Below, piece after piece: positions 1-64,000 of a stretch of DNA of 64,000 nucleotides (position 1 is its first letter; each line of letters starts with the position of its first letter). The position numbers and the translations under genes were made by a program. The DNA is from Thermoplasma volcanium GSS1. GTDB taxonomy: Archaea > Thermoplasmatota > Thermoplasmata > Thermoplasmatales > Thermoplasmataceae. The DNA lies in NCBI RefSeq assembly GCF_000011185.1, contig NC_002689.2, positions 1,364,001 to 1,428,000 of the forward strand, read 5' to 3'. Below the pieces are notes generated by a model. It was not told the origin of the DNA and did no database searches. It saw nothing but the letters and a program-made list of their open reading frames with translations.

Positions 1-1323
1 TGCTATTCCCGCTAGCCATCCAGCTGCAATAGCGTATTTTTCAAGGTGCTTTACATACATACCAAGGAATACTGCCGGGAGAGTCTGCAGTATTATTATG
101 CCGCCTATAAGCTGCAAACTGATAGCGTATGTTTCAGGCACTATGAAGACGAAGCCAAGTGCGAGAAGCTGGAAAAATACCATGGACAGTTTGGCTATAA
201 ACGTCTCCCTTTTCTCCTCTAAGTTTCGATTTACATATCTTATAACATTCCTTGTTAGTAGTGTTGCCTGCGACATAGACATTATAGCGGCCGGAACAAG
301 CCCGCCTATGAATATGCCAAGGAATGCAAAACCAGTAAACCACTGCGGTGTTACACTTGCTATTATTGTTGGCACAACCAAGGCACCCTGGATGGAAGAC
401 GGATATATTTTGAGAGCAGATTCAGCTGCAGGTATTCCGTATACGATGACACCAAACAACGCCAGGAATGCCAGTCCTATCCCGTATATTGGCAAAAGCG
501 CGGTGCTTAGCCTGAGTTTTTTGGCTGACATTGAACTTAAGCTTCCATTTATTGCATGCGGGTAAAGGTAAAGGGCAGCTGCACTCATCAGAAACAGAGA
601 CCAGTAAGCGTTGTACAATTTAGGAGGCAGATCAGCGTATACCGGCTTTACAGTAAATGCAGTTGTAAAAGCACTGTGGTAGGCTACGAGAGCTACCACA
701 ATCACGACTATCACTGTGGTAAATATTATTATGTCTTTCATCACAGCTGTCAAAGACGCACCTCGAAGACCACTTGTATAGGTGAATGCTATAAGCGCAA
801 GAAAAGCCAGCACCAGTGCTATGTTACTGATCAAAGTGACGTTGCCGCCGACAGGATGAAGTAGAGCAGTAAGTATGGCTCTCATACCGACTATTTGCAG
901 GGCTATATAAGGTAGCTCAGCAACGATTCCTGTTAGTGCTATAACTATTGCCAGCGATTCGCTATTGAACCTGTCTTTTACGAAATCTCCTGCAGTCACA
1001 TAGCCTTTTTCCTTCGCTATTGCCCACAGTTTCGGCATTGTGAGCATGGCTATCGCGAAAGCCAAAGACACATAAGGTACTGCGAAGAAATAGACACTTC
1101 CAACCGAGTACATTGAAGACGGCACAGCAATGAAAGTATAAGCTGTATACAGATCAGCTCCCACAAGGAACCACACCAGAAAAGTGCCAAGTCGCCTGCC
1201 GCCGAGTGCCCACTCAGGCAGCTGATTCAGATTTCCCTTCCTGAAATTCTTTGCGAGAAACCCAATCGCTATGAAGACAATAAAGAAAACCAGGAACACT
1301 GAAATTTCAACTGTATCGATCAC
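1..1323 (-). CDS. Sodium:solute symporter (SSF family), 3' end outside the window
   Basis: A polytopic membrane protein of the SSF/PanF-like type that would import a small organic acid or other solute with Na+ or H+. The 441 visible codons begin with an extracytoplasmic end and first helix, then the typical segment PEWALGGRRLG before helix 2, and later a GDFVKDRF and PYIALQIVG stretch, both characteristic of SSF transporters. The start is GTG at 1323, which overlaps the TGA of the upstream DUF3311 gene in a GTGA arrangement, so the two are translationally coupled. The reading frame is open to base 1, so the C-terminal helices lie outside the window. The substrate cannot be told from sequence; monocarboxylate, pantothenate or amino-acid transport are all known in this family. 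Confidence 0.85.
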   Translation of the reverse strand, partial: MIDTVEISVFLVFFIVFIAIGFLAKNFRKGNLNQLPEWALGGRRLGTFLVWFLVGADLYTAYTFIAVPSSMYSVGSVYFFAVPYVSLAFAIAMLTMPKLWAIAKEKGYVTAGDFVKDRFNSESLAIVIALTGIVAELPYIALQIVGMRAILTALLHPVGGNVTLISNIALVLAFLALIAFTYTSGLRGASLTAVMKDIIIFTTVIVVIVVALVAYHSAFTTAFTVKPVYADLPPKLYNAYWSLFLMSAAALYLYPHAINGSLSSMSAKKLRLSTALLPIYGIGLAFLALFGVIVYGIPAAESALKIYPSSIQGALVVPTIIASVTPQWFTGFAFLGIFIGGLVPAAIMSMSQATLLTRNVIRYVNRNLEEKRETFIAKLSMVFFQLLALGFVFIVPETYAISLQLIGGIIILQTLPAVFLGMYVKHLEKYAIAAGWLAGIA

Positions 1324-1520
1324 TCCTTCACCCCTTTATCTATTATGTAAGCAGCTATGCCAAAGAGAAGTGCAGATATAGCAAGCCAAAGCGTCTGGTA
1401 CCAATAGAAAAATGAGAGACCACCTATTGCTGGATTCACCCTATTGTATGTAGGTATCGCAAAATATGCGACAAACGGGATGATCAGCAATATCCCGACA
1501 ATAATGTCTTTAGTGTTCAT
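1320..1520 (-). CDS. DUF3311 small membrane protein, symporter partner
   Basis: A 66-residue protein with two predicted membrane helices (about residues 7-24 and 42-60) separated by a loop containing P-x-YNRVNPAIGG and FFYWYQTLW, the pattern of DUF3311. Members of this family are regularly encoded directly upstream of SSF symporters, as here, and are thought to be accessory subunits; the biochemical role is not established. A TATA-like box centred near 1545 lies about 25 nt before the ATG, so this gene probably opens the transcript that continues into the symporter, with a 4-nt overlap. Confidence 0.8.
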   Translation of the reverse strand: MNTKDIIVGILLIIPFVAYFAIPTYNRVNPAIGGLSFFYWYQTLWLAISALLFGIAAYIIDKGVKE

Positions 1521-1541
1521 TGATAGCTAATGATCTGGGCA

Positions 1542-1553
1542 ATATTTAAATTT
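1542..1553 (-). promoter_or_regulatory. TATA-like box for DUF3311/symporter operon
   Basis: The AT-rich box ATTTAAAT, read on the minus strand, is centred about 25 nt before the ATG at 1520, consistent with a leaderless transcript. Confidence 0.5.
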
Positions 1554-1593
1554 TTTTAAATCAATTTAATACATTATTTATACTATAAAGGTT

Positions 1594-3885
1594 TTATTGA
1601 AAAATTAATTGCAACTCATTTACCCCTTCTTCTATTTCGAATAAGTTATCTTCTATGTACTTAGTATTTCCGTTTATAGTAATGCCCTTAACGTAAACTC
1701 CGTGGAATTTAATTGTAACCGCTTTGATGCTACTTCCACGATGTATATTTATTTTTCCGTCTTTTGATACAGAAATATCGAGTTCTGAGTCTTCTCCTCC
1801 AGCATCTATGTAAATTTTTGCAGATTCTCCCTCTTCGGAATGGAATACGTGCAGGATTAATTTCCCCTCATCCCTTGCTATTATTGATCCGGATCTAATG
1901 TATATAGGTATCATGTTAAGAGGCGCTTCTACCTTAATTTCACCAAATACCTTTTCATCACTGTATAGGTTATACCATAATCCGGGTGGAAGCTTAACTA
2001 TCCTCGAAGTTGAATGCTCTGAAAAAATAGGTGCTACAAGTATGGAATCGCCAAAGAGATATTCATCATCGACAAGAAGCATATCCGGATTGCTACTATA
2101 CCAGTATACTGGTCTGATCATAGGTATCCCAGTAATGGATGAAGATATAGCCTCACTGTATATCTGGGGGAGGAATGAGTGCCTAAGTTTAATTATGTCT
2201 CTGATTATTCCCAAGTACTTTTCTCCAAACTCCCACGGTTCTCTCCTCTTTGACTTTTTATTGGAATGAACGCGGAATAACGGGTAAAAAATCGCTGACT
2301 GCAGCCATCTAATAAATAGTTCAGCGTCAGGAGATCCAACAAAACCACCAATATCGCAGCCAGTTAGTGAAATTCCAGAAGCTGACATGTGAAGTATAGT
2401 AAGCAGGTTTTGCTTCATCTCTTTCCAGCTGGTTTCAGTATCACCGGTCCAAATCCATGCGTACCTGCTTATTCCAGCCCAACCGGATCGTGAAAGTATG
2501 AATGGTCTTTCCGTTTTGGATAAGTGGTCATACGCGGCCTTATCCATATAGTAACCGAAGAGATTATGGACTTCGCTGTGAGAGCCATTAGATTGCGCCG
2601 CTGATAGTGCCATACTGTTGTCACCCCAGGCCACGAATATGGCAGGCTCGTTCATGTCGTGCCAAAATCCGGATACACCGTTCTTTTTCATGAAGTCGTA
2701 TTTTTTTCCCCACCACTCCCTTACATCATTGCGAGAAAAATCAGGAAAAGCTGCCATCAACGGCCAAACGGGTGCATAGAATATATTTCCGTCAGGGTAT
2801 TTTATGAAATAACCATTTTTAACAGCTTCGTCATATATTGTGTATCCTGGTTCCATCTTGACGTTTGGTTCCATTATCGTTATCAGACGGACTCCCCTTT
2901 CTCCCAAGTATTTCGTTAGATCTTTCACGTCCCAGAATCTATCGGAATTAAAGGTGAAAACCTTGAATTCATCCATGTAATCTATGTCCAAATATATTGC
3001 AGACAGGGGTATACCAAGCTCATTAAACCTATCTACTATAGACCTTACCTCTGCAGAGCTCATATAGCTATACCTTGACTGCTGAAACCCGAAAGCCCAG
3101 TATGGCGGCCTGTACGGTTTTCCAGTGATTTCTGAGAACTTAGAATATATCGATTTTATATCCCCTGTTATAACATAATATACCATGGGCTTCGATTTGA
3201 AATAAAACGTCACTTTATCTTCTCTTGAGAACCCTATATCTACGGTTGCATCTCCTGCATTCTCGAAAAAGATTAGGTACGAAACATCATCATGCAAGTG
3301 GAGCAGAACGGGTATATTTAGGTATAATGGATCAGAATCTGGCCCGTATGATCCTTTTGCATCGTGGTTCCAGAGTCTATAAACGTGACCTCTTAGGTTT
3401 ATTGGTCCAGCCTTCTCGCCTAGGCCAGAAAATAGATCGTCACCGAATATTCTCAGGCTCTGAGACAGGACTTCGTTGAAATCTGGAATATACCCCTGAT
3501 AAATCAACTTTCCGTCTTGATCTTTCAGATACAATCCATTCTCATCAAGTGAGATGGAATAATTTCCTACAGACACCGTATTATCGTGCAGCTGCAGATC
3601 ATCAAATTCTATGTTCTCCACGGGAAGTTTCGGGCCGTCTGTCCAGGAAAACTTAAAGACGCCGTCGCCCCTTGCCTCTACCTTAAGGTCATAATTTTCA
3701 AAGTGGAAGTATACATATTTATTCGATTTTTCTGCAGATAGAAATCGACCTATTTTTTTCATATTTAATTTTTTATAATAAATAGAGTCGTATCTATCTC
3801 TAGTAAGGGAATAGCTAATCCTATCCTTCAGCATTCCGTCTCCAAATGTTTTTAAGAACCCATCAATTTCTTCGAGAAGTTGCAT
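1594..3885 (-). CDS. Alpha-glucosidase, glycoside hydrolase family 31
   Basis: Predicted to release glucose from alpha-glucosides such as maltose and malto-oligosaccharides. The 763-residue frame has the GH31 order: N-terminal beta-sandwich, then (beta/alpha)8 barrel with FGFQQSRYSY, the signature WHDMNEP whose Asp410 is the expected nucleophile, and WTGD with Asp482 as the expected acid/base, then C-terminal beta domains. No signal peptide is seen, so action in the cytoplasm is likely. An ATG at 3969 would add 28 residues, but a TATA-like box at about 3911-3922 lies inside that extension and about 30 nt before the ATG at 3885, so 3885 is preferred. Glucosidase versus xylosidase or other GH31 specificity is inferred from overall resemblance to archaeal MalA enzymes. 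Confidence 0.9.
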   Translation of the reverse strand: MQLLEEIDGFLKTFGDGMLKDRISYSLTRDRYDSIYYKKLNMKKIGRFLSAEKSNKYVYFHFENYDLKVEARGDGVFKFSWTDGPKLPVENIEFDDLQLHDNTVSVGNYSISLDENGLYLKDQDGKLIYQGYIPDFNEVLSQSLRIFGDDLFSGLGEKAGPINLRGHVYRLWNHDAKGSYGPDSDPLYLNIPVLLHLHDDVSYLIFFENAGDATVDIGFSREDKVTFYFKSKPMVYYVITGDIKSIYSKFSEITGKPYRPPYWAFGFQQSRYSYMSSAEVRSIVDRFNELGIPLSAIYLDIDYMDEFKVFTFNSDRFWDVKDLTKYLGERGVRLITIMEPNVKMEPGYTIYDEAVKNGYFIKYPDGNIFYAPVWPLMAAFPDFSRNDVREWWGKKYDFMKKNGVSGFWHDMNEPAIFVAWGDNSMALSAAQSNGSHSEVHNLFGYYMDKAAYDHLSKTERPFILSRSGWAGISRYAWIWTGDTETSWKEMKQNLLTILHMSASGISLTGCDIGGFVGSPDAELFIRWLQSAIFYPLFRVHSNKKSKRREPWEFGEKYLGIIRDIIKLRHSFLPQIYSEAISSSITGIPMIRPVYWYSSNPDMLLVDDEYLFGDSILVAPIFSEHSTSRIVKLPPGLWYNLYSDEKVFGEIKVEAPLNMIPIYIRSGSIIARDEGKLILHVFHSEEGESAKIYIDAGGEDSELDISVSKDGKINIHRGSSIKAVTIKFHGVYVKGITINGNTKYIEDNLFEIEEGVNELQLIFQ

Positions 3886-3910
3886 ATATATCTGTTGAGT
3901 AAACAATAGT

Positions 3911-3922
3911 AAAATATTAAAT
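3911..3922 (-). promoter_or_regulatory. TATA-like box of the GH31 alpha-glucosidase gene
   Basis: Box TTTAATATTT on the minus strand, about 30 nt before the ATG at 3885. It lies inside the longer open frame and is the main reason for choosing 3885. Confidence 0.5.
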
Positions 3923-4056
3923 TTTTTACCAATCTTAACGGTATTTATTTTGATGTTAATCTTAGGCACCAGTAAATTCTCAATAAACTAATAAAATAAT
4001 TATAAATAAATGTTAATAGAAATATTTAATATAGGGCCCATTGTTGATGCGGTTCA

Positions 4057-5178
4057 CTAAAAATTTTTTCTAGTTGTTTCAAGATGTATTTCCTTCATTT
4101 TTACCCTAGCTTCATGTCTAATCATGTCTATACTGCCAATCTCCCTGTCTTCGACTATAGTAAACGCTCTACCTGCTGCACCCATTCTAGCAGTCCTGCC
4201 AACGCGATGTACGTAAACCCTAGGGTCGTCTGGGACATCATAATTTATAATATCTGAAATTCCACCAATATCTAAGCCTCTTGCGGCAACGTTAGTGGCA
4301 ACGAGAAACCTGCCAAAGTTTTTGAACCTGTAAAGCGCTTTTTCTCTCTGGGCTTGAGTCAAGTCTCCGTGCATTATTACGGCATCTTGCCCGTGATTAA
4401 TCAGCGCTTCATATATCATGTTGGCGCCTGCCTTAGTTCTAGAGAATATTATTGACTTTTCAGGCTTGTATTTATCGATGTAGGAGAATAGTGTACGGAG
4501 CTTTCTTTCCCTCCTGCTTACTGCGTAATTATGATCTATGCCATTTACCGTTACCTCATCCTTTGATAAAAATAATATTTCTTCATTATGCATAAAGCCC
4601 TTTGCCAGTTCGATTATTTCTGATGGTATCGTTGCAGAGAAAAGAAATGACTGCCTTTCAACTGGGAGTACATTTATTATCTTCTTAATATCCTCTATAA
4701 ATCCCATGTCAAGCATTTCATCAGCTTCGTCAAGAACAAAATAGGAGACCTTATCAAAATTTAAGATCCCCCTATCTATAAGATCAAGAGTTCTACCAGG
4801 TGTACCGACTATTATATTAGCGCCGCGCAATATCAGTTCAATTTGTTTATTGATTGATACTCCACCGTATACAACAACAGTCCTTATTCCAGATCTTTTG
4901 CCTAAAGCCTCAGAAACCTTTGCAACTTGAACCGCCAGCTCCCTTGTTGGTAGAAGAATAAGAGCTCTTATTCCCTTTTCCTTTGCTGTGTTGTTTATTA
5001 TAGGTATCAAATAAGCAGCCGTCTTTCCAGAGCCTGTCTTTGACCTAACAACTAAGTCAGAGCCTGCAAGAGCAATCGGTATTGCCATAGACTGAACCTC
5101 AGTCGGCTCACTATAACCCGTGCCCCTTATACTTTCAATCAATTCATTCCTTAAATTAAATTCTTCGAACCCTTTCAT
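4057..5178 (-). CDS. DEAD-box RNA helicase
   Basis: An ATP-dependent RNA helicase of superfamily 2, about 373 residues and hence little more than the two RecA-like domains. All motifs are in order: Q motif (GYSEPTEVQ), motif I SKTGSGKT, Ia PTRELA, Ib TPGR, II DEAD, III SAT, then IV-VI in the second domain including ARGLDI and HRVGRTARMG. There is no long accessory extension, so it resembles the minimal archaeal DEAD-box helicases that act in ribosome assembly or RNA turnover. A GTG at 5187 is in frame, but the ATG at 5178 gives a conventional start. It is read alone, divergent from the thiolase gene across a 270-bp AT-rich gap. Confidence 0.93.
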   Translation of the reverse strand: MKGFEEFNLRNELIESIRGTGYSEPTEVQSMAIPIALAGSDLVVRSKTGSGKTAAYLIPIINNTAKEKGIRALILLPTRELAVQVAKVSEALGKRSGIRTVVVYGGVSINKQIELILRGANIIVGTPGRTLDLIDRGILNFDKVSYFVLDEADEMLDMGFIEDIKKIINVLPVERQSFLFSATIPSEIIELAKGFMHNEEILFLSKDEVTVNGIDHNYAVSRRERKLRTLFSYIDKYKPEKSIIFSRTKAGANMIYEALINHGQDAVIMHGDLTQAQREKALYRFKNFGRFLVATNVAARGLDIGGISDIINYDVPDDPRVYVHRVGRTARMGAAGRAFTIVEDREIGSIDMIRHEARVKMKEIHLETTRKNF

Positions 5179-5450
5179 TTCCAACACTGTTTAGTAAAAA
5201 ATAGATTGCAACATGCTTCTCTATTTTTATTCCATATCGTCATTCTGGTCTTATATAAAAAGATGCCTCGCTTGCTTAGAATTTTTCATTAATTATCTAG
5301 TGGCATCGCAATATACAGAGATATATAACATTATAAAACTATTTAATATTTAAAATCACTATATTATAATATCAGAATATAAATACATGATAATTTGAAT
5401 ATTGTCAGGTTAAGCTTATATTAGTTCTACCACTTATTCATTTCGATACT
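5179..5450. promoter_or_regulatory. Divergent promoter region between helicase and thiolase genes
   Basis: About 270 bp of AT-rich sequence. A box at 5414-5422 (GCTTATATT) serves the thiolase, 33 nt from its ATG. Several further boxes such as TTATATAAAAAG near 5260 could serve the helicase or be spurious. No open frame or repeat is seen. Confidence 0.45.
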
Positions 5451-6641
5451 ATGGAAAACGAAAATGTCTATTTGGTTGACTTTAAGCGCACAGCCTTTTC
5501 GCGCTCCAGGCCTAATGATCCGGAGAGGGATGTCTTTAATTCCTTAAGAATGGACGAAGCAATGGCAAAATTGATAAATATAGTGATCGATGAAACTGGT
5601 ATAAGACCGGAAGAAATCAATGATGTAATCACAGGATGCGCCCTGCAACAGGATGAGAATTGGACTTATGGCGGAAGGCATCCAATTCTACTAGCCAACC
5701 TCCCTGACAATGTTCCTGGAATGGCACTTGACAGAGCATGCTCTTCATCATTGAACGCCATAACAATTGGTGCTATGGAGATAATGACCGGAAATGCAGA
5801 TATCGTTATGGCTGGCGGATACGAACATATGACCCACGTACCGATGAGCAACAGTCCGTTTCTGAAGCCAAATGTTAAGCTACTTGTCAGGCCAGAATAT
5901 ATGCACTACGATATGAATACGGGTTATTCTATGGGGCTTACTGCTGAAAAACTCGCTTCGCTCCACCACATTGGAAGGGAAGAAATGGATCAGTATGCCC
6001 TTAGGAGCCATCAGCTGGCATCTAAGGCCTTGGACGATGGATACTTCAAAGGGGAGATCGTTCCAATGGAAGTCGAGATAGGAGGAGAGACAAAGATAAT
6101 CGATTCGGATCAGAGTATAAGGAAGAACACGTCGCTAGAGGAGATGCAGAAACTTAGACCTGCATTCAAGGACGATGGTGTAATTACTGCCGGGAATTCT
6201 TCCCCGTTAAATGCAGGTGCATCCTTAACACTGCTCATGTCGGAGAAGAAGGTGAAAGAATATGGCCTTAAACCTCTCTCGCGTATAGTGTCATTCGGCT
6301 GGGCTGGAGTAGATCCCAGCATAATGGGTGAAGGCCCAGTCCCAGCTACTCAAAAGGCACTTGCCAAGGCAGGAATGAAAGTAGAGGACATAGATTACTG
6401 GGAGATCAATGAAGCCTTCGCAGTAGTCGTCCTAAATGCAATGAAGGAGCTCGGAATAGAAGAAAACAAGGTAAACATTCATGGTGGGGGTATATCGATA
6501 GGCCATCCGCTTGGTGCAACCGGAGCTAGGATAGCCGGAACGCTGTCTAGAATATTGAACGAAAAGCAAGCTGAGTATGGAGTTGCTACGCTCTGTGTTG
6601 GAGGGGGGCAAGGATACTCGGTGATTTTTGAGAGGTATTAA
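5451..6641 (+). CDS. fadA: Thiolase (acetyl-CoA C-acyltransferase)
   Basis: Catalyses thiolytic cleavage of 3-ketoacyl-CoA to acetyl-CoA and a shortened acyl-CoA, the last step of beta-oxidation; the condensation direction is also possible. The 396-residue length is normal. The catalytic residues are present: Cys97 in DRACSSS, NEAF, His352 in GHPLGATGAR and Cys382 in LCVGGGQG. The next gene, an acyl-CoA dehydrogenase, starts two bases after its stop, and the region also holds ligase and hydratase/dehydrogenase genes, which favours a degradative role. It differs from the archaeal thiolase-like proteins lacking the second Cys that pair with HMG-CoA synthase. Confidence 0.9.
   Translation: MENENVYLVDFKRTAFSRSRPNDPERDVFNSLRMDEAMAKLINIVIDETGIRPEEINDVITGCALQQDENWTYGGRHPILLANLPDNVPGMALDRACSSSLNAITIGAMEIMTGNADIVMAGGYEHMTHVPMSNSPFLKPNVKLLVRPEYMHYDMNTGYSMGLTAEKLASLHHIGREEMDQYALRSHQLASKALDDGYFKGEIVPMEVEIGGETKIIDSDQSIRKNTSLEEMQKLRPAFKDDGVITAGNSSPLNAGASLTLLMSEKKVKEYGLKPLSRIVSFGWAGVDPSIMGEGPVPATQKALAKAGMKVEDIDYWEINEAFAVVVLNAMKELGIEENKVNIHGGGISIGHPLGATGARIAGTLSRILNEKQAEYGVATLCVGGGQGYSVIFERY
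6630..6636 (+). promoter_or_regulatory. Ribosome-binding site deciding the acyl-CoA dehydrogenase start
   Basis: GAGAGGT lies six bases before the ATG at 6643, within the end of the thiolase gene. It supports the ATG over the in-frame TTG at 6628. Confidence 0.55.
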
Positions 6642-6642
6642 T

Positions 6643-7752
6643 ATGAATTTTGAACTTGATGAAAACCTATTAAACTTTAGGAAAAAGATAGAAGAGTTTG
6701 CGAAAAGAGAATTTACCGAAGATTTAGCTTCGAAATACGATGAGCAAGAACACTACCCAGAAGATGTCTTTACGAAGATGATGTCCGAAGGAATTTTTGA
6801 TTACACGAATCCCTGGAACATACTTATGGCGACAGAAGCTTTATGCAAGTACGATGCTGGCATGGGAATATCTATGCTCGTACCATTCTTCGGAAATGAG
6901 GTAATTGCACTTTTTGGCAATGATGAACAGAAGAAAAAGTACTTGAGCAGAGTTTTTGCTGGGAAAGCAAAAATGGGCCTAGCTGTTACAGAGCCAGGTG
7001 GTGGCAGCGATGTAGCAAACATAAAAACTACCGCTGTAAAAGAGGGAGATCATTATGTACTAAATGGATCAAAGATGTTTATTACAAACGGAGACATAGC
7101 GGATTTCTTTGTTCTCCTTGCAAGGACGTCTCAGGAAAAAAAGAAACACCACGGTATGAGTGTATTTATAGTAGAGAGGGACTTTGAAGGCTTTAGATCT
7201 AACAAGATAAAGGGTAAACTCGGAGTTAGAGCAACTGATACCGCTGAGCTCACATTGGAAAATGTAAAGGTACCTGAGGAGAACCTGGTTGGTGAACCTG
7301 GCAGAGGCTTTTACTATATAATGACGTTCTTTGACATAAGCAGGGCCTATGTTGCTGCACAAGCTCTCGGCATCGCCGAGGGAATACTCGAAAGAACTTT
7401 ATCCATACTACAGAAGGATGGCCCGCTGACATCTCAGCCTGAAAGAGTGCAGTTTACTATAGCAGATATGGCCACTAGGATTGAGGCAACAAAACTTTTA
7501 ACTTATGAGGCTGCATCTTACATATTTAACTTCAACCCAAACCCTGCTGTGACGAGCATGGCGAAGGCATACGCCGCCGAAACAGCCGTTTACGTATCAA
7601 GAAAGGCTATGGAGGTAACGGGAATCGACGGCCTTACATCTAGCATTGAGAGATCGTTTAGGGATGCTAAAATAATGGAGATATGGGAAGGCACGAGCGA
7701 AATAGAAAAGCTTGTAATAGCCAGAATGCTTAAAACAGGTGATGTCCAGTGA
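6643..7752 (+). CDS. Acyl-CoA dehydrogenase (catalytically complete)
   Basis: FAD-dependent first step of beta-oxidation, making trans-2-enoyl-CoA and passing electrons to ETF. The 369-residue protein has the helical N-domain, the middle beta-domain with TEPGGGSD and NGSKMFITNG, and a C-terminal helical bundle ending in IWEGTSEI, where Glu349 is the expected catalytic base of short/medium-chain enzymes. An in-frame TTG 15 nt upstream is less likely than the ATG at 6643, which follows a GAGAGGT ribosome site at 6630-6636. The gene is in a tight operon with the thiolase and overlaps the following degenerate acyl-CoA dehydrogenase at TGATG. No ETF gene lies in this window. Confidence 0.92.
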   Translation: MNFELDENLLNFRKKIEEFAKREFTEDLASKYDEQEHYPEDVFTKMMSEGIFDYTNPWNILMATEALCKYDAGMGISMLVPFFGNEVIALFGNDEQKKKYLSRVFAGKAKMGLAVTEPGGGSDVANIKTTAVKEGDHYVLNGSKMFITNGDIADFFVLLARTSQEKKKHHGMSVFIVERDFEGFRSNKIKGKLGVRATDTAELTLENVKVPEENLVGEPGRGFYYIMTFFDISRAYVAAQALGIAEGILERTLSILQKDGPLTSQPERVQFTIADMATRIEATKLLTYEAASYIFNFNPNPAVTSMAKAYAAETAVYVSRKAMEVTGIDGLTSSIERSFRDAKIMEIWEGTSEIEKLVIARMLKTGDVQ

Positions 7753-8758
7753 TGGAAGAGTACGAAATATTACGTAACACTGTTAGAGAGTTCGCCAATA
7801 AAGAGATAGAAAACATTTCGAAGGATATCGAGATAAAAGGCATACCTGATACACTTGTCCTCAAACTCGGCGCCCAGGGTTTCCTTGCTGCAACTGCTCC
7901 TCAGGAAAAAGGCGGTTCAGGCTTAGACGAATTAGGTTACATAATAGTGCTTGAGGAGCTCTCTAGAGTTTCGCCGTCAGTAGCTATGAAGGTTTTCCTG
8001 ACCAACTTCTATCTACAGCTAAATCCGGATGACGATGTGAATTATATCGCTTCCGGAAAGAAGAGGGTATCAGTAGCATTCCCAGACTATTATGCCAGGG
8101 GAAAATCTGGCAAGGTTGAAGTCTCAGCAGGCAAGATAAATGCTACCAAGGAAAACGTAATAAATGCAAATGTCGAAGCAATAGCATTGACGGATGGTAA
8201 AGATGTTTACGCTGTAAGCAAGGAATAAGTACAAAGGAAAAGAGGCATATGGGCATACGTGGCCTTGATCTTTCGGACTTATTCGTGTCTGGTGCTTCAT
8301 ACAAAAGGCTTGGCTCAGAGGAAATGATGAGATCCACATTCCAGAAGCTCGATAGAGAGATAGCTGCAATTTTCCTTGGCTTGTCCGATGGTACCATATC
8401 TAAGGCTATAGAATATTCAAAGGTAAGGACTGCATTTGATCATCCCCTGAAAGATTATTCACCTATATTCGACGACCTAGTTTCCTTGAAGATGGAGATC
8501 GATGTGCTTAGGTTCTATCTTTATGGATCGGGTGACGAGTATTCAAGAGCACTCATAAAGATCAAGGCAAAAGATCTGTCTCTTAGAGCCACTAGGGTCT
8601 CCCTTCAGACTCATGGCGGCTATGGATACATACACGACTTCGGGATAGAAAAATACTATAGGGATGCTATGGCACTTTCAGTCTATTTCGGCCAGGACAA
8701 GTACGAAAATATGGTACTATCAGATCACATCTTCGGAGAGGCAGGGGGCATAATCTGA
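7752..8758 (+). pseudogene. Second acyl-CoA dehydrogenase, frameshifted and lacking catalytic motifs
   Basis: Two open frames, 7752-8228 and about 8222-8758, join into one acyl-CoA dehydrogenase-like protein of about 335 residues if one base is gained near 8220: the first frame ends AVSK and the second continues GISTKEKRHMGIRG, a normal family sequence. The N-terminal helical domain and the C-terminal bundle with THGGYGYIHDFGIEKYYRDA are recognisable. The middle domain is shortened and lacks the TEPxxGSD flavin-binding motif, and the C-terminal segment reads VYFGQDKYENM where the active enzyme has the catalytic Glu. So even if the frame were restored it should be inactive or a structural partner of the preceding enzyme, whose stop it overlaps. 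A GTG at 7749 is an alternative start. Whether the frameshift is real or a sequence error cannot be settled here. Confidence 0.8.
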
Positions 8759-8764
8759 GGTTAT

Positions 8765-8980
8765 GCGAATTACGAAAATGAGGTTAAGGAGGCAGAAAGT
8801 CTCGCCATTCACCACGGGCATGGGTAGCCTCCTTATAAAAAGTTTAAATATTTTTTTCGTAAAGAATATTCAATGGGAGTGGTTCGCTGAGCCACTCAAC
8901 TGCTCCTCAAATGAGAGATATAAACACGAATCGATTGGAAAAACACCCTCCCTTTAGGGCGTGGAGGAAGTCGTATAAAT
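8765..8980 (+). mobile_element. Probable remnant or non-autonomous form of an IS200/IS605-family element
   Basis: This stretch has no convincing gene; a 64-codon open frame here has no protein-like features. It carries a left portion with a GGCATGGGTAGCC motif at about 8817-8829, a hairpin at about 8877-8897 (GAGTGG paired with CCACTC), and a right portion CCCTTTAGGGCGTGGAGG at about 8951-8968 followed by AAGTC, which resembles the right ends and reRNA scaffolds that follow tnpB in archaeal IS200/IS605 elements. Neither tnpA nor tnpB is present. I see no terminal inverted repeats or target duplication, as expected for this family. The boundaries are approximate. Confidence 0.42.
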
Positions 8981-9161
8981 TTATTTTATTATTTGTGCAG
9001 ATCTTATTTTTCGATATTTTATACATATCAATTTGATATTGCCAATTTATATTTTTATTGGAGCAATTGGATTTCATCAAATTTTATCCTAATAATTTCG
9101 TTTTACCTTGAAATTCCGTAATCAATTGTTTTTGGCTCAAAAAATATATTTATTATTTTTC
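8981..9161. other. AT-rich spacer without a recognisable gene
   Basis: Between the insertion-element remnant and the end of the thioesterase gene lies about 180 bp of very AT-rich DNA with runs of T and A. I see no open frame, repeat or structured RNA. It probably carries the transcription stops of the genes on either side. Confidence 0.5.
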
Positions 9162-9563
9162 CTAAGACCTGTACAGGAAGTATACTCCTGTCGATTTTGA
9201 GGAGAGCAAGTTTTCCCCATCATAGACCAATACTTCCACGTATGCGATGCTTTTTCCAATCCTATCAACTCTTGAAATGAACCTTACGGGACCCTTTGCT
9301 ATGGGTCTCATGAACTCTGTGTTGAAACTCACCGTTACCTGATTTACTATGCCTGGATAAGTCATGGCTGACAGCCCACCGATTGCATCGGAAATAGCCA
9401 TAACTGCTCCACCATTCATTATTTCACCTATTCTGAGCAGGTTATTGCGTAGCGGGACGATTATGGAAATTTCCCCCTCTCTTATGTACTCCGGTTCAAA
9501 TTGAATTGTTTTTAAGAAGCCGTCAAGACTGAAAAGATTTTTAAGGTCAGAGCCGTCAAACAT
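9162..9563 (-). CDS. Hotdog-fold thioesterase, PaaI-like
   Basis: A 133-residue single hotdog domain of the PaaI/YbgC-like superfamily, expected to hydrolyse an acyl- or aryl-CoA. The central helix segment IMNGGAVMAISDAIGGLSA matches the active-site helix of PaaI-type thioesterases (usually HGG, here NGG, with the helix acidic residue Asp present), followed by a beta strand VTVSFNTEFMRP typical of the fold. It lies among beta-oxidation genes, so a role in freeing CoA from stalled or toxic acyl-CoA is plausible. A TATA-like box centred near 9588, about 25 nt from the ATG, suggests a leaderless message divergent from the acyl-CoA ligase gene. Confidence 0.8.
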   Translation of the reverse strand: MFDGSDLKNLFSLDGFLKTIQFEPEYIREGEISIIVPLRNNLLRIGEIMNGGAVMAISDAIGGLSAMTYPGIVNQVTVSFNTEFMRPIAKGPVRFISRVDRIGKSIAYVEVLVYDGENLLSSKSTGVYFLYRS

Positions 9564-9686
9564 CCCATGCTCATTTCTTACTCTTTTAAAAGTTTATGAT
9601 CACAATTACAATTATTTTTATATTCAGACATATTTCTATTCCTTGATTCATCTACCTTTTTTTAAGTAATTTCTTTTAGAAAGAGA

Positions 9687-9695
9687 AAATATATT
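9687..9695 (+). promoter_or_regulatory. TATA-like box of the acyl-CoA synthetase gene
   Basis: Box AAATATATT is centred 28 nt before the ATG at 9719, as for a leaderless archaeal mRNA. Confidence 0.55.
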
Positions 9696-9718
9696 AAGAA
9701 CATTAGCAATATAAATAC

Positions 9719-11308
9719 ATGAATGGCGATTACCAGCTGACAATAGACAAGATGTTAGAGAGCGGAGTCTCTTCGAATCCAAATCAGATAATAAATTATA
9801 GCGGCAAAAAAACTTTTACTTATAAAGAGTTCAGAGAGAGGGTTTACAGGCTCGCAAAAGCATTAATTTCCATAGGGGTTAAGAAGGGAGACACGGTAGC
9901 AGTCATAGACTGGGATACATACGTATACTTGGAGGCCTACTTTGCTGTTCCAATGATAGGGGCGGTACTGCATACGGTTAACGTTAGGTATCCTCAAGAT
10001 CTTATATACTACACAATGGATCACGCCGAGGATAAGTATGTTATAGTAAGGGACGAATTTGTCCCTATTCTCTCAAAGAATAAGGAGGCTTTCTACTTCA
10101 TAAAGGGCTGGATTATATATTCCGAATACGGGAATGTCCCAGACGAACTTTCTCCAAAGTACATCTATGATGAGTTGATGTCGAAAAACTACGATATCGA
10201 ACTTCCAGAAATATCGGAAAACGATCTAGCAACGACCTTCTACACATCCGGAACTACTGGAATTCCAAAAGGTGTACAGTTTACACACAGGCAGATAGTT
10301 TTGCACGCAATATCATCCGGCTTGGCACTATCTGACAGGCCTATTAGCCTGACTGCAGATGACGTCATAATGCCGTTGGTGCCAATGTTTCATGTTCATG
10401 CTTGGGGAGTTCCTTATATGACAATAATGAGCGGCCGGCAATATGTCCTTCCTGGTCGTTATGACTTCGATCATATAATAGATCTTATCGCACAAGAAAA
10501 TATCACGGTGATAGCCATGGTACCTTCGATCCTCTACATGATCGTTACGAATCCAAATGTAGGGAAGATAGCTGGGAGAAAGATAAGAGCGATAATAGGA
10601 GGCGGAGCTCTTCCTGAAGGCCTCCAGAAAGCTGCAGAAAAGCTTGGTATAATGGCAATATCTGGTTATGGCCTCTCTGAGACTGCCCCTATACTTACGC
10701 TAGCTACATACAACTCTGATGTCAAGAAGCTCCCACTTGAAGAGCAAAAGAAGTATCACCTCAAGACTGGAATACCAATACCGCTTGTACAGCTCCGTGT
10801 TATCGATGACAAATGGAACGATGTGCCAAGAGATGAGAAAACCATAGGCGAGATCGTGGTAAGGGCGCCCTGGTTGACGTCTGTGTATGTAAAGAACAAA
10901 GAGGGTACTGAAGCTTTGTGGAAGGGCGGCTGGATGCACACAGGTGATTTGGCTGTTATGGATAAGTTTGGATACATTAAGATAGTTGACAGAGAAAAGG
11001 ATGCGGTAAAGTCTGGCGGGGAGTTTATACCATCACTTATACTAGAAGATGCAATAAGTGCGTGTCCTGGTGTTGTTGAAAACGCTGTCGTTGGAAAGCC
11101 CCATGAGAAGTGGGGAGAGAGGCCGGTAGCCTTCTATACAGGTACTGCTAAGCCAGAGGAGATAAGAAAATGCTTGGAAGATATTGTGAGGCAGGGAAGA
11201 ATTGCAAAATTTTGGATTCCAGACGACTTCATAAACGTAAAAGAATTTGTAAAGACCAGTACTGGCAAAATAGACAAAAAAGTACTCAGGGAAATGTTGA
11301 AAAAATAA
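9719..11308 (+). CDS. Fatty acyl-CoA synthetase / AMP-forming ligase
   Basis: Activates a carboxylic acid with ATP to an acyl-adenylate and then to acyl-CoA. The 529-residue protein belongs to the ANL superfamily: motif YTSGTTGIPKGV at about 175-186, a GYGLSET motif in the middle, WMHTGD followed by VDREKD and VKSGGEFI, and a C-terminal domain ending TSTGKIDKK, where Lys517 is the expected adenylation lysine. The surrounding beta-oxidation genes favour medium- or long-chain fatty acids. A TATA-like box at 9687-9695 lies 28 nt before the ATG. It converges with the hydroxyacyl-CoA dehydrogenase fusion, with stops two bases apart. Confidence 0.9.
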   Translation: MNGDYQLTIDKMLESGVSSNPNQIINYSGKKTFTYKEFRERVYRLAKALISIGVKKGDTVAVIDWDTYVYLEAYFAVPMIGAVLHTVNVRYPQDLIYYTMDHAEDKYVIVRDEFVPILSKNKEAFYFIKGWIIYSEYGNVPDELSPKYIYDELMSKNYDIELPEISENDLATTFYTSGTTGIPKGVQFTHRQIVLHAISSGLALSDRPISLTADDVIMPLVPMFHVHAWGVPYMTIMSGRQYVLPGRYDFDHIIDLIAQENITVIAMVPSILYMIVTNPNVGKIAGRKIRAIIGGGALPEGLQKAAEKLGIMAISGYGLSETAPILTLATYNSDVKKLPLEEQKKYHLKTGIPIPLVQLRVIDDKWNDVPRDEKTIGEIVVRAPWLTSVYVKNKEGTEALWKGGWMHTGDLAVMDKFGYIKIVDREKDAVKSGGEFIPSLILEDAISACPGVVENAVVGKPHEKWGERPVAFYTGTAKPEEIRKCLEDIVRQGRIAKFWIPDDFINVKEFVKTSTGKIDKKVLREMLKK

Positions 11309-11309
11309 A

Positions 11310-13289
11310 TTATTTTCCCTGATAATTAGGCTTTCTTTTTGAAAGGAATGCGGATATGCCTTCCTTCAGATCTTCTGTACCGTACAGAGTTCCCATAGCC
11401 ATAGATTCCATCTCTAGACCATCGTCAAGGGATGTATTGGCGCTTCTAAGCAACAGACGCTTAGCAAGAGCGGCAGATATTGGCGCAACCCTCTCCGATA
11501 TGTCCTTTGCAAACTTCAAAGTTTCAGCATCGATCTCCTGCGGCTTGTATAATCTAGATACTAACCCGATTTCATAAGCCCTTTTGCCGTCAAAGCGCTC
11601 AGCAGTTAAAACGTAATAAGACGCCCTAGATTCGCCAATCAGCTTAGACAGCTTCTGCGAGCCTCCCCAGCCGGGTATGAGACCTAGCGTCACTTCAGGG
11701 AAACCGATCTGCACGTCTTCAGTTGCAACTCGAATATCGCAGGCAAGCGATAGTTCCAGGCCACCACCAAGCACGTACCCTTTCATCTCTGCTATTGTTA
11801 TCTTTGGCATCTCACTCAGAAGCTTGAAGATCCTTTCTCCTTTCCTAGAAAATTCAAGGAAATCGAAGGTACTGGAGAAAAATGAGTCAAGCTGTGCGCC
11901 GGCTGAGAATACTGATCCATTTCCAGTTATTACGACGACATTTATCTCTCTATCATGCCACAGATCGTTTATCTGCTGCTCCAGTGCATCTAGGACAGCC
12001 GAGTTTATGAGATTGTTCTTTGTGTTGTTAAGGCGGAGCACTGCAATCTTTCCATTCCTTTCAAGAATAACTGGGTCAGATGATTCTACGATAGAGGGCT
12101 TTTCCTGTTCAGTCTGTTGTCCTCGCACTGGGGGCTCAAATTTTTCAGATATGAGTGATTTAAGCCTACCTTCTGATATTGACTTGGCGGGCTGGAATAC
12201 CGAAACTCCGAACTTGTTGTATAGAGATTCTAATTTGCTTTTTATCTCCGCATTTGTGAGGCCTTTTGCAACAGTTATGGGGCCGAATGGCCTGTTCATA
12301 CCCAACTTGACGCCTATCTCGATGTCTTCAGGCGAGACGATCTTTTCCTCTATTATTTTCACAGCCTCATTTATCTCGAGCGCAAATATGTCCATAAGCT
12401 CAACGTTTTTAGTAGGCTGGGCGTCTGGTATCTGGGCCTTACCATTAACCCACTTGTAGAAACCTTCTCCTGTCTTTAGGCCCAGCTTCTTTTCGTTGTA
12501 GAGTTTGTTGTATACCTGGCATTTAGCATAATCAGGAGAAAGTTCCTTCGCGTAGTATTCTAGGGAATGGTATACAGTATCGATGCCAACGTAATCCATT
12601 AGCTCGTATGGGCCCATAGGAAGTCCCTGAGACCTAGCAAATCTGTCTACTTCCTCAGGTTTCGCTATCCCTTTATCAAGTACAAGGCAGAAGTAAAGTG
12701 ATTCGGGTGCGTTTATCCTGTTGACAACAAATCCTGGGGTATCCTTGTAAACCTTTATAGGTATCTTTCCAATTTTCTTGGAAAAATCATAAACTGCTTC
12801 AAATACTTCGTCTTCAGTATAATCACTCCTTATTACTTCTACCAGTTTCAATACTACTGGAGGGTTGAAGAAATGCATTCCAACGACCTTTCCCTTTTTC
12901 TTTACACCTTCAGCTATCTCTGTCAGCCTTATGTTCGAAGTATTCGTAGCAAGTATGGCATCCTCTTTAGTGCTCTGATCTAACTGCGCGAAAACCTGCC
13001 TTTTTATATCTAGAATCTCTGGCACAGCCTCTATGACGAGATCGGCATCTTTTACAGATTCAGGTATGCTGGTGAAGTAATGTATCCTTCCAAGCACCTT
13101 TGTTTTGTCTGATAGTTTTCCAGACTTTACAAGCCGGTCAAGACTTGCATCAATTTCGGCTTTGGCTTTAGCCAGAACATCATCAGATATATCCTCCAGA
13201 TTAACATCATAGCCAGCAAGCGCTATAGTTTCCGCAATCCCGTGACCCATTATCCCGGATCCAATCACGGTTACTTTACTTATTTCCAA
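11310..13289 (-). CDS. 3-hydroxyacyl-CoA dehydrogenase / enoyl-CoA hydratase fusion
   Basis: One 659-residue protein combining steps two and three of beta-oxidation. Residues 1-290 are the NAD-dependent dehydrogenase: Rossmann motif GSGIMGHG at 10-17 and the HFFNPP motif with His139. Residues about 295-385 are a second dehydrogenase C-terminal repeat. Residues about 405-659 are a crotonase domain with both expected catalytic glutamates, Glu512 in GGGLELSLACD and Glu532 in FPEVTLGLIPGWGG. The order, dehydrogenase first and hydratase last, is the archaeal arrangement and the reverse of bacterial FadB. It follows an SCP2-like gene by six bases, probably as one transcript. Confidence 0.93.
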   Translation of the reverse strand: MEISKVTVIGSGIMGHGIAETIALAGYDVNLEDISDDVLAKAKAEIDASLDRLVKSGKLSDKTKVLGRIHYFTSIPESVKDADLVIEAVPEILDIKRQVFAQLDQSTKEDAILATNTSNIRLTEIAEGVKKKGKVVGMHFFNPPVVLKLVEVIRSDYTEDEVFEAVYDFSKKIGKIPIKVYKDTPGFVVNRINAPESLYFCLVLDKGIAKPEEVDRFARSQGLPMGPYELMDYVGIDTVYHSLEYYAKELSPDYAKCQVYNKLYNEKKLGLKTGEGFYKWVNGKAQIPDAQPTKNVELMDIFALEINEAVKIIEEKIVSPEDIEIGVKLGMNRPFGPITVAKGLTNAEIKSKLESLYNKFGVSVFQPAKSISEGRLKSLISEKFEPPVRGQQTEQEKPSIVESSDPVILERNGKIAVLRLNNTKNNLINSAVLDALEQQINDLWHDREINVVVITGNGSVFSAGAQLDSFFSSTFDFLEFSRKGERIFKLLSEMPKITIAEMKGYVLGGGLELSLACDIRVATEDVQIGFPEVTLGLIPGWGGSQKLSKLIGESRASYYVLTAERFDGKRAYEIGLVSRLYKPQEIDAETLKFAKDISERVAPISAALAKRLLLRSANTSLDDGLEMESMAMGTLYGTEDLKEGISAFLSKRKPNYQGK

Positions 13290-13295
13290 AATTAA

Positions 13296-13622
13296 TCACC
13301 TCGTTTTGCCTATGACGCTAATTATTTTTTGAACAAAGAATAAGTCTCCTGAAACAGTGACCTTTCCGCTCATGAAAGCTGAAAAGGCGTTAAGCTTGCC
13401 GGTTATTATATCAGATAGGGTCTGATCTGAGCATTTAACAGTTGCATCAGCTTTCTCAGGTGTTTCATCTGTAAGTTGTATTTTGCCATTTTTAATAATG
13501 ATAGTGAATGGCTTGGCATCAGAAAGTGCTATTGAAACAATTTTTTCGGCGTTAGCTATTCCAGAAAGATCTTTTTCGTTTACCTTCGAAACCATTTCAT
13601 TTATTAATTCTTTAGAACCCAT
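13296..13622 (-). CDS. SCP2 sterol/lipid-carrier domain protein
   Basis: A 108-residue stand-alone SCP2-like domain: N-terminal helix, then beta strands including FTIIIKNGKIQLTD and DATVKCSDQTLSDIITGKLNAFSAFMSGKVTVSGD, which is the family hallmark. Such domains bind acyl chains or acyl-CoA in a hydrophobic tunnel. It is first in an operon with the hydroxyacyl-CoA dehydrogenase/hydratase fusion, so delivering or buffering acyl-CoA substrates is likely. An ATG at 13640 would add six residues, but a TATA-like box centred at 13649 is 27 nt from the ATG at 13622 and favours the latter. Confidence 0.85.
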   Translation of the reverse strand: MGSKELINEMVSKVNEKDLSGIANAEKIVSIALSDAKPFTIIIKNGKIQLTDETPEKADATVKCSDQTLSDIITGKLNAFSAFMSGKVTVSGDLFFVQKIISVIGKTR

Positions 13623-13643
13623 AGTAAAGTATAGGATCATAAT

Positions 13644-13655
13644 CCATATAATTTT
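13644..13655 (-). promoter_or_regulatory. TATA-like box of the SCP2/hydroxyacyl-CoA dehydrogenase operon
   Basis: Box AAATTATATGG on the minus strand is centred 27 nt before the ATG at 13622 and favours that start over 13640. Confidence 0.5.
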
Positions 13656-13729
13656 TCCCTAGGTTGTAAATAGTGAGCTATTAAATGAATTGATAGAATT
13701 AAGAATATTTAAAACTTAGAAGATATATT

Positions 13730-14260
13730 TTATTCTTCGTAATCGCATGCTGGATTTGAGCATCTAAATACCTTTATCTCTCCCTTTTGATCATATACCG
13801 GGACGAGAACGCCTACACCACACTTTGGGCAGAGATGTTTGTAATCTTTCGTGCGGTGGGATAGAAGTACGTCCACTATGCTGGCCCTAGATAAATATCT
13901 TGATAGATCTGTCAGCGTGATTATGCCAACGACCTTTCCTGTAGAATCAACAACGGCGCACCTTTCAAGACCGTTTTCGCTTAGATATGCCGCAGCGTCT
14001 CTAACATCATAACTACTTGGTACCTTTGGTATCGGTTTCCTCATCACGTATTTTATCTGTACCTCATCCGGCTTCTTGTTTCTCGGGATAAATCTCTTTA
14101 TAATGCTTCTTTCACTTATCAAACCAACGTCTTTACCTTCGTTGTCTTTAACTATAAGGCCATATAGCCTGTTTTCATTCATTATCTTGACAGCATCGAA
14201 GACGCTAGAATTTTCATTCACGGACCTATAATTTGTATTCATTATCTTTTCCACTCTCAT
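13730..14260 (-). CDS. CBS-domain pair with C-terminal zinc ribbon
   Basis: A 176-residue predicted regulator. Two CBS motifs (about residues 5-60 and 70-130) form a Bateman module, which in this family binds adenine nucleotides or similar ligands. It is followed by a zinc ribbon, CPKCG then CSNPAC about 25 residues later. This CBS plus zinc-ribbon layout occurs in archaeal proteins of unknown target. A longer frame starts at 14341, but the TATA-like box centred at about 14284 lies 24 nt before the ATG at 14260. The gene is divergent from the B12-type radical SAM gene, from which the starts are 105 bp apart. Confidence 0.8.
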   Translation of the reverse strand: MRVEKIMNTNYRSVNENSSVFDAVKIMNENRLYGLIVKDNEGKDVGLISERSIIKRFIPRNKKPDEVQIKYVMRKPIPKVPSSYDVRDAAAYLSENGLERCAVVDSTGKVVGIITLTDLSRYLSRASIVDVLLSHRTKDYKHLCPKCGVGVLVPVYDQKGEIKVFRCSNPACDYEE

Positions 14261-14276
14261 AGATTCAATATTTAAA

Positions 14277-14288
14277 TTAATAATATAA
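14277..14288 (-). promoter_or_regulatory. TATA-like box of the CBS/zinc-ribbon gene
   Basis: Box TTATATTATTAA on the minus strand is centred 24 nt before the ATG at 14260 and places the longer frame's start upstream of transcription. Confidence 0.5.
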
Positions 14289-14365
14289 CATTTATTATAA
14301 TTTAGAAAGAGTCCGACCGTTTTCTGACTAACTCCAACCATAAAAATAAGCGCAATAGATCATCC

Positions 14366-16120
14366 ATGCAAGAAAAAGGACAAAAATACAGTACTTTGGA
14401 AGAAAAGTTTATCAATAAAAAGAGTCTACATATCAAGGATAAGATGACCAGATTCGTACTTGTATCTGACACCACACTGAGTTATGAATATAGACACTTT
14501 CCATTGCTAGACTTTCTCCCTTGTGCACCTGGTAAGACAATACCTGGACCAATATACAGGTTCTTGAAAGGACCAGAACCACCTAATGTAAACGGGATAG
14601 TCAAATATGCTCCATATGCAGTCAGAAAAATAGAAGCTTCTCTGGTTAAGCGATTTGGGAGGGATAGTGTCGTTGTAGTCAATGAAGACTACCTTGGGGA
14701 GTACGTTGATGATAAAACTGAGGTCATAGGCGTCTCCACCATGGATCCGCTTGGCTTGGGCCCGACTACTATGTCCTATTATGCACTCTTTGGCGGTGAC
14801 CTTGATGCGTGGGTCAGACGCGAATGGGATACGTTGATGGAGAAGGTTAACAAAGCGAGAGAAGGTAAGAAAGCAAAACTGATAGTGGGCGGCCCTGGGG
14901 TTTGGGAGTTTACTATACTAAGAGATGAGATCGATAAATACAAGGTCGATTACTACGTCCAGGGTGAAACGGACGATGTTGTTGCGGATCTATTCGAGCA
15001 GGTAGCTGAAGGCAACATAGACAAACAGATGTTCTTCAATGGCTATATGAGCTACGACGAAGAGTTCCACAAGGTACTTAAAAAAGACGAGAAGTTTCTA
15101 GCACGTGGAATAACACAATCTGCCTATCCAAGGCTTGAAGATATCCCTGAAATAGTAAACCCGTCGATGAAAGGTATGGTAGAGGTCATGAGGGGTTGTG
15201 GAGTAGGATGCGATTTCTGTGAGGTTACATTGAGGCCTTTAAGGTACATGCCTCTAAGCATGATAATAGATGAGATAAAGATAAACGTTGCCGGCGGTGT
15301 AGACAACGCATGGCTGCATTCTGATGAAATATTCGGCTATAAACACGGCCACTTTTTCGAACCTAATGAAGAAGCACTTAGCGAGCTTTTCTCCGCTGTT
15401 ATGAGCGTTCCTGGCGTAAAGACATCTAACCCGACGCATGGAAGGATCTCAATACCTGCTGGATACCCAGAAATGATTGAAAAGCTTTCCAAGATACTGA
15501 AAGCCGGCCCAAGGAACTGGATCGGCATCCAGACTGGCCTTGAAACAGGGAGCGAAGTACTCGCAAAGAAGCACATGCCCAATAAGACTTTGCCGCTCAG
15601 AATTGGAGTAGATGGTTCATGGCAGGATATCGTATGGCAGGGAGTCAACGTAGAGACAAAGTACTATTGGAGATCGGCCTTTACAATTCAGGTAGGGCAA
15701 GAAGGCGAAACACCAGAGGATCTTTGGGACACTATCGCCCTTATTAACAAGTTGAGCAACTCATATGTTGATGGCAGGCCATTCGAATTTACAGTTACGC
15801 CTTTAGTCAATGTACCGCTTGGAAGGATAAAGTCGAGGAAGCTGAATACAAATCTACTTGATGTCAACGGCTTAGCTGTCTATTATGCATCCTACAGGCA
15901 CCTTGCAAAGATGGCAGCAAGGGACGGTTTTAGAGACGCCCATGGAAACGCTTTTCTGAAGCTAGCTACTGGCGGTCTAATATCCTTCGGCGGAAGGCTT
16001 ATGATGGACTTTATTGAGAAGAAAGCTGAGAAGGCAGGCGTTGACATAGAGAAGGTGAAGCGCTGGGGTGTCGAGGGTACTGATGAAATTACCTCATTGG
16101 CCCAGTTTGTAAGAGCGTGA
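14366..16120 (+). CDS. B12-binding-type radical SAM protein
   Basis: A 584-residue protein with an N-terminal Rossmann-like part (about 100-220, including IGVSTMDPLGLGP, LIVGGPG and YYVQGETDD) in the position of a cobalamin-binding domain, then a radical SAM core with the CxxxCxxC cluster Cys278-Cys282-Cys285 (GCGVGCDFC) and a C-terminal part after 480. The usual DxHxxG cobalamin motif is not visible, so B12 binding is uncertain. Enzymes of this class methylate or form C-C bonds at unactivated carbons; archaeal examples include the GDGT ring synthases GrsA/GrsB, which is one hypothesis here. A TATA-like box at 14340-14348 precedes the ATG by about 22 nt; Met27 is an alternative start. Confidence 0.8.
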   Translation: MQEKGQKYSTLEEKFINKKSLHIKDKMTRFVLVSDTTLSYEYRHFPLLDFLPCAPGKTIPGPIYRFLKGPEPPNVNGIVKYAPYAVRKIEASLVKRFGRDSVVVVNEDYLGEYVDDKTEVIGVSTMDPLGLGPTTMSYYALFGGDLDAWVRREWDTLMEKVNKAREGKKAKLIVGGPGVWEFTILRDEIDKYKVDYYVQGETDDVVADLFEQVAEGNIDKQMFFNGYMSYDEEFHKVLKKDEKFLARGITQSAYPRLEDIPEIVNPSMKGMVEVMRGCGVGCDFCEVTLRPLRYMPLSMIIDEIKINVAGGVDNAWLHSDEIFGYKHGHFFEPNEEALSELFSAVMSVPGVKTSNPTHGRISIPAGYPEMIEKLSKILKAGPRNWIGIQTGLETGSEVLAKKHMPNKTLPLRIGVDGSWQDIVWQGVNVETKYYWRSAFTIQVGQEGETPEDLWDTIALINKLSNSYVDGRPFEFTVTPLVNVPLGRIKSRKLNTNLLDVNGLAVYYASYRHLAKMAARDGFRDAHGNAFLKLATGGLISFGGRLMMDFIEKKAEKAGVDIEKVKRWGVEGTDEITSLAQFVRA

Positions 16121-16121
16121 T

Positions 16122-16132
16122 AATTATTTATC
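16122..16132 (+). promoter_or_regulatory. TATA-like box of the aldo/keto reductase gene
   Basis: Box AATTATTTATC just after the radical SAM stop codon is 27 nt before the ATG at 16154. Confidence 0.5.
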
Positions 16133-16153
16133 ATTTAACTACATATCATTCTT

Positions 16154-17158
16154 ATGAAGTATGTTCGTCTAGGTAGTTCAGGTACTCTTGTATCCCAGCT
16201 TGCACTTGGCACGTGGCATCTGCCAGGTTCGAATAGATACTCATCGGATGGTGTGGAGAAAGTCGATGAAAGTGAGTTCCAGAGGATCTTCAAGAAAGCA
16301 TACGATGCAGGTATTAATTTTTTTGATACCGCTAACATATACCACGGCAGGGTTGAGAAGAATGAAGATCATATAGATCACATAGGAAATTCCGAGAGAA
16401 TACTTGGCAAAGCCATCAAAGGATACGAAAGGGAATCCTTAGTCATAGCAACTAAGGTTAGGGGGCCAGTTTCTAAGTTCATTAACGGGGAGGGGCTCTC
16501 ACGAAAACACATAATGTGGCAGATAAAGGAAAGCCTTCAGAGACTTGGCCTAGAATACGTTGATCTCTACCAAATACACTGGAGCGACAGCCTTACGCCA
16601 CACGAAGAAACAGCGAGAGTATTAAGCCATATAGTCGATCTTGATATGGCAAGATACATTGGCGAAAGCAACCACTCTGCCGAAGATATAGTGGATTTTA
16701 TGAACATCTCAGAAAAGCTCAACTTGCATCACTTTGTCACGATGCAGGAGCCTTACAATATACTGCAGAGGGGAATAGAGAAGGATAAGATCCCTGTGGC
16801 GAAGAAGTATGGTATGGGTATCTTAGCCTATGTACCACTTGCACAGGGAGTTCTCACAGGAAAATACGTATCTGGGCCAGAAAAAGGATCAAGATCATCG
16901 TATTATCCCGAAATAATTGATTTCCACCAGAAGAATCAAAAGAAGATAGACGCGTTGATTAACTTCGCCAAGGAAAAAGACATAACTGGAGGGCAGCTGG
17001 CTATTGCTTGGTTGATAAAGAAATCGCAGATCGAGGGGATACCCATAATTCCGCTGCTCGGAATTACTAAGGAAAAATACCTTGAAGAAAATCTGAAAGC
17101 CTTAGAAGTAAACCTTACGGATTCTGATATGAGGGAAATTGATAGGATGGTCCTGTGA
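16154..17158 (+). CDS. Aldo/keto reductase
   Basis: A 334-residue NAD(P)H-dependent oxidoreductase of the AKR superfamily, closest in pattern to the voltage-gated K+ channel beta subunit/YghZ-like group. The catalytic tetrad is visible: Asp in FFDTANIYHGR, Tyr in the same motif, Lys in VIATKVRG and His in YQIHWSD. A C-terminal ITKEKYLEENLKAL segment matches the family's NADPH-binding end. The substrate is unknown; sugars or carbonyl compounds are typical. A TATA-like box at 16122-16132 is 27 nt before the ATG, suggesting it is transcribed on its own just after the radical SAM gene. Confidence 0.9.
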   Translation: MKYVRLGSSGTLVSQLALGTWHLPGSNRYSSDGVEKVDESEFQRIFKKAYDAGINFFDTANIYHGRVEKNEDHIDHIGNSERILGKAIKGYERESLVIATKVRGPVSKFINGEGLSRKHIMWQIKESLQRLGLEYVDLYQIHWSDSLTPHEETARVLSHIVDLDMARYIGESNHSAEDIVDFMNISEKLNLHHFVTMQEPYNILQRGIEKDKIPVAKKYGMGILAYVPLAQGVLTGKYVSGPEKGSRSSYYPEIIDFHQKNQKKIDALINFAKEKDITGGQLAIAWLIKKSQIEGIPIIPLLGITKEKYLEENLKALEVNLTDSDMREIDRMVL

Positions 17159-17190
17159 GCCTTATCGATAAAATATCGCATTATCCTATT

Positions 17191-19062
17191 TTATGAATTT
17201 ATTTTTGAAGTTCTTTTGAGAAGAGCCTCTTCAAGCTTTGGAGCTACCCTTATCACACCCAAGTGTGATAGTGCCTGCGGAAAATTCCCCAAAAAATCAC
17301 CAGATTTCTCATCTATCTCCTCTGAGTACAGCCCTAGGTGGTTTGCCTTTTCAAGCACAGATTCTAGGACCTCTCTGGCCTTCTTAAGCCTCTTCATAAG
17401 TATTAGATCCTCTATATACCAGAATGTCAACATTAAGAAGGAACCTTCATCGCCTTTCAGGCCGTCATCTTCCCTGTACCTCTTGAAGAGGTAACCGTCA
17501 ACCATCAACTCTTTTTCAATCCTTGAAAGTGTACCCAGAAACTTCTCATCATTGGCTGGTATAAAGCCAAGTATTGGGAGCCTAAGGAGCGCAGCATCTA
17601 TGTTTTTGCTTCCGTAGTACTGTACAAAGCTGTTTGTATCCGTATCGAATCCCTTTTCAAGAACTTCTTTCTTTATTTCATCCTGTATAGATTTCCACTG
17701 CTTGATCGGAGCACTTAACCCAAGGTCCTTCGCCATTGAAATAGCACTATCAAAGGCAGCCCACGACATAACTTTTGAATACACATACTGTTTCGGCTCA
17801 GTACGAAATTCCCAGATGCTTGAATCTGGATACTTCCAAAGGTATTCGATCTTGGCCATAACCTGCTCCACGAAATCCCATAGATAAGAGTTTACTATGC
17901 CGCCCGCCTTCGCCATCGAGTGAATTGCCCTTACAATCGAACCGTATTGGTCTATCTGAAGCTGATCCACAGCTTTGTTTCCTATCCTTACAGGGCGGGA
18001 TCCCCTATATCCTTCGTAGTCTATAATCCTCTCCTCGAGATCATTTGAGTCATCTATGCTGTAGATGGTCCTAATCCTATTATCCCTTGTAATCATATCC
18101 ATCATATCGTATAGGAACTCAGTTGCCTCGTACTTATATCCGATGCTGGAAAGGGCTTCAATGACGTATGCTGTGTCCCTTATCCACGTAAACCTGTAAT
18201 CCCAATTCCTTTCGCCCCCTATTGCTTCTGGTAGACTAGCAGTGGGTGCCGCTACCATAAGCCCAGTCGGCTCATAAAAAAGCACCTTTAAAGCAAGCGC
18301 CGACCTCATTACCATACTATGGTACGCGCCCGCATAGCTAGACGAAGAAGCCCACTTTCTCCAGTAATCAGTGGTCTCCTGCAGCCTAAGGTATGACTTA
18401 TAATCAGTTGTCCGGAATAGGTGATGGATACCATAGAGTGCAATAATCCATGATGAGCTTCTAGGTTCCATTTTGACATTCCCGAATATACGGTCGGAAT
18501 TCTTCCTTAGAGGAAACTCAGATGATATTCCTATAGATTCCTTGTCAGTCGTGAAAATAAATCCGTGCTGATCCTTCTCTATTATCGGCTTATCCTGCCC
18601 ATAGTTGAAAGTAGGCTTGAAGTCTATGGTTATATCTATAGGTTCCGAAAATGATTCCACAAATCTGTGAACCTCGGGAAAACTTATTTTCCCGTATTCT
18701 GAATCCGGCATAAAATCTGTGAGGCGTAGTATTATCTTACCATTCTTTACGAACTCAGTAACAAGGACGTTCGTCATCTCCTTATAATATTGATCGACGT
18801 AAACATCGGTTGTGTCTGAGGGGAATATTGCAAAGTAACCGCCTTTGTTCTTATCGAGTATAGAGGAGAATACGGCGTTTGAATTAAAATTTGGCAGGCA
18901 GCCCCAATCTATGTATCCGTTCATGGCTACAAGCATTGCAGTCCTATTGTTGCCAATAAAACCATGATACTGTATTTTGGGGTATCCTTCGACTGTTATA
19001 TCCGAATATTTAACAAGACCATGAAAGGCCATATGAGTCAGTTCATGCGGTATTTTTTTCAT
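17191..19062 (-). CDS. Glycoside hydrolase family 15 protein (trehalase or glucoamylase)
   Basis: A 623-residue cytoplasmic-looking GH15 enzyme, an inverting hydrolase acting on terminal alpha-glucosyl residues. An N-terminal beta-sandwich (about 1-250) precedes an (alpha/alpha)6 barrel with RNWDYRFTWIRD, RPVRIGNKAVDQLQIDQYG and, near the C terminus, DEGSFLMLTFWYIEDL, which contains the expected general-base Glu. Known Thermoplasma GH15 enzymes include trehalases as well as glucoamylases. My recollection that the characterised T. acidophilum trehalase gene lies about a dozen genes from an alpha-glucosidase gene, as here, makes trehalase attractive but unproven. The start is uncertain: no clear promoter box is seen, and Met11 is an alternative. 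Confidence 0.85.
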   Translation of the reverse strand: MKKIPHELTHMAFHGLVKYSDITVEGYPKIQYHGFIGNNRTAMLVAMNGYIDWGCLPNFNSNAVFSSILDKNKGGYFAIFPSDTTDVYVDQYYKEMTNVLVTEFVKNGKIILRLTDFMPDSEYGKISFPEVHRFVESFSEPIDITIDFKPTFNYGQDKPIIEKDQHGFIFTTDKESIGISSEFPLRKNSDRIFGNVKMEPRSSSWIIALYGIHHLFRTTDYKSYLRLQETTDYWRKWASSSSYAGAYHSMVMRSALALKVLFYEPTGLMVAAPTASLPEAIGGERNWDYRFTWIRDTAYVIEALSSIGYKYEATEFLYDMMDMITRDNRIRTIYSIDDSNDLEERIIDYEGYRGSRPVRIGNKAVDQLQIDQYGSIVRAIHSMAKAGGIVNSYLWDFVEQVMAKIEYLWKYPDSSIWEFRTEPKQYVYSKVMSWAAFDSAISMAKDLGLSAPIKQWKSIQDEIKKEVLEKGFDTDTNSFVQYYGSKNIDAALLRLPILGFIPANDEKFLGTLSRIEKELMVDGYLFKRYREDDGLKGDEGSFLMLTFWYIEDLILMKRLKKAREVLESVLEKANHLGLYSEEIDEKSGDFLGNFPQALSHLGVIRVAPKLEEALLKRTSKINS

Positions 19063-19254
19063 GGATATTAACGTTATCTACGGTAAGATCCAATTCCATG
19101 CTTGAATAAGTAACTCAGGACGTATAATACTGTTCGATCTTTAACTCTCAACGAAATGCATAGAATAACTATGGCATTGTAAATCATGTCCTACAAAGAT
19201 TTATATCTATCAAATTATAAGTATTGTGTGGATACCCAGAGATTTGTAATAACG

Positions 19255-20310
19255 ATGAACGGCGATAATATATCCTTTATCGTGGGAGATAACGCAATCA
19301 ACCACTTATCCGAGGAAGCTGGGAAGTATGATAGTATCGTTATAATGATAAGCAAGACCGTCGAGGAGATGTATGCAAACCATATACCTGATGTAGGTAG
19401 CTTTGGAAATTCCGTGGTAAAGATATCCCTCAACGATGGAGAATCATTAAAATCGTTAAGAAACTATCAAAAGATCGTTAAAGTGCTGCTGGAGAGAAAG
19501 GTAGACAGACGATCCCTGCTGGTATACATTGGTGGTGGTACGGTAGGAGACCTTGCTGGCTTTGTAGCTTCAACATATAAAAGAGGTGTTATGATGATCG
19601 CAGTGCCGACGACATTGCTTGCACAAGTCGATAGCTCCATAGGTGGCAAGAACGGCTTGGACTTCTCGGATGTCAAGAATGTGATAGGGACTTTCTATAA
19701 TCCGTACATGGTTATTGACGATACCGTGTTCTTGAAGAACAATTCGTTCATAATAAGGGAGGGGATGTCTGAAGTCATCAAGTACGCTATAATATCGGGC
19801 GGCGACATGTACGATACCCTGAATAGATGTTCCATAGACAATTTTGATGCTTGCGCAACTAATATAATAAAACTGAGCGTAAAGATAAAAAGTGAAATAG
19901 TTAACAGGGACTTTTATGATCGCACCGGGATAAGGAGCGTATTGAACCTAGGCCATACAATAGCCCACGGAATAGAGGGCGCAACAAAGGGTAGTATTTC
20001 ACATGGAAAGGCGGTAGCAACTGGAATGCTTGTCGAAGCCCACATAGGAGAAAAATACGGAAATACAAACCATGAAGTCATCGAAGCAATACGCGATTTA
20101 ATGAAAAGATATGGGATAGAGGAATTAAACTTAAAGGAAATTGGGCCAGGAAACATACTTAGGTATATTTCCAACGACAAGAAAATTATGGAGGGCTACA
20201 TCAATATGCCAGTGCCTTCAGAAATAGGGAAGGTTATAACGATGAAGGCGACTGAACGCATGATAAGCGACGGAATAAACACTTTCATAAAGGAAAATGA
20301 TGCCTCCTGA
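19255..20310 (+). CDS. aroB: 3-dehydroquinate synthase
   Basis: Converts DAHP to 3-dehydroquinate, the second step of the shikimate pathway, using NAD and a divalent metal. From Met at 19255 it is 351 residues, a normal AroB length. The motifs are intact: [18 protein letters not shown] (NAD and substrate site), [28 protein letters not shown] and [13 protein letters not shown] with a metal-binding His. An ATG at 19186 would add 23 residues that look unrelated to the fold, and AT-rich promoter-like sequence lies at about 19213-19222. It opens an aroB-aroE-aroK-aroA cluster, overlapping aroE by 14 bp. Having AroB shows the classical DAHP route rather than the aldol route of many methanogens. Confidence 0.93.
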
Positions 20311-21100
20311 TTATGTATTTGGGCTCATAGGCCATCCCGTATCCCACTCAATAGGGCAGATTGTCTACAACAGGTATTTCCAGAAAAAGGGATTAAATGC
20401 CATTTATCTATCTATTGATATATTTCCAGAGACGCTAAAATATTTCATGTCTTATGCATCCAAGATGGATGGGTTCAACGTTACGATACCTCATAAAATA
20501 AGTATAATGGATTACCTAGACCAAATAGATTGGGAGGCCCGTTCAATAGGATCTGTCAACTTAGTAAAAACTGAGGATGGATTATTAAAGGGCTTCAACA
20601 CAGACTACTATGGCATAGAATATATGTTCAAAAAAGGCGGCGTCGATGTAAGCGGAAAGAGCATAGTCGTAGCAGGGTCTGGAGGGATAGCTAGAACTGT
20701 TATACACTATTTAATTAAGAACAATGCTAAAAGTGTGACAGTAAAAGCCAGAGATGTCAAACTTGCGAAGAATAAACTTAATGCGTACGATGTAGATATA
20801 AAAGAATATGCCAATAATGATTATGACATATACATCAACTGCACACCGCTAGGCACAGAGGCCGTCGGGGATCCATTCCCTGAGGTTCAATTTGGCAAAG
20901 GGAAAATAGCAGTAGATGTGGTCTATAATCCTCCAGTTACTCCATTCCTTAAAAGAGCAGGCATTTCGGGATCAAAAACATTGTCTGGTCTTGATCTTTA
21001 CATTGGCCAGGCTATTAAAACACTGGATATACTAACATCAGGATGCGACATCGATACCTTAATTAATTCCGTAAGGGTGGCCGTAAATGAAGTTCGCTGA
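20297..21100 (+). CDS. aroE: Shikimate dehydrogenase
   Basis: NADPH-dependent reduction of 3-dehydroshikimate to shikimate. The 267-residue protein has the N-terminal substrate domain with [10 protein letters not shown], the catalytic-lysine segment NVTIPHK, and GFNTDYYG, followed by a Rossmann domain with [12 protein letters not shown] and the C-terminal GLDLYIGQA. All are typical of AroE. Two adjacent ATGs (20297 and 20300) follow an AGGA ribosome site at 20291; either may be used. It overlaps the end of aroB and the start of aroK by 14 bp each, indicating translational coupling. Confidence 0.93.
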
Positions 21101-21893
21101 AGCTACCACCAATGGAGGTATATCAATACTTTCAGCTTTCATAGATGGATTAGGCGGTGCTTTTTCCATAGATCTTCCCCTTACAGCAACAGTTTATGCT
21201 GGAACTAGGAGAAGAGAGGATAGATTGATGGAAGCCATAAGAAGTGAATTTGGAATAAAGGATCAACTAACTTATAAAGTGAAAAGCTCAATACCAGCCG
21301 GTTATGGATTAAAGAGCAGCAGTGCGCTTGTTCTGGCCCTGGCCAAGGCGTCCTTATTATACAAATCCGTGGATATAGAGGATGCGGATTTACTTGTGCG
21401 CCTTGCCAATATTTCCAAAGCGGTTGGTCTTTCAGCCACTGGGGCACTCGACGATCTGTGCCAAGCCTTATACGGTGGTTACTGCATCACAGACAACAAA
21501 AGGATGAAAATTATCAAAAGAGGAAAGCTTCCTGAACTTGCTGTGCTTGTTTGTGCAAGAGGAGAAACAAGGCCTTCGAGATCTATAAATATCCGTGGAA
21601 ATTATTTTAAAGTTGCCAGATCCGCTGAGAACCTCGCACAAAGGGGCTTCATATTCCAGGCAGCGGTTCTCAACGGCTTTATCTATGGAACAATATTCGG
21701 CATAGATCTAGAGACGGTAAGGAAGATCGAAGAGAATGGAGCTAATTATGCATCCCAAAGCGGAAAGGGGCCTGCTGTTTTTGGATTATTCACAGATCCC
21801 AGTGACGCAAAGAGGGCAAAAATGGATATCGGTTTTGGGATAGTGACAAAGATAAACAACCATGGGATACGTTATAGAATATATGATAGTTAA
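21087..21893 (+). CDS. aroK: Shikimate kinase, archaeal GHMP type
   Basis: Phosphorylates shikimate at the 3-position with ATP. Unlike the bacterial P-loop AroK, the 268-residue protein is of the GHMP kinase fold used by archaea: motif [19 protein letters not shown] is the GHMP ATP-binding loop, followed by [14 protein letters not shown] and the C-terminal [14 protein letters not shown] ribosome site AGGGTGG at 21074-21080, inside aroE, lies six bases before the ATG. It overlaps aroA by about 11 bp. Position in the aro cluster makes shikimate, rather than homoserine or mevalonate, the near-certain substrate. Confidence 0.92.
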
Positions 21894-23115
21894 GGTTTCA
21901 AATCTTGGCGGGAGTGGTATTGCCGAAATGCCATCGTCAAAGAGTTTTACCCAGCGGTATGTACTCGCCTCGGCTTTTCTAAACAAGAGCGTAGTGCTGA
22001 ATGGTATAACCATAACAAACGATGATGATGTTGCAATGAGGATAGCTGAAAGCGTTGGATCTACAATTACAATAAACAATAGATCGATAAAGATCTCTAG
22101 CAATTTCAAGTGCCCAGAAGAAATATATGTTGGTGAATCTGGCACTTCCTACCGGCTTTCCATAGGCCTACTTGCTGCATCTGGTTGTGTTACAAGAATT
22201 AAGGGTGAGGATAGCCTTGCAAAGAGACCTATTGAGCCTCTTCTAATGGCATTAGGGGAAAATGGAGTAAAATTTGAAAGGAACGAAGCGGGTTTCTACA
22301 ATGTGGATGGAAGAAACTCTCAGAAAAAGCACGTCGAGATAGAGGGGTCTAGTTCACAGTTCGTATCATCCCTTATGCTATACTATGCCAAGAAGGGCGG
22401 CGGCGAATTTACGGCAAGAAACATTAAATCGATAGGATACGTCTATATAACAAAGAGAGTTCTCTATGATCTGGGCTATTTTGCTAACATAGAGAGAACC
22501 ATAACAATAAATCCAACAGGTGTATGGAAGACTGCCATAGACGTTGAACCAGATTATTCGTCGATGGCGTTTTTTATGGTGCTAGGCCTGCTATCTGATT
22601 CAGTTGATGTGAGGTTTAGGATAAAGAGGATTAGCCGAATCCAGCCCGATTCCGTGATACTAGATCTTTTCAAGAATAACATTCTAATTAATGGGGAAGA
22701 AATACGCGTAATAAGCGGCATAAATGAGCCTGTTTCAGTTGATGCAGATATGAATCCAGACCTCTGCCCGCCATTATCTGTCATAGGAATTTTTTCAAAG
22801 TACGGAGTGCAGATAAGGAACTACGAAAGGCTTAAGACTAAGGAGAGCAACAGGTACGAGGGCATTATTGATCTTGCAGAAAGGTTCGGTGCAAATGTGG
22901 AAGACAACGGCCAGGATCTTTTCATAAAACCTGGCTCAGTAAGGTTTCCAGATGTTATCTCATATAAAGATCATAGGATGATAATGGCAGCTTCCATAGC
23001 TTCGCTCATAGGTGGTTTTCCGACTGTTATAGAAAATGCGGAAAAGACTGCCAAGAGTTTTCCTGGTTTCTTTGCAGAACTCTCAAAGTTCGCAAATGTA
23101 GAGGAACTGGCATAA
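21883..23115 (+). CDS. aroA: EPSP synthase (3-phosphoshikimate 1-carboxyvinyltransferase)
   Basis: Transfers the enolpyruvyl group of PEP to shikimate 3-phosphate. From the ATG at 21883 the protein is 410 residues, with MPSSKSFTQRYVLASAF at the substrate-binding N terminus, GESGTSYRLSIGLLA (the usual G-N-AG-T region, here as GESGTSYR), EGSSSQFVSSLM in the middle, and RLKTKESNRYEGI and KDHRMIMAASIA near the C terminus. The glyphosate-site motif is ESGTSYR rather than the common NAGTAxR, which may affect inhibitor sensitivity. An in-frame ATG at 21862 lies deeper inside aroK and is less likely. Last of the four aro genes. Confidence 0.92.
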   Translation: MIVKVSNLGGSGIAEMPSSKSFTQRYVLASAFLNKSVVLNGITITNDDDVAMRIAESVGSTITINNRSIKISSNFKCPEEIYVGESGTSYRLSIGLLAASGCVTRIKGEDSLAKRPIEPLLMALGENGVKFERNEAGFYNVDGRNSQKKHVEIEGSSSQFVSSLMLYYAKKGGGEFTARNIKSIGYVYITKRVLYDLGYFANIERTITINPTGVWKTAIDVEPDYSSMAFFMVLGLLSDSVDVRFRIKRISRIQPDSVILDLFKNNILINGEEIRVISGINEPVSVDADMNPDLCPPLSVIGIFSKYGVQIRNYERLKTKESNRYEGIIDLAERFGANVEDNGQDLFIKPGSVRFPDVISYKDHRMIMAASIASLIGGFPTVIENAEKTAKSFPGFFAELSKFANVEELA

Positions 23116-23125
23116 TTTTTATATG
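23116..23125 (+). promoter_or_regulatory. TATA-like box of argS
   Basis: Box TTTTTATATG, immediately after aroA, is centred 24 nt before the ATG at 23144 and argues against the upstream in-frame ATG at 23123. Confidence 0.55.
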
Positions 23126-23143
23126 CTTCAACAATTAACTGAT

Positions 23144-24781
23144 ATGCTTATTTTTCAGGATATTAGAAAATTGATATTTGAGAGGGTAAATGAAGTTCAT
23201 AAGACACCAGAAAATGATGTGTATGTCGATCCAACTGGACATTCAGATTTTACAGTAAGAGTATTCAGGTTAATAAATCAGCCAGATGGAAGGGAGAAAA
23301 TAGAGAAGATGATAGAAAAGATAAGGACTATTGAAAATATTTCTGGCGCTAAGTTAGAAAATGGATACATTAATATTTATTTGGACAAAAGGGGCGTACT
23401 TAGATACCTTCTGGATTATGTTGAAAAGTATGGGAAATATCCAGATACGTTCCAGGAGCCAGAAAGAGTAAGCGTAGAACATACGAGTGCCAACCCGACA
23501 GGGCCGCTGCACATTGGAAGGGCAAGAAATTCCATAATAGGAGATTCTATTTCACGCCTATTAGGGAGATTCGGCTATAGAGTAACAAAACAATACTTTG
23601 TAAACGACTCAGGAAAACAGATGCTTTCGCTATATACTGCTTACGAGAAGTACAATGGCCCAATGACAATGGATAATCTACTCCAAGATTATCAGAAGAT
23701 TTACAAGGAAATAGAGAAGGACAAGAGCGTAGAGGAGGAGATCGAAAATAATTTAATGCGGTATGAGAGAGCAGACCCAAATATCTATGGAAAACTTCGC
23801 GAGATCGCTGGCGTTATGCTTCAGGGAATAACAGGGACGCTGGCCAAGGTATGGATAGGATTCGATGAATTTAACTGGGAATCGGATTTCATTCGTTCTG
23901 GAGAAGTAGAAAAGGCGATAGAATCTGTAAATCCGTCTGAGGAGGGCGGTGCTAAATACATAGAGGTGGGCGGCAGGAAAGTCTTTTTAACAAGAAGCGA
24001 CGGCACAACACTCTATTTTTCTCGAGACATAGCCTACCATTTGTATAAAGCTCAAAATTTCGACTGGATAATTAATGTCCTCGGAGAGGATCATAAAGAG
24101 CACGGAAAATTGCTAGAGCATGTTATGAAGGGCATTATGAACATAGAGAGTAAAATGTCCTTCGTTTACTATAGCTTTATAACTCTTGAGAGCGGAAAGA
24201 TGTCAACCCGGCGTGGTAATATAGTTACACTGGAAGACTTGATCGAGAGGACCTTTGAAGAGGCGCTCCGAATAGTAAGAGAAAAGAGGCCAGATCTAGA
24301 AGAAGAAAGAATGAAAGAAATAGCAAAGGTCATAGCTTCTTCGTCAATAAGGTTCAACATAATACGTGTAAGCGCACCAAAGCCAATAACCTTCAGGTGG
24401 GACGAGGCCCTTAACTTTGAAGGAAATTCAGCACCCTTTATTATGTACACCTACGCAAGGGGCGCCAGCATAATTAAGAAGAAGGAAAGGGATGAAAAAG
24501 ACTTCTCAACAGAAATGGATCATGAAGAAGAAGAATTAGTAAGGCAGATGTATCTCTACCCTTATGTCCTATCAGACGCAGCTCAGAACCTGAGACCGGA
24601 TATAATTGCTGGTTATCTAATTGATCTAGCGCAGAAGTTTAATGACTTTTATAAGGCGTGCAGAGTGATAGGGGCTCCAGATGGGGTTTACGACAGAAGA
24701 ATTAGATTGATCGAAACGTACATGAAAATTGTAGAAGATGCAGGGGATATACTTGGTATAAAAATGTTAGAAGAAATTTAA
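23144..24781 (+). CDS. argS: Arginyl-tRNA synthetase
   Basis: Class I aminoacyl-tRNA synthetase charging tRNA-Arg. The 545-residue protein has an N-terminal Add-1 domain, the HIGH-type motif TGPLHIGRARN, the KMSK-type motif GKMSTRRGN, and the C-terminal anticodon-binding helices (YTYARGASI and later LIDLAQKFNDFYKACRV). It needs tRNA for activation, as known for ArgRS. A longer frame starts at 23123, but a TATA-like box at 23116-23125 lies 24 nt before the ATG at 23144, so the latter is preferred and argS has its own promoter just after aroA. Confidence 0.93.
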   Translation: MLIFQDIRKLIFERVNEVHKTPENDVYVDPTGHSDFTVRVFRLINQPDGREKIEKMIEKIRTIENISGAKLENGYINIYLDKRGVLRYLLDYVEKYGKYPDTFQEPERVSVEHTSANPTGPLHIGRARNSIIGDSISRLLGRFGYRVTKQYFVNDSGKQMLSLYTAYEKYNGPMTMDNLLQDYQKIYKEIEKDKSVEEEIENNLMRYERADPNIYGKLREIAGVMLQGITGTLAKVWIGFDEFNWESDFIRSGEVEKAIESVNPSEEGGAKYIEVGGRKVFLTRSDGTTLYFSRDIAYHLYKAQNFDWIINVLGEDHKEHGKLLEHVMKGIMNIESKMSFVYYSFITLESGKMSTRRGNIVTLEDLIERTFEEALRIVREKRPDLEEERMKEIAKVIASSSIRFNIIRVSAPKPITFRWDEALNFEGNSAPFIMYTYARGASIIKKKERDEKDFSTEMDHEEEELVRQMYLYPYVLSDAAQNLRPDIIAGYLIDLAQKFNDFYKACRVIGAPDGVYDRRIRLIETYMKIVEDAGDILGIKMLEEI

Positions 24782-24785
24782 AAAT

Positions 24786-27605
24786 TTATTTTTTCTTTTC
24801 CTGTTTTTTGGGAAGTTCAGTCTTTGGCTGTGGCCCCTTCTGTTGTTTTGGTGTTCCTGACCTCAGCTTGTAGTATACGTATATAACTATCACGAGTACC
24901 ACAATTACTGACACAACTATCAGAGGCGTCCTGTAAGCAGGGGGATTTACGCTTACAGTCTGTGTCAAAGCACCAGCAGTAACGAAGGATCTAGGTTCGG
25001 AATTCACGCTCGCTGTTGCATACACAGATACCTTTCCCGAGGTAGGTGGTACCCAGTTTATAGATACATTGTCTGATGCACCTGCCTTTATCTCGCTCAC
25101 AGTCGTAGAGCCATAAACTTTCCCGTTGACATAAACTTGTATTAGTACATTATATGCATTTTCAGTACCAAGGTTAGAGACGTTGACATAGAGCTTAGAA
25201 GAAGACCCCTGATACTGTGCTCCAGATGCATATATCGAATTTACGACAAGCCTCGGCGTAACTACAACCATTGATACTGTTTTGTTTGCGTAACCCGATA
25301 CATTGGATGGATTTGTCACCTGAAGAGAGATCTTCATGCTTGCTACCGTGTTAAACACTATTTGAAGATATGATTCATTCATAGGAGTAAGGTTTGTGTA
25401 TGTGGTATCAGACGGGGCTGCAGGAGTGCCATTTATGTATTCAATTATCCATTGGAATTTCAGAGAGCTGAATGGATAGTAAGGATCGGTAGTGTTGTTA
25501 GCGCTGAGTGTTATAACCTTTCCTGCAACAGGGTTCGTAATGTATGTATTATTGTATTTCATGAAAAATGTAGCAGATGGTGGTGTTGTATCATTTACGT
25601 ATACCTTCATCAGTATGTGGTATACATTGCCGGCTTCGGTTGTAATATTTGCAAATGATACTTGGTTTCCGTAGCCAGGGGCAATGCTTGGATGCGAGAA
25701 TGCGTATGATACATTATCTCCTATGTATGTAGCTGTTGGAAACTTCCAGTTGTAGCCAAGGTAAACATTATAGCCAGATAGAACTAAAGATGAACCGTAG
25801 AGGCTGTATGATATCTGAGCAGATTGCGGTACTGATAAACTAACAAGCATAGTTTCATTCGTCGAGTACAGCTTGCTTGTGTATGAAATAGAGTGGCCGT
25901 TATAAGAAGCTGAAAACTTTACCTTCGGCGCAGTGGTATTATTCAATGACAACACCGTGAAGTTTGAATAGGCTGTTCCACCGGAAGGACTTCTCACAAA
26001 TACGCTCACACTCGTGGATGATGACCTGAAAACATTTGATATATTATATCCGTAAAATACGGATGAGCCAATAGTCCAAGTAAAGTTGGCTTGCATATAA
26101 TCATCAGAATTTGTAACAGGGTTGAAGTACGCGGTCGATGAATTCAGGTAAACAGTTTGATTCCGTGGTACAACGTATACGGAGTTGGTCGAGGTAGAGT
26201 TAAGAACATAGTTGTTTGAAACCATGTCCTTCCAGTACAGAGTGTATGAGGAATTCGTCATAACTGGAGAAACCACTGGTGAAAACTTAAGAGTGGCCCA
26301 AACATTTGATGGCTGAGGCTTAATCTTAACAAACATATAGGATGATGACAGTGGGACATTGGAGGAAGATACTGCAAGGGATGTGTTGTGGTAACTTATA
26401 TTATAATAATAGTTGAGTGCACCAGGTAAATACTGAGTTCCGTAGACGTAGACGTTAATCGTGTTCAGAGAACTGACCGGACTAACATTTGCATAGACAG
26501 CATTAATGGTAGCATGAGAAGTATTGGATGTGCTGATAACCGATACTTTAGGCACAGCAGTTAGGTTATAGTACACTCCATTAACCATAAAGCTCTTCTG
26601 TGTGTAGTTCTGTGCAAGGCCGTAGAAGTATTTCACCATTTCAGATGTAGTTATGTGATCAAGCTTCATTTGCCAGTATAACGATCCGACGCTTGAATTG
26701 CCAAAAAATGCTGGAAAGGTTGTGGCATTATTTAGGTTATAAGTTATGTTCAAGTATAACTGTTTCAAGTTTGATGAAATACTGTAGTTGTAATAAACAT
26801 TCGAGGTTGATGGTTGCAAAGCCACTGTATTTCCGTTTTCAGAGGATTTGAAAACCTGCGGTGAATATCCAGGTGCTTCAACAACCACTATGGTATTAGG
26901 TGTATTCGAGTATACGGAAAACGAATAACCCGAAAATGGTATAACGGTATAATTGTATGGTGATACATCATTTATGAGCACAATATTTCCATTTGGAACA
27001 TTTGTGAACCCATAGTAGTTAGGTGTGTTAGGCGTTATATTAAAAGTAGAAGAAGAGGAATTTATACTCATCAAATACGTTGTTATCTTCGATGAGTAAT
27101 TTAAGATAGCGTAAATAGGCGTATTAATCGGTAGTTGGAAGATGTAAGTACCAGCATTTACCTGCGTTTCATTGAATACAAAATTGTCCGCAGTTTTAAA
27201 CATAAGCATTGCTGGCTTCGTTATACCCTTAACGTTTACGCTTATGCCATAAGTCTGAACTGCGTTAACGTTTACACTAATATCGTAAGAACTAGAAGTT
27301 AGGTTGAAGGGTATGGTCTTCGAATAATATATCGTATTATTTATCGGGCCAGTACCATAATAATTAGGGATGTAAACGTAATATTTCCCAAAGGTAAGGT
27401 TAGCGGTAAAGCTTGGCCCCATTCCCTTAGCTACTAGAACGCCATTGGAGTTGAGTATTTTAACAGGCACATCAGCCGGACCCAATGGCGATGTTACCTT
27501 TACATTTACAACGCCGGTCTGAATCGGCTTGGCTAGGCTAATTCCCGCTAGGGAACTCAATGCTACAAGCGAAATCAAAGCTATCGCAACAATAGATTTA
27601 TTCAC
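24786..27605 (-). CDS. Large cell-surface protein with signal peptide and C-terminal membrane anchor
   Basis: A 939-residue secreted protein. The N terminus is a signal peptide (KSIVAIALISLVALSSLAG, about residues 3-24). The long outer part is rich in Ser, Thr, Asn and Tyr with dozens of N-x-S/T sequons, PKD/CARDB-like beta-sandwich segments near the C terminus (for example VNVSNLGTENAYNVLIQVYVNGK), then one membrane helix (LIVVSVIVVLVIVIYVYY) and a Lys-rich cytoplasmic tail ending in KKQEKKK. This suits a heavily glycosylated surface protein on a wall-less cell. The start is GTG at 27605 after a GGGAGGA ribosome site at 27612-27618; an ATG at 27662 is upstream of the probable transcription start. 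Function beyond surface location is unknown. Confidence 0.8.
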   Translation of the reverse strand: MNKSIVAIALISLVALSSLAGISLAKPIQTGVVNVKVTSPLGPADVPVKILNSNGVLVAKGMGPSFTANLTFGKYYVYIPNYYGTGPINNTIYYSKTIPFNLTSSSYDISVNVNAVQTYGISVNVKGITKPAMLMFKTADNFVFNETQVNAGTYIFQLPINTPIYAILNYSSKITTYLMSINSSSSTFNITPNTPNYYGFTNVPNGNIVLINDVSPYNYTVIPFSGYSFSVYSNTPNTIVVVEAPGYSPQVFKSSENGNTVALQPSTSNVYYNYSISSNLKQLYLNITYNLNNATTFPAFFGNSSVGSLYWQMKLDHITTSEMVKYFYGLAQNYTQKSFMVNGVYYNLTAVPKVSVISTSNTSHATINAVYANVSPVSSLNTINVYVYGTQYLPGALNYYYNISYHNTSLAVSSSNVPLSSSYMFVKIKPQPSNVWATLKFSPVVSPVMTNSSYTLYWKDMVSNNYVLNSTSTNSVYVVPRNQTVYLNSSTAYFNPVTNSDDYMQANFTWTIGSSVFYGYNISNVFRSSSTSVSVFVRSPSGGTAYSNFTVLSLNNTTAPKVKFSASYNGHSISYTSKLYSTNETMLVSLSVPQSAQISYSLYGSSLVLSGYNVYLGYNWKFPTATYIGDNVSYAFSHPSIAPGYGNQVSFANITTEAGNVYHILMKVYVNDTTPPSATFFMKYNNTYITNPVAGKVITLSANNTTDPYYPFSSLKFQWIIEYINGTPAAPSDTTYTNLTPMNESYLQIVFNTVASMKISLQVTNPSNVSGYANKTVSMVVVTPRLVVNSIYASGAQYQGSSSKLYVNVSNLGTENAYNVLIQVYVNGKVYGSTTVSEIKAGASDNVSINWVPPTSGKVSVYATASVNSEPRSFVTAGALTQTVSVNPPAYRTPLIVVSVIVVLVIVIYVYYKLRSGTPKQQKGPQPKTELPKKQEKKK

Positions 27606-27611
27606 CGATAT

Positions 27612-27618
27612 CCTCCCT
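27612..27618 (-). promoter_or_regulatory. Shine-Dalgarno site selecting a GTG start for the surface protein
   Basis: GGGAGGA on the minus strand lies six bases before GTG at 27605. With the AT box at 27643-27655 the message has a leader of about 17 nt, in contrast to the leaderless genes nearby. Confidence 0.65.
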
Positions 27619-27662
27619 TTTTTCTGCCTAAGGAAAACTTTTCTTATAAATATTATGATCAT

Positions 27663-29063
27663 TTAGCCCTTAACAACGGCCAATGGAACCATACGCACTA
27701 TTGATCTTGCAAGATGGGCCCCTTCTACCGCGGCAACAACTTCATCAACGTTCTTGTAGCTTCCGGGTGCTTCTTCGTAGAGGACACGCTTAGTTGCAGG
27801 CCTGGCATAGACGTCCTTTTCTTCCAACTCCCTATCCACTATTGAAGAAAACTTCTTTATGGCCTGATTTCTGCTTAGTACTCTCCCTGACCCATGGCAT
27901 GCGGTTCCGAACGATTTTATTAGATTTTCTTTAACTCCGACTAAGACGTAAGAAGCTGTCCCCATGCTCCCTGGTATCAGAACAGGATGCCCAGTATCCT
28001 CAAATGGTGGAGATGATTTGCCAGGACCGAATGCCCTGGTGGCTCCTTTTCTATGAACAATGAGGCTCTTCGTTTTCCCCTCAACTATGTGATCCTCAAC
28101 TTTCGCAATATTATGCGCTAGGCTATAAACTAATTCTGGTTCTACATCGAAGAATTTTTTGAAGACCTTCCTCACGCCATAAATAGCCATCTGCCTATTT
28201 ACAAAAGCAAAATTTGCTGCAGACTTCATGGCGTCTAGGTAATTTTCGCCTATTTTTGATTTTACGTGAATTGAGATTAACTCAGGGTCTGAGGTCTTAA
28301 TAGATTCCCGACTTTCCCTTAGTTCTCTTAAGTAATCTGTTGCAACCTGATGCCCAAGGCCCCTAGAACCAGTATGGATCATCACTGTCACCTCATCTTT
28401 ATAGAGGCCAAACTTACGTGCAACGTCCTCGTCGAAAATGTCTGATACCCTCTGAATCTCAAGGAAATGGTTGCCAGCCCCTAGAGTGCCTATCTGCGAG
28501 AGTCCTCTCTGCATAGCCTGCTTTGACACATGTGTGCCATGGCTTTCTATCGAACCGTTATCTTCAGTATTGATCATATCCAATTCTGTGGCGAGGCCTC
28601 TAGAAACTGCCCATTTCAGTCCGGATGTCAAAATTTCTTGAAGATCGTTTTGGTTCACTGGAAAACCCTTCCTCGAAGTAAGACCACTAGGAACTTCCTG
28701 AAAAATATAGTCTGTGATATCCTTTATCCTCGGTTTAATTTGGGCATAGTTCATCCCTGTTCGCAGTAGAGCTACTCCACAGTTTATGTCATAACCTACG
28801 CCGCCTGGTGATATTATACCCTCGTCATAGTCGAATGCAGCCACCCCTCCTATTGGGAATCCGTAGCCCAGGTGTATGTCCGGCATAGCATAGGAGGCTT
28901 CCACTATACCAGGTAACTTCGCTACATTTACCACCTGGTTTAATGATCCATCTTCTACCGTATTCTTGAATAATTTATCTGTGGAGTAAACTATTCCATG
29001 GACTATCATATCACCTTCCCTTGGTATTTCATAAGTATAATCGTCTATTTTCCGAATATTCAT
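27663..29063 (-). CDS. rtcB: RtcB RNA-splicing ligase
   Basis: GTP- and Mn-dependent ligase that joins 2',3'-cyclic phosphate and 5'-OH ends, sealing tRNA exons after intron removal. The 466-residue protein starts NIRKIDDYTYEIP and has all metal and guanylylation motifs: GYDINCGV (Asp92, Cys95), GAGNHFLE, HTGSRGLGHQV and CHGSGR, where His390 is the expected guanylylated residue. A TTG at 29072 is in frame but the ATG at 29063 is the natural start. It is directly upstream of the surface-protein gene, which nevertheless has its own promoter. No archease gene is seen next to it. Confidence 0.94.
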   Translation of the reverse strand: MNIRKIDDYTYEIPREGDMIVHGIVYSTDKLFKNTVEDGSLNQVVNVAKLPGIVEASYAMPDIHLGYGFPIGGVAAFDYDEGIISPGGVGYDINCGVALLRTGMNYAQIKPRIKDITDYIFQEVPSGLTSRKGFPVNQNDLQEILTSGLKWAVSRGLATELDMINTEDNGSIESHGTHVSKQAMQRGLSQIGTLGAGNHFLEIQRVSDIFDEDVARKFGLYKDEVTVMIHTGSRGLGHQVATDYLRELRESRESIKTSDPELISIHVKSKIGENYLDAMKSAANFAFVNRQMAIYGVRKVFKKFFDVEPELVYSLAHNIAKVEDHIVEGKTKSLIVHRKGATRAFGPGKSSPPFEDTGHPVLIPGSMGTASYVLVGVKENLIKSFGTACHGSGRVLSRNQAIKKFSSIVDRELEEKDVYARPATKRVLYEEAPGSYKNVDEVVAAVEGAHLARSIVRMVPLAVVKG

Positions 29064-29153
29064 AATCAGCAATTGATTTCCCGATCATAAACTTTGGCTA
29101 TAAACCATAGAAAAAGATTAAAATGAATTTACCGCTTTGTTCTTTGGTTAACT

Positions 29154-29408
29154 ATGGACGATAAGTGTATCGAAATTGATAACTTTCCAGAGGAAAAAAA
29201 GTTTAAGATAAAATTAGAAGCTGCACTGATATTGGATGCACAGCGTATAAAAGCATTGTATAATGAAAGGAAAAAATTCGATGATTATATAGATGAAAGG
29301 CTTAACATAATAAAGAACATGCTTGGTATTGAAGGGGATTTTGCTGTTAAGGATGGCGATAAGGAGATAATCGTGGTATCTAAAGGCGAAATAAAGATAA
29401 ATCTTTAG
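29154..29408 (+). CDS. Hypothetical 84-residue charged protein
   Basis: Not recognised. A small charged protein, mostly helical with likely coiled-coil character (KKFKIKLEAALILDAQRIKAL and ERLNIIKNM), ending in a short beta-like segment. No signal, membrane segment or cysteine pair apart from one Cys near the start. It is divergent from rtcB by about 90 bp and upstream of a winged-helix gene. Codon use is like its neighbours, which supports it being real. Function unknown. Confidence 0.6.
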   Translation: MDDKCIEIDNFPEEKKFKIKLEAALILDAQRIKALYNERKKFDDYIDERLNIIKNMLGIEGDFAVKDGDKEIIVVSKGEIKINL

Positions 29409-29453
29409 AGAAGCCCATTTTTTTTATTATGCTGAGTTCAGTTCTAACAGAAT

Positions 29454-29463
29454 AAAAATATAT
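29454..29463 (+). promoter_or_regulatory. TATA-like box of the winged-helix gene
   Basis: Box AAAAATATAT is centred 26 nt before the ATG at 29485. Confidence 0.5.
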
Positions 29464-29484
29464 GCTAGCATGTGATACGTGTAC

Positions 29485-29808
29485 ATGAAGGAATATTCAA
29501 TATTTAGGGAGATCATAAACGACATGGATACCCTTAAGCGGCATATCTCAGTCATCAACGTTTTATTGAGGGAGCAGCCTATTGGGATAATAAAACTTTC
29601 CCAAGAAACAGGCATTCCTGAACACAAGATAAGGTATTCCCTAAGGATACTAGAACAGGAAAACATAATATCTCCATCTAGGGAAGGGGCAATACTTACT
29701 CCAGACTTTATAGAGCATAAGGAACAAATAATAGCTGATGCTGAAAAAGTCCTTGAAGAAGCAACCAAAATTGCTGAAGATGTAAGAAAGATGCTTGAGA
29801 AGAAATGA
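29485..29808 (+). CDS. Winged-helix transcription regulator-like protein
   Basis: A 107-residue protein whose first 75 residues form a helix-turn-helix (LREQPIGIIKLSQETGIPEH, then KIRYSLRILEQENIISPS) of the winged-helix type found in predicted archaeal regulators. The last 30 residues, ADAEKVLEEATKIAEDVRKM, are a likely dimerising coiled coil. A GTG at 29479 is in frame, but a TATA-like box at 29454-29463 is 26 nt before the ATG at 29485. It may be a DNA-binding regulator of neighbouring genes; its target is not visible. Confidence 0.75.
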   Translation: MKEYSIFREIINDMDTLKRHISVINVLLREQPIGIIKLSQETGIPEHKIRYSLRILEQENIISPSREGAILTPDFIEHKEQIIADAEKVLEEATKIAEDVRKMLEKK

Positions 29809-29838
29809 TTAATAACGACAATTACATTTTTAAGCGTT

Positions 29839-30372
29839 ATGCTGTGGAAAAAAGCACAGGAAGAAACGCACGATTATATAATAAGAAAAGCCGATCCATC
29901 CGATGCTGCCGGAATCATTTCCTGCATGCAGAGCGTGATGGATGAACGTATATATCTTGTAGGCGAATATTATCTTTTGTCAGAGCGCGCCGAGCAGGAG
30001 AGAATTAAGAGCCTTGATGACCTTACGCTTGTTTGCGTGATAGATAGGAAGGTAGTTGGAGTTCTTACCGTTCAAAGGGGGATATATAGGAAGAATCGGC
30101 ACACTGGTATGCTAGGTATTGCTATAATGGCCGGCCACAGGCATAAAGGCCTTGGAACAAGGATGATAAAAGAGGCTATATTGTGGTGCGAGGATCAAGG
30201 TATAAAAAAATTAAACCTAGAGGTTTTCTCAACTAATGTAAATGCCATAAAAACTTATGAAAAAGTTGGATTCGAGGTCGAAGGGAAGAGAAGAAAGCAG
30301 TTTTTAATCGATGGGCAATATGTTGATGACGTACTAATGACTTATTATGTTGATAAAAGCCTAAAGGAATGA
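29839..30372 (+). CDS. GNAT-family N-acetyltransferase
   Basis: A 177-residue acetyl-CoA-dependent acetyltransferase. The GNAT fold is clear: motif A with GHRHKGLGTRMIKEAILWCED (the R-x-x-G-x-G/A acetyl-CoA loop) and motif B with LEVFSTNVNAIKTYEKVGFEVEGKRR. It resembles RimI/YkkB-like or PhnO-like acetyltransferases in length, but the acceptor (protein N-terminus, polyamine, drug or other) is not readable from sequence. It starts 30 bases after the winged-helix gene and may share its transcript. Confidence 0.88.
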   Translation: MLWKKAQEETHDYIIRKADPSDAAGIISCMQSVMDERIYLVGEYYLLSERAEQERIKSLDDLTLVCVIDRKVVGVLTVQRGIYRKNRHTGMLGIAIMAGHRHKGLGTRMIKEAILWCEDQGIKKLNLEVFSTNVNAIKTYEKVGFEVEGKRRKQFLIDGQYVDDVLMTYYVDKSLKE

Positions 30373-30708
30373 TTAATCTTCTCTTATAACCATGTACCTA
30401 TCTATTAAATAAACGGCTTGTTTAATTACGCCTTCTGGAACATCTATATCCTTCATTTTTGCGTCTTCCACCATTGCTGATATCTGTATTGCAACCCTCT
30501 TCATGTCTTCAAGAGCAGAATAAAGTGAGAATTTTATGGCGGCATATCTTGATTCCAGTTCAGCCTTTTGCCTCAACAGATCTTGGTATTTTTGGCAGGT
30601 GTCAAAAAGGACACTAAAATGATATCTAAGATCTTCATCGCTATCTATCAGTTCTATGTCCGATTCATCAATGCTTATGCATTTTTTTGCTTCCCCAAGT
30701 TCAGTCAC
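30373..30708 (-). CDS. Hypothetical helical protein, second of a small-gene pair
   Basis: Not recognised. About 111 residues, acidic N-terminal stretch (SIDESDIELIDSDED) then a long helical region with coiled-coil character (LLRQKAELESRYAAIKFSLYSALEDM) and VPEGVIKQAVYLIDRYM at the end. Starts are GTG codons at 30717 or 30708; the latter has an AGGGTG ribosome site about six bases before it. It overlaps the upstream 65-residue gene, so the two are coupled and their products may bind each other. No membrane segment or catalytic motif is seen. Confidence 0.6.
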   Translation of the reverse strand: MTELGEAKKCISIDESDIELIDSDEDLRYHFSVLFDTCQKYQDLLRQKAELESRYAAIKFSLYSALEDMKRVAIQISAMVEDAKMKDIDVPEGVIKQAVYLIDRYMVIRED

Positions 30709-30898
30709 CAAGCACACCCTTAAACCAATTAATTATGTTTTGCGCGTTATTCCTGTCGTTATTCACTTCGCTAAGCCTTTTCGATATTGATTCGACATCC
30801 GAATTTAATCTTTCAATCTCATCATTTATCTGAAAAATCATAGCTTTATAATATGCTGTTTCAGATAGAATGCGTGATTTAAGACGATCCTTATCCAT
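30701..30898 (-). CDS. Small coiled-coil protein, first of a small-gene pair
   Basis: A 65-residue protein that is almost entirely a predicted heptad-type helix (FQINDEIERLNSDVESISKR), starting at an ATG at 30898 and ending in WFKGVLGD. It overlaps the next gene by 8 bp. Upstream is a short AT-rich stretch before the divergent radical SAM gene. Function unknown; prefoldin-like or structural partner roles are possible but unsupported. Confidence 0.55.
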   Translation of the reverse strand: MDKDRLKSRILSETAYYKAMIFQINDEIERLNSDVESISKRLSEVNNDRNNAQNIINWFKGVLGD

Positions 30899-31015
30899 AA
30901 TATGACAATCTAAACATACTATTTACCTTTAACTAAGCGCTTGAAATTTAATATAGCCGGATTGTAGCACTTTCCGATTGAAAATATTAAATTCCATGAC
31001 AAGTTACATAATGGT

Positions 31016-31957
31016 ATGAAAACGATGATCTGGAATATAGATTACTTCTGTAACCTGAGGTGCAAAAGCTGCAACGCCTGGCAGGGCAAAATATTCTTTC
31101 CGGAAGATCTCATAGACAAACATATAGAAGAAATGAAAAAAAACGGAATCAAAATAGTATCGGTAACTGGAGGGGAACCCACTCTTAATAAGTCCGTGGT
31201 CGAGATAGTGAAGAAATTAAAAGAACATCACTTCTTCACCCACATAGCTACAAACGGTACAAATCCTTATGTTATGAGAAAGCTATATCCATATCTCGAT
31301 GCAGTTACGATATCGCTTGACAGCGATGTACCCGAAGAGCACAACGCCTATAGAGGATTAAAGATCTTCGATACAGTTGTATCTACAATAAAAGAGGCAA
31401 AAAACAGTGTTAAGATCGTTACTGCTAACATGCTGGTAACGAATTTCAATTATTTCAAAGTAGGCAGGATAGCAGATTTTGCCAATAAAGAGCTTGGAGT
31501 ACCACTTTCCATGTGCTTCCCGGAGCAAGACGCATACTATTTCCAGGATTTTCATGTAACAAACGACATGATAAAACAGGCATTCCAATATGCTTATGAA
31601 AACTACAGCAGGCACGTATTTGGAAATATGAGGTCGTATTACAAGGATGCAGTTGATTACCTTGAAGGAAGATCGAGTTTACAGTGCAAAGCAGGTCAAG
31701 AGATATTCTATACGGATTATCGTGGAAAGGTACATCCATGTTTCGAGCATGTGGAGGTAGTTTTAAACAAAAAACCGGAATGGGATAGGTATGATAACCA
31801 CTGCTCTCAATGCTTCACTGAATGCTTTTTAGAGCCATCCATAGACAGGACATTCGAGGCAGCCTCACTCATAGGTAAGATATGGTGGTTCAATCACGTT
31901 AAGAAGAGGGATATTAGATACGTAGATACGAAAAGAGTCAAGAGTATTCCATCTTGA
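31016..31957 (+). CDS. Radical SAM protein with C-terminal cysteine cluster
   Basis: A 313-residue radical SAM enzyme. The N-terminal motif CNLRCKSC holds the [4Fe-4S] cluster, followed by VTGGEPTLN for SAM binding and a TIM-barrel-like core with TISLDSD. The C-terminal part has CKAGQEIFYTDYRGKVHPCFEH and HCSQCFTEC, which look like an additional Fe-S or SPASM/Twitch-like region as in HpnH- and peptide-modifying enzymes. The substrate is unknown; no obvious precursor peptide is seen beside it. A TATA-like box at 30981-30992 is 29 nt before the ATG. A two-codon ATG GTA TGA frame ends on top of the start and is probably chance. Confidence 0.82.
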   Translation: MKTMIWNIDYFCNLRCKSCNAWQGKIFFPEDLIDKHIEEMKKNGIKIVSVTGGEPTLNKSVVEIVKKLKEHHFFTHIATNGTNPYVMRKLYPYLDAVTISLDSDVPEEHNAYRGLKIFDTVVSTIKEAKNSVKIVTANMLVTNFNYFKVGRIADFANKELGVPLSMCFPEQDAYYFQDFHVTNDMIKQAFQYAYENYSRHVFGNMRSYYKDAVDYLEGRSSLQCKAGQEIFYTDYRGKVHPCFEHVEVVLNKKPEWDRYDNHCSQCFTECFLEPSIDRTFEAASLIGKIWWFNHVKKRDIRYVDTKRVKSIPS

Positions 31958-31986
31958 ACAAACAAAAATAATTGAACTTATATCTA

Positions 31987-32322
31987 TTACAAATAATGAT
32001 CTTTTCTCAGGAAGAACTTTTTAAACCATACAATTTCGTAATAAATAAGGATAGCTTCCGTGAATATTATTAGGAGCAAGCCATAGATAAGAATCAAGTT
32101 GGTTCCTATTGACTGGTAAACTACGTCCTCGTATATAGATACATTTGGGATAAACGTCAGCGAAAAACCAACTATTAGAACGTCAAAGAAAATGCATCCA
32201 ATTAAATAAAAACCACGAAGAAAGTCACCAAAGATATATTCAAGTTTTTGCCTAGTTGTTAATTGCTTCCCTTCGGTTACCTCTTCTTCCTCCTCCTTTT
32301 CAATTACCTGGATTTGGCGCAT
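31987..32322 (-). CDS. Small membrane protein at the end of the opp operon
   Basis: A 111-residue protein with an acidic cytoplasmic N terminus (EKEEEEEVTEG) and two predicted membrane helices (about 36-57 and 73-95), ending in a basic tail. Not recognised as a known family. Its start lies 23 bp inside the end of the OppF gene, so it is the last gene of the oligopeptide-transport operon and translationally coupled to it. It could be an accessory subunit of the transporter; there is no direct evidence. Confidence 0.6.
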   Translation of the reverse strand: MRQIQVIEKEEEEEVTEGKQLTTRQKLEYIFGDFLRGFYLIGCIFFDVLIVGFSLTFIPNVSIYEDVVYQSIGTNLILIYGLLLIIFTEAILIYYEIVWFKKFFLRKDHYL

Positions 32323-33733
32323 TCTCTATTTCCTCCTTCACTGGAGATTCGTACAGAAGGCAGGAAACGAAGTGGTCCTTCTTGGCTTCCACGAGTTTCG
32401 GCACATCCGGCTCTATCATTTTTATTGCAAGCGACTTGCCATCGCTTTCCCAAGTTATATTTTCTATAGCTTTGTACATTATGCCTCTCTTTCCTAAAGA
32501 TTCTTTATCTACTATAGACTGCACAACTGAAAGTACCTTCTGCTGATCCTGTACCTGACTAGAAAACCTGACGTGCAATATATTATTGCCTTCGTCTACA
32601 ACTATCTTTGATATCTCAGGCAAGGCTTCTGCTTCTGGATTCCTGAAAACATCAAAGGCGTCACGTATTGGCTCGGACAGATCGCGTGGAGACCATCCAC
32701 AGTTTCTCATTGCCTCAGGGCATCTGTTATGGAAATAGCAGCCCTTGGGCGGGTTAACCGGACTGGGTATCTCTCCTTCAAGTATAATATGCTGCTTCTT
32801 AGTGTCTGGATCTGGCACAGGTATGGCTGAAAGCAATGCCTTTGTGTAAGGATGAAGCATCTCTGTGAATAACGTATGCGTTTCTGCAATCTCGACTATT
32901 TTTCCAAGGTACATAACGATAACACGATCTGACATGCTTCGTATCACGTTTAGATGGTGCGATATAAAAAGGTATGTCAGGTTATGCCTCTGCTGGATGT
33001 CTTTCAGCATGTTTAATATCTGTGCCTGTACAGAAACATCGAGCGCTGAAGTGGGCTCATCCAAAAGGAGCAGATCCGGCTCTATTGATATTGCTCTGGC
33101 AATACCTATTCTCTGCCTCTGCCCACCGCTGAATTCATGTGGGAATCTATAAAGGTGATCTTCGCTAAGGCCTATTTCATTTATGATCTCTTTTTCCTTT
33201 TCAAGGATCTCTTCCTTCGACATGTTTGTCAATAATTTCATTGGCTCCGCTATTATGTCCTTTATGAGCTTCCTTGGGTCAAGGGATGAAAAAGGATCCT
33301 GGAAAACAGGCTGCATATACCTCCTGTATTCTTTTATCTGCTTAGGCTTCATCTTAGTCAGAGAATATTTCTTCCTGAAGGGTATTAGTTCATCTTCCAC
33401 TTCCTTTATTCTACGTTTATCTTCTTCTGATTTCTCCTTTTTATGCGTCAATGAATAATACTCTTCTTCAAGTTCTATTGCCTTTTTCATAATGTCCTGA
33501 TCTAGGTGAAAGTAAACGTTACCATCTGTCGCCTTAGTTAGTTGAAGGATTGTTCGACCAAGAGTTGTCTTACCACAGCCGGTTTCTCCGACAATCCCTA
33601 TTGTTTCTCCCTTCTTTGCGGTGAACGTAACATCATCAACAGCTTTAACGTAACCAAGATTTCTTCCAAGACCGTTAGGGATATCGAAATACTTCTTCAA
33701 ATGTGAAACATAAAGTATGATTTCATCTTCCAT
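32300..33733 (-). CDS. oppF: Oligopeptide ABC transporter ATP-binding protein OppF-like, with insertions
   Basis: Second nucleotide-binding subunit of a Dpp/Opp peptide importer, 477 residues versus about 330 normally. Walker A GETGCGKTT (49-57), Q-loop Gln145, signature FSGGQRQR (201-208) and Walker B LLLLDEP are intact. Two extra segments explain the length: a charged helical one at about 78-135 between Walker A and Q-loop, and about 95 residues inside the C-terminal Oligo_HPY domain, between the third and fourth cysteines of its cluster (Cys332, Cys338, Cys345, then Cys458). It overlaps OppD by one base (TAATG), after a GGAGG site. The extra segments have no recognised fold. Confidence 0.9.
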   Translation of the reverse strand: MEDEIILYVSHLKKYFDIPNGLGRNLGYVKAVDDVTFTAKKGETIGIVGETGCGKTTLGRTILQLTKATDGNVYFHLDQDIMKKAIELEEEYYSLTHKKEKSEEDKRRIKEVEDELIPFRKKYSLTKMKPKQIKEYRRYMQPVFQDPFSSLDPRKLIKDIIAEPMKLLTNMSKEEILEKEKEIINEIGLSEDHLYRFPHEFSGGQRQRIGIARAISIEPDLLLLDEPTSALDVSVQAQILNMLKDIQQRHNLTYLFISHHLNVIRSMSDRVIVMYLGKIVEIAETHTLFTEMLHPYTKALLSAIPVPDPDTKKQHIILEGEIPSPVNPPKGCYFHNRCPEAMRNCGWSPRDLSEPIRDAFDVFRNPEAEALPEISKIVVDEGNNILHVRFSSQVQDQQKVLSVVQSIVDKESLGKRGIMYKAIENITWESDGKSLAIKMIEPDVPKLVEAKKDHFVSCLLYESPVKEEIENAPNPGN

Positions 33734-35301
33734 TACTCTGCCTCCTTTTCTACACCATTCTTATCTTCAAATAGAAAACAGGCAACCTTGTGACCGTTGC
33801 CTATGTCTATTAGCTTAGGTTTCTCTTTATCGCATATATCCATCCTAAAAGGACATCTCGGATTAAACCTGCACCCTGACGGCGGATTAATAAGATTCGG
33901 AACAGAACCCTTTATAGATTCCAACTTCTCGAACTTATCGACTTTAACATCTGGCCTTGGAATCGCCTTGAGCAGGCCAACAGTATATGGGTGCTTTGGA
34001 TTCTTAAATATTTCTTTAACGGGTGCTTCTTCCACTATATTGCCTGCATACATTACCGCTACTCTGTGACACATCTCAGCTATAACTGCGAGATCGTGCG
34101 TTATAAAAAGAATCGATGTTTTAGTTACTCTGTTTAGATCCTTCATTATATCGAGTATCTGAGCCTGCGTTGTTACATCTAGCGCAGTTGTAGGTTCGTC
34201 TGCGATCAAAATCTTGGGATTTGATGAAAGGGCCATTGCTATCATTGACCTTTGAAGCATGCCTCCACTGAGCTCGTGTGGATAAGAATCAATGACTCTT
34301 TCCGGACCAGCTATGTTGACAAGCTTTAGTAATTCTAAGGCTCTCCTTCTAGCCTCTTTCTTGAAAGGTTCATCGATTCTTTTCCCTATAAATTTCTTTA
34401 TTATCCGATAACTAGTAAATTTGGATCTTATGTAGGATTGTGTATGCTTTATTTGGCCTCGAAGTTCTGATATTTTATTCTCATCTTTCCTACTCTCAGC
34501 CGCAAGGAGCTGAAGGTTTAGATCGAAAAGTAGCTCATTGTATCTTTCGTAATCACGCTCTAATCCTATGTACTTAAGGTTAATATGGGTTTTTTGTTCC
34601 TCTACAATACTTTTTAGCTCCTGAAGGGCATTTTGATCATTTCTCTCGATTATCTCAATTATGCCTTCCTCAGCTTCAGCCACACCGTAATCCTGGGCCC
34701 ATGAATGTACGTATCTTCTCAGCTCTAGATGTGACTTAAGAGCTGAAGCAGTTTCATAAAATTTCTTAAGATCATCGTCACTCATAGTTTCGCGTCTTAT
34801 TATACTGTTGGCTATTTCTATCTTGCTGTGAAGCAGTATAGCTTCTGTTATCTGATCCCCTATTTTCATAACTGGGTTCATTGAAAGGGATGGTTCTTGG
34901 AATATCATCGATATTTTGTTTCCCCTGATCTTAGACATTATAAAATTGTGTCTCTTCATGTATCTTTTATTTCTTTTAACCTTTACCTTAGTTTCTGACT
35001 TAACTATTATTTTTGCCTGTTTATCGAGATCCGCAAGAATATTAAAGTTATCTATGTAAATTTCACCTGAAATTATCCTGCCTGGTGGATCTGGTATGAG
35101 GTCCATAATGGAAGTAGCCGTTACGCTTTTTCCGCAGCCACTCTCACCTACAAGTCCCAGTATCTCACCTGGCTTGATTTGGAAAGATACCCCATCGAGA
35201 GCTTTTACTATGCCTTTGTATGTAAAGAACTGCGTAACTAGATTATTCACCTTCACGATTGGCTGAATTTCTTCTTCTTTAGATCTCTGTTCTTCTATCA
35301 T
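33733..35301 (-). CDS. oppD: Oligopeptide ABC transporter ATP-binding protein OppD-like, with large helical insertion
   Basis: First nucleotide-binding subunit of the peptide importer, 522 residues versus about 330 normally. Walker A GESGCGKS (52-59), Q-loop FQEP (Gln135), signature LSGGMLQR (344-351), Walker B ILIADEP and the C-terminal cysteines CRFNPRCPFRMDIC...C of the Oligo_HPY domain are all present. Between the Q-loop and signature, residues about 160-312 form a charged, coiled-coil-like insertion of about 150 residues; a shorter basic insertion lies at about 92-128. Both fall in the helical subdomain that contacts the permease. It starts two bases after oppC. Confidence 0.9.
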   Translation of the reverse strand: MIEEQRSKEEEIQPIVKVNNLVTQFFTYKGIVKALDGVSFQIKPGEILGLVGESGCGKSVTATSIMDLIPDPPGRIISGEIYIDNFNILADLDKQAKIIVKSETKVKVKRNKRYMKRHNFIMSKIRGNKISMIFQEPSLSMNPVMKIGDQITEAILLHSKIEIANSIIRRETMSDDDLKKFYETASALKSHLELRRYVHSWAQDYGVAEAEEGIIEIIERNDQNALQELKSIVEEQKTHINLKYIGLERDYERYNELLFDLNLQLLAAESRKDENKISELRGQIKHTQSYIRSKFTSYRIIKKFIGKRIDEPFKKEARRRALELLKLVNIAGPERVIDSYPHELSGGMLQRSMIAMALSSNPKILIADEPTTALDVTTQAQILDIMKDLNRVTKTSILFITHDLAVIAEMCHRVAVMYAGNIVEEAPVKEIFKNPKHPYTVGLLKAIPRPDVKVDKFEKLESIKGSVPNLINPPSGCRFNPRCPFRMDICDKEKPKLIDIGNGHKVACFLFEDKNGVEKEAE

Positions 35302-35303
35302 CT

Positions 35304-36263
35304 TTATCTCCTCTGCCTTGGGTCAAGTACGTCTCTAAGACCGTCTCCGAGGAGACTGACTGATACCGTAAATATCATCAGGAAAATAGCCGGTATCAAT
35401 ACAGCCCACCACTTACCAAATATAAGATATGATTCACCCCAAACCATCATCCTACCAAGTTCAGGTAGGAATGGATCAACTGGCACGACGCCAAGAAATT
35501 CGAGAGCTGCAAAAAGTTGCACAACTGTCCCTATATCCAAAGAGAACTGAACGAAGAGCGGAGACAGGACCCCCGGTATTACGTGATAGAAAATGTTTCT
35601 AACTGAAGAAGATCCGGCAGCATTAGCAGCTTCTATGAAATTCATATTCTTTATGGAAAGAGTGAGGCTTCTTCCTAGCCTTGCATAAATAGGCCACCAT
35701 ACTATTATGAACGCCAATGCAATATTAGTAAAGGTCAAGCCGATTATAAAAGCAATCGCTAAAGCTAGTATTAATGCCGGTATACTGAAAAATATATCAG
35801 TTATCCTCATCATAGCTTCATCAATAAGACCGCCATAGTAGGCCGATACCGTACCAAGTATTAAGCCTATCAGCGCACCTGTCAGCACTATTTCCACGGA
35901 CAAGGTAAGATCAACTTTCAATGCGGCAAGCATGTCAGGTAGTATAGGTATACCATATTCCGTTGTACCTAGCCAGTAATACCATCCATGGGAAAGCGTT
36001 GGAGGGAGAACGAGTGTTGCACTTGGATAATAGCTCTTCCCATGTAAAAAGTTAAGTGCTGAACTTAGATTGGAAACACCAAGCCACCTCGGATCTATAT
36101 AATCGATTACAGCTATAGCAAAATATACTAAAGTTATTAGCAAACCTACAAAGGCTATTTTGTTAGAAACGATAAGTCTAAGAGTGAAGAGAAAATCTTC
36201 AAGCCTAGCTGATCTCTTTTTTTGTTCCTTTCTTCTAGCTTTAAATACTTCTACTTCTGCCAT
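35304..36263 (-). CDS. oppC: Oligopeptide ABC transporter permease OppC-like
   Basis: A 319-residue permease of the Dpp/Opp type, with a charged cytoplasmic N terminus (FKARRKEQKKRSAR), a first membrane helix, a large outer loop with proline-rich HGWYYWLGTTEYG (the typical GTD-like element, here GTT), and a BPD_transp_1 domain with the EAA-loop segment YARLGRSLTLSIKNMNFIEAANAAGSS near residue 210 that docks the ATPase. A GAGGTG ribosome site at about 36268-36273 precedes the ATG. It lies between oppB and oppD in one operon. Confidence 0.92.
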   Translation of the reverse strand: MAEVEVFKARRKEQKKRSARLEDFLFTLRLIVSNKIAFVGLLITLVYFAIAVIDYIDPRWLGVSNLSSALNFLHGKSYYPSATLVLPPTLSHGWYYWLGTTEYGIPILPDMLAALKVDLTLSVEIVLTGALIGLILGTVSAYYGGLIDEAMMRITDIFFSIPALILALAIAFIIGLTFTNIALAFIIVWWPIYARLGRSLTLSIKNMNFIEAANAAGSSSVRNIFYHVIPGVLSPLFVQFSLDIGTVVQLFAALEFLGVVPVDPFLPELGRMMVWGESYLIFGKWWAVLIPAIFLMIFTVSVSLLGDGLRDVLDPRQRR

Positions 36264-36272
36264 TTGAGCACC

Positions 36273-37364
36273 TCAATACCTAATCCTTGGATCCAAGAAG
36301 GCATACACAACATCGACAATCAGGTTTGCAAACACAAGCACTAAGCCAAATACCAAAGTAACACCCATGACGCCATATATTGAATAACTAGTTATTGCGT
36401 TAATGCCAAGTAGGCCCATTCCAGGATAATCGAAAACGTCTTCGATTAAAACTACACCACCCAGCAAACTTGCAAATAGGAGGCCCAAAACAGTAACGGT
36501 AGGAATGAGTGCGTTCTTCCTTATGTGCCTTCTTATTATAACTTTCTCAGGTACACCCTTTGCCCTGGCGGTCTTCACATATTCCTGCCTCATATTATCC
36601 ATCATGCCTGCCCTGAGAAACCTCACTATGCCTGCAAGTATACCCAAGGTCAAAGTAAGGACCGGTAGAACAATATGAAGAAGACCGCTGTATGCAATAG
36701 CATAATTGTGGTGAATTAAAGCATCGAATATTATCAAGTGCGTAGGGTGGCTTACAAGAGCACTTGTACCAGGCGTAGTTAACCACGAAGGAACAGGAAA
36801 CGGAACTAAAGCGTAATTAAATGTTCCAGAAATCGGGAAAACACCAAGAGGGTTTCCTGTTATAGCACCCCTTCCGAACACAATTTGGAATAAAAGAGCG
36901 AGTACGAAGGCAGGCATAGCGTATACAGCAAGTGAGAATATTCTACCTGCGTGATCGGCAAGGGAATTGGGCTTTGAACCGATGTAAGTGCCCAGGGGTA
37001 TAGATATCAATACTGACAATATTACAGCAAATATAGTCAACTGCAATGTATTCGGGAAGAATTCCTCTATACCTGTAAGCACTGGGCCTGTATAAAAGTT
37101 ACTTACCATAAACCCCCAATTGCCATGTATAAGTGCAGCTAAATAGAAAAAGTACTGTATAGGAACAGGATAGTCTAAGCCAAGTATAGCCTTCGCATGA
37201 GCAATCTGAACAGATCTAGGAAGCGTACTATGCGGATTTACATACTGAGATAACAATAGAGAAGTGGGCAAGGCTCTAACAAGGATAAATGTCAACAAAG
37301 TCAACCCTATTAGCGTCGGAATTAAAAGGAGCAGTCTACGGATTATAAAGAATCGTAACTCCAT
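36273..37364 (-). CDS. oppB: Oligopeptide ABC transporter permease OppB-like
   Basis: A 363-residue permease with an N-terminal helix of the Dpp/Opp kind (RRLLLLIPTLIGLTLLTFILV), a long extracytoplasmic loop, and a BPD_transp_1 domain with the EAA motif YVKTARAKGVPEKVIIRRHIRKNA for ATPase docking and VVLIEDVFDYPGMG near the C terminus, which is diagnostic of this permease family. A TATA-like box at 37381-37392 about 23 nt before the ATG indicates that oppBCDF can be transcribed apart from oppA, which lies 135 bp upstream. Confidence 0.93.
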   Translation of the reverse strand: MELRFFIIRRLLLLIPTLIGLTLLTFILVRALPTSLLLSQYVNPHSTLPRSVQIAHAKAILGLDYPVPIQYFFYLAALIHGNWGFMVSNFYTGPVLTGIEEFFPNTLQLTIFAVILSVLISIPLGTYIGSKPNSLADHAGRIFSLAVYAMPAFVLALLFQIVFGRGAITGNPLGVFPISGTFNYALVPFPVPSWLTTPGTSALVSHPTHLIIFDALIHHNYAIAYSGLLHIVLPVLTLTLGILAGIVRFLRAGMMDNMRQEYVKTARAKGVPEKVIIRRHIRKNALIPTVTVLGLLFASLLGGVVLIEDVFDYPGMGLLGINAITSYSIYGVMGVTLVFGLVLVFANLIVDVVYAFLDPRIRY

Positions 37365-37380
37365 ATAGTTAGATCAAAAT

Positions 37381-37392
37381 TTACTATAAAAG
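37381..37392 (-). promoter_or_regulatory. TATA-like box upstream of oppB
   Basis: Box TTTTATAGT on the minus strand is about 23 nt before the oppB ATG at 37364, so oppBCDF may be transcribed separately from oppA. Confidence 0.5.
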
Positions 37393-37499
37393 AATTTTGC
37401 AAATTCAGACCAATAGAATTCATTTATCCATTCGACAATCAATATTTTTAAAAAATATTTAAAATATAATATATTTTACGCAATTATCGATTTATATGT

Positions 37500-40367
37500 C
37501 TAAGTGTAGTAAAGGTAATTGTATAGTAAGTCTCCGCCACCGATCGTCCCTATAATGTTCTGTTCCCAGGTTTTCATAACACTCATTGGTACCTTATAAG
37601 ACATTATCTGGAAATCTACTGCCTGATAGAGGTAAACATAGAATGTCATGTTTATGAGTTCCTCGTTCATCTTGTGGAACCAATAGAGGGCTAGTGTAAT
37701 ATTGGACGTCGAAGTTCCATTATTGTAGTAGCCAATCATCTTCTGCAGATACATAGCTTCCGTTACGTTTCGAGCCGGATTGCTTGTGTTGTATCCGATC
37801 CACCACGGAGTCATGTCATTCGGGCCTGGATATGTTGTTGAGTTTTCTGGCAATGCCATTGGACCCAAATAATCCGTTGGATACGGGTAATCCGGAGCCC
37901 ATCCTAATTCATATATAGGCATGGGATTTTGACCCTGGACCTGGTATCCAATGATACTCGGGAATGCAAGTGGTATAACCGTAAAAGTAAAACCTGTAAT
38001 GAATGTTGACAGATAATCACCCCACTGAGTTGCTCCAGCTAGATCGTCCGGATCACCACTGAATATTATTATTGGTATATTGAGCGGTTTCCCCTGGTAT
38101 ACATAATCACCCTTATTCGTACCTGATGTTGCGACAGTTATATCTAATGACGAATTTCCGGTAGAATTAACAAGTTTATTCCAGTCTCTTACTCCCTCTT
38201 CCCAGTACATCTTGGCTAGGTTTAGGTTGAAGTATGGAACCTGTCCGTTAGTTGTCGCATTCAGTTCATTTATGCTCTGATATCCCAGCATACCTACATC
38301 AAGCATACCAGCATATGGTACTGCAAAGGTAACGTTATATATTGCATTTCCTTCGTCCTTGTTCAAATACTCGCTCTCGTTGTAGGCGTAGGCAAAAGCC
38401 TTTCTTATCTGCAGAACTGAGAATAAGGCTGAAGGCATATTGGCACTTTTGTCTAGAGTAGACAGCATCGTAGTATTAACGTTTGCATTAAAGTTGTACC
38501 AGAATATGCTAAGGGACGGCTTCGACAAATAGTAATCTATGTGTGAAGCATTAAGACCCTCTACCAAAGACCAGTCGCTCGTCGGTATTCCCCCAGTCTG
38601 AGCGTAGCCCGATTTCAGCTGCAGATACCTTGTCGAGGTTTCCCCTATGTATTCAAGGACGACTTTATCTATATGCGCCCTCGGGAACCATGGACCAGGA
38701 GGATTAAAATCGGGATTCTTAATTAATACTACGGCAGATGATGGGATTATGTAGTCTATTTCATACGGACCGTCAGCCATAACGTTGTTAACCAGATATT
38801 GGTTGTAGTCTGAAGCTGATCCTTGTGCTTTATACTCGTTGAAGCCAGTAGCGTTCCATGGGAGCGAATAGGGCGTTAAACCTGACTTCCAGGCCAAAGC
38901 TGGCTGGGATGCTGTAGCATGGGCTACTATCCAGTTAGCGTCCATTACATAGTCTCCGCTGGCAGAAAGTAGCTCAAATACGAAATTAGGTGTGAGAGGT
39001 TTCTGGAAGTGGAATGTTATACTATTCGTGGCGTTATCCACTGTCATGTTTTGGGTTATGTTCCAGAATGTATTAGAGGTATAATAATTGCCAGGCAGAA
39101 GTACTTGGGCGATTATCCAGCCTGGTGTCTCAGGAGAACCTGCATCAAACAAGAGTGTTCGTATGTACGAATAATATACATCCCATGCTGTTACAGGCTG
39201 CCCGTTCTGCCATGTAGCGTTAGACCTTATGTGGAAAGTGTAGTTTTCATATGGCTTTATGTGAACTGTGTAGCTAATTCCCCATGGAGTATGTACAGTG
39301 TAATTCTTGTAATTCGTATTTATGCCACCGTTAGTTGTTGATGGGAGCTGAGAGGCAAGTTGAGGTACGAATGAAGTAGAAGAAGATCCATTGTACGTGA
39401 CTAGGAACTGATAAACATTTTCAAGTATTTCGTCAGAAACCGTATCGTATGCTATAGCTCCATCCAGGGTCTTATATGCTCCAGTCTCATCCTCAGCGTT
39501 GACGAAAGTCGTTACTACGGTTGGCGCGACATACAGAGAAGCTGAACTCGCAACAACAAAATCCTGATAGAAGTAAGTGTGGAATATGCCTGCAGTTACA
39601 TTGATAGCTCCAGTCGTAGAGTTGAGTATCTCTCCAGTGTATGTAACCACACCGATTTCATAGAAACCTGACCCAAGGTTGGTCAAATTAACATAGGCTT
39701 CGGATGGTGGCAACTTGAATGATCCACTGGTATTATTGTAATAGTACGGCAACGTTATTTGGTCTACTAGAGATCCGTTTTTATAGATGTAAGCAACCTG
39801 AGATATTATTGTAAAATCGGGATTTGATGGCAGTGTATAATAACCCACTAAATACGACAGACTAGTTCCAATTGGGAATATCTGCGTTTGATTTATAAGC
39901 GCATTTTTCGAGCTGCTTATAAGAGATACCGTTGCTAGTGATTCATTTTGCGGGAGAACAGGCGCTGCGGCAACTACAGACACGAGAGAATCCAAACTTG
40001 TATAAGTCGAACCACCGAAATTAACTACATAATAGACGTAGTAGTTCCCTGGATATTTGTATATATGGGATACCGTTACCGTATCCGAACCTGTATAGTA
40101 AACGGTAGATGTTGTTTGATCACCCCAGTATATGGTCATATTGTCAAATTTTCCATTTGTGGTTATCGTCATTGTATACGGCTGTCCTATTGAGGCTGTT
40201 GATTGAGCAGATGTCACTTTCGCACTTGTTCCCGTTGTCACCGGATGGTAGAAGCCCAACACGCTGACTACAACAATAATAACTACAAGCACAGCTATTA
40301 TTGCGTACCATTTCGTGTTGGACGCTTTTGGTGCAACAGGAGGGATATTAGGTTGAGTATTATCCAT
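37500..40367 (-). CDS. oppA: Oligopeptide-binding protein OppA-like, membrane-anchored, with PKD domain
   Basis: Extracellular solute-binding protein (SBP_bac_5) for the peptide importer, 955 residues versus about 550 in bacteria. A cytoplasmic Asn/Pro-rich N terminus and one membrane helix (YAIIAVLVVIIVVVSVLG, about 20-38) anchor it; there is no lipobox. Next is a PKD-like domain (about 45-130, with TNGKFDNMTIYWGDQTT and HIYKYPGNYYVYY), a second beta domain, then the binding-protein core from about 290 with WQNGQPVTAWDVYYSY and NVTFAVPY. The surface part is rich in N-x-S/T sequons. The start is the ATG at 40367 after GGAGGATAAGAAT; a TTG at 40391 is upstream of the ribosome site. Confidence 0.9.
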   Translation of the reverse strand: MDNTQPNIPPVAPKASNTKWYAIIAVLVVIIVVVSVLGFYHPVTTGTSAKVTSAQSTASIGQPYTMTITTNGKFDNMTIYWGDQTTSTVYYTGSDTVTVSHIYKYPGNYYVYYVVNFGGSTYTSLDSLVSVVAAAPVLPQNESLATVSLISSSKNALINQTQIFPIGTSLSYLVGYYTLPSNPDFTIISQVAYIYKNGSLVDQITLPYYYNNTSGSFKLPPSEAYVNLTNLGSGFYEIGVVTYTGEILNSTTGAINVTAGIFHTYFYQDFVVASSASLYVAPTVVTTFVNAEDETGAYKTLDGAIAYDTVSDEILENVYQFLVTYNGSSSTSFVPQLASQLPSTTNGGINTNYKNYTVHTPWGISYTVHIKPYENYTFHIRSNATWQNGQPVTAWDVYYSYIRTLLFDAGSPETPGWIIAQVLLPGNYYTSNTFWNITQNMTVDNATNSITFHFQKPLTPNFVFELLSASGDYVMDANWIVAHATASQPALAWKSGLTPYSLPWNATGFNEYKAQGSASDYNQYLVNNVMADGPYEIDYIIPSSAVVLIKNPDFNPPGPWFPRAHIDKVVLEYIGETSTRYLQLKSGYAQTGGIPTSDWSLVEGLNASHIDYYLSKPSLSIFWYNFNANVNTTMLSTLDKSANMPSALFSVLQIRKAFAYAYNESEYLNKDEGNAIYNVTFAVPYAGMLDVGMLGYQSINELNATTNGQVPYFNLNLAKMYWEEGVRDWNKLVNSTGNSSLDITVATSGTNKGDYVYQGKPLNIPIIIFSGDPDDLAGATQWGDYLSTFITGFTFTVIPLAFPSIIGYQVQGQNPMPIYELGWAPDYPYPTDYLGPMALPENSTTYPGPNDMTPWWIGYNTSNPARNVTEAMYLQKMIGYYNNGTSTSNITLALYWFHKMNEELINMTFYVYLYQAVDFQIMSYKVPMSVMKTWEQNIIGTIGGGDLLYNYLYYT

Positions 40368-40693
40368 ATTCTTATCCTCCAATTTATGCAAGTGCTTATG
40401 TAAATCTAAATATTTAAATTTTGTTGAACCCTATATTTTAGAGTAGATGCTAAATAGTTTCTAGATCAATGCTGTCAGATATCTCATTCACCTTTTACAT
40501 TGCTCCGTGATTTATAAAAAGTGTTACCAGGGGTTGGCCCAGCAGAAGAAAATAAAAAAGTATCATCTGGAGGTTTACTAACATTAAAAATTTATAACAT
40601 ACCAATTTATCTAAAATTTAAAGTCTAAACGTGCCAAAGCCCACGTGCAAAGATTTCAGTACTTGAGCTTAATTATATAAATAAGGGACCAGA
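40368..40693. other. 326-bp intergenic region with promoter elements and possible small RNA
   Basis: This gap between oppA and the next gene holds the oppA promoter (AT box at 40408-40422), a second TATA-like box at 40509-40520 reading rightward, a GGAGGT at about 40569-40574 with no start codon after it, another AT box at 40587-40598, and a perfect 5-bp hairpin at 40629-40646 (ACGTG, loop of eight, CACGT). Only very short open frames exist. A small non-coding RNA is possible, but there is no tRNA-like or known RNA fold. Confidence 0.4.
40375..40380 (-). promoter_or_regulatory. Shine-Dalgarno site of oppA
   Basis: GGAGGA on the minus strand precedes the ATG at 40367 by seven bases. An AT box at 40408-40422 indicates a leader of about 20 nt. 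Confidence 0.65.
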
Positions 40694-41254
40694 TTGAGAA
40701 TAAAAATTGAACACAAGAAGCAAAGAGATAAAATCCAATTCAGATATCTTTGGCTCTTGTTGTTATCAATAGTACTTATATTAGCAGGAATCAGCGTAAC
40801 AGCGTTTTCATATACGCAGCATCCTACCTATTACATAAACTCCTCATCGAAGACAGTAATTGTAGGGAATGGCAGTGCAGAATTCTATGGATATTCTGGA
40901 CTTCCATCTAATCTTACTATAAAGACAGTAAACGGCAATGCGACAGTAGAAGTATACCTAGTATCCGTATACAAAAACGCACTAGGCATAACACAGATAA
41001 GTTATACTCTTGAAGGCCACGAAATTATCGGCTTTAATGAGACCACAATAATACGATTGCCCGTACAGTACTTTAGTCCAGAGTATAAAGTGAACGTAAC
41101 ATCAAGCAACAGTACGAATGTAACATTAGTATTCTCAACTCAAATTCCGCAAAAAGCTGCATCAAATATTTATATAGAAGCAATAGGCATATCAATGCTT
41201 ATATTCGGGATAGTAACGCTTGTAGTTTACATAACAAAAAATAAAACGCCTTGA
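40694..41254 (+). CDS. Membrane-anchored extracytoplasmic protein of unknown function
   Basis: A 186-residue protein with a basic N terminus, a first membrane helix (about 20-38), an outer domain of about 115 residues with several N-x-S/T sequons, and a second helix near the C terminus (about 162-180), ending in TKNKTP. Not recognised. No ATG or GTG is available near the start; TTG at 40694 is used in this call, but the nearby TATA-like box (40671-40683) would put the transcription start a few bases downstream of it, so the true start is uncertain. The topology resembles the product at 49.2 kb. Confidence 0.55.
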   Translation: MRIKIEHKKQRDKIQFRYLWLLLLSIVLILAGISVTAFSYTQHPTYYINSSSKTVIVGNGSAEFYGYSGLPSNLTIKTVNGNATVEVYLVSVYKNALGITQISYTLEGHEIIGFNETTIIRLPVQYFSPEYKVNVTSSNSTNVTLVFSTQIPQKAASNIYIEAIGISMLIFGIVTLVVYITKNKTP

Positions 41255-41257
41255 GGA

Positions 41258-42106
41258 TTATGCAAATTCCTCAAGATCATCTTCAGTTAGTTGGTGTATT
41301 TTCTGGTCTATCAAAGGTCCATCTTTAAGGACTTCATCCAGATCTTCATAGGTCGGCCTTTCAACTTCGTAAAAGACTCCGATCGGTATTTTGTCTCCCC
41401 ATTCAAGACCGAGTTTGTATGCCTGATCGAAGTTGGTAACGTCGTTACCTTCCAGATGGTATACCCTCGGCCTGAAATATTCATAGCTGTTCTCCTTATT
41501 CCAAGTAACACATGGGCTCAACACATCGATGAATGAGAAACCCTTGTGCTTTATTGCTTTAACAGTTAATTCCTTGAGGTGCTTTATGTCGCCAGAAAAG
41601 CCGCGTGCTACAAATGTTGCACCCGCATTTAGTGCAAATGTTATTGGGTTAAAAGGAGTTTCTATGTTACCATCAGGTGTTGTTTTTGTCCTTAGGCCGA
41701 TCGGTGCAGTAGGAGATGCCTGGCCAGTTGTTAATCCGAATACCTGGTTATCCGATACCATATACGTAATATCTACATTTCTCTTGGCGGTATGGAAGAA
41801 ATGCTGAGTACCTTCGAAGAATCCGTCGCCGTCTCCACCGTATGCAATTACCGTCAATTTTGAATTTGCCCATTTGACTCCGGAGGCAAATGGAAGGAGT
41901 CGGCCATGCAATCCGTGATATCCGTACGTGTTCAGGAATTCCGGCATATTTGAAGAACATCCTATACCGCTAGCTACCACTACATCCTTTGGATCTATCT
42001 TCAATTCTGCCAGTGCCATAGTAATCGCTGAGAGCTGAGCAAAATTTCCGCATCCTGGGCACCAGTCAGGTGGTACCCTTTTGTTTTTATAATCATTCAT
42101 ATTCAT
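41258..42106 (-). CDS. 2-oxoacid:ferredoxin oxidoreductase, beta subunit
   Basis: Thiamine-diphosphate subunit of an archaeal 2-oxoacid:ferredoxin oxidoreductase, which oxidatively decarboxylates 2-oxoacids to acyl-CoA and reduces ferredoxin. The 282-residue protein shows WCPGCGN (Fe-S ligand cysteines), GIGCSS, the TPP motif YGGDGDGFFEG and a later conserved region SPCVTWN that supplies another cluster cysteine. Several ATG/GTG codons cluster at the start; 42106 is chosen for its 8-nt spacing from AAGGAG, which lies at the end of the alpha gene. Broad 2-oxoacid specificity is typical of the two-subunit archaeal enzymes. Confidence 0.9.
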   Translation of the reverse strand: MNMNDYKNKRVPPDWCPGCGNFAQLSAITMALAELKIDPKDVVVASGIGCSSNMPEFLNTYGYHGLHGRLLPFASGVKWANSKLTVIAYGGDGDGFFEGTQHFFHTAKRNVDITYMVSDNQVFGLTTGQASPTAPIGLRTKTTPDGNIETPFNPITFALNAGATFVARGFSGDIKHLKELTVKAIKHKGFSFIDVLSPCVTWNKENSYEYFRPRVYHLEGNDVTNFDQAYKLGLEWGDKIPIGVFYEVERPTYEDLDEVLKDGPLIDQKIHQLTEDDLEEFA

Positions 42107-42111
42107 ATACA

Positions 42112-43869
42112 TCACTCCTTTATAACTTCCTTTTTCTTTCCAATCCGTATCTCAATTTCATTAGCCAGAGCACCTGGATAGAAAGCTTCACCATCATACT
42201 TTGTTATCAGTTCAGGCTTGATTAGGAATTGTGCTGCAATATACTTTGAAAGTTGCCCTGAGTAGTTATTCTCTACAGCAAATATCTTCTTTCTGTTCTT
42301 AAGTAGGGAACCAATGTCAGGGTTCAGTGGGAATACATTTTTGACCTCTATTGCCCCGATTTTTATCCCTTTCGATCTAAGGATATCTATGGCCTCTTCG
42401 ACAGCTCCTTTTGTGCTTCCCCACTGTATTATAACGTACTCAGCATCTGATATTTTGTACGTTGGTGTAGGTGGCATTTCTTCAATATAGGTATCAAGCT
42501 TTCTCATCCTCTTCTGCATCATCTTTATCCTATCTATTGGATTCGTAATTGCATCGCTAACAACGTCACCATATTCATTGTGCTCGTCTGAATCTTCATT
42601 ATGCATTAACCCAGCTTGCCCAGGAATAGCCCTTGGAGAAATGCCTGTATCAGTTATAAGATACCTTTTATAATCTTCTTCGTTATCCTTTGCCCTTTCT
42701 CCATTGTCAATCTTAAAGTTAAGATCTAATCCGTCTAAAGTATCGTAATGCTCTGCAAGGTAAAGATCTGACATAACAAATACCGGTGTTTGGTACTTTT
42801 CAGCTAAGTTCATAGCTTCCCTGGTTATATAGAACGCTTCTTCTATATCCCCGGGAGCGAAAACGATCCTCGGGAAGTCTCCTTGAGAAGCTCCAAGGAC
42901 TTGATTCAGGTCACCTTGCTCGGTTTTAGTGGGTAAGCCTGTTGATGGGCCAGGCCTCTGCGCCTCGTATATCACTATGGGGACTTCTGTCATACCGGCC
43001 AATCCAACTGCTTCAGTCATAAGTGCAAATCCTCCGCCGGATGACCCAGTCATGGCCCTTACTCCTGCATAGTTCGCACCTATGGTGGTATTTATAGCAG
43101 ATATTTCATCTTCCGGTATTTTGACAAAAACACCATATTTCTTTGCATGCTGTGCAAGGAAGTGTAGAGCTGATGAAGCTGGAGTCATTGGATAGGCCAC
43201 ATACATCTTAAGGCCGCCAGCAACAGCACCTAAGGCAACGGACATACCTCCAGAAAGCATATACTTCTTCTTACCATACTTAAATTTCTTGCCAAGCGGC
43301 TTATAATTTGCCAGATAATAATCGTAACCCTCTTTGGCTGCCTTTACATTGGCTTCAGCTATGTCGCCTTTCTTCCCAAACTGATCCCTTATAACACCAG
43401 CGAGGATATCAAAGTCTATGCCTATAGCAGCTATCGCCGCTCCAAGGCCGACTGTGTTTTTTAACAACGGATTCTTGCTGTACTTTGATGCAATATCTGA
43501 TAGGGGAATTGGGCAGTAATTAGTTTCCCTCTTAGTATAGTTCTTTATTGAGCTATCAAATATAGCAACACCGTCTTTTCCAAGGGGAGATGCCCCTCCT
43601 TCGTTTATCTCTGGATTTGTGTGCCTTTCAACGCCGTCAAGATTAAGAGCTATCAATACATCTAACCCGTCTCCTTGATTTTTTACTTTCTCGTCCGAAG
43701 CCCTTACTTGGTACCAGGATTCACCGCCTCTTATTATATCCTGATAATAGTTGTACGATGTAGCGTATAACCCGCTTCTTGCAAAAGTTCTAATAAGTAT
43801 CTCTCCTGCGGATTGCACACCGTCACCAGCTGCACCCGCAACTCTTATAATAACTTCATTTTGTTTCAT
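42112..43869 (-). CDS. 2-oxoacid:ferredoxin oxidoreductase, fused gamma-alpha subunit
   Basis: Large subunit of the same enzyme, 585 residues, with the gamma domain (about 1-200, starting VIIRVAGAAGDGVQSAGEIL) fused to the alpha domain (from about 210, with YPMTPASSALHFLAQ, GSSGGGFALMTEA and EAQRPGPSTGLPTKTEQGDL). The YPMTP motif is the YPITP-like motif that binds 2-oxoacid and CoA. This two-gene form, alpha-gamma fusion plus beta, is the one found in Sulfolobus and Thermoplasma. It is transcribed away from the aspartase gene and precedes the beta gene by a few bases. Confidence 0.92.
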   Translation of the reverse strand: MKQNEVIIRVAGAAGDGVQSAGEILIRTFARSGLYATSYNYYQDIIRGGESWYQVRASDEKVKNQGDGLDVLIALNLDGVERHTNPEINEGGASPLGKDGVAIFDSSIKNYTKRETNYCPIPLSDIASKYSKNPLLKNTVGLGAAIAAIGIDFDILAGVIRDQFGKKGDIAEANVKAAKEGYDYYLANYKPLGKKFKYGKKKYMLSGGMSVALGAVAGGLKMYVAYPMTPASSALHFLAQHAKKYGVFVKIPEDEISAINTTIGANYAGVRAMTGSSGGGFALMTEAVGLAGMTEVPIVIYEAQRPGPSTGLPTKTEQGDLNQVLGASQGDFPRIVFAPGDIEEAFYITREAMNLAEKYQTPVFVMSDLYLAEHYDTLDGLDLNFKIDNGERAKDNEEDYKRYLITDTGISPRAIPGQAGLMHNEDSDEHNEYGDVVSDAITNPIDRIKMMQKRMRKLDTYIEEMPPTPTYKISDAEYVIIQWGSTKGAVEEAIDILRSKGIKIGAIEVKNVFPLNPDIGSLLKNRKKIFAVENNYSGQLSKYIAAQFLIKPELITKYDGEAFYPGALANEIEIRIGKKKEVIKE

Positions 43870-44026
43870 GATGCTCGTGTTTTGTTATTACTGTATGATA
43901 TTAATATGTTTTTTCCCAAAAGTTAACGTATCGATATTTAGATATTTGAACACGTCATTAAATATTAGATTGTATACTTATCTAAGCATTAAATTATTTT
44001 ATCTCGATGCAAAATAAAATAATCAA

Positions 44027-44036
44027 AAATTTATAG
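44027..44036 (+). promoter_or_regulatory. TATA-like box of the aspartase gene
   Basis: Box AAATTTATAG is centred 25 nt before the ATG at 44056. Confidence 0.55.
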
Positions 44037-44055
44037 ACGTATTCTATATTCTATT

Positions 44056-45429
44056 ATGAGAACTGAAAGGGATGTAATTGGAGAAATACAGCTTGAAGAT
44101 ACTGTATTTTACGGTATAAATACTGCTAGGGCCAAGGAAAATTTCAGGATAACCGGCCTGACCTCCGATTCTGACCACATCGTTTCTATTGCACAGATAA
44201 AAAAAGCAGCAGCCATGGCTAATGCGGAAGCTGGTGCACTGGACAAGGAAAAAGCTGAATTTATAGAGAAAGCGTGTGATGAGATCATAAGTGGAAGATA
44301 CCACGACCAATTTGTTATAGATGTTTACCAGGCCGGTGCTGGAACATCTTTCAACATGAACGCAAATGAGGTAATTGCAAACGTTGCACTTACATTAATG
44401 GGCAAGAACAAAGGAGATTACTCAGTAATACACCCCAACGACCACGTCAACATGAGCCAATCAACAAATGACGTTTATCCTACAATGATGCGGCTAACGG
44501 TGACGAAAAAAGTGAAGAAACTTAAGGAGGCCATTTCCGACTTAATAGAAAGCCTGGAAAAGAAATCCAAGGAACTTAGGGGTATACCAAAACCAGGCAG
44601 GACGCACCTTCAGGATGCAGCACCTGTAACGGTTGGATTGGAATTTTCTGCCTACGCATATGCAATAAAAAAGGATAGAGATGAAATTACTGATGCCCTT
44701 GATTATATAATGGAATTAAACATAGGGGGGACGGCAGTCGGCACGGGCATAAATACATCAAAAAATTATCAGGAGAACGTTGTAAAGCATATAGCTGAGA
44801 TAACGAGGGAAAATTTCAGGAAGAGCAGCAATCTGATGGGAATTATGCAGTTTATGACTGATTTTTCGAGAGTGATGAATGCTGTTACGAACCTAGCACT
44901 AGATATTGAAAAGATAGCTAATGACATAAGGCTTCTCTACTCAGGTCCTGGGACAGGTATACATGAAATAATAATACCCGCGGTGCAGCAAGGTTCGTCC
45001 ATAATGCCTGGAAAAATAAATCCGTCCATAGCAGAGGCAATGAACATGATATGCCATTCGGTTATAGGTGCGCAACAGGCAGTAAACATGAGCGTACAGG
45101 CCGGGCAACTGGAACTAAATGTAATGATGCCTAATATAGATTACGAGCTAACGAGATCAATCGACATAATGAGAAACGGCCTAATAATGTTCAAAGAAAA
45201 ACTCATCGACGGGATCAAGGCCAACGTAAACACATGCAGAGAACATCTCGCAAATAGCTTTGGATCCGCTGCACTCTTGAATCCATACCTTGGCTATGAT
45301 AATGTTGCAAAGATAGTCAGAGAAGCCGTCGAAACTGGTAAATCAATAAAATCATTAGTGTTAGCAACTGGTAAAATCACAGAAGAGCAGTATATGAAAA
45401 TTATGGAAAGTGGAGTCCCAAAGGATTGA
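44056..45429 (+). CDS. aspA: Aspartate ammonia-lyase (aspartase/fumarase superfamily)
   Basis: Probably deaminates aspartate to fumarate and ammonia. The 457-residue protein has the three superfamily regions, including HPNDHVNMSQSTND, and the signature GSSIMPGKINP at 313-323. Features that favour aspartase over class II fumarase are YGINTARAKENF near the N terminus, SGPGTGIHEIIIPAVQQGSS, and AGQLELNVMMPNI; the GGTAVGTGIN segment is shared with fumarases, so a fumarase is not excluded. A TATA-like box at 44027-44036 is 25 nt before the ATG. It converges with an Lrp/AsnC regulator gene, 14 bp apart. Confidence 0.8.
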   Translation: MRTERDVIGEIQLEDTVFYGINTARAKENFRITGLTSDSDHIVSIAQIKKAAAMANAEAGALDKEKAEFIEKACDEIISGRYHDQFVIDVYQAGAGTSFNMNANEVIANVALTLMGKNKGDYSVIHPNDHVNMSQSTNDVYPTMMRLTVTKKVKKLKEAISDLIESLEKKSKELRGIPKPGRTHLQDAAPVTVGLEFSAYAYAIKKDRDEITDALDYIMELNIGGTAVGTGINTSKNYQENVVKHIAEITRENFRKSSNLMGIMQFMTDFSRVMNAVTNLALDIEKIANDIRLLYSGPGTGIHEIIIPAVQQGSSIMPGKINPSIAEAMNMICHSVIGAQQAVNMSVQAGQLELNVMMPNIDYELTRSIDIMRNGLIMFKEKLIDGIKANVNTCREHLANSFGSAALLNPYLGYDNVAKIVREAVETGKSIKSLVLATGKITEEQYMKIMESGVPKD

Positions 45430-45443
45430 GGACTCCATCAAAT

Positions 45444-45977
45444 CTATATTCCTATCCACGGGTTTTTACGGTAAGCCTTGGATATGATCATTGTTTCAAA
45501 ATTTTTAACCCCATTTAGTTTTGAAATAAAAGCCTCAAAATTCTCAATTGCTTCCAAATTAAGGAAGAGCGTTTCTGCTATCAGTTGGTTTTTACCACGC
45601 CTTCTGTAGAGACTAAGGACGTTTATATTATCGCTTATGGCTCCCGCTATTTCATCCATCCTATTTGGGTCTACGTCAATTATTATATATGCTTTTATAC
45701 TGTTTTCCACTGCTTGAAGATCAACAAGTGCGGAGAATCCTATTATGATCTTTTTCTTTACCAGTTCGTTTATTCTTCGCCTCACCGTTGCTTCGCTTGT
45801 GTTCAGAGCTTTGGCTATTTCGGCGTTCGATATGCGTGCATTGTACCTTAAAAAACATATTATTTGTTTATCGAGTTCATCCACGGGGAGCAAAGAGGGA
45901 TCTATTTTCGACCACCTTATGGCGACATCACAGCTATATCCCTCCAAGTACTGATCTGAAATGTCTTTCTTCTCCAT
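45444..45977 (-). CDS. Lrp/AsnC-family transcription regulator
   Basis: A 177-residue regulator with an N-terminal extension of about 30 residues, then the AsnC helix-turn-helix (LDKQIICFLRYNARISNAEI and AKALNTSEATVRRRINELVK) and a C-terminal RAM ligand-binding domain (AYIIIDVDPNRMDEIAGAIS). Such proteins form octamers that sense amino acids. The TATA-like box (about 45995-46006) sits 24 nt before the ATG in an AT-rich region that could also hold its own operator. The nearby aspartase and 2-oxoacid oxidoreductase genes are candidate targets by position only. Confidence 0.9.
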   Translation of the reverse strand: MEKKDISDQYLEGYSCDVAIRWSKIDPSLLPVDELDKQIICFLRYNARISNAEIAKALNTSEATVRRRINELVKKKIIIGFSALVDLQAVENSIKAYIIIDVDPNRMDEIAGAISDNINVLSLYRRRGKNQLIAETLFLNLEAIENFEAFISKLNGVKNFETMIISKAYRKNPWIGI

Positions 45978-45990
45978 ATTATGTTATTTA

Positions 45991-46008
45991 ATTTAAATAT
46001 ATAAATTA
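45991..46008 (-). promoter_or_regulatory. TATA-like box and possible operator of the Lrp/AsnC gene
   Basis: The 18-bp AT stretch TTTAAATATATAAAT is centred about 24 nt before the ATG at 45977 (minus strand). Its near-palindromic form could serve autoregulation. Confidence 0.4.
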
Positions 46009-46109
46009 TTAGTTTCAGATTCTGTTATTTTATAACGTATTGCAAAAAAGTAATTTATATTTTATGAAATATAGTCGTCTATCGTTTTTTGCCGAACGAC
46101 ATACAAACT

Positions 46110-46119
46110 AAAATATAAG
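46110..46119 (+). promoter_or_regulatory. TATA-like box of the methylthiotransferase gene
   Basis: Box AAAATATAAG is centred 24 nt before the ATG at 46138. Confidence 0.55.
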
Positions 46120-46137
46120 GACAAAATTCACACTCAG

Positions 46138-47343
46138 ATGAAGATATACTTTGAAGCCTACGGCTGCACTTTGAACCAGGGTGAGACCGCACTCTACGTG
46201 AATAAACTCCTAAACGAAGGAAATACGCTTGTATCGAATCCAAAAGAAGCGGATCTATCTATAATAGGCACCTGCGCTGTCATAAAAAAGACGGAAGATC
46301 ATATGATGGCAAGGATACAGAATCTTTCTAGGTTCGGGAAAGTTGAAGTTATAGGGTGCTTAGCTCCTGTTAAGGGAAAAACCATGGTGGAAGATAATGT
46401 CAGCGTAATAGAGAAGGATAGATTCCGAAGCTTTCAAGAGGTCATAGATGAAGTAAGCCCTGTAAATGCAGAGATCGTTTCAGGCATACCAATTAATCAG
46501 GGATGTACTGGAAAATGCAATTTCTGCGTATCCCATATAGCTAGAGGAAAACTTGTTTCAAGAAAGCCTGAAAAGATCGCTGGACAGATAAAAATACTCC
46601 TTCAGCGCGGAATCAAGGAAATAAAGATAACATCTCTAGATACAGCAGCTTATGGCAAGGATATAGGGCTTCGCCTGCCTCATCTGATAAGAACGATAAC
46701 AGAAATCGGGGATGACTTTAGGCTAAGGGTAGGAATGATGGAACCCAAGAACACCTTAGAAATTGTTGACGATCTCATAAGTGCATACAGAAGCGAGAAG
46801 GTTTTCAAGTTCCTTCATCTTCCCGTGCAGAGCGGAGACGATTATGTCCTAGAAGTTATGAACCGGGAATATACTGTATCAGATTTTATTAGAATAACAG
46901 GCAAATTTAGGGAGGCTTTCCCAGATTCGACCCTTTCTACTGATTTAATAATAGGGTACTACGCAGAAAATGATGATAGTTTCGAGAAAACTGTCCAATT
47001 AATAGAAAAAATAAGGCCAGAAATTATTAACGTCACTAAGTTCTCTCCGAGGGAACTGACAGCTGACTTCGAAAAGAGGCCAAAGCCCACTAATATACTA
47101 AAAGAGCAGGACAGAATGATAGCGGACATGCATAAGGAGATACTACAAGAAAAATTTTCCAATCTTATAGGAAAGACAGAATTTGTATTGATTACGGAAA
47201 ACGGTAAAGGGCGATCAATGATAGGGCGGGACCATGCCTACAGGCCAATAGTTATAATGGACAAAACAAGGAAATTTGAATTTCATCAGGTTGAAATAAC
47301 TGGATTTGAAAATACTTCACTTATCGGCAGGATCATCGACTGA
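46138..47343 (+). CDS. tRNA N6-threonylcarbamoyladenosine methylthiotransferase, MiaB-like
   Basis: Predicted to add a methylthio group to t6A37 of ANN-decoding tRNAs (archaeal e-MtaB/CDKAL1 type). The 401-residue protein has the UPF0004 domain with cluster cysteines Cys10, Cys46 and Cys74, the radical SAM motif CTGKCNFC (Cys123, Cys127, Cys130), LHLPVQSG typical of MiaB enzymes, and a C-terminal TRAM domain for tRNA binding. A TATA-like box at 46110-46119 is 24 nt before the ATG. Its 3' end overlaps that of dph2, on the other strand, by 27 bp. Confidence 0.92.
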   Translation: MKIYFEAYGCTLNQGETALYVNKLLNEGNTLVSNPKEADLSIIGTCAVIKKTEDHMMARIQNLSRFGKVEVIGCLAPVKGKTMVEDNVSVIEKDRFRSFQEVIDEVSPVNAEIVSGIPINQGCTGKCNFCVSHIARGKLVSRKPEKIAGQIKILLQRGIKEIKITSLDTAAYGKDIGLRLPHLIRTITEIGDDFRLRVGMMEPKNTLEIVDDLISAYRSEKVFKFLHLPVQSGDDYVLEVMNREYTVSDFIRITGKFREAFPDSTLSTDLIIGYYAENDDSFEKTVQLIEKIRPEIINVTKFSPRELTADFEKRPKPTNILKEQDRMIADMHKEILQEKFSNLIGKTEFVLITENGKGRSMIGRDHAYRPIVIMDKTRKFEFHQVEITGFENTSLIGRIID

Positions 47344-48327
47344 AACTATCTCGTCCAGCACATATCTATTTGAGTTTTTAACGAAGCCCATTTCAAACTC
47401 AGCCGGAGTCAGCAAAGGCATGGTGAATTTTTGCTGGTCATCTATCGGAACCCTTGGGCAGCCTGTATATACTACTGCATCACATCTCATGTTCTCTAAA
47501 TCCTGATTCGATATGTTGTCCGTAACGGCTAAAATACCTTCAAGCCCCATCTGCTGGACCTGGCGTAGAATGATTCTTGCCAGTCTTTCTCTCCTCTGGC
47601 CTATCCTTGTGTCAGATATAATGCATATTTTCCTTGCTTCTTTGGCTCTGAATATCTGGGCATACCTTTTTCTGATAAACTTGTCTGCTTCATCCTTCAT
47701 AGAGTGAAGCTTATAGTCGTTTAAATCTAAGACAAAAACCTCTCTTTCTGTAGACAGTTGTGCACCTATGCCATGAAATTGTCCAGTAGACACAAGAACG
47801 TACGCATCCACATCGTAGGATATGCTATGCACAGAGCTAAAATTGCATCCTAGTACCTGCCCGTCATAGGCCATCCTGCCATCTTTTTTTCCGATTATAA
47901 CGGTAAATCCCTTATTTTCAAAGATTTTCCTGACTTCATCAGCAACTTCTTTATACTGAACTGAGAATAAGAGGCCGATACGATCGTATTTTCCCTCCAA
48001 CAGCGATGTATCAATGTTCGAAATCCTCGCATTATAGTGGTGCTCAACAAAAATTGTAGGTTTTGGGTATTTTACGTTTGGCATAGGGGAATGCCCGATC
48101 TGAACTATCGCATCTACCTTATCATAGATGGATGAGGGGCCGATATCACAAGCCCCGTATACTGGTGAAGATGATATCACTACATTATAATTAGCTGAAA
48201 GGTAGTTAAAATAGTGATATACCTCGGGCTTGAGTCCGTCAGGCAGCTGTAGTAATATCTTCTTTGCCCCTAGATGTTCTAATGCAGCACGTATCTCCTC
48301 TATATCTTTGTATATATCTAAATTCAT
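47317..48327 (-). CDS. dph2: Diphthamide biosynthesis radical enzyme Dph2
   Basis: Transfers the 3-amino-3-carboxypropyl group of SAM to a histidine of elongation factor 2, the first step of diphthamide synthesis. The 336-residue protein has the three cluster cysteines in the positions of archaeal Dph2: Cys60 in YGACD, Cys161 in LGCN and Cys290 in TGCP. The start at 48327 gives an N terminus (MNLDIYKDIEEIRAALEHLGAK) that matches the start of archaeal Dph2; an ATG at 48354 is possible. Tail-to-tail overlap with the methylthiotransferase gene links two RNA/translation modification genes. Confidence 0.93.
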   Translation of the reverse strand: MNLDIYKDIEEIRAALEHLGAKKILLQLPDGLKPEVYHYFNYLSANYNVVISSSPVYGACDIGPSSIYDKVDAIVQIGHSPMPNVKYPKPTIFVEHHYNARISNIDTSLLEGKYDRIGLLFSVQYKEVADEVRKIFENKGFTVIIGKKDGRMAYDGQVLGCNFSSVHSISYDVDAYVLVSTGQFHGIGAQLSTEREVFVLDLNDYKLHSMKDEADKFIRKRYAQIFRAKEARKICIISDTRIGQRRERLARIILRQVQQMGLEGILAVTDNISNQDLENMRCDAVVYTGCPRVPIDDQQKFTMPLLTPAEFEMGFVKNSNRYVLDEIVSVDDPADK

Positions 48328-48447
48328 ATAATTCTCAAAATTATTTTTGTACATAATCTAAACACTTTGACGGTCCTTATCTACACTGATCTTCAACTAA
48401 TATACAATCATTTCGTATTATAGATATCTCAAAACCTTTCGATCAGG

Positions 48448-49137
48448 TTATGTATGAATAGAGGCATAAATTATAAGCTGGGCTATAAGCGACAATACAG
48501 TCGATACTAGTATTGGGACTAAGAAAGGAACTCTATAGATCATTACCTTTCCGCTATTTGTATCTTTAAGTTGGTACTTTATAGTGTTTCTTAAGTATTC
48601 GTGTTCGTCGTACAGCACATTTAGCCCCCTTAGCTTTAATCCATTCAAACGTGCGTAGACAACAAAATAAAGCAAAGCCCCTCCAGATGCAACCGCTATA
48701 AAGAAAACGAAGACAATAGAAAATGGGATATAATTGTTGAAGCGTGGAATAGAAGAAAATAGCAGCACCACAGAAACAATGCCCTTTATATCTCCTATGC
48801 CAAAAAGAAGCTCACCGAATCCCGTGAGAAGGAACATACCTACAATCAAAATCGTCAATAAATTAATTGTATCAAAAAATCCTATTCCAATTATTATTAA
48901 TGGCAAAACAATATAGACATAAATATTCGGTTTTATAAATACGGCAACCGTAGAAAGTATAGTAACGATGGACATGACAACATCCTTATCCAATATATAA
49001 AACGCCAAGGCCAGAATGAATATTGGCAGGAAGGTAAAGGAGTTTATACTTCTTTTCTTTACATCAGAATGTGATCCGAAGATTAGCAGGGGTAAGCTTA
49101 TAGCGATAGATGCTATAATCGGAATGAATCCGTTCAT
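48448..49137 (-). CDS. Archaeal prepilin/preflagellin peptidase (A24 family)
   Basis: A 229-residue membrane aspartic protease that removes the class III signal peptide of archaellins and pilins. The catalytic pair is visible: Asp25 in SHSDVKKRSI after the first helix, and Asp116 in the GxGD motif FGIGDIKG. Six or so membrane helices, and a C-terminal cytoplasmic loop with a charged LRGLNVLYDEHEYLR region, fit FlaK/PibD. A TATA-like box centred near 49165 precedes the ATG by 28 nt. No archaellin or pilin genes are in this window. Confidence 0.88.
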   Translation of the reverse strand: MNGFIPIIASIAISLPLLIFGSHSDVKKRSINSFTFLPIFILALAFYILDKDVVMSIVTILSTVAVFIKPNIYVYIVLPLIIIGIGFFDTINLLTILIVGMFLLTGFGELLFGIGDIKGIVSVVLLFSSIPRFNNYIPFSIVFVFFIAVASGGALLYFVVYARLNGLKLRGLNVLYDEHEYLRNTIKYQLKDTNSGKVMIYRVPFLVPILVSTVLSLIAQLIIYASIHT

Positions 49138-49231
49138 CTCTCGAAATAATGTATGTATGTTTTATTTAAGTTTCTGCGGAAAGAAAAAATTTCCTCCTAA
49201 AATAATAAGAAAACCTTTGAAGAAATGCGCA

Positions 49232-49744
49232 TTAAACCTGAATCTCGTCTCCAGTTTTTTCTTTTCTCTTTAATATCACACCGATGATTGCTATTATTAT
49301 GCCTATTATTAACAAGACTATGCCAAATACGGAGAGAAGAGACAGGTATGAAACTGATAGCGGCAAATACGAGTATGTTACGGGTGGTTGTGAACTATTA
49401 AATGCGAGCAGGTAATAGCTTCCAGTTCCCAAATCGTATCCTTTAACGTAGAGCGAAGATACGTGAGTATTTTCAATTGGGCTTATAGCGTAAGTTGCAT
49501 AATTACCCGATGTTACTTTTGAATAGTTTGATGAGGTTACCACAATCCAATTGGGGAATGTACTTGAAACAGTAAAGAGTGAAGATGAAGTGAGCGTGAT
49601 CTCCCTACCGTATTGCCCCGTGGCAAGCTCTTTTACAGCAGTATCCGTAACAGTATAGTGGAGGATGGCTGCGTCACCTCCAGCAAATATCACTATGCCA
49701 ATGACAAGAACTACGACACCGATGAGTACAATTTTTTTCCTCAT
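49232..49744 (-). CDS. Two-helix extracytoplasmic membrane protein
   Basis: A 170-residue protein with a first membrane helix (KKIVLIGVVVLVIGIVIFAGG) right after the start, a Ser/Thr-rich outer domain of about 95 residues, and a second helix (LLSVFGIVLLIIGIIIAIIGVIL) followed by a KRKEK tail. Not recognised. The ATG at 49744 is used; a TTG at 49768 is in frame. The build is like the 40.7 kb protein: two helices around a small outer beta-rich domain. A role in the cell envelope is likely, but no function can be stated. Confidence 0.65.
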   Translation of the reverse strand: MRKKIVLIGVVVLVIGIVIFAGGDAAILHYTVTDTAVKELATGQYGREITLTSSSLFTVSSTFPNWIVVTSSNYSKVTSGNYATYAISPIENTHVSSLYVKGYDLGTGSYYLLAFNSSQPPVTYSYLPLSVSYLSLLSVFGIVLLIIGIIIAIIGVILKRKEKTGDEIQV

Positions 49745-49827
49745 ATGAAAAAAATGATAAAATTGCAATATTAAAAACTTTATATCTAATTTTTTGGAGG
49801 CAAAAATGAAGAAAAATTTAAGTGGCT

Positions 49828-51270
49828 CTATTTCTTGCCGCTGGATCCGGATGAGCTCTTATTGTAGCTCATAGAGGCTTTTCTCAACGACGATAGGCCG
49901 TTATTCTCGAATAAGTCGCTAATTTGTTCCACGGACAATTCTTTGGTTTCTGGCATTATATAATAAAAGATCAATACTGCTATTAATGAAAGGATGCCGA
50001 AAACAAACATTACATTTTTTATTGTTATTAATGCTTCGAGTACAGGGAATATTTCTATTATGGCAAAGTTAGCGATCCAATCTACAAAAGCTCCAAGAGA
50101 TGCATAGAGGCCTCTCATATTGGTTGGGAAGTACTCACCCTGAATCATCCAACCTGTACCACCGACACCGAATGCAAAGAAGATTATGAAGCCGGCAAAT
50201 GCAATTAGTAAACCAACATCAAATTTAAGGTAGAGCAAAAGCCCGCCCAGTAAACCGAAGAACGTCATACCGGAGTATCCTAGTAGGGCTAACTTCCTTC
50301 TTCCGACCGTATCTATGTACCTGAAGCCTATGTATGTTGCTGCCACGTTAATCACTGCGAGTATTGTTGCAGCTGCTACAGCATATATTTGTGTAAATAC
50401 TAAAGATTGCGTTGCCGAGCCAAACAGGTGTAATTTTTCAATTACTATTGGCCCATAATAGAACGGTATATTTATGCCAGTAATCTGTTGGAATACAAAG
50501 AAAAGGGCGACAACTAGAAATGCTCTCTTCACACCGTTTGTGATCTTAGCTCTCTGCCTAAACTTAACCTCCTTTAGCTCATCAACACTTAGATTTAATC
50601 CGAGTTTCTTGAAAGCCTCTGAGGCTTCCTTGTATTTTCCGTTGATCATTAACCATCTTGGAGATTCGGGCATCATAAACCTAAAGCCTAGGCCAATGAG
50701 AGCAGGTATGGCCGCAACACCAAGCATTATCCTCCAGTCTAAAACTGAAGCTAGACCTGGTGCAGCATAGAGTGTGGCCATTCCTACAATATAAGCACCA
50801 AGTATTCCTATAGTTATCATCCACTGCTGCAGTATTCCGAGTGAACCTCTCCTGTCTTTAGGGGCATACTCGGATATATAAGCTGTAGCTATACCAGAAT
50901 CAGCACCGACCGCCAAACCTATAAGTGTTCTTGATAGGAGAAGCATGGCGAGATCTATGGTAAATGCTGATAGTATTGCACCAGCCGCATAAATAGCTGC
51001 ATCTGCTATCAATAGATATTTCCTGCCGTACCTATCCGTGAGACCAGCTGCAATCAAAGCTCCTACGGCAGCCCCCAGAGATGCACCTGCAACTAGGTAT
51101 CCTTCTATGAAACCCTGCACAGGGTATGGAATAAACACCAACGCTGTGCCGATATTAGAAGTATCGTAACCGAAGAGAAAACCACCGATAGTTGCGAGTA
51201 AGGTCAGTAGCCAATAGAACCTTGTGACTTTGCTGAAGTCAAGTTTTTCTATAACTTCATGATATTCCAT
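49828..51270 (-). CDS. Sugar porter (MFS) transporter
   Basis: A 480-residue secondary transporter of the MFS sugar-porter family with 12 predicted helices. Diagnostic motifs: GGFLFGYDTSNIG in helix 1, DRYGRK after helix 2, SEYAPKDRRGSLG after helix 4, PESPRWL between helices 6 and 7, QQITGINIPFYYGP in helix 7, and the C-terminal PETKELSVEQI. Probably imports a monosaccharide, polyol or other substrate with protons, which suits acidic surroundings. The ATG at 51270 is chosen because a TATA-like box (51291-51299) lies 25 nt upstream; a longer frame begins at 51330. Confidence 0.9.
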   Translation of the reverse strand: MEYHEVIEKLDFSKVTRFYWLLTLLATIGGFLFGYDTSNIGTALVFIPYPVQGFIEGYLVAGASLGAAVGALIAAGLTDRYGRKYLLIADAAIYAAGAILSAFTIDLAMLLLSRTLIGLAVGADSGIATAYISEYAPKDRRGSLGILQQWMITIGILGAYIVGMATLYAAPGLASVLDWRIMLGVAAIPALIGLGFRFMMPESPRWLMINGKYKEASEAFKKLGLNLSVDELKEVKFRQRAKITNGVKRAFLVVALFFVFQQITGINIPFYYGPIVIEKLHLFGSATQSLVFTQIYAVAAATILAVINVAATYIGFRYIDTVGRRKLALLGYSGMTFFGLLGGLLLYLKFDVGLLIAFAGFIIFFAFGVGGTGWMIQGEYFPTNMRGLYASLGAFVDWIANFAIIEIFPVLEALITIKNVMFVFGILSLIAVLIFYYIMPETKELSVEQISDLFENNGLSSLRKASMSYNKSSSGSSGKK

Positions 51271-51290
51271 ATTCTTCGATAAATAGACTG

Positions 51291-51299
51291 TATTTAATC
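51291..51299 (-). promoter_or_regulatory. TATA-like box of the sugar porter gene
   Basis: Box GATTAAATA on the minus strand is centred 25 nt before the ATG at 51270 and decides this start. Confidence 0.55.
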
Positions 51300-51416
51300 T
51301 TTTGTCAGAAAATATATGAAATATATCCAAAAACTCTGTAATCTAAATGATTATAAATTCACCGCAAAAATATATTTGATAAAATTCTAAATAAATCGAA
51401 AAATTTACATAAATCT

Positions 51417-52517
51417 TCAATCAATGGCCGTTATAAATAGCCCAGTTAGGATTGCATTATTTATAAAGTGTAAGGGAACAGCAATTGCCTTGTTAAGCAA
51501 TTTCGGTATAGCTAAGCTTTCTTCGTACCCTGTGGCTCCAAATAAACTGACTGCAGATTCAGTAACTGCTATTGATCTTTCCGTGGAAAACAGCTTTGCA
51601 GAATAGGCTAGGCGGATATCATCATTTATCGATGCCCTATAAACCAGAGATCTTGCTGCCTCTGTATCAGCATACAAATGGAAGAGCTTATCTTGAACTG
51701 TCTGGTTAGATAAGAGACTTTTACAAGCTATTTTTCTCTCTTTAACATGCGATGAAACTAGCTCCAAAGCACGTTCCATTATTCCAAGGGAGATTGATGC
51801 AGCGCCTATTGAAAATATCCTTGCTATAGTTGGAATTATTTTTATGCCTTCGTTCTCCTTTCCAAGGATTCTGTGTTTTTCAAGTATGAGATTATTGAAG
51901 CTTATTTCGCCCCAACCTATCCCTTTCATTGCTGATCCGATAAGATGAGTTCCGAGTTCTAATCCTACGTCACTTTTTAAAACAATAAATGTAGTAAACG
52001 CAGCTGGATCTTCATGCGTTTTGGCCAGAACAGCGTATAGATCAGCGTCTCCACCCATAGTGATGAATGTCTTAGACCCTTCAAGTATCCAATTTTCCTC
52101 GTACTTCCTGGCGGAAGAAGCAATTGCAGAAGCTGTAGCTCCAGAAGATGATTCAGTGATTGCTATAGTGCCTATGATTTCACCATCCGCCATTTTCCTT
52201 AGATAACTATCTTTTTGTTCTTCTGTCCCTAACTTATCTAAAGCATATGAAGCAGCAACGTGAGTTACGTAAAGCCATGCGACTTCAGGGGAAACCTTTG
52301 AGATCTCTTCTGCTATTAAGGAAAATGAATAAGTATCTTGGACACCTATGCCTGGCAGCATGACGGAGAAAAACCCATTTTTCCCTATTTCTCTAAGTAT
52401 ATCCATCGGGAAATAATCATCATCTTCGATCCTCTTCTCGATCGGTTCTATCCTTCGCTTTGTGAATTCAGCGATGCTTCCTTTAATAATGCTTTGCTCT
52501 TCAGAAAGGCACAACAT
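51417..52517 (-). CDS. Acyl-CoA dehydrogenase-like protein lacking catalytic Glu
   Basis: A 366-residue member of the acyl-CoA dehydrogenase family, intact in frame. N-terminal helices (LSEEQSIIKGSIAEFTK), the middle domain and LFGATGYEESLAIPKLLNKA are recognisable. But the flavin motif TEPxxGSD is TESSSGAT, and the segment that should carry the catalytic Glu reads AIAVPLHFINNAIL, with no Glu; nor is there one at the alternative position of long-chain/isovaleryl enzymes. It may be inactive, bind a different cofactor, or act in a different reaction. The ATG at 52517 follows a GAAGTGATT ribosome-site-like sequence; a longer frame begins at 52559. Confidence 0.75.
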   Translation of the reverse strand: MLCLSEEQSIIKGSIAEFTKRRIEPIEKRIEDDDYFPMDILREIGKNGFFSVMLPGIGVQDTYSFSLIAEEISKVSPEVAWLYVTHVAASYALDKLGTEEQKDSYLRKMADGEIIGTIAITESSSGATASAIASSARKYEENWILEGSKTFITMGGDADLYAVLAKTHEDPAAFTTFIVLKSDVGLELGTHLIGSAMKGIGWGEISFNNLILEKHRILGKENEGIKIIPTIARIFSIGAASISLGIMERALELVSSHVKERKIACKSLLSNQTVQDKLFHLYADTEAARSLVYRASINDDIRLAYSAKLFSTERSIAVTESAVSLFGATGYEESLAIPKLLNKAIAVPLHFINNAILTGLFITAID

Positions 52518-52653
52518 TTTAATCACTTCTATTTTCTGTTGTGACAAGGTAATAATCATTATCTATTTATTATTTTTCCAATCCATGGACCTTATTTCAT
52601 GAATATGAATTGTTAACCAAAAAACGTTTTATTTGATATGTAAATGAAGGATT

Positions 52654-53421
52654 ATGTCAGGAAAGCTTGAAGGCAAAACAGCGCTCATTACGGGTGCTTC
52701 CAAAGGCCTAGGCAGGGCCATAGCAGAAGAATTCGCCAAAGAAGGCGCAAGAGTTGCTATAAATTACGCCCACGACGAGAAATCCGCTCTTGAGGTTAAG
52801 AAAATAACCGGTGGAGAAATATTTAAAGCAGATGTATCAAACAGAGATCAAGTAAAGGAAATGGCTAGGCAAATACATGAAAAACTAGGGAAAATTGACA
52901 TACTTGTCAATAACTCCGGCATATGGTACCTTATGCCTTTTGAGAATTACGATGAGGAAAAAGTAAGGCGAATGTTAGATGTTAATTTAATGGGTGCTAT
53001 CTATACAACCCTGGAATTTTTGCCAGACTTAAAGGAAAAAAAGGGAACAATTATCAACATAGGGTCAAATGCCGGCATTGGTACAGCGGCGAAGAACACA
53101 ACTTTCTATTCTCTTACAAAGGCTGCCATTATTATGTTAACAAAGAGGCTTGCATTTGATCTTTCCGAATATAGCATAAGGGTAAACGCCATCGCACCAG
53201 GATGGATAGAAACAGACCTAACAATAGGCGGAAAAACTGATGAGGAAATAAGAAAACTTGAGGAAGACTTTAAGTCTAGAACCACGCTGAAGATGTTCGG
53301 CAAACCAGAGTATATAGGCAAGGCGGCCTTGTTCCTCGCTTCCTCTGATTCCGTTTATATGAACGGCCAAGTAATAGTGATAGATGGAGGTAGGATAGAC
53401 AATTTAACTCATAGTATTTAA
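52654..53421 (+). CDS. Short-chain dehydrogenase/reductase
   Basis: A 255-residue NAD(P)-dependent SDR with the classical motifs: TGASKGLGRA near residue 14 for the cofactor, VNNSG, NIGSNAG with the catalytic Ser region, and YSLTKAA with the catalytic Tyr and Lys, followed by APGWIETD. It resembles 3-oxoacyl-ACP reductase/glucose dehydrogenase types; members of this family in Thermoplasma include an aldohexose dehydrogenase, so a sugar substrate is as likely as a fatty one. A TATA-like box at 52625-52637 is 24 nt before the ATG. Confidence 0.9.
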   Translation: MSGKLEGKTALITGASKGLGRAIAEEFAKEGARVAINYAHDEKSALEVKKITGGEIFKADVSNRDQVKEMARQIHEKLGKIDILVNNSGIWYLMPFENYDEEKVRRMLDVNLMGAIYTTLEFLPDLKEKKGTIINIGSNAGIGTAAKNTTFYSLTKAAIIMLTKRLAFDLSEYSIRVNAIAPGWIETDLTIGGKTDEEIRKLEEDFKSRTTLKMFGKPEYIGKAALFLASSDSVYMNGQVIVIDGGRIDNLTHSI

Positions 53422-53484
53422 AATTATTTATATAATTATCGTATTTAATAAACTTTAAGTTATATTACGGAATTTTGAGTTATC

Positions 53485-54453
53485 ATGGATGTTGTGGTAG
53501 TAGGATGCAAAGGATTCGGTAAAGAACACCTGAGAGTGTATTCAAAGAACGGAATAGATGTTGCTATAGTTGAGAGGGATAGTAAGACTGCACAAGAGTG
53601 CGTAGAAAAATTCAATATAAAGAAAGTATACAGCAACTTTAACGATTCTTTAAGCTCAAATGCGAACGTCTTCGATCTTGTTGTTCCAGATGGGCTTCAC
53701 CACGACATGGCCTTCACATTGATGAAGTTGAAAAAACACGTGCTGTTGGAAAAACCGATAACACCAGACATAGACTCTGGGATAGACCTTATAAAAACCT
53801 CTAATGAACAATCTGTGAAATTCATGGTAGCGGAACAATTCTATTTCGATCCTACAGTAAAATTCATAATAAATGAAATTAAAAAGGGGACCATAGGAAA
53901 GGCCCATACAGTGATAGTGAGACACCAGTCTCATCGAAAGCTTGAGGGGTGGAGAAAAGAATCCAGAATGATAGGCCGCGGTATCCTTATAAACGAGGGT
54001 ACACATTATATTGATACACTTCTCAACATAGGCGGGCGGTATTCCTCTCTTAGATCGTACGTTCACAGGACTTGGGAATCAGCAGGCGAAGATACTGCGG
54101 AAGCAGTTTTTAATTTTGAAAACGGCATGCATGGCGTGTTCTTTTACTCTTGGAACTATCCCCACGCACCTGAACTTCCGGAATTCGAAATTATCGGAGA
54201 TTCGGGAAGCATATATGAAGACGTAAAAACAAAGCCTACCGGCGAATGGTCTGATCGAAAAAGAAGGACTGCCTACGGCGATCCAGTTGTGAACGGCAAT
54301 CACGTGAACATAGAAATTTATGATGTTATAGAAAAGGAAATAATGGACTTCCTTAACAGCGTTGAGAAAAATGAACCAGTACCTATGGATCCTGAGCTTG
54401 CTCTGAGGGATCTCATCACTATAGATAGGATATACAAAGCGTCTTCAGATTGA
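53485..54453 (+). CDS. Gfo/Idh/MocA-family oxidoreductase
   Basis: A 322-residue dehydrogenase with an N-terminal Rossmann domain (VVVGCKGFGKEH) and the family's EKP motif (VLLEKPITPDIDSG), followed by a C-terminal alpha/beta domain with GTHYIDTLLNIGG. Enzymes of this family oxidise or reduce sugars or cyclitols with NAD(P). It follows an SDR gene and converges with an enolase-superfamily gene (9-bp overlap), so a sugar or sugar-acid pathway is plausible but not demonstrated. A TATA-like box at about 53459-53466 is 23 nt before the ATG. Confidence 0.88.
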   Translation: MDVVVVGCKGFGKEHLRVYSKNGIDVAIVERDSKTAQECVEKFNIKKVYSNFNDSLSSNANVFDLVVPDGLHHDMAFTLMKLKKHVLLEKPITPDIDSGIDLIKTSNEQSVKFMVAEQFYFDPTVKFIINEIKKGTIGKAHTVIVRHQSHRKLEGWRKESRMIGRGILINEGTHYIDTLLNIGGRYSSLRSYVHRTWESAGEDTAEAVFNFENGMHGVFFYSWNYPHAPELPEFEIIGDSGSIYEDVKTKPTGEWSDRKRRTAYGDPVVNGNHVNIEIYDVIEKEIMDFLNSVEKNEPVPMDPELALRDLITIDRIYKASSD

Positions 54454-55530
54454 TATTGTAGCAGCTTCAACTAGATAGCTAAAGAGTGCATCGAAATCCA
54501 CATACACACCTATTCCATCCCCTTTGTTTGCTTCTATTACGCCCTTCTTCATTCTGAACGGGTTCCTGACTATGTCTTTCCTGAAATATTTCTCATTTGG
54601 CGATGTATCGCCAGGGTAATCTATTAACTCTTGTGAGGCCAGGGCTATATTAAAGGCCCTTCCTATACCTGTTTCAAGCATTCCCCCGACCCAGCAATGC
54701 CCATTGTTTTCTCTTGCTATTTTTGCTATTTCTATCGAATTATGGAGACCTGCAACCCTCCCTGGTTTTATGTTAATTACATCAACTGCCCCAATTTCGA
54801 ATGCTTTTTCCGCCTTCTCTGGATCGGTTATAGATTCGTCAAGGCATACCGGAGTTGATATTTCTTTTTTAAGTTTTGAGTGGTAGATGAGATCGTCTCC
54901 GCGGAAAGGCTGTTCTATGTATTCAAGTTCGAATTTATCAAGTTCCTTGAGCAAAGGTATATCATGGTAGCTGTAATCTCCATTGGCGTCAACACTCAGC
55001 CTTATATCAGGGAATTCGTCTCTGATTTCAGATACTATGTTTTCTCGACCTCTTTTTATTTTAACCTTTATTCTCTTATATCCAAGGGATACAGCAGACC
55101 TAACCTGTTCCTTCATTTCCGATATATCAGACATGCCTATAGATATACCAACGTTGGCATAGCCCCTGCTCTTTCCCATATAATCATCGAGAGGTTTTCC
55201 TGCTAACTTGCTGTGATAATCCCAAAGAAGCATCTCAACTGCTCCCTTGGCCATGTTGTGGCCCTTTATCCCCTTAACGCGATCTAGGAATTCATGCGGC
55301 TGTGGAGCATCTGCTACGTACTTAGCTAGGAACTTTTCTATGGTATTGATGGCAGTATCGTTATATTCGTATCCATAGTCTGGGAGGAAAGATGTAACTA
55401 TTTCAGAGAAGGCATCGATACCATCCTTATTCATGTGCAGAATTATCGCTTCCCTGTATTCTTCTGTACCGAAGCTTGTAGTAAACGGTCTTATAAACGG
55501 AATTCTAACTTTAAAAAATCTGATCTGCAT
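54445..55530 (-). CDS. Enolase-superfamily enzyme, OSBS/N-acylamino-acid racemase type
   Basis: A 361-residue enzyme of the muconate-lactonizing subgroup. The metal and base residues are present: KVKIKRG (second Lys as base), SVDANGD, EYIEQP, CLDESI, and Lys in NIKPGRVAG. The loop GGMLETGIGRA is typical of o-succinylbenzoate synthases and N-succinylamino-acid racemases, which cannot be told apart by sequence alone. Thermoplasma makes menaquinone-type quinones, so an OSBS role is possible, but no other menaquinone gene is near. A TATA-like box centred near 55554 is 24 nt before the ATG. Confidence 0.82.
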   Translation of the reverse strand: MQIRFFKVRIPFIRPFTTSFGTEEYREAIILHMNKDGIDAFSEIVTSFLPDYGYEYNDTAINTIEKFLAKYVADAPQPHEFLDRVKGIKGHNMAKGAVEMLLWDYHSKLAGKPLDDYMGKSRGYANVGISIGMSDISEMKEQVRSAVSLGYKRIKVKIKRGRENIVSEIRDEFPDIRLSVDANGDYSYHDIPLLKELDKFELEYIEQPFRGDDLIYHSKLKKEISTPVCLDESITDPEKAEKAFEIGAVDVINIKPGRVAGLHNSIEIAKIARENNGHCWVGGMLETGIGRAFNIALASQELIDYPGDTSPNEKYFRKDIVRNPFRMKKGVIEANKGDGIGVYVDFDALFSYLVEAATISI

Positions 55531-55617
55531 AGATCCCTTATCGCTCCCTTAAATAAATTTAATCTTTTCTAAAATCGGTCTAAATTTTTATATTTGAATC
55601 TGTGCGTCATAAAAAAT

Positions 55618-55628
55618 GTTTTTATATC
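55618..55628 (+). promoter_or_regulatory. TATA-like box of the leaderless GTG winged-helix gene
   Basis: Box GTTTTTATATC is centred 24 nt before the GTG at 55648. Confidence 0.55.
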
Positions 55629-55647
55629 TCTTTGATAGTAAAGAAGT

Positions 55648-55878
55648 GTGTACGGGACGTTTGATCTTAAAAGTCTTCCACCTTCAGCAAGGCTCGTACT
55701 TGCTTACCTAAGAAGCGCCAAAATATCAGACGTAGCTAGGATAATGGAAAACACTGGCCTATCTAGGAGATCGGTTATGAACTCCGTAAAGATGTTGAAA
55801 GAGCTTGGCCTAATAGATATACAAGTATGCCTGAGTGACACTAGAAGGAGGTATTACTGCGTGAAGATTTTTCCCTGA
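55648..55878 (+). CDS. Small winged-helix DNA-binding protein
   Basis: A 76-residue protein that is little more than a MarR/ArsR-like winged helix: KISDVARIMENTGLSRRSVM is the helix-turn-helix and LGLIDIQVCLSDTRRRYYCV the wing. The start is a leaderless GTG, with a TATA-like box (55618-55628) 24 nt upstream; there is no ATG to use. Its target is unknown; it is divergent from the enolase-superfamily gene, 117 bp away. Confidence 0.75.
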   Translation: MYGTFDLKSLPPSARLVLAYLRSAKISDVARIMENTGLSRRSVMNSVKMLKELGLIDIQVCLSDTRRRYYCVKIFP

Positions 55879-56004
55879 TTTCACTTGATTTATGCTATTG
55901 AAAGAATTACCTCTTTTTTGGATGTACGAAAAATAATAATTTTTCCGTATGTGTAGCTCTTGCACATATAAACAGCATTAAATAAATTCACTGAATATGA
56001 CTGT

Positions 56005-56367
56005 ATGGATCCAATGGAAAGGATGACCGAAATACAGAAGGTTTTTTCAGCAAGCTCTAAGATTAAGCCTGATCTTACTGAGAGTTTTCTATCGTTTATG
56101 GAGAAGACCCTTGGAAAGGGAGAGCTGGATGTTAAAACCAAATCTTTAGTTGCACTGGCTCTCTCGCTAGGCCTGCAGTGCGAGTGGTGCATAACATACC
56201 ATACAAAGAAATGCCTCGAAGCAGGATGCACAGAATCAGAGATGATGGAGACCGCTTACATTGCAGCGATAATGGCAGGCACTCCGGCGCTCATGAACGT
56301 CAATATCATGGAAGAAGCTATAAGAGGCTTCAATCAAACAAATTCTGATTCAGATATATCTCACTGA
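56005..56367 (+). CDS. AhpD/carboxymuconolactone decarboxylase-family protein
   Basis: A 120-residue all-helical protein with the CMD/AhpD motif CEWCITYHTKKCLEAG, in which two Cys and a His form the redox site of alkyl-hydroperoxidase partners; a third Cys is in KKCL. A role in peroxide or disulfide reduction is likely, while true carboxymuconolactone decarboxylase activity is unlikely given the cysteines. A TATA-like sequence at about 55977-55988 is 24 nt before the ATG; Met4 is an alternative start. Confidence 0.85.
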   Translation: MDPMERMTEIQKVFSASSKIKPDLTESFLSFMEKTLGKGELDVKTKSLVALALSLGLQCEWCITYHTKKCLEAGCTESEMMETAYIAAIMAGTPALMNVNIMEEAIRGFNQTNSDSDISH

Positions 56368-56403
56368 AGTCCATTATTTTATGCCCATGTTATTTATTTG
56401 CAA

Positions 56404-56414
56404 AAATTTAAGTA
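56404..56414 (+). promoter_or_regulatory. TATA-like box of the chorismate mutase-tyrA-aroF operon
   Basis: Box AAATTTAAGTA is centred 27 nt before an ATG at 56436 that is out of frame with the chorismate mutase, and 37 nt before the GTG used. Confidence 0.5.
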
Positions 56415-56445
56415 TGATAGACATATTCACGCACTATGAAGTCTG

Positions 56446-56982
56446 GTGGTTCACTTTATAGAGATTGAGGATTTGAGACAGGATTTGCTTGAGAATACTA
56501 AATCTATTTTAGCTTTGTTGGAAAAAAGAAGAGAGATCACAAGGAAAATAGGGAAAATAAAGCATAACAATGGGCTTCCCATAAGGGATGCAGAAAGAGA
56601 ACTAAGGGTAAAATCAGAACTATGTTCTAATAATCCGCTCTTAAACGTTCTCTTCGAAGCATCCATATTCGATCAGCAGTCATTGAACTCCGCTATGGAT
56701 CTAAGGCTTTCAGGAGATAAGGATTCTTTGCTCTTTGCTTTAGGACTTATTCTTTCCAAGCCCGGCATAATAATATGCGTCAACAGAGCAGTACCTAGGT
56801 CCCTAGAAGCAGGATGCCAGCTAAACGGCGGCCATATAGTGGTAGGTGGCAATGTAACTCCCGATGCAGTAATAGACTTGAAAACCGGTGAACTGGCAAA
56901 ACTTGAAGGGGAGAGCCTATTTATTTCCGCTGCATTTATAGAAAGTAGGCATCGGCTAAATTCTGTGAGGTTATTGCTATGA
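56446..56982 (+). CDS. Chorismate mutase (AroQ type) fused to an uncharacterised C-terminal domain
   Basis: The first 90 of 178 residues are an AroQ-type chorismate mutase, which turns chorismate into prephenate: RQDLLENTKSILALLEKRRE, KIGKIK and the conserved IRDAERE segment are clear. The remaining about 85 residues (from about 95; IICVNRAVPRSLEAGC, NGGHIVVGGNVTPDAVIDL) match nothing I recognise. No in-frame ATG exists; GTG at 56446 is used, but an out-of-frame ATG at 56436 sits exactly 27 nt from a TATA-like box (see findings). Its stop overlaps tyrA in an ATGA arrangement. An aromatic-amino-acid sensing role for the C-terminal part is speculative. Confidence 0.78.
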   Translation: MVHFIEIEDLRQDLLENTKSILALLEKRREITRKIGKIKHNNGLPIRDAERELRVKSELCSNNPLLNVLFEASIFDQQSLNSAMDLRLSGDKDSLLFALGLILSKPGIIICVNRAVPRSLEAGCQLNGGHIVVGGNVTPDAVIDLKTGELAKLEGESLFISAAFIESRHRLNSVRLLL

Positions 56983-57572
56983 AGGTTGGGATTATAGGAA
57001 AACAGGGCAGGCTGGGGAGAGTCCTACAAGCTATCCTAGATGAGAATGGCTTCGATGTTGTAGAAAATAACTGGGACATAGCTTTTCTCTCAGTGCCCAT
57101 TGGTGCAGCTATTTCGTACATAGAAAAATATGATGGACCATTTATAGAGGTAAGCTCTGTAAAGACGCCTTTCAAAAAATATGCCGGTAGAATAGTAAGC
57201 ATACATCCACTGTTCGGGCCCGCTAGCTATAAAGATGGCGTTCACAGAACAGTGCTATTCATCAAAGACATTTCTATGCCAGAGTATAGGGATTTAATTG
57301 CCGAGATGTTCCGTGGATACGAAATCGTTGATACAACAGCAGACGTCCACGACAAAGAGATGGCAAAGTCACTTGCGCTTCCATATGCAGTTGCGATCAT
57401 ATCGAAGAATATCGACACAGCATTCAGAACCAAGTCGTTCGACACTTTTAAAGGGATAGTTAGAATATTAGAAAATGAAAATGAAGAAGTGATGTTAGAT
57501 ACGATAAATAAAAATCCTTATGCGCAATATATGTACGATATAGTTAAGAATTTAGGAATGGTGATACAATGA
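56979..57572 (+). CDS. tyrA: Prephenate dehydrogenase, short form
   Basis: NAD(P)-dependent oxidative decarboxylation of prephenate to 4-hydroxyphenylpyruvate for tyrosine. At 197 residues it is shorter than the usual 270-370: the Rossmann domain ([14 protein letters not shown]) is followed by SVPIGA, EVSSVK and HPLFGP, all TyrA hallmarks, and a reduced helical domain. There is no ACT or mutase domain fused; the mutase is the preceding gene. Both junctions are 4-bp ATGA overlaps, so translation of the three genes is coupled. Confidence 0.9.
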
Positions 57573-58507
57573 TAATGATAGCGGACAACGAAGAAATTAA
57601 GGAAAATGTGGTACGAAAGCTCGAAGAGAATGGATCGGATTACAAAGTTGTCCCATTCTACGAAAAATACGTTATAATCGAAGGCAATAAAGATGCTGGG
57701 GAAAGATTATACTCAAAAAAATACAGAGACAAAACCGTAGTAGATGTGGGTGATATTAAAATTGGCGAAGGACTCGTTTTCGCTGCCGGCCCGTGTTCAG
57801 TTGAAGACGAAGACCAAATAATAGAGATAGCTCGCTCTGTGAAAAAAGCTGGTGCCAACATGCTTAGAGGGGGTGCCTTTAAGCCGAGGACATCACCGTA
57901 TTCATTTCAAGGGCTTGGAGAAGAGGGGTTAGAACTGCTAAAGAAAGCTAAAGAAGATACCGGGTTACCTATAGTCACAGAAATAATGAACCCCGAGTAC
58001 TACAAATTCTTTGATGATATTGATATGCTTCAGGTTGGGTCTAGAAATGCACAGAATTTCGATCTTTTGAGATTTTTAGGTAGGCAGAAAAAACCAGTTC
58101 TATTGAAGAACGGAATGGGCAACACGCTTAAAGAATGGCTGGAAGCTTCAGAATACATAATGTCCGGTGGCAACGGCAATGTTGTCTTATGCTATAGAGG
58201 AGTTAGGGGAATAGAGGAAGCAACACGCTTTTCTATGAACGTAGGCACAGTAATAGCAGCAAGATCGATGACGCATCTGCCAATGTGCGTAGACCCTAGC
58301 CATGCGTCTGGAAAACGTGAGTACGTAGAGGCAATGACGCTTGCAGCTGTAGCTGCCGGTGCGGATATGATAGAAATTGAAGTTCACAATAACCCAGACT
58401 GCGCACTATCTGATTCTGAACAGCAGGTAACGCCTGAAGTCTTCGGGAGAATAGTAAAAAAAGCCAAACAAATAAAAAACATAGTTTCTAATTCTCAATT
58501 TATATAA
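57569..58507 (+). CDS. aroF: DAHP synthase (3-deoxy-7-phosphoheptulonate synthase)
   Basis: First enzyme of the shikimate pathway: condenses PEP with erythrose 4-phosphate. The 312-residue protein has a short N-terminal domain (1-60, ferredoxin-like as in the type I-beta enzymes of Thermotoga) then a KDO8P/DAHP-synthase barrel with [42 protein letters not shown] and IEVHNNP. The metal-site residues Cys in GPCS, His in DPSH, Glu and Asp at the end are in place. Last of the chorismate mutase-tyrA-aroF operon; its 3' end overlaps the next gene, on the other strand, by 13 bp. Confidence 0.92.
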
Positions 58508-59547
58508 TCTATCCTATTATTATTTCCGATTAAGATGCCTGTCCTATAGCCGCACTTCTTGCACGCTCCATCATCATTCAGACCCACGACGCTTGAGTTG
58601 AAGCCATGCCTTTTTATAAGTAGGGAATGGCAGTTGGGGCAATATGTATCTTCATAATAACCAGGTACGTTGCCGATGTATACATATTTCAATCCCATTG
58701 ACACGGCCAGATTATAATGTGCTTTAAGTGTCTCTAAAGGCGTAGGTGGAAGATCCATCATTTTATAATCTGGATGAAACCTTAAGAAGCTTATGGGAAA
58801 TTCGTAGCCAAGTATAGAGATCAATCTCTCAAGCATGGATCTGGCATCCGACAGCTTATCTCCAACCCTCGGAACAACTAGATCCGTGATCTCTACGTGT
58901 ATCCCTGATTCTTTCATCAGTTTTATTGTATCAAAGATTGGATCGGCGGATGGTACTGAAATATACTTCCTGTAGAAATCATTGCTGGCATTTCCCTTGA
59001 AATCAACGGTCGCTGCATCGAGAAAATCCTTACTGTACTCTACAGCTTCCGGCGTCTCATAGCCATTGGTCACGAATATATTTATAAGTCCGCGTTTTCT
59101 TGCCAAAATTCCTACATCGTGTGCAAATTCCATGAATATGCTAGGCTCATTGTAAGTGTAGGCTATTCCCCGGCAGCCATCCTCAATGGCTGAATTAACT
59201 ATCTCCTCTGGGCTATAATCAAAGCCCTCAATATTTCTCCTCTGGCTTATATCGTAATTCTGGCAGTATTGACACGCAAAGCTGCAGCCAACCGTGCTTA
59301 TTGAATATATGAGTGAATTAGGGTACATGTGGAGTATAGGCTTCTTTTCTATGGGATCGATATTTATTGCTGCTGGCATCCCATAGACAAGAAGATATAA
59401 GTTACCATTTATATTCTTTCTTACACCGCAAAAACCTATTTGGTTATTTTTTAGGCGGCAATACCTCCTGCAAGCTGTGCATACAACTGTCTCGCCCTCT
59501 TTCTTGAATAGCACTGCCTTTGAAGGTTTTCTAACAGAAACAAACAT
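58495..59547 (-). CDS. AmmeMemoRadiSam-system radical SAM enzyme
   Basis: A 350-residue radical SAM protein related to pyruvate formate-lyase activases. The N-terminal part has cysteine pairs ([10 protein letters not shown] and GFCGVRKN), then the cluster motif [33 protein letters not shown] and [13 protein letters not shown], which characterise the AmmeMemoRadiSam radical enzyme; a C-terminal zinc ribbon (CPNC...CKKCGYRTG) completes it. It normally acts with AMMECR1 and MEMO1 homologues, which are not in this window; the reaction is unknown. The ATG at 59547 is preferred; a longer frame starts at 59598. Confidence 0.88.
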
Positions 59548-59777
59548 GATACATAATGATCCGGATCTCGCATTTATTCCTTTTGCATCTTGTATCAAAC
59601 TTTACCATTGAAATTTAGCAAATCTAAAACAAGTTACGTTTTGTATAATAAAAGTGTTGGGAATAACATAGCGAATCGAAGGCTTTAGTCCACAAGAAAA
59701 TACAAAAACAATTTTTGGCCTATTATTAATCGCCAGATATAAGTAAAAAACTTATTGATCCGCAGACTAAACTATTA

Positions 59778-61265
59778 ATGATAGAGATAGATGGGGATAA
59801 TTTAACTCTGGAGGATGTATATTCAGTTTCAGTCCTGCACGAGCCTGTAGAACTTTCGACGAAAGCTCGGAATAAAGTTGCTGAGATCCATAGAAAATTC
59901 CTCGATCTTATATCTTCTGGCCAGACGATATACGGGGTAAATACAGGGTTCGGAGGGTTGTTGAACATTAAAATAAGCAGGGAAGAAGAGATCGAACTTC
60001 AACGTAACCTTATAAGAAGCCATTCTGCAGGTGTGGGGAAGTACCTTCCGACCGATGTGGTCAGGTCGATCATGGTAATAAGGGCCAATACGCTAGCGAA
60101 GGGTTATTCAGCTGTTTCTACAGAATTGATTGATGCCCTGCTAGCCATGATAAATAAAGACGTAGTGCCAGCAGTGCCAGAGTTCGGATCTGTTGGCGCT
60201 AGCGGGGATCTTGCTCCACTTGCACACATAGGGCTGGCAATGATGGGAGAGGGCCAGGCCTTCCTGAACGGGGAACTAATGAGATCGGACATTGCACTTT
60301 CAAAGGTTGGCCTGAAACCATACGAGTTTAAAGAGAAAGAGGGCGTAGCACTGATCAACGGGACTTCAATGATGGCAGGCATCATGGCTCTCGTAACCTC
60401 AAGAGCATACAGGACAATTGAAAACGCAGTGAGATCCTCACTTCTTTCCTTTGAAGCGCTAAGAGGGACTTCAAAGGCCTTTTCAGATTGGATAGTATCA
60501 GCCAGGCCTCACCTTGGGCAGATAGCAATAGCAGAAAAAATGAGAAAATACCTTGCAGGAAGTAAAAATGTAGAAAAATCAGATAAAGAAAAAGTGCAAG
60601 ACGCTTACACACTCAGGTGCATACCACAGGTATATGGCGCCGTACTTGATACGTTAGAATACGTTTCTAGCGTGTTGGTAACGGAGATCAATTCCGCAAC
60701 AGACAATCCTCTATTCAATGGCAAGGAAGTTGTATCGGGCGGGAATTTTCATGGTGAACCAATAGCGCTTGCTGCAGATTTCCTTTCAATAGCGTTAACA
60801 GACATGGGAAATATGATAGAGAGGAGGATAGCCAGGCTTGTTGATACAAACCTAAGCGGTTTGCCACCATTCTTAGTAAAAAACAGCGGACTTAACTCAG
60901 GATACATGATACCACAGTATACTGCCGCCGCACTCTGCAACAGAAATAAAGTACTTTCTTACCCGTCCTCTGCAGATTCTATACCGACATCTGCAAACCA
61001 GGAGGATCATGTCAGTATGGGTTCTACTTCAACGTTGAAACTTTTGGAAATTGAGGAAAACCTCGAATATATTGTTGCAATAGAATTTCTGCTTGGCGCC
61101 CAAGCACTTGAATTCAGCCAAGACCCAATCTCCCCTGTAACAAAAGCCATATACACAAAGATCAGGGAGTATGTGAAACCACTCGATAAAGATAGGCCTT
61201 CTTATCTTGACATAGAAAAAATAAGGGAAATAATGAACAAAAACGAACTTATCAATGCGGCTTAA
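59778..61265 (+). CDS. hutH: Histidine ammonia-lyase
   Basis: Deaminates histidine to trans-urocanate, the first step of histidine degradation. The 495-residue protein has the catalytic Tyr52 (IYGVNTGFGG) and the ASG triad at 141-143 (VGASGDLAPLAHIG) that cyclises to the MIO prosthetic group, followed by NGTSMM, and SANQEDHVSMG near the end. The downstream urocanase gene on the same strand supports HutH rather than a phenylalanine or tyrosine lyase. A weak TATA-like box at 59745-59757 is 27 nt before the ATG. Its stop overlaps that of the DsrE gene by 4 bp. Confidence 0.95.
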   Translation: MIEIDGDNLTLEDVYSVSVLHEPVELSTKARNKVAEIHRKFLDLISSGQTIYGVNTGFGGLLNIKISREEEIELQRNLIRSHSAGVGKYLPTDVVRSIMVIRANTLAKGYSAVSTELIDALLAMINKDVVPAVPEFGSVGASGDLAPLAHIGLAMMGEGQAFLNGELMRSDIALSKVGLKPYEFKEKEGVALINGTSMMAGIMALVTSRAYRTIENAVRSSLLSFEALRGTSKAFSDWIVSARPHLGQIAIAEKMRKYLAGSKNVEKSDKEKVQDAYTLRCIPQVYGAVLDTLEYVSSVLVTEINSATDNPLFNGKEVVSGGNFHGEPIALAADFLSIALTDMGNMIERRIARLVDTNLSGLPPFLVKNSGLNSGYMIPQYTAAALCNRNKVLSYPSSADSIPTSANQEDHVSMGSTSTLKLLEIEENLEYIVAIEFLLGAQALEFSQDPISPVTKAIYTKIREYVKPLDKDRPSYLDIEKIREIMNKNELINAA

Positions 61266-61606
61266 AACGTCATTATCTCATAATTTTTCTCAGACAATTC
61301 CTTTATTATTGGGCCTACCCTTTCAATCTTAATATTTTGGGCCTTTTGCAGATCGTCGATTATATTGAAGTTGTTAGCGACTACCTGGCATGCGAGGGGC
61401 TTTTCCCCAAGGCTGTTGAAATCATCCAGCAACTTCATTACGTCTTTGTCGTTCTCGGCCACAAGCCTCTCACTGGGCCCAAAGAGTATAAGTTTTACGT
61501 CATCGAAAAGCTTGTTCTTCTTGGCGACATTTGCAAAGGTTAGGGCGGTTAGCACTTTTTCCTTTTCATTTTTTCCGGAGGATATTATAACAGCTAAATT
61601 CCTCAT
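61262..61606 (-). CDS. DsrE/DsrF-like protein
   Basis: A 114-residue protein of the DsrE fold: VIISSGKNEKEKVLTALTFANVAKK, then VKLILFGPSERLVAEND and ACQVVANNFNI. In this family a cysteine can carry sulfur for tRNA thiolation or sulfur oxidation, but many members lack that activity; here the only Cys is at ACQV, a position often used. It sits between the hut genes on the opposite strand. A TATA-like box centred at about 61632 lies 26 nt before the ATG. Role unknown. Confidence 0.78.
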   Translation of the reverse strand: MRNLAVIISSGKNEKEKVLTALTFANVAKKNKLFDDVKLILFGPSERLVAENDKDVMKLLDDFNSLGEKPLACQVVANNFNIIDDLQKAQNIKIERVGPIIKELSEKNYEIMTF

Positions 61607-61725
61607 ATTAGAAATATTATTTCTTACTATTTAATCTAATTGAATGTTTTTAAAACACTACTTTTAAATTTTTCTATTAGTCATTTACCTCGTATTAGTT
61701 TTAATACCGTGATATTGATAAATTA

Positions 61726-63135
61726 TTACAAAGCCTCTTCGATAGATATTGAGCCTATATTTTTAACCTTATCAGGATGATATTTTGCAAAGCTGTAACC
61801 AAAGATAACCGCGAAGGCAACATAGGCTAAACCTATAAAGACGGCAGCTGTTATTGGATTTCCCTCTGAAATTGAAGTCCGCGCCGAATAATAAACTACT
61901 ATCAAGCCTATTATTATTGACAATATTGGTAAAACTAAATGCGTTATTGCGTTAAAGTGCAGACCATTTCTTTTAATGTAAACTGGTAGTGATGCGTTAA
62001 CCAGCATATGAGTGAAGAGCAGCGCAAAGATATTTATAGAGAACAATATGAGAGCGCCTGTAAACGGACCATAAAATATGGACGGGATTATGGCTATCAC
62101 GATTCCACCAATTTCAAGCAGCATGACGGATATATATGGAGAATGATGGATTGGATGTATTTTCGTAATCGATTTCGGAAGGATACCATCCCTTCCGAGC
62201 GAATATACAACCCTAGATACTGACGACATAAGGGAAACATTAGAGCTTAAGTAACTATTTACCGTCAAGATTATTAGTATTATACCTGCAACAATACCAC
62301 CATACCTTTCGAATATTATAACCCCAGGATCAGGAAGTTGTGTAAACCCAGCCATATTAGAAACCCCATACCCTACGGTAAGTGAATATGCGGGTACTAG
62401 CAATGCTGCCAACAATACTAGCATAGATATCCATATAGATCTTCTTATTGTCTTTATAGATCCTTTCGTTTCCTCAGCTAAAGTGATTACTGTTCCCGAA
62501 CCTGCAAAAAGTGGTATGGAAAATATCATAGCAAAAAATAAAAGAGAGAAATTGCCGTTCAATGGTTTTAGTGTAAAAACCGAAATAGTATTCCCGGAAC
62601 CGACTTTTATGGCTATTATTATGCCCATTAGTATCAAAAATCCTATTTCAATAGAAGCGCTAATCATCGAGTAGTTCAAAGAGGGCCTAAGCCCACGATA
62701 ACCAAGGTAGAAGGTAAAGAAAGCTACCAAAGCAACAAACAGTAGCTATATGGAGGGAACCTTCTCCAAGCTTGGAGAAACATAATAAAGAAATGTTGCA
62801 AAACCTAGCAGCCCAAACGCAGCTAATGAAAAAAATTGAAACATTACGTACCAAAGCGACGTTATAAAACCTGCTGTTGGACCAAGAGACTTAGACACAT
62901 ACCCATAATAACCCGATGCACTCCCCGTGAACTTTGAAAACTGATAGTTCGCATTTAAGAATAAGAAGTAAATCGCCCATGCAAACAGAACGGCGAGAGG
63001 AGTGCTACCATATGCAAAACCCGCCGTTATAATTAAAAGAATAGCAACGTCCGCTGCAGGGGCGACATATGATACTCCTTGAAAAATTGCTTGTGCTAAT
63101 CCTATTTGATTTGGTTTAAGGTTAGATTCATACAT
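61726..63135 (-). pseudogene. Amino-acid permease (APC family) interrupted by an in-frame amber codon
   Basis: A 469-codon APC-superfamily permease in one continuous frame, but with TAG at codon 130 (62746-62748). The upstream part (63135-62749) ends PSLEKVPSI and the downstream part resumes LLFVALVAFFTFYLGYRG, so only the stop interrupts a membrane helix. N-terminal QIGLAQAIFQGVSYVAPAAD and FAYGSTPLAVLF mark the first helices of the family; about 12 helices follow. It lies between hutH and hutU and would suit histidine uptake. Without readthrough only a 129-residue fragment is made. A sequencing error is possible. Confidence 0.8.
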
Positions 63136-63217
63136 ATAGTTATATTGAATTAAATGTATTTAAAAGTAATGATGTATATGATCATAATATATATTCTATA
63201 AATGAAAAATAATTTGA

Positions 63218-64000
<783 letters not shown>

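Follow-up and report, generated by a model that had tools for sequence, protein, structure and literature searches.

Complementary loss of FAD-site residues in two adjacent acyl-CoA dehydrogenase genes of Thermoplasma volcanium and related archaea

Known two-gene acyl-CoA dehydrogenases and the Thermoplasma volcanium locus

An acyl-CoA dehydrogenase (ACAD) is normally made of four copies of one protein. In the human SCAD and MCAD structures each FAD is held by two neighbouring chains, of which one contributes the TEPxxGSD, ITN and EGTSE segments and the other an Arg, a Phe/Gln and a QxxGG loop. Heteromeric ACADs have so far been described from bacteria degrading steroids and, tentatively, dicarboxylic acids. 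The steroid enzymes ChsE4-ChsE5 (FadE26-FadE27), ChsE1-ChsE2 (FadE28-FadE29) and IpdE1-IpdE2 are also encoded by two adjacent ACAD genes. In ChsE, according to a paper on human LCAD (PMC11153573), the alpha subunit binds the isoalloxazine and the substrate and carries the catalytic Glu, while the beta subunit contacts FAD at its ADP-ribose; the steroid ACAD heterotetramer, with its two FAD sites, is essential for activity (reviewed in PMC8399759). The pimeloyl-CoA dehydrogenase PimC-PimD is likewise a pair, of a large and a small subunit. The Thermoplasma-type archaea described here apparently also use two different proteins, with the same division of labour as the bacterial enzymes, an apparent general fatty-acid operon and the catalytic base placed elsewhere. 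A literature search turned up no report of a heteromeric ACAD in archaea, which is a weak sign of novelty, as subscription literature was mostly beyond its reach.

The locus lies in a 64,000-nucleotide stretch (the window) of the T. volcanium GSS1 genome, a single contig of 1,584,804 bases, and its features are listed in Table 1. As the first-pass annotation had it, the gene preceding the interrupted beta gene is an intact ACAD that overlaps it and has both catalytic motifs. These read TEPGGGSD and WEGTSE, and the overlap is of one base (TGATG), the alpha TGA occupying 7750-7752 and the beta ATG starting at 7752. Alpha has all three Pfam ACAD domains, and its closest solved structures by sequence are of the SCAD/butyryl type (5lnx, 4l1f and 5ol2). 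The two beta frames match the N- and C-terminal ACAD parts (PF02771, PF00441), and Pfam detected no middle domain in beta. The AlphaFold model of an orthologous beta alone, from a metagenome-assembled genome (MAG; L034), is nevertheless a complete ACAD fold (pLDDT 86.7, pTM 0.89) with TM-scores of about 0.85-0.88 to ACADs, SCAD/butyryl-CoA dehydrogenases being among its best fold matches. The ACAD fold is thus assigned to alpha from its Pfam domains and to beta from Pfam plus the full-fold model.

Table 1. Features of the thiolase-alpha-beta cluster and its neighbours (positions in the window)
Feature	Position	Strand	Evidence
Thiolase (acetyl-CoA acyltransferase-like), first gene of the cluster	5451-6641	+	ORF; named by sequence reading, without family-library scan
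Alpha: intact ACAD, 369 aa, predicted catalytic subunit	6643-7752	+	Pfam ACAD N-terminal, middle and C-terminal domains
TEPGGGSD, FAD/substrate motif of alpha	6988-7011	+	T, E, G, S, D in 34/34 alpha orthologues
Catalytic Glu codon of alpha (IWEGTSE), SCAD/MCAD position	7687-7689	+	Glu in alpha 34/34, in beta 0/34
Beta: ACAD-like, predicted catalytically silent, split by one-base deficit	7752-8758	+	ORFs, Pfam, orthologues
Beta first reading frame	7752-8228	+	ORF 7749-8228, frame A, ATG at 7752
One-base deficit site, alignment gap 8218/8219	8214-8228	+	DNA alignment with four congeners
In-frame TAA ending beta first frame	8226-8228	+	Consequence of one-base deficit
Beta second reading frame	8249-8758	+	ORF 8249-8758, frame B
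Beta RTAF, Arg and Phe that reach the partner subunit's FAD in homomeric ACADs	8426-8437	+	Arg, Phe in 34/34 beta
Beta QTHGGYGY, retained partner-FAD loop	8606-8629	+	GG in beta 34/34, Q 31/34; GG in alpha 0/34
Beta site of lost catalytic Glu, Phe here	8687-8689	+	Alignment; Glu in beta 0/34
Thioesterase-like neighbour	9162-9563	-	ORF; named by sequence reading
AMP-forming acyl-CoA ligase-like neighbour	9719-11308	+	ORF; named by sequence reading
3-hydroxyacyl-CoA dehydrogenase/enoyl-CoA hydratase fusion-like neighbour	11310-13289	-	ORF; named by sequence reading

Division of FAD-site residues between alpha and beta

We aligned 19 homomeric ACADs with 34 alpha-beta pairs, the two genes being adjacent in every pair; relatives, with the window counted among them, gave 30 of the pairs, named MAGs gave three, and one is a second copy. 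Each of the T, E, G, S and D residues of TEPxxGSD and the catalytic Glu are present in every alpha, while none of the betas has TEPxxGSD or the Glu, the Glu position being occupied by Phe (18), Leu (8), Gly (3), Ser (2) or others. The absence of both from beta had been noticed in the window, where the product read across the frame junction has Phe at this site; as the loss is held in all 34 pairs, and no relative has regained these residues, it is not a chance loss. The residues reaching the partner's FAD are distributed the other way round: the Arg is found in 34/34 betas, 0/34 alphas and 19/19 homomers, the GG of the loop follows exactly the same pattern, the Phe is present in all betas, and the loop Gln is kept in 31 betas and is mostly Glu in alpha. 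These trans residues are among 21 invariant columns in beta. The cis and trans roles in the archaeal pair are those which we take over from the known ACAD structures.

With this assignment a complete FAD site would occur only in an alpha-beta dimer, which would have exactly one; both homodimers would have none, because alpha lacks the trans set and beta lacks the cis set. Catalytic Glu is thus found in only one of two adjacent ACAD genes in 34 of 34 pairs, the FAD site appears to be split into an isoalloxazine side in alpha and an ADP side in beta as in bacterial control pairs (see below), and neither alpha nor beta has the cis and trans residues together in one chain, unlike the single-gene SCAD/butyryl-CoA dehydrogenases. 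We consider it highly probable that alpha and beta are two subunits of one heteromeric ACAD, most likely alpha2beta2, acting in fatty-acid beta-oxidation, where it would catalyse the first step; complex formation, stoichiometry and substrate are all inferred from sequence. An obligate alpha2beta2-type enzyme is very likely since the residue losses are complementary and since relatives of the known bacterial heteromers are split alike. Alpha would bind the acyl-CoA, hold its FAD at the isoalloxazine end and supply the catalytic Glu, while beta, an ACAD fold without a catalytic site, would lend its Arg, Phe and QxxGG loop in trans to hold the FAD of alpha at the ADP half, giving one complete FAD site per heterodimer. 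It is predicted that alpha expressed alone should fail, and the beta genes labelled as ACADs in Thermoplasma-type genomes are probably not stand-alone enzymes. In one locus (L031) alpha and beta lie in one frame, separated solely by a stop codon, and an AlphaFold model of the two as one chain (pLDDT 80, pTM 0.77, from a shallow alignment of 9 rows) fits a defined two-subunit arrangement.

The interrupted beta gene

The first-pass annotation joined the two beta frames by a one-base change near 8220 and took beta to be broken in this strain or affected by a sequencing error. The DNA alignment with four congeners bears out the change: in all four, beta is uninterrupted and codes for 337 aa, whereas the copy in the window lacks exactly one base at about 8218/8219, the only other length differences being an in-frame gap of 3 bases and the first codon. 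We expanded the comparison to 243 genomes of the phylum, in which the scores fall into two clearly spaced groups, intact members of the beta family above 240 bits and ordinary ACADs at or below about 200 bits. Beta was found in 27 of these genomes, i.e. all 26 of the window's family among those listed and one from another family of the same order, and a search of 61 relatives showed it in additional families of this order as well. Within the sample of 243 genomes, beta is split only in the window's genome and is stop-free in the other 26 carrying it. Beta as a lineage-wide decayed pseudogene was rejected, since the frame is open in the other genomes examined. Separately, the beta of Thermogymnomonas acidicola JCM 13583 (L043) has multiple apparent frameshifts, and the thiolase and ligase are broken there too; with all three genes broken, this likely reflects an error-prone assembly rather than decay specific to beta.

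Beta evolves faster than alpha everywhere, with identities within the genus of about 83% for beta and about 95% for alpha. The raw beta/alpha distance ratio looked higher for the window (about 5 vs 3), but relative-rate counts with six outgroups gave no more changes unique to the window's beta than to those of its congeners (e.g. 23 vs 38), and a quicker drift of beta in this genome was therefore rejected. YN00 estimates of dN/dS were saturated and gave no usable values. As the congener betas are intact and the window's beta shows no excess divergence, the break would be either a very recent mutation or a sequencing error; the deficit is private to this genome and comes without a signal of relaxed selection.

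Whether the frameshift is real, so that this strain no longer has the heteromeric enzyme or is on the way to losing it, is a question to which we would give a yes only slightly less readily than a no: the missing base lies outside any homopolymer, and five other middle-domain ACADs in the genome could cover the loss, while the intact and conserved alpha, and a beta no more diverged than those of the congeners, speak against it. Use of the split gene as two pieces, by re-initiation at the ATG at 8249, or joining of the frames by a programmed -1 shift, is very improbable. There is a GAGG just 5' of this ATG (8240-8251), which lies 20 bases past the premature stop and is absent from the congeners (these read CTC or CTT), but the frame junction has no canonical slippery heptamer, none of the congeners has the split arrangement and the break lies within the middle domain. 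The break, together with the three- to five-fold faster evolution of beta within the genus, could also be read as indicating that alpha is an ordinary homotetrameric ACAD and beta a separate regulatory or scaffolding pseudoenzyme or a decaying duplicate. We regard this as most unlikely, as a homotetramer needs the trans FAD residues which all homomers have and all alphas lack, and as beta, open in other genomes, has kept these same residues invariant.

Gene context, co-inheritance and origin of the pair

In each of the nine loci that we compared, from a congener to a thaumarchaeal MAG, a thiolase gene directly precedes the pair, and the alpha and beta genes often overlap. The thioesterase-like gene is also found beside the pair in the congener locus L151 and in L033 and L034, the acyl-CoA ligase-like gene near the pair in L151, L155 and L031, and the hydroxyacyl-CoA dehydrogenase/hydratase fusion-like gene in L151, L155, L033 and L034. 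This company of thiolase, ligase, dehydrogenase/hydratase and thioesterase genes suggests that the pair serves general fatty-acid beta-oxidation.

Alpha and beta distances are correlated (Mantel test, Spearman 0.62, reached in 0 of 5000 permutations), which partly reflects shared species history. The congener G003 has a second alpha-beta pair (contig C3, L143), both subunits of which fall with a different family of the order in the tree, and two MAGs, one labelled Thaumarchaeota (L033) and the other Euryarchaeota (L034), have the pair as well. Because the second copy groups jointly and these MAGs carry both genes, the pair seems to move between genomes as a unit. The suggestion that this is an archaeal heteromeric ACAD is thereby strengthened by co-inheritance, including apparent co-transfer, in addition to the complementary losses and the likeness to bacterial relatives.

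As a positive control we searched with the NCBIfam PimD and IpdE2 models and took seven pairs from the proteobacterial genomes so recovered; all control genes score below their own model's curated cut-off, and are thus relatives of the PimCD and steroid families rather than certified members. All seven show the same partition, with SEPxxGSD in one subunit only and RxQFG and the QxHG loop in the other only, so that complementary motif loss is shared with PimCD-like loci, and the split of isoalloxazine, substrate and Glu functions from the ADP-side FAD residues is shared with the steroid alpha2beta2 enzymes (PMC11153573, PMC8399759). At the LCAD/IVD-type position the control alphas read Glu-Arg and the archaeal alpha Ser-Arg; at the SCAD/MCAD position the control alphas have Ala or Gly and the archaeal alpha its Glu, so that it does not share the Glu placement of the steroid/PimCD family. 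Alpha scores 95 of 624 bits with the PimC model, and beta 33 of 450 with IpdE2 and 23 of 653 with PimD, none reaching the cut-off. Both archaeal subunits are nearest in sequence to SCAD/butyryl-type homomers (MmgC, 5lnx; 4l1f; 5ol2; CarC, 6fah).

Descent of the archaeal pair from the true steroid/pimeloyl family (ChsE, IpdE, PimCD), whether inherited or transferred, would explain the identical residue split, and AU tests did not reject a single clade of archaeal and control betas (p 0.38) or alphas (p 0.20). We nevertheless think it rather doubtful: the free tree places the archaeal alpha with homomeric SCAD-like ACADs and the archaeal beta apart from the control betas, the catalytic Glu is at the other position, and the scores are far under the family cut-offs. 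A single clade of alpha and beta was also compatible with the AU test (p 0.43), making local duplication a possible source of the two genes. An independent, convergent origin is favoured, and on balance we find it probable that the archaeal heteromer arose separately from the bacterial type when a duplicated SCAD-type homotetramer decayed in complementary ways, serves core beta-oxidation across this thermoacidophile family and has been transferred as a unit to other archaea. The likeness to the steroid-degrading alpha2beta2 enzymes which had first been proposed stands for the residue split; kinship with them is rather doubtful, the archaeal pair being of the SCAD/butyryl type and lying with a thiolase and general fatty-acid genes instead of steroid genes. 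If the origin is indeed independent, a cofactor site at a shared interface can be split in the same way twice, and the pair would be a clean case for testing whether duplicated genes degenerate in complementary ways.

Related ACADs were also seen alongside. The Thaumarchaeota MAG L076 contains a second, distinct adjacent pair with complementary motif loss (3977-5104 and 5164-6363) in reversed gene order; its beta-like protein has GDDGSTLN, RKQFS and HGGYGY but no Glu, its alpha-like protein has TEPGAGSD and EGTND but no RxQFG or GG, and the beta groups with the Thermoplasma betas while the alpha does not. In the window itself, another ACAD of the same genome (51417-52559, minus strand) has a very long tree branch. 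Finally, a Chloroflexi locus (L070) has adjacent ACADs (2756-3904 and 3917-5140) which both contain TEPxxGSD and the Glu, the second having QVHGALGY where QxHGGxGY is expected, and is possibly at an early stage towards a heteromer.
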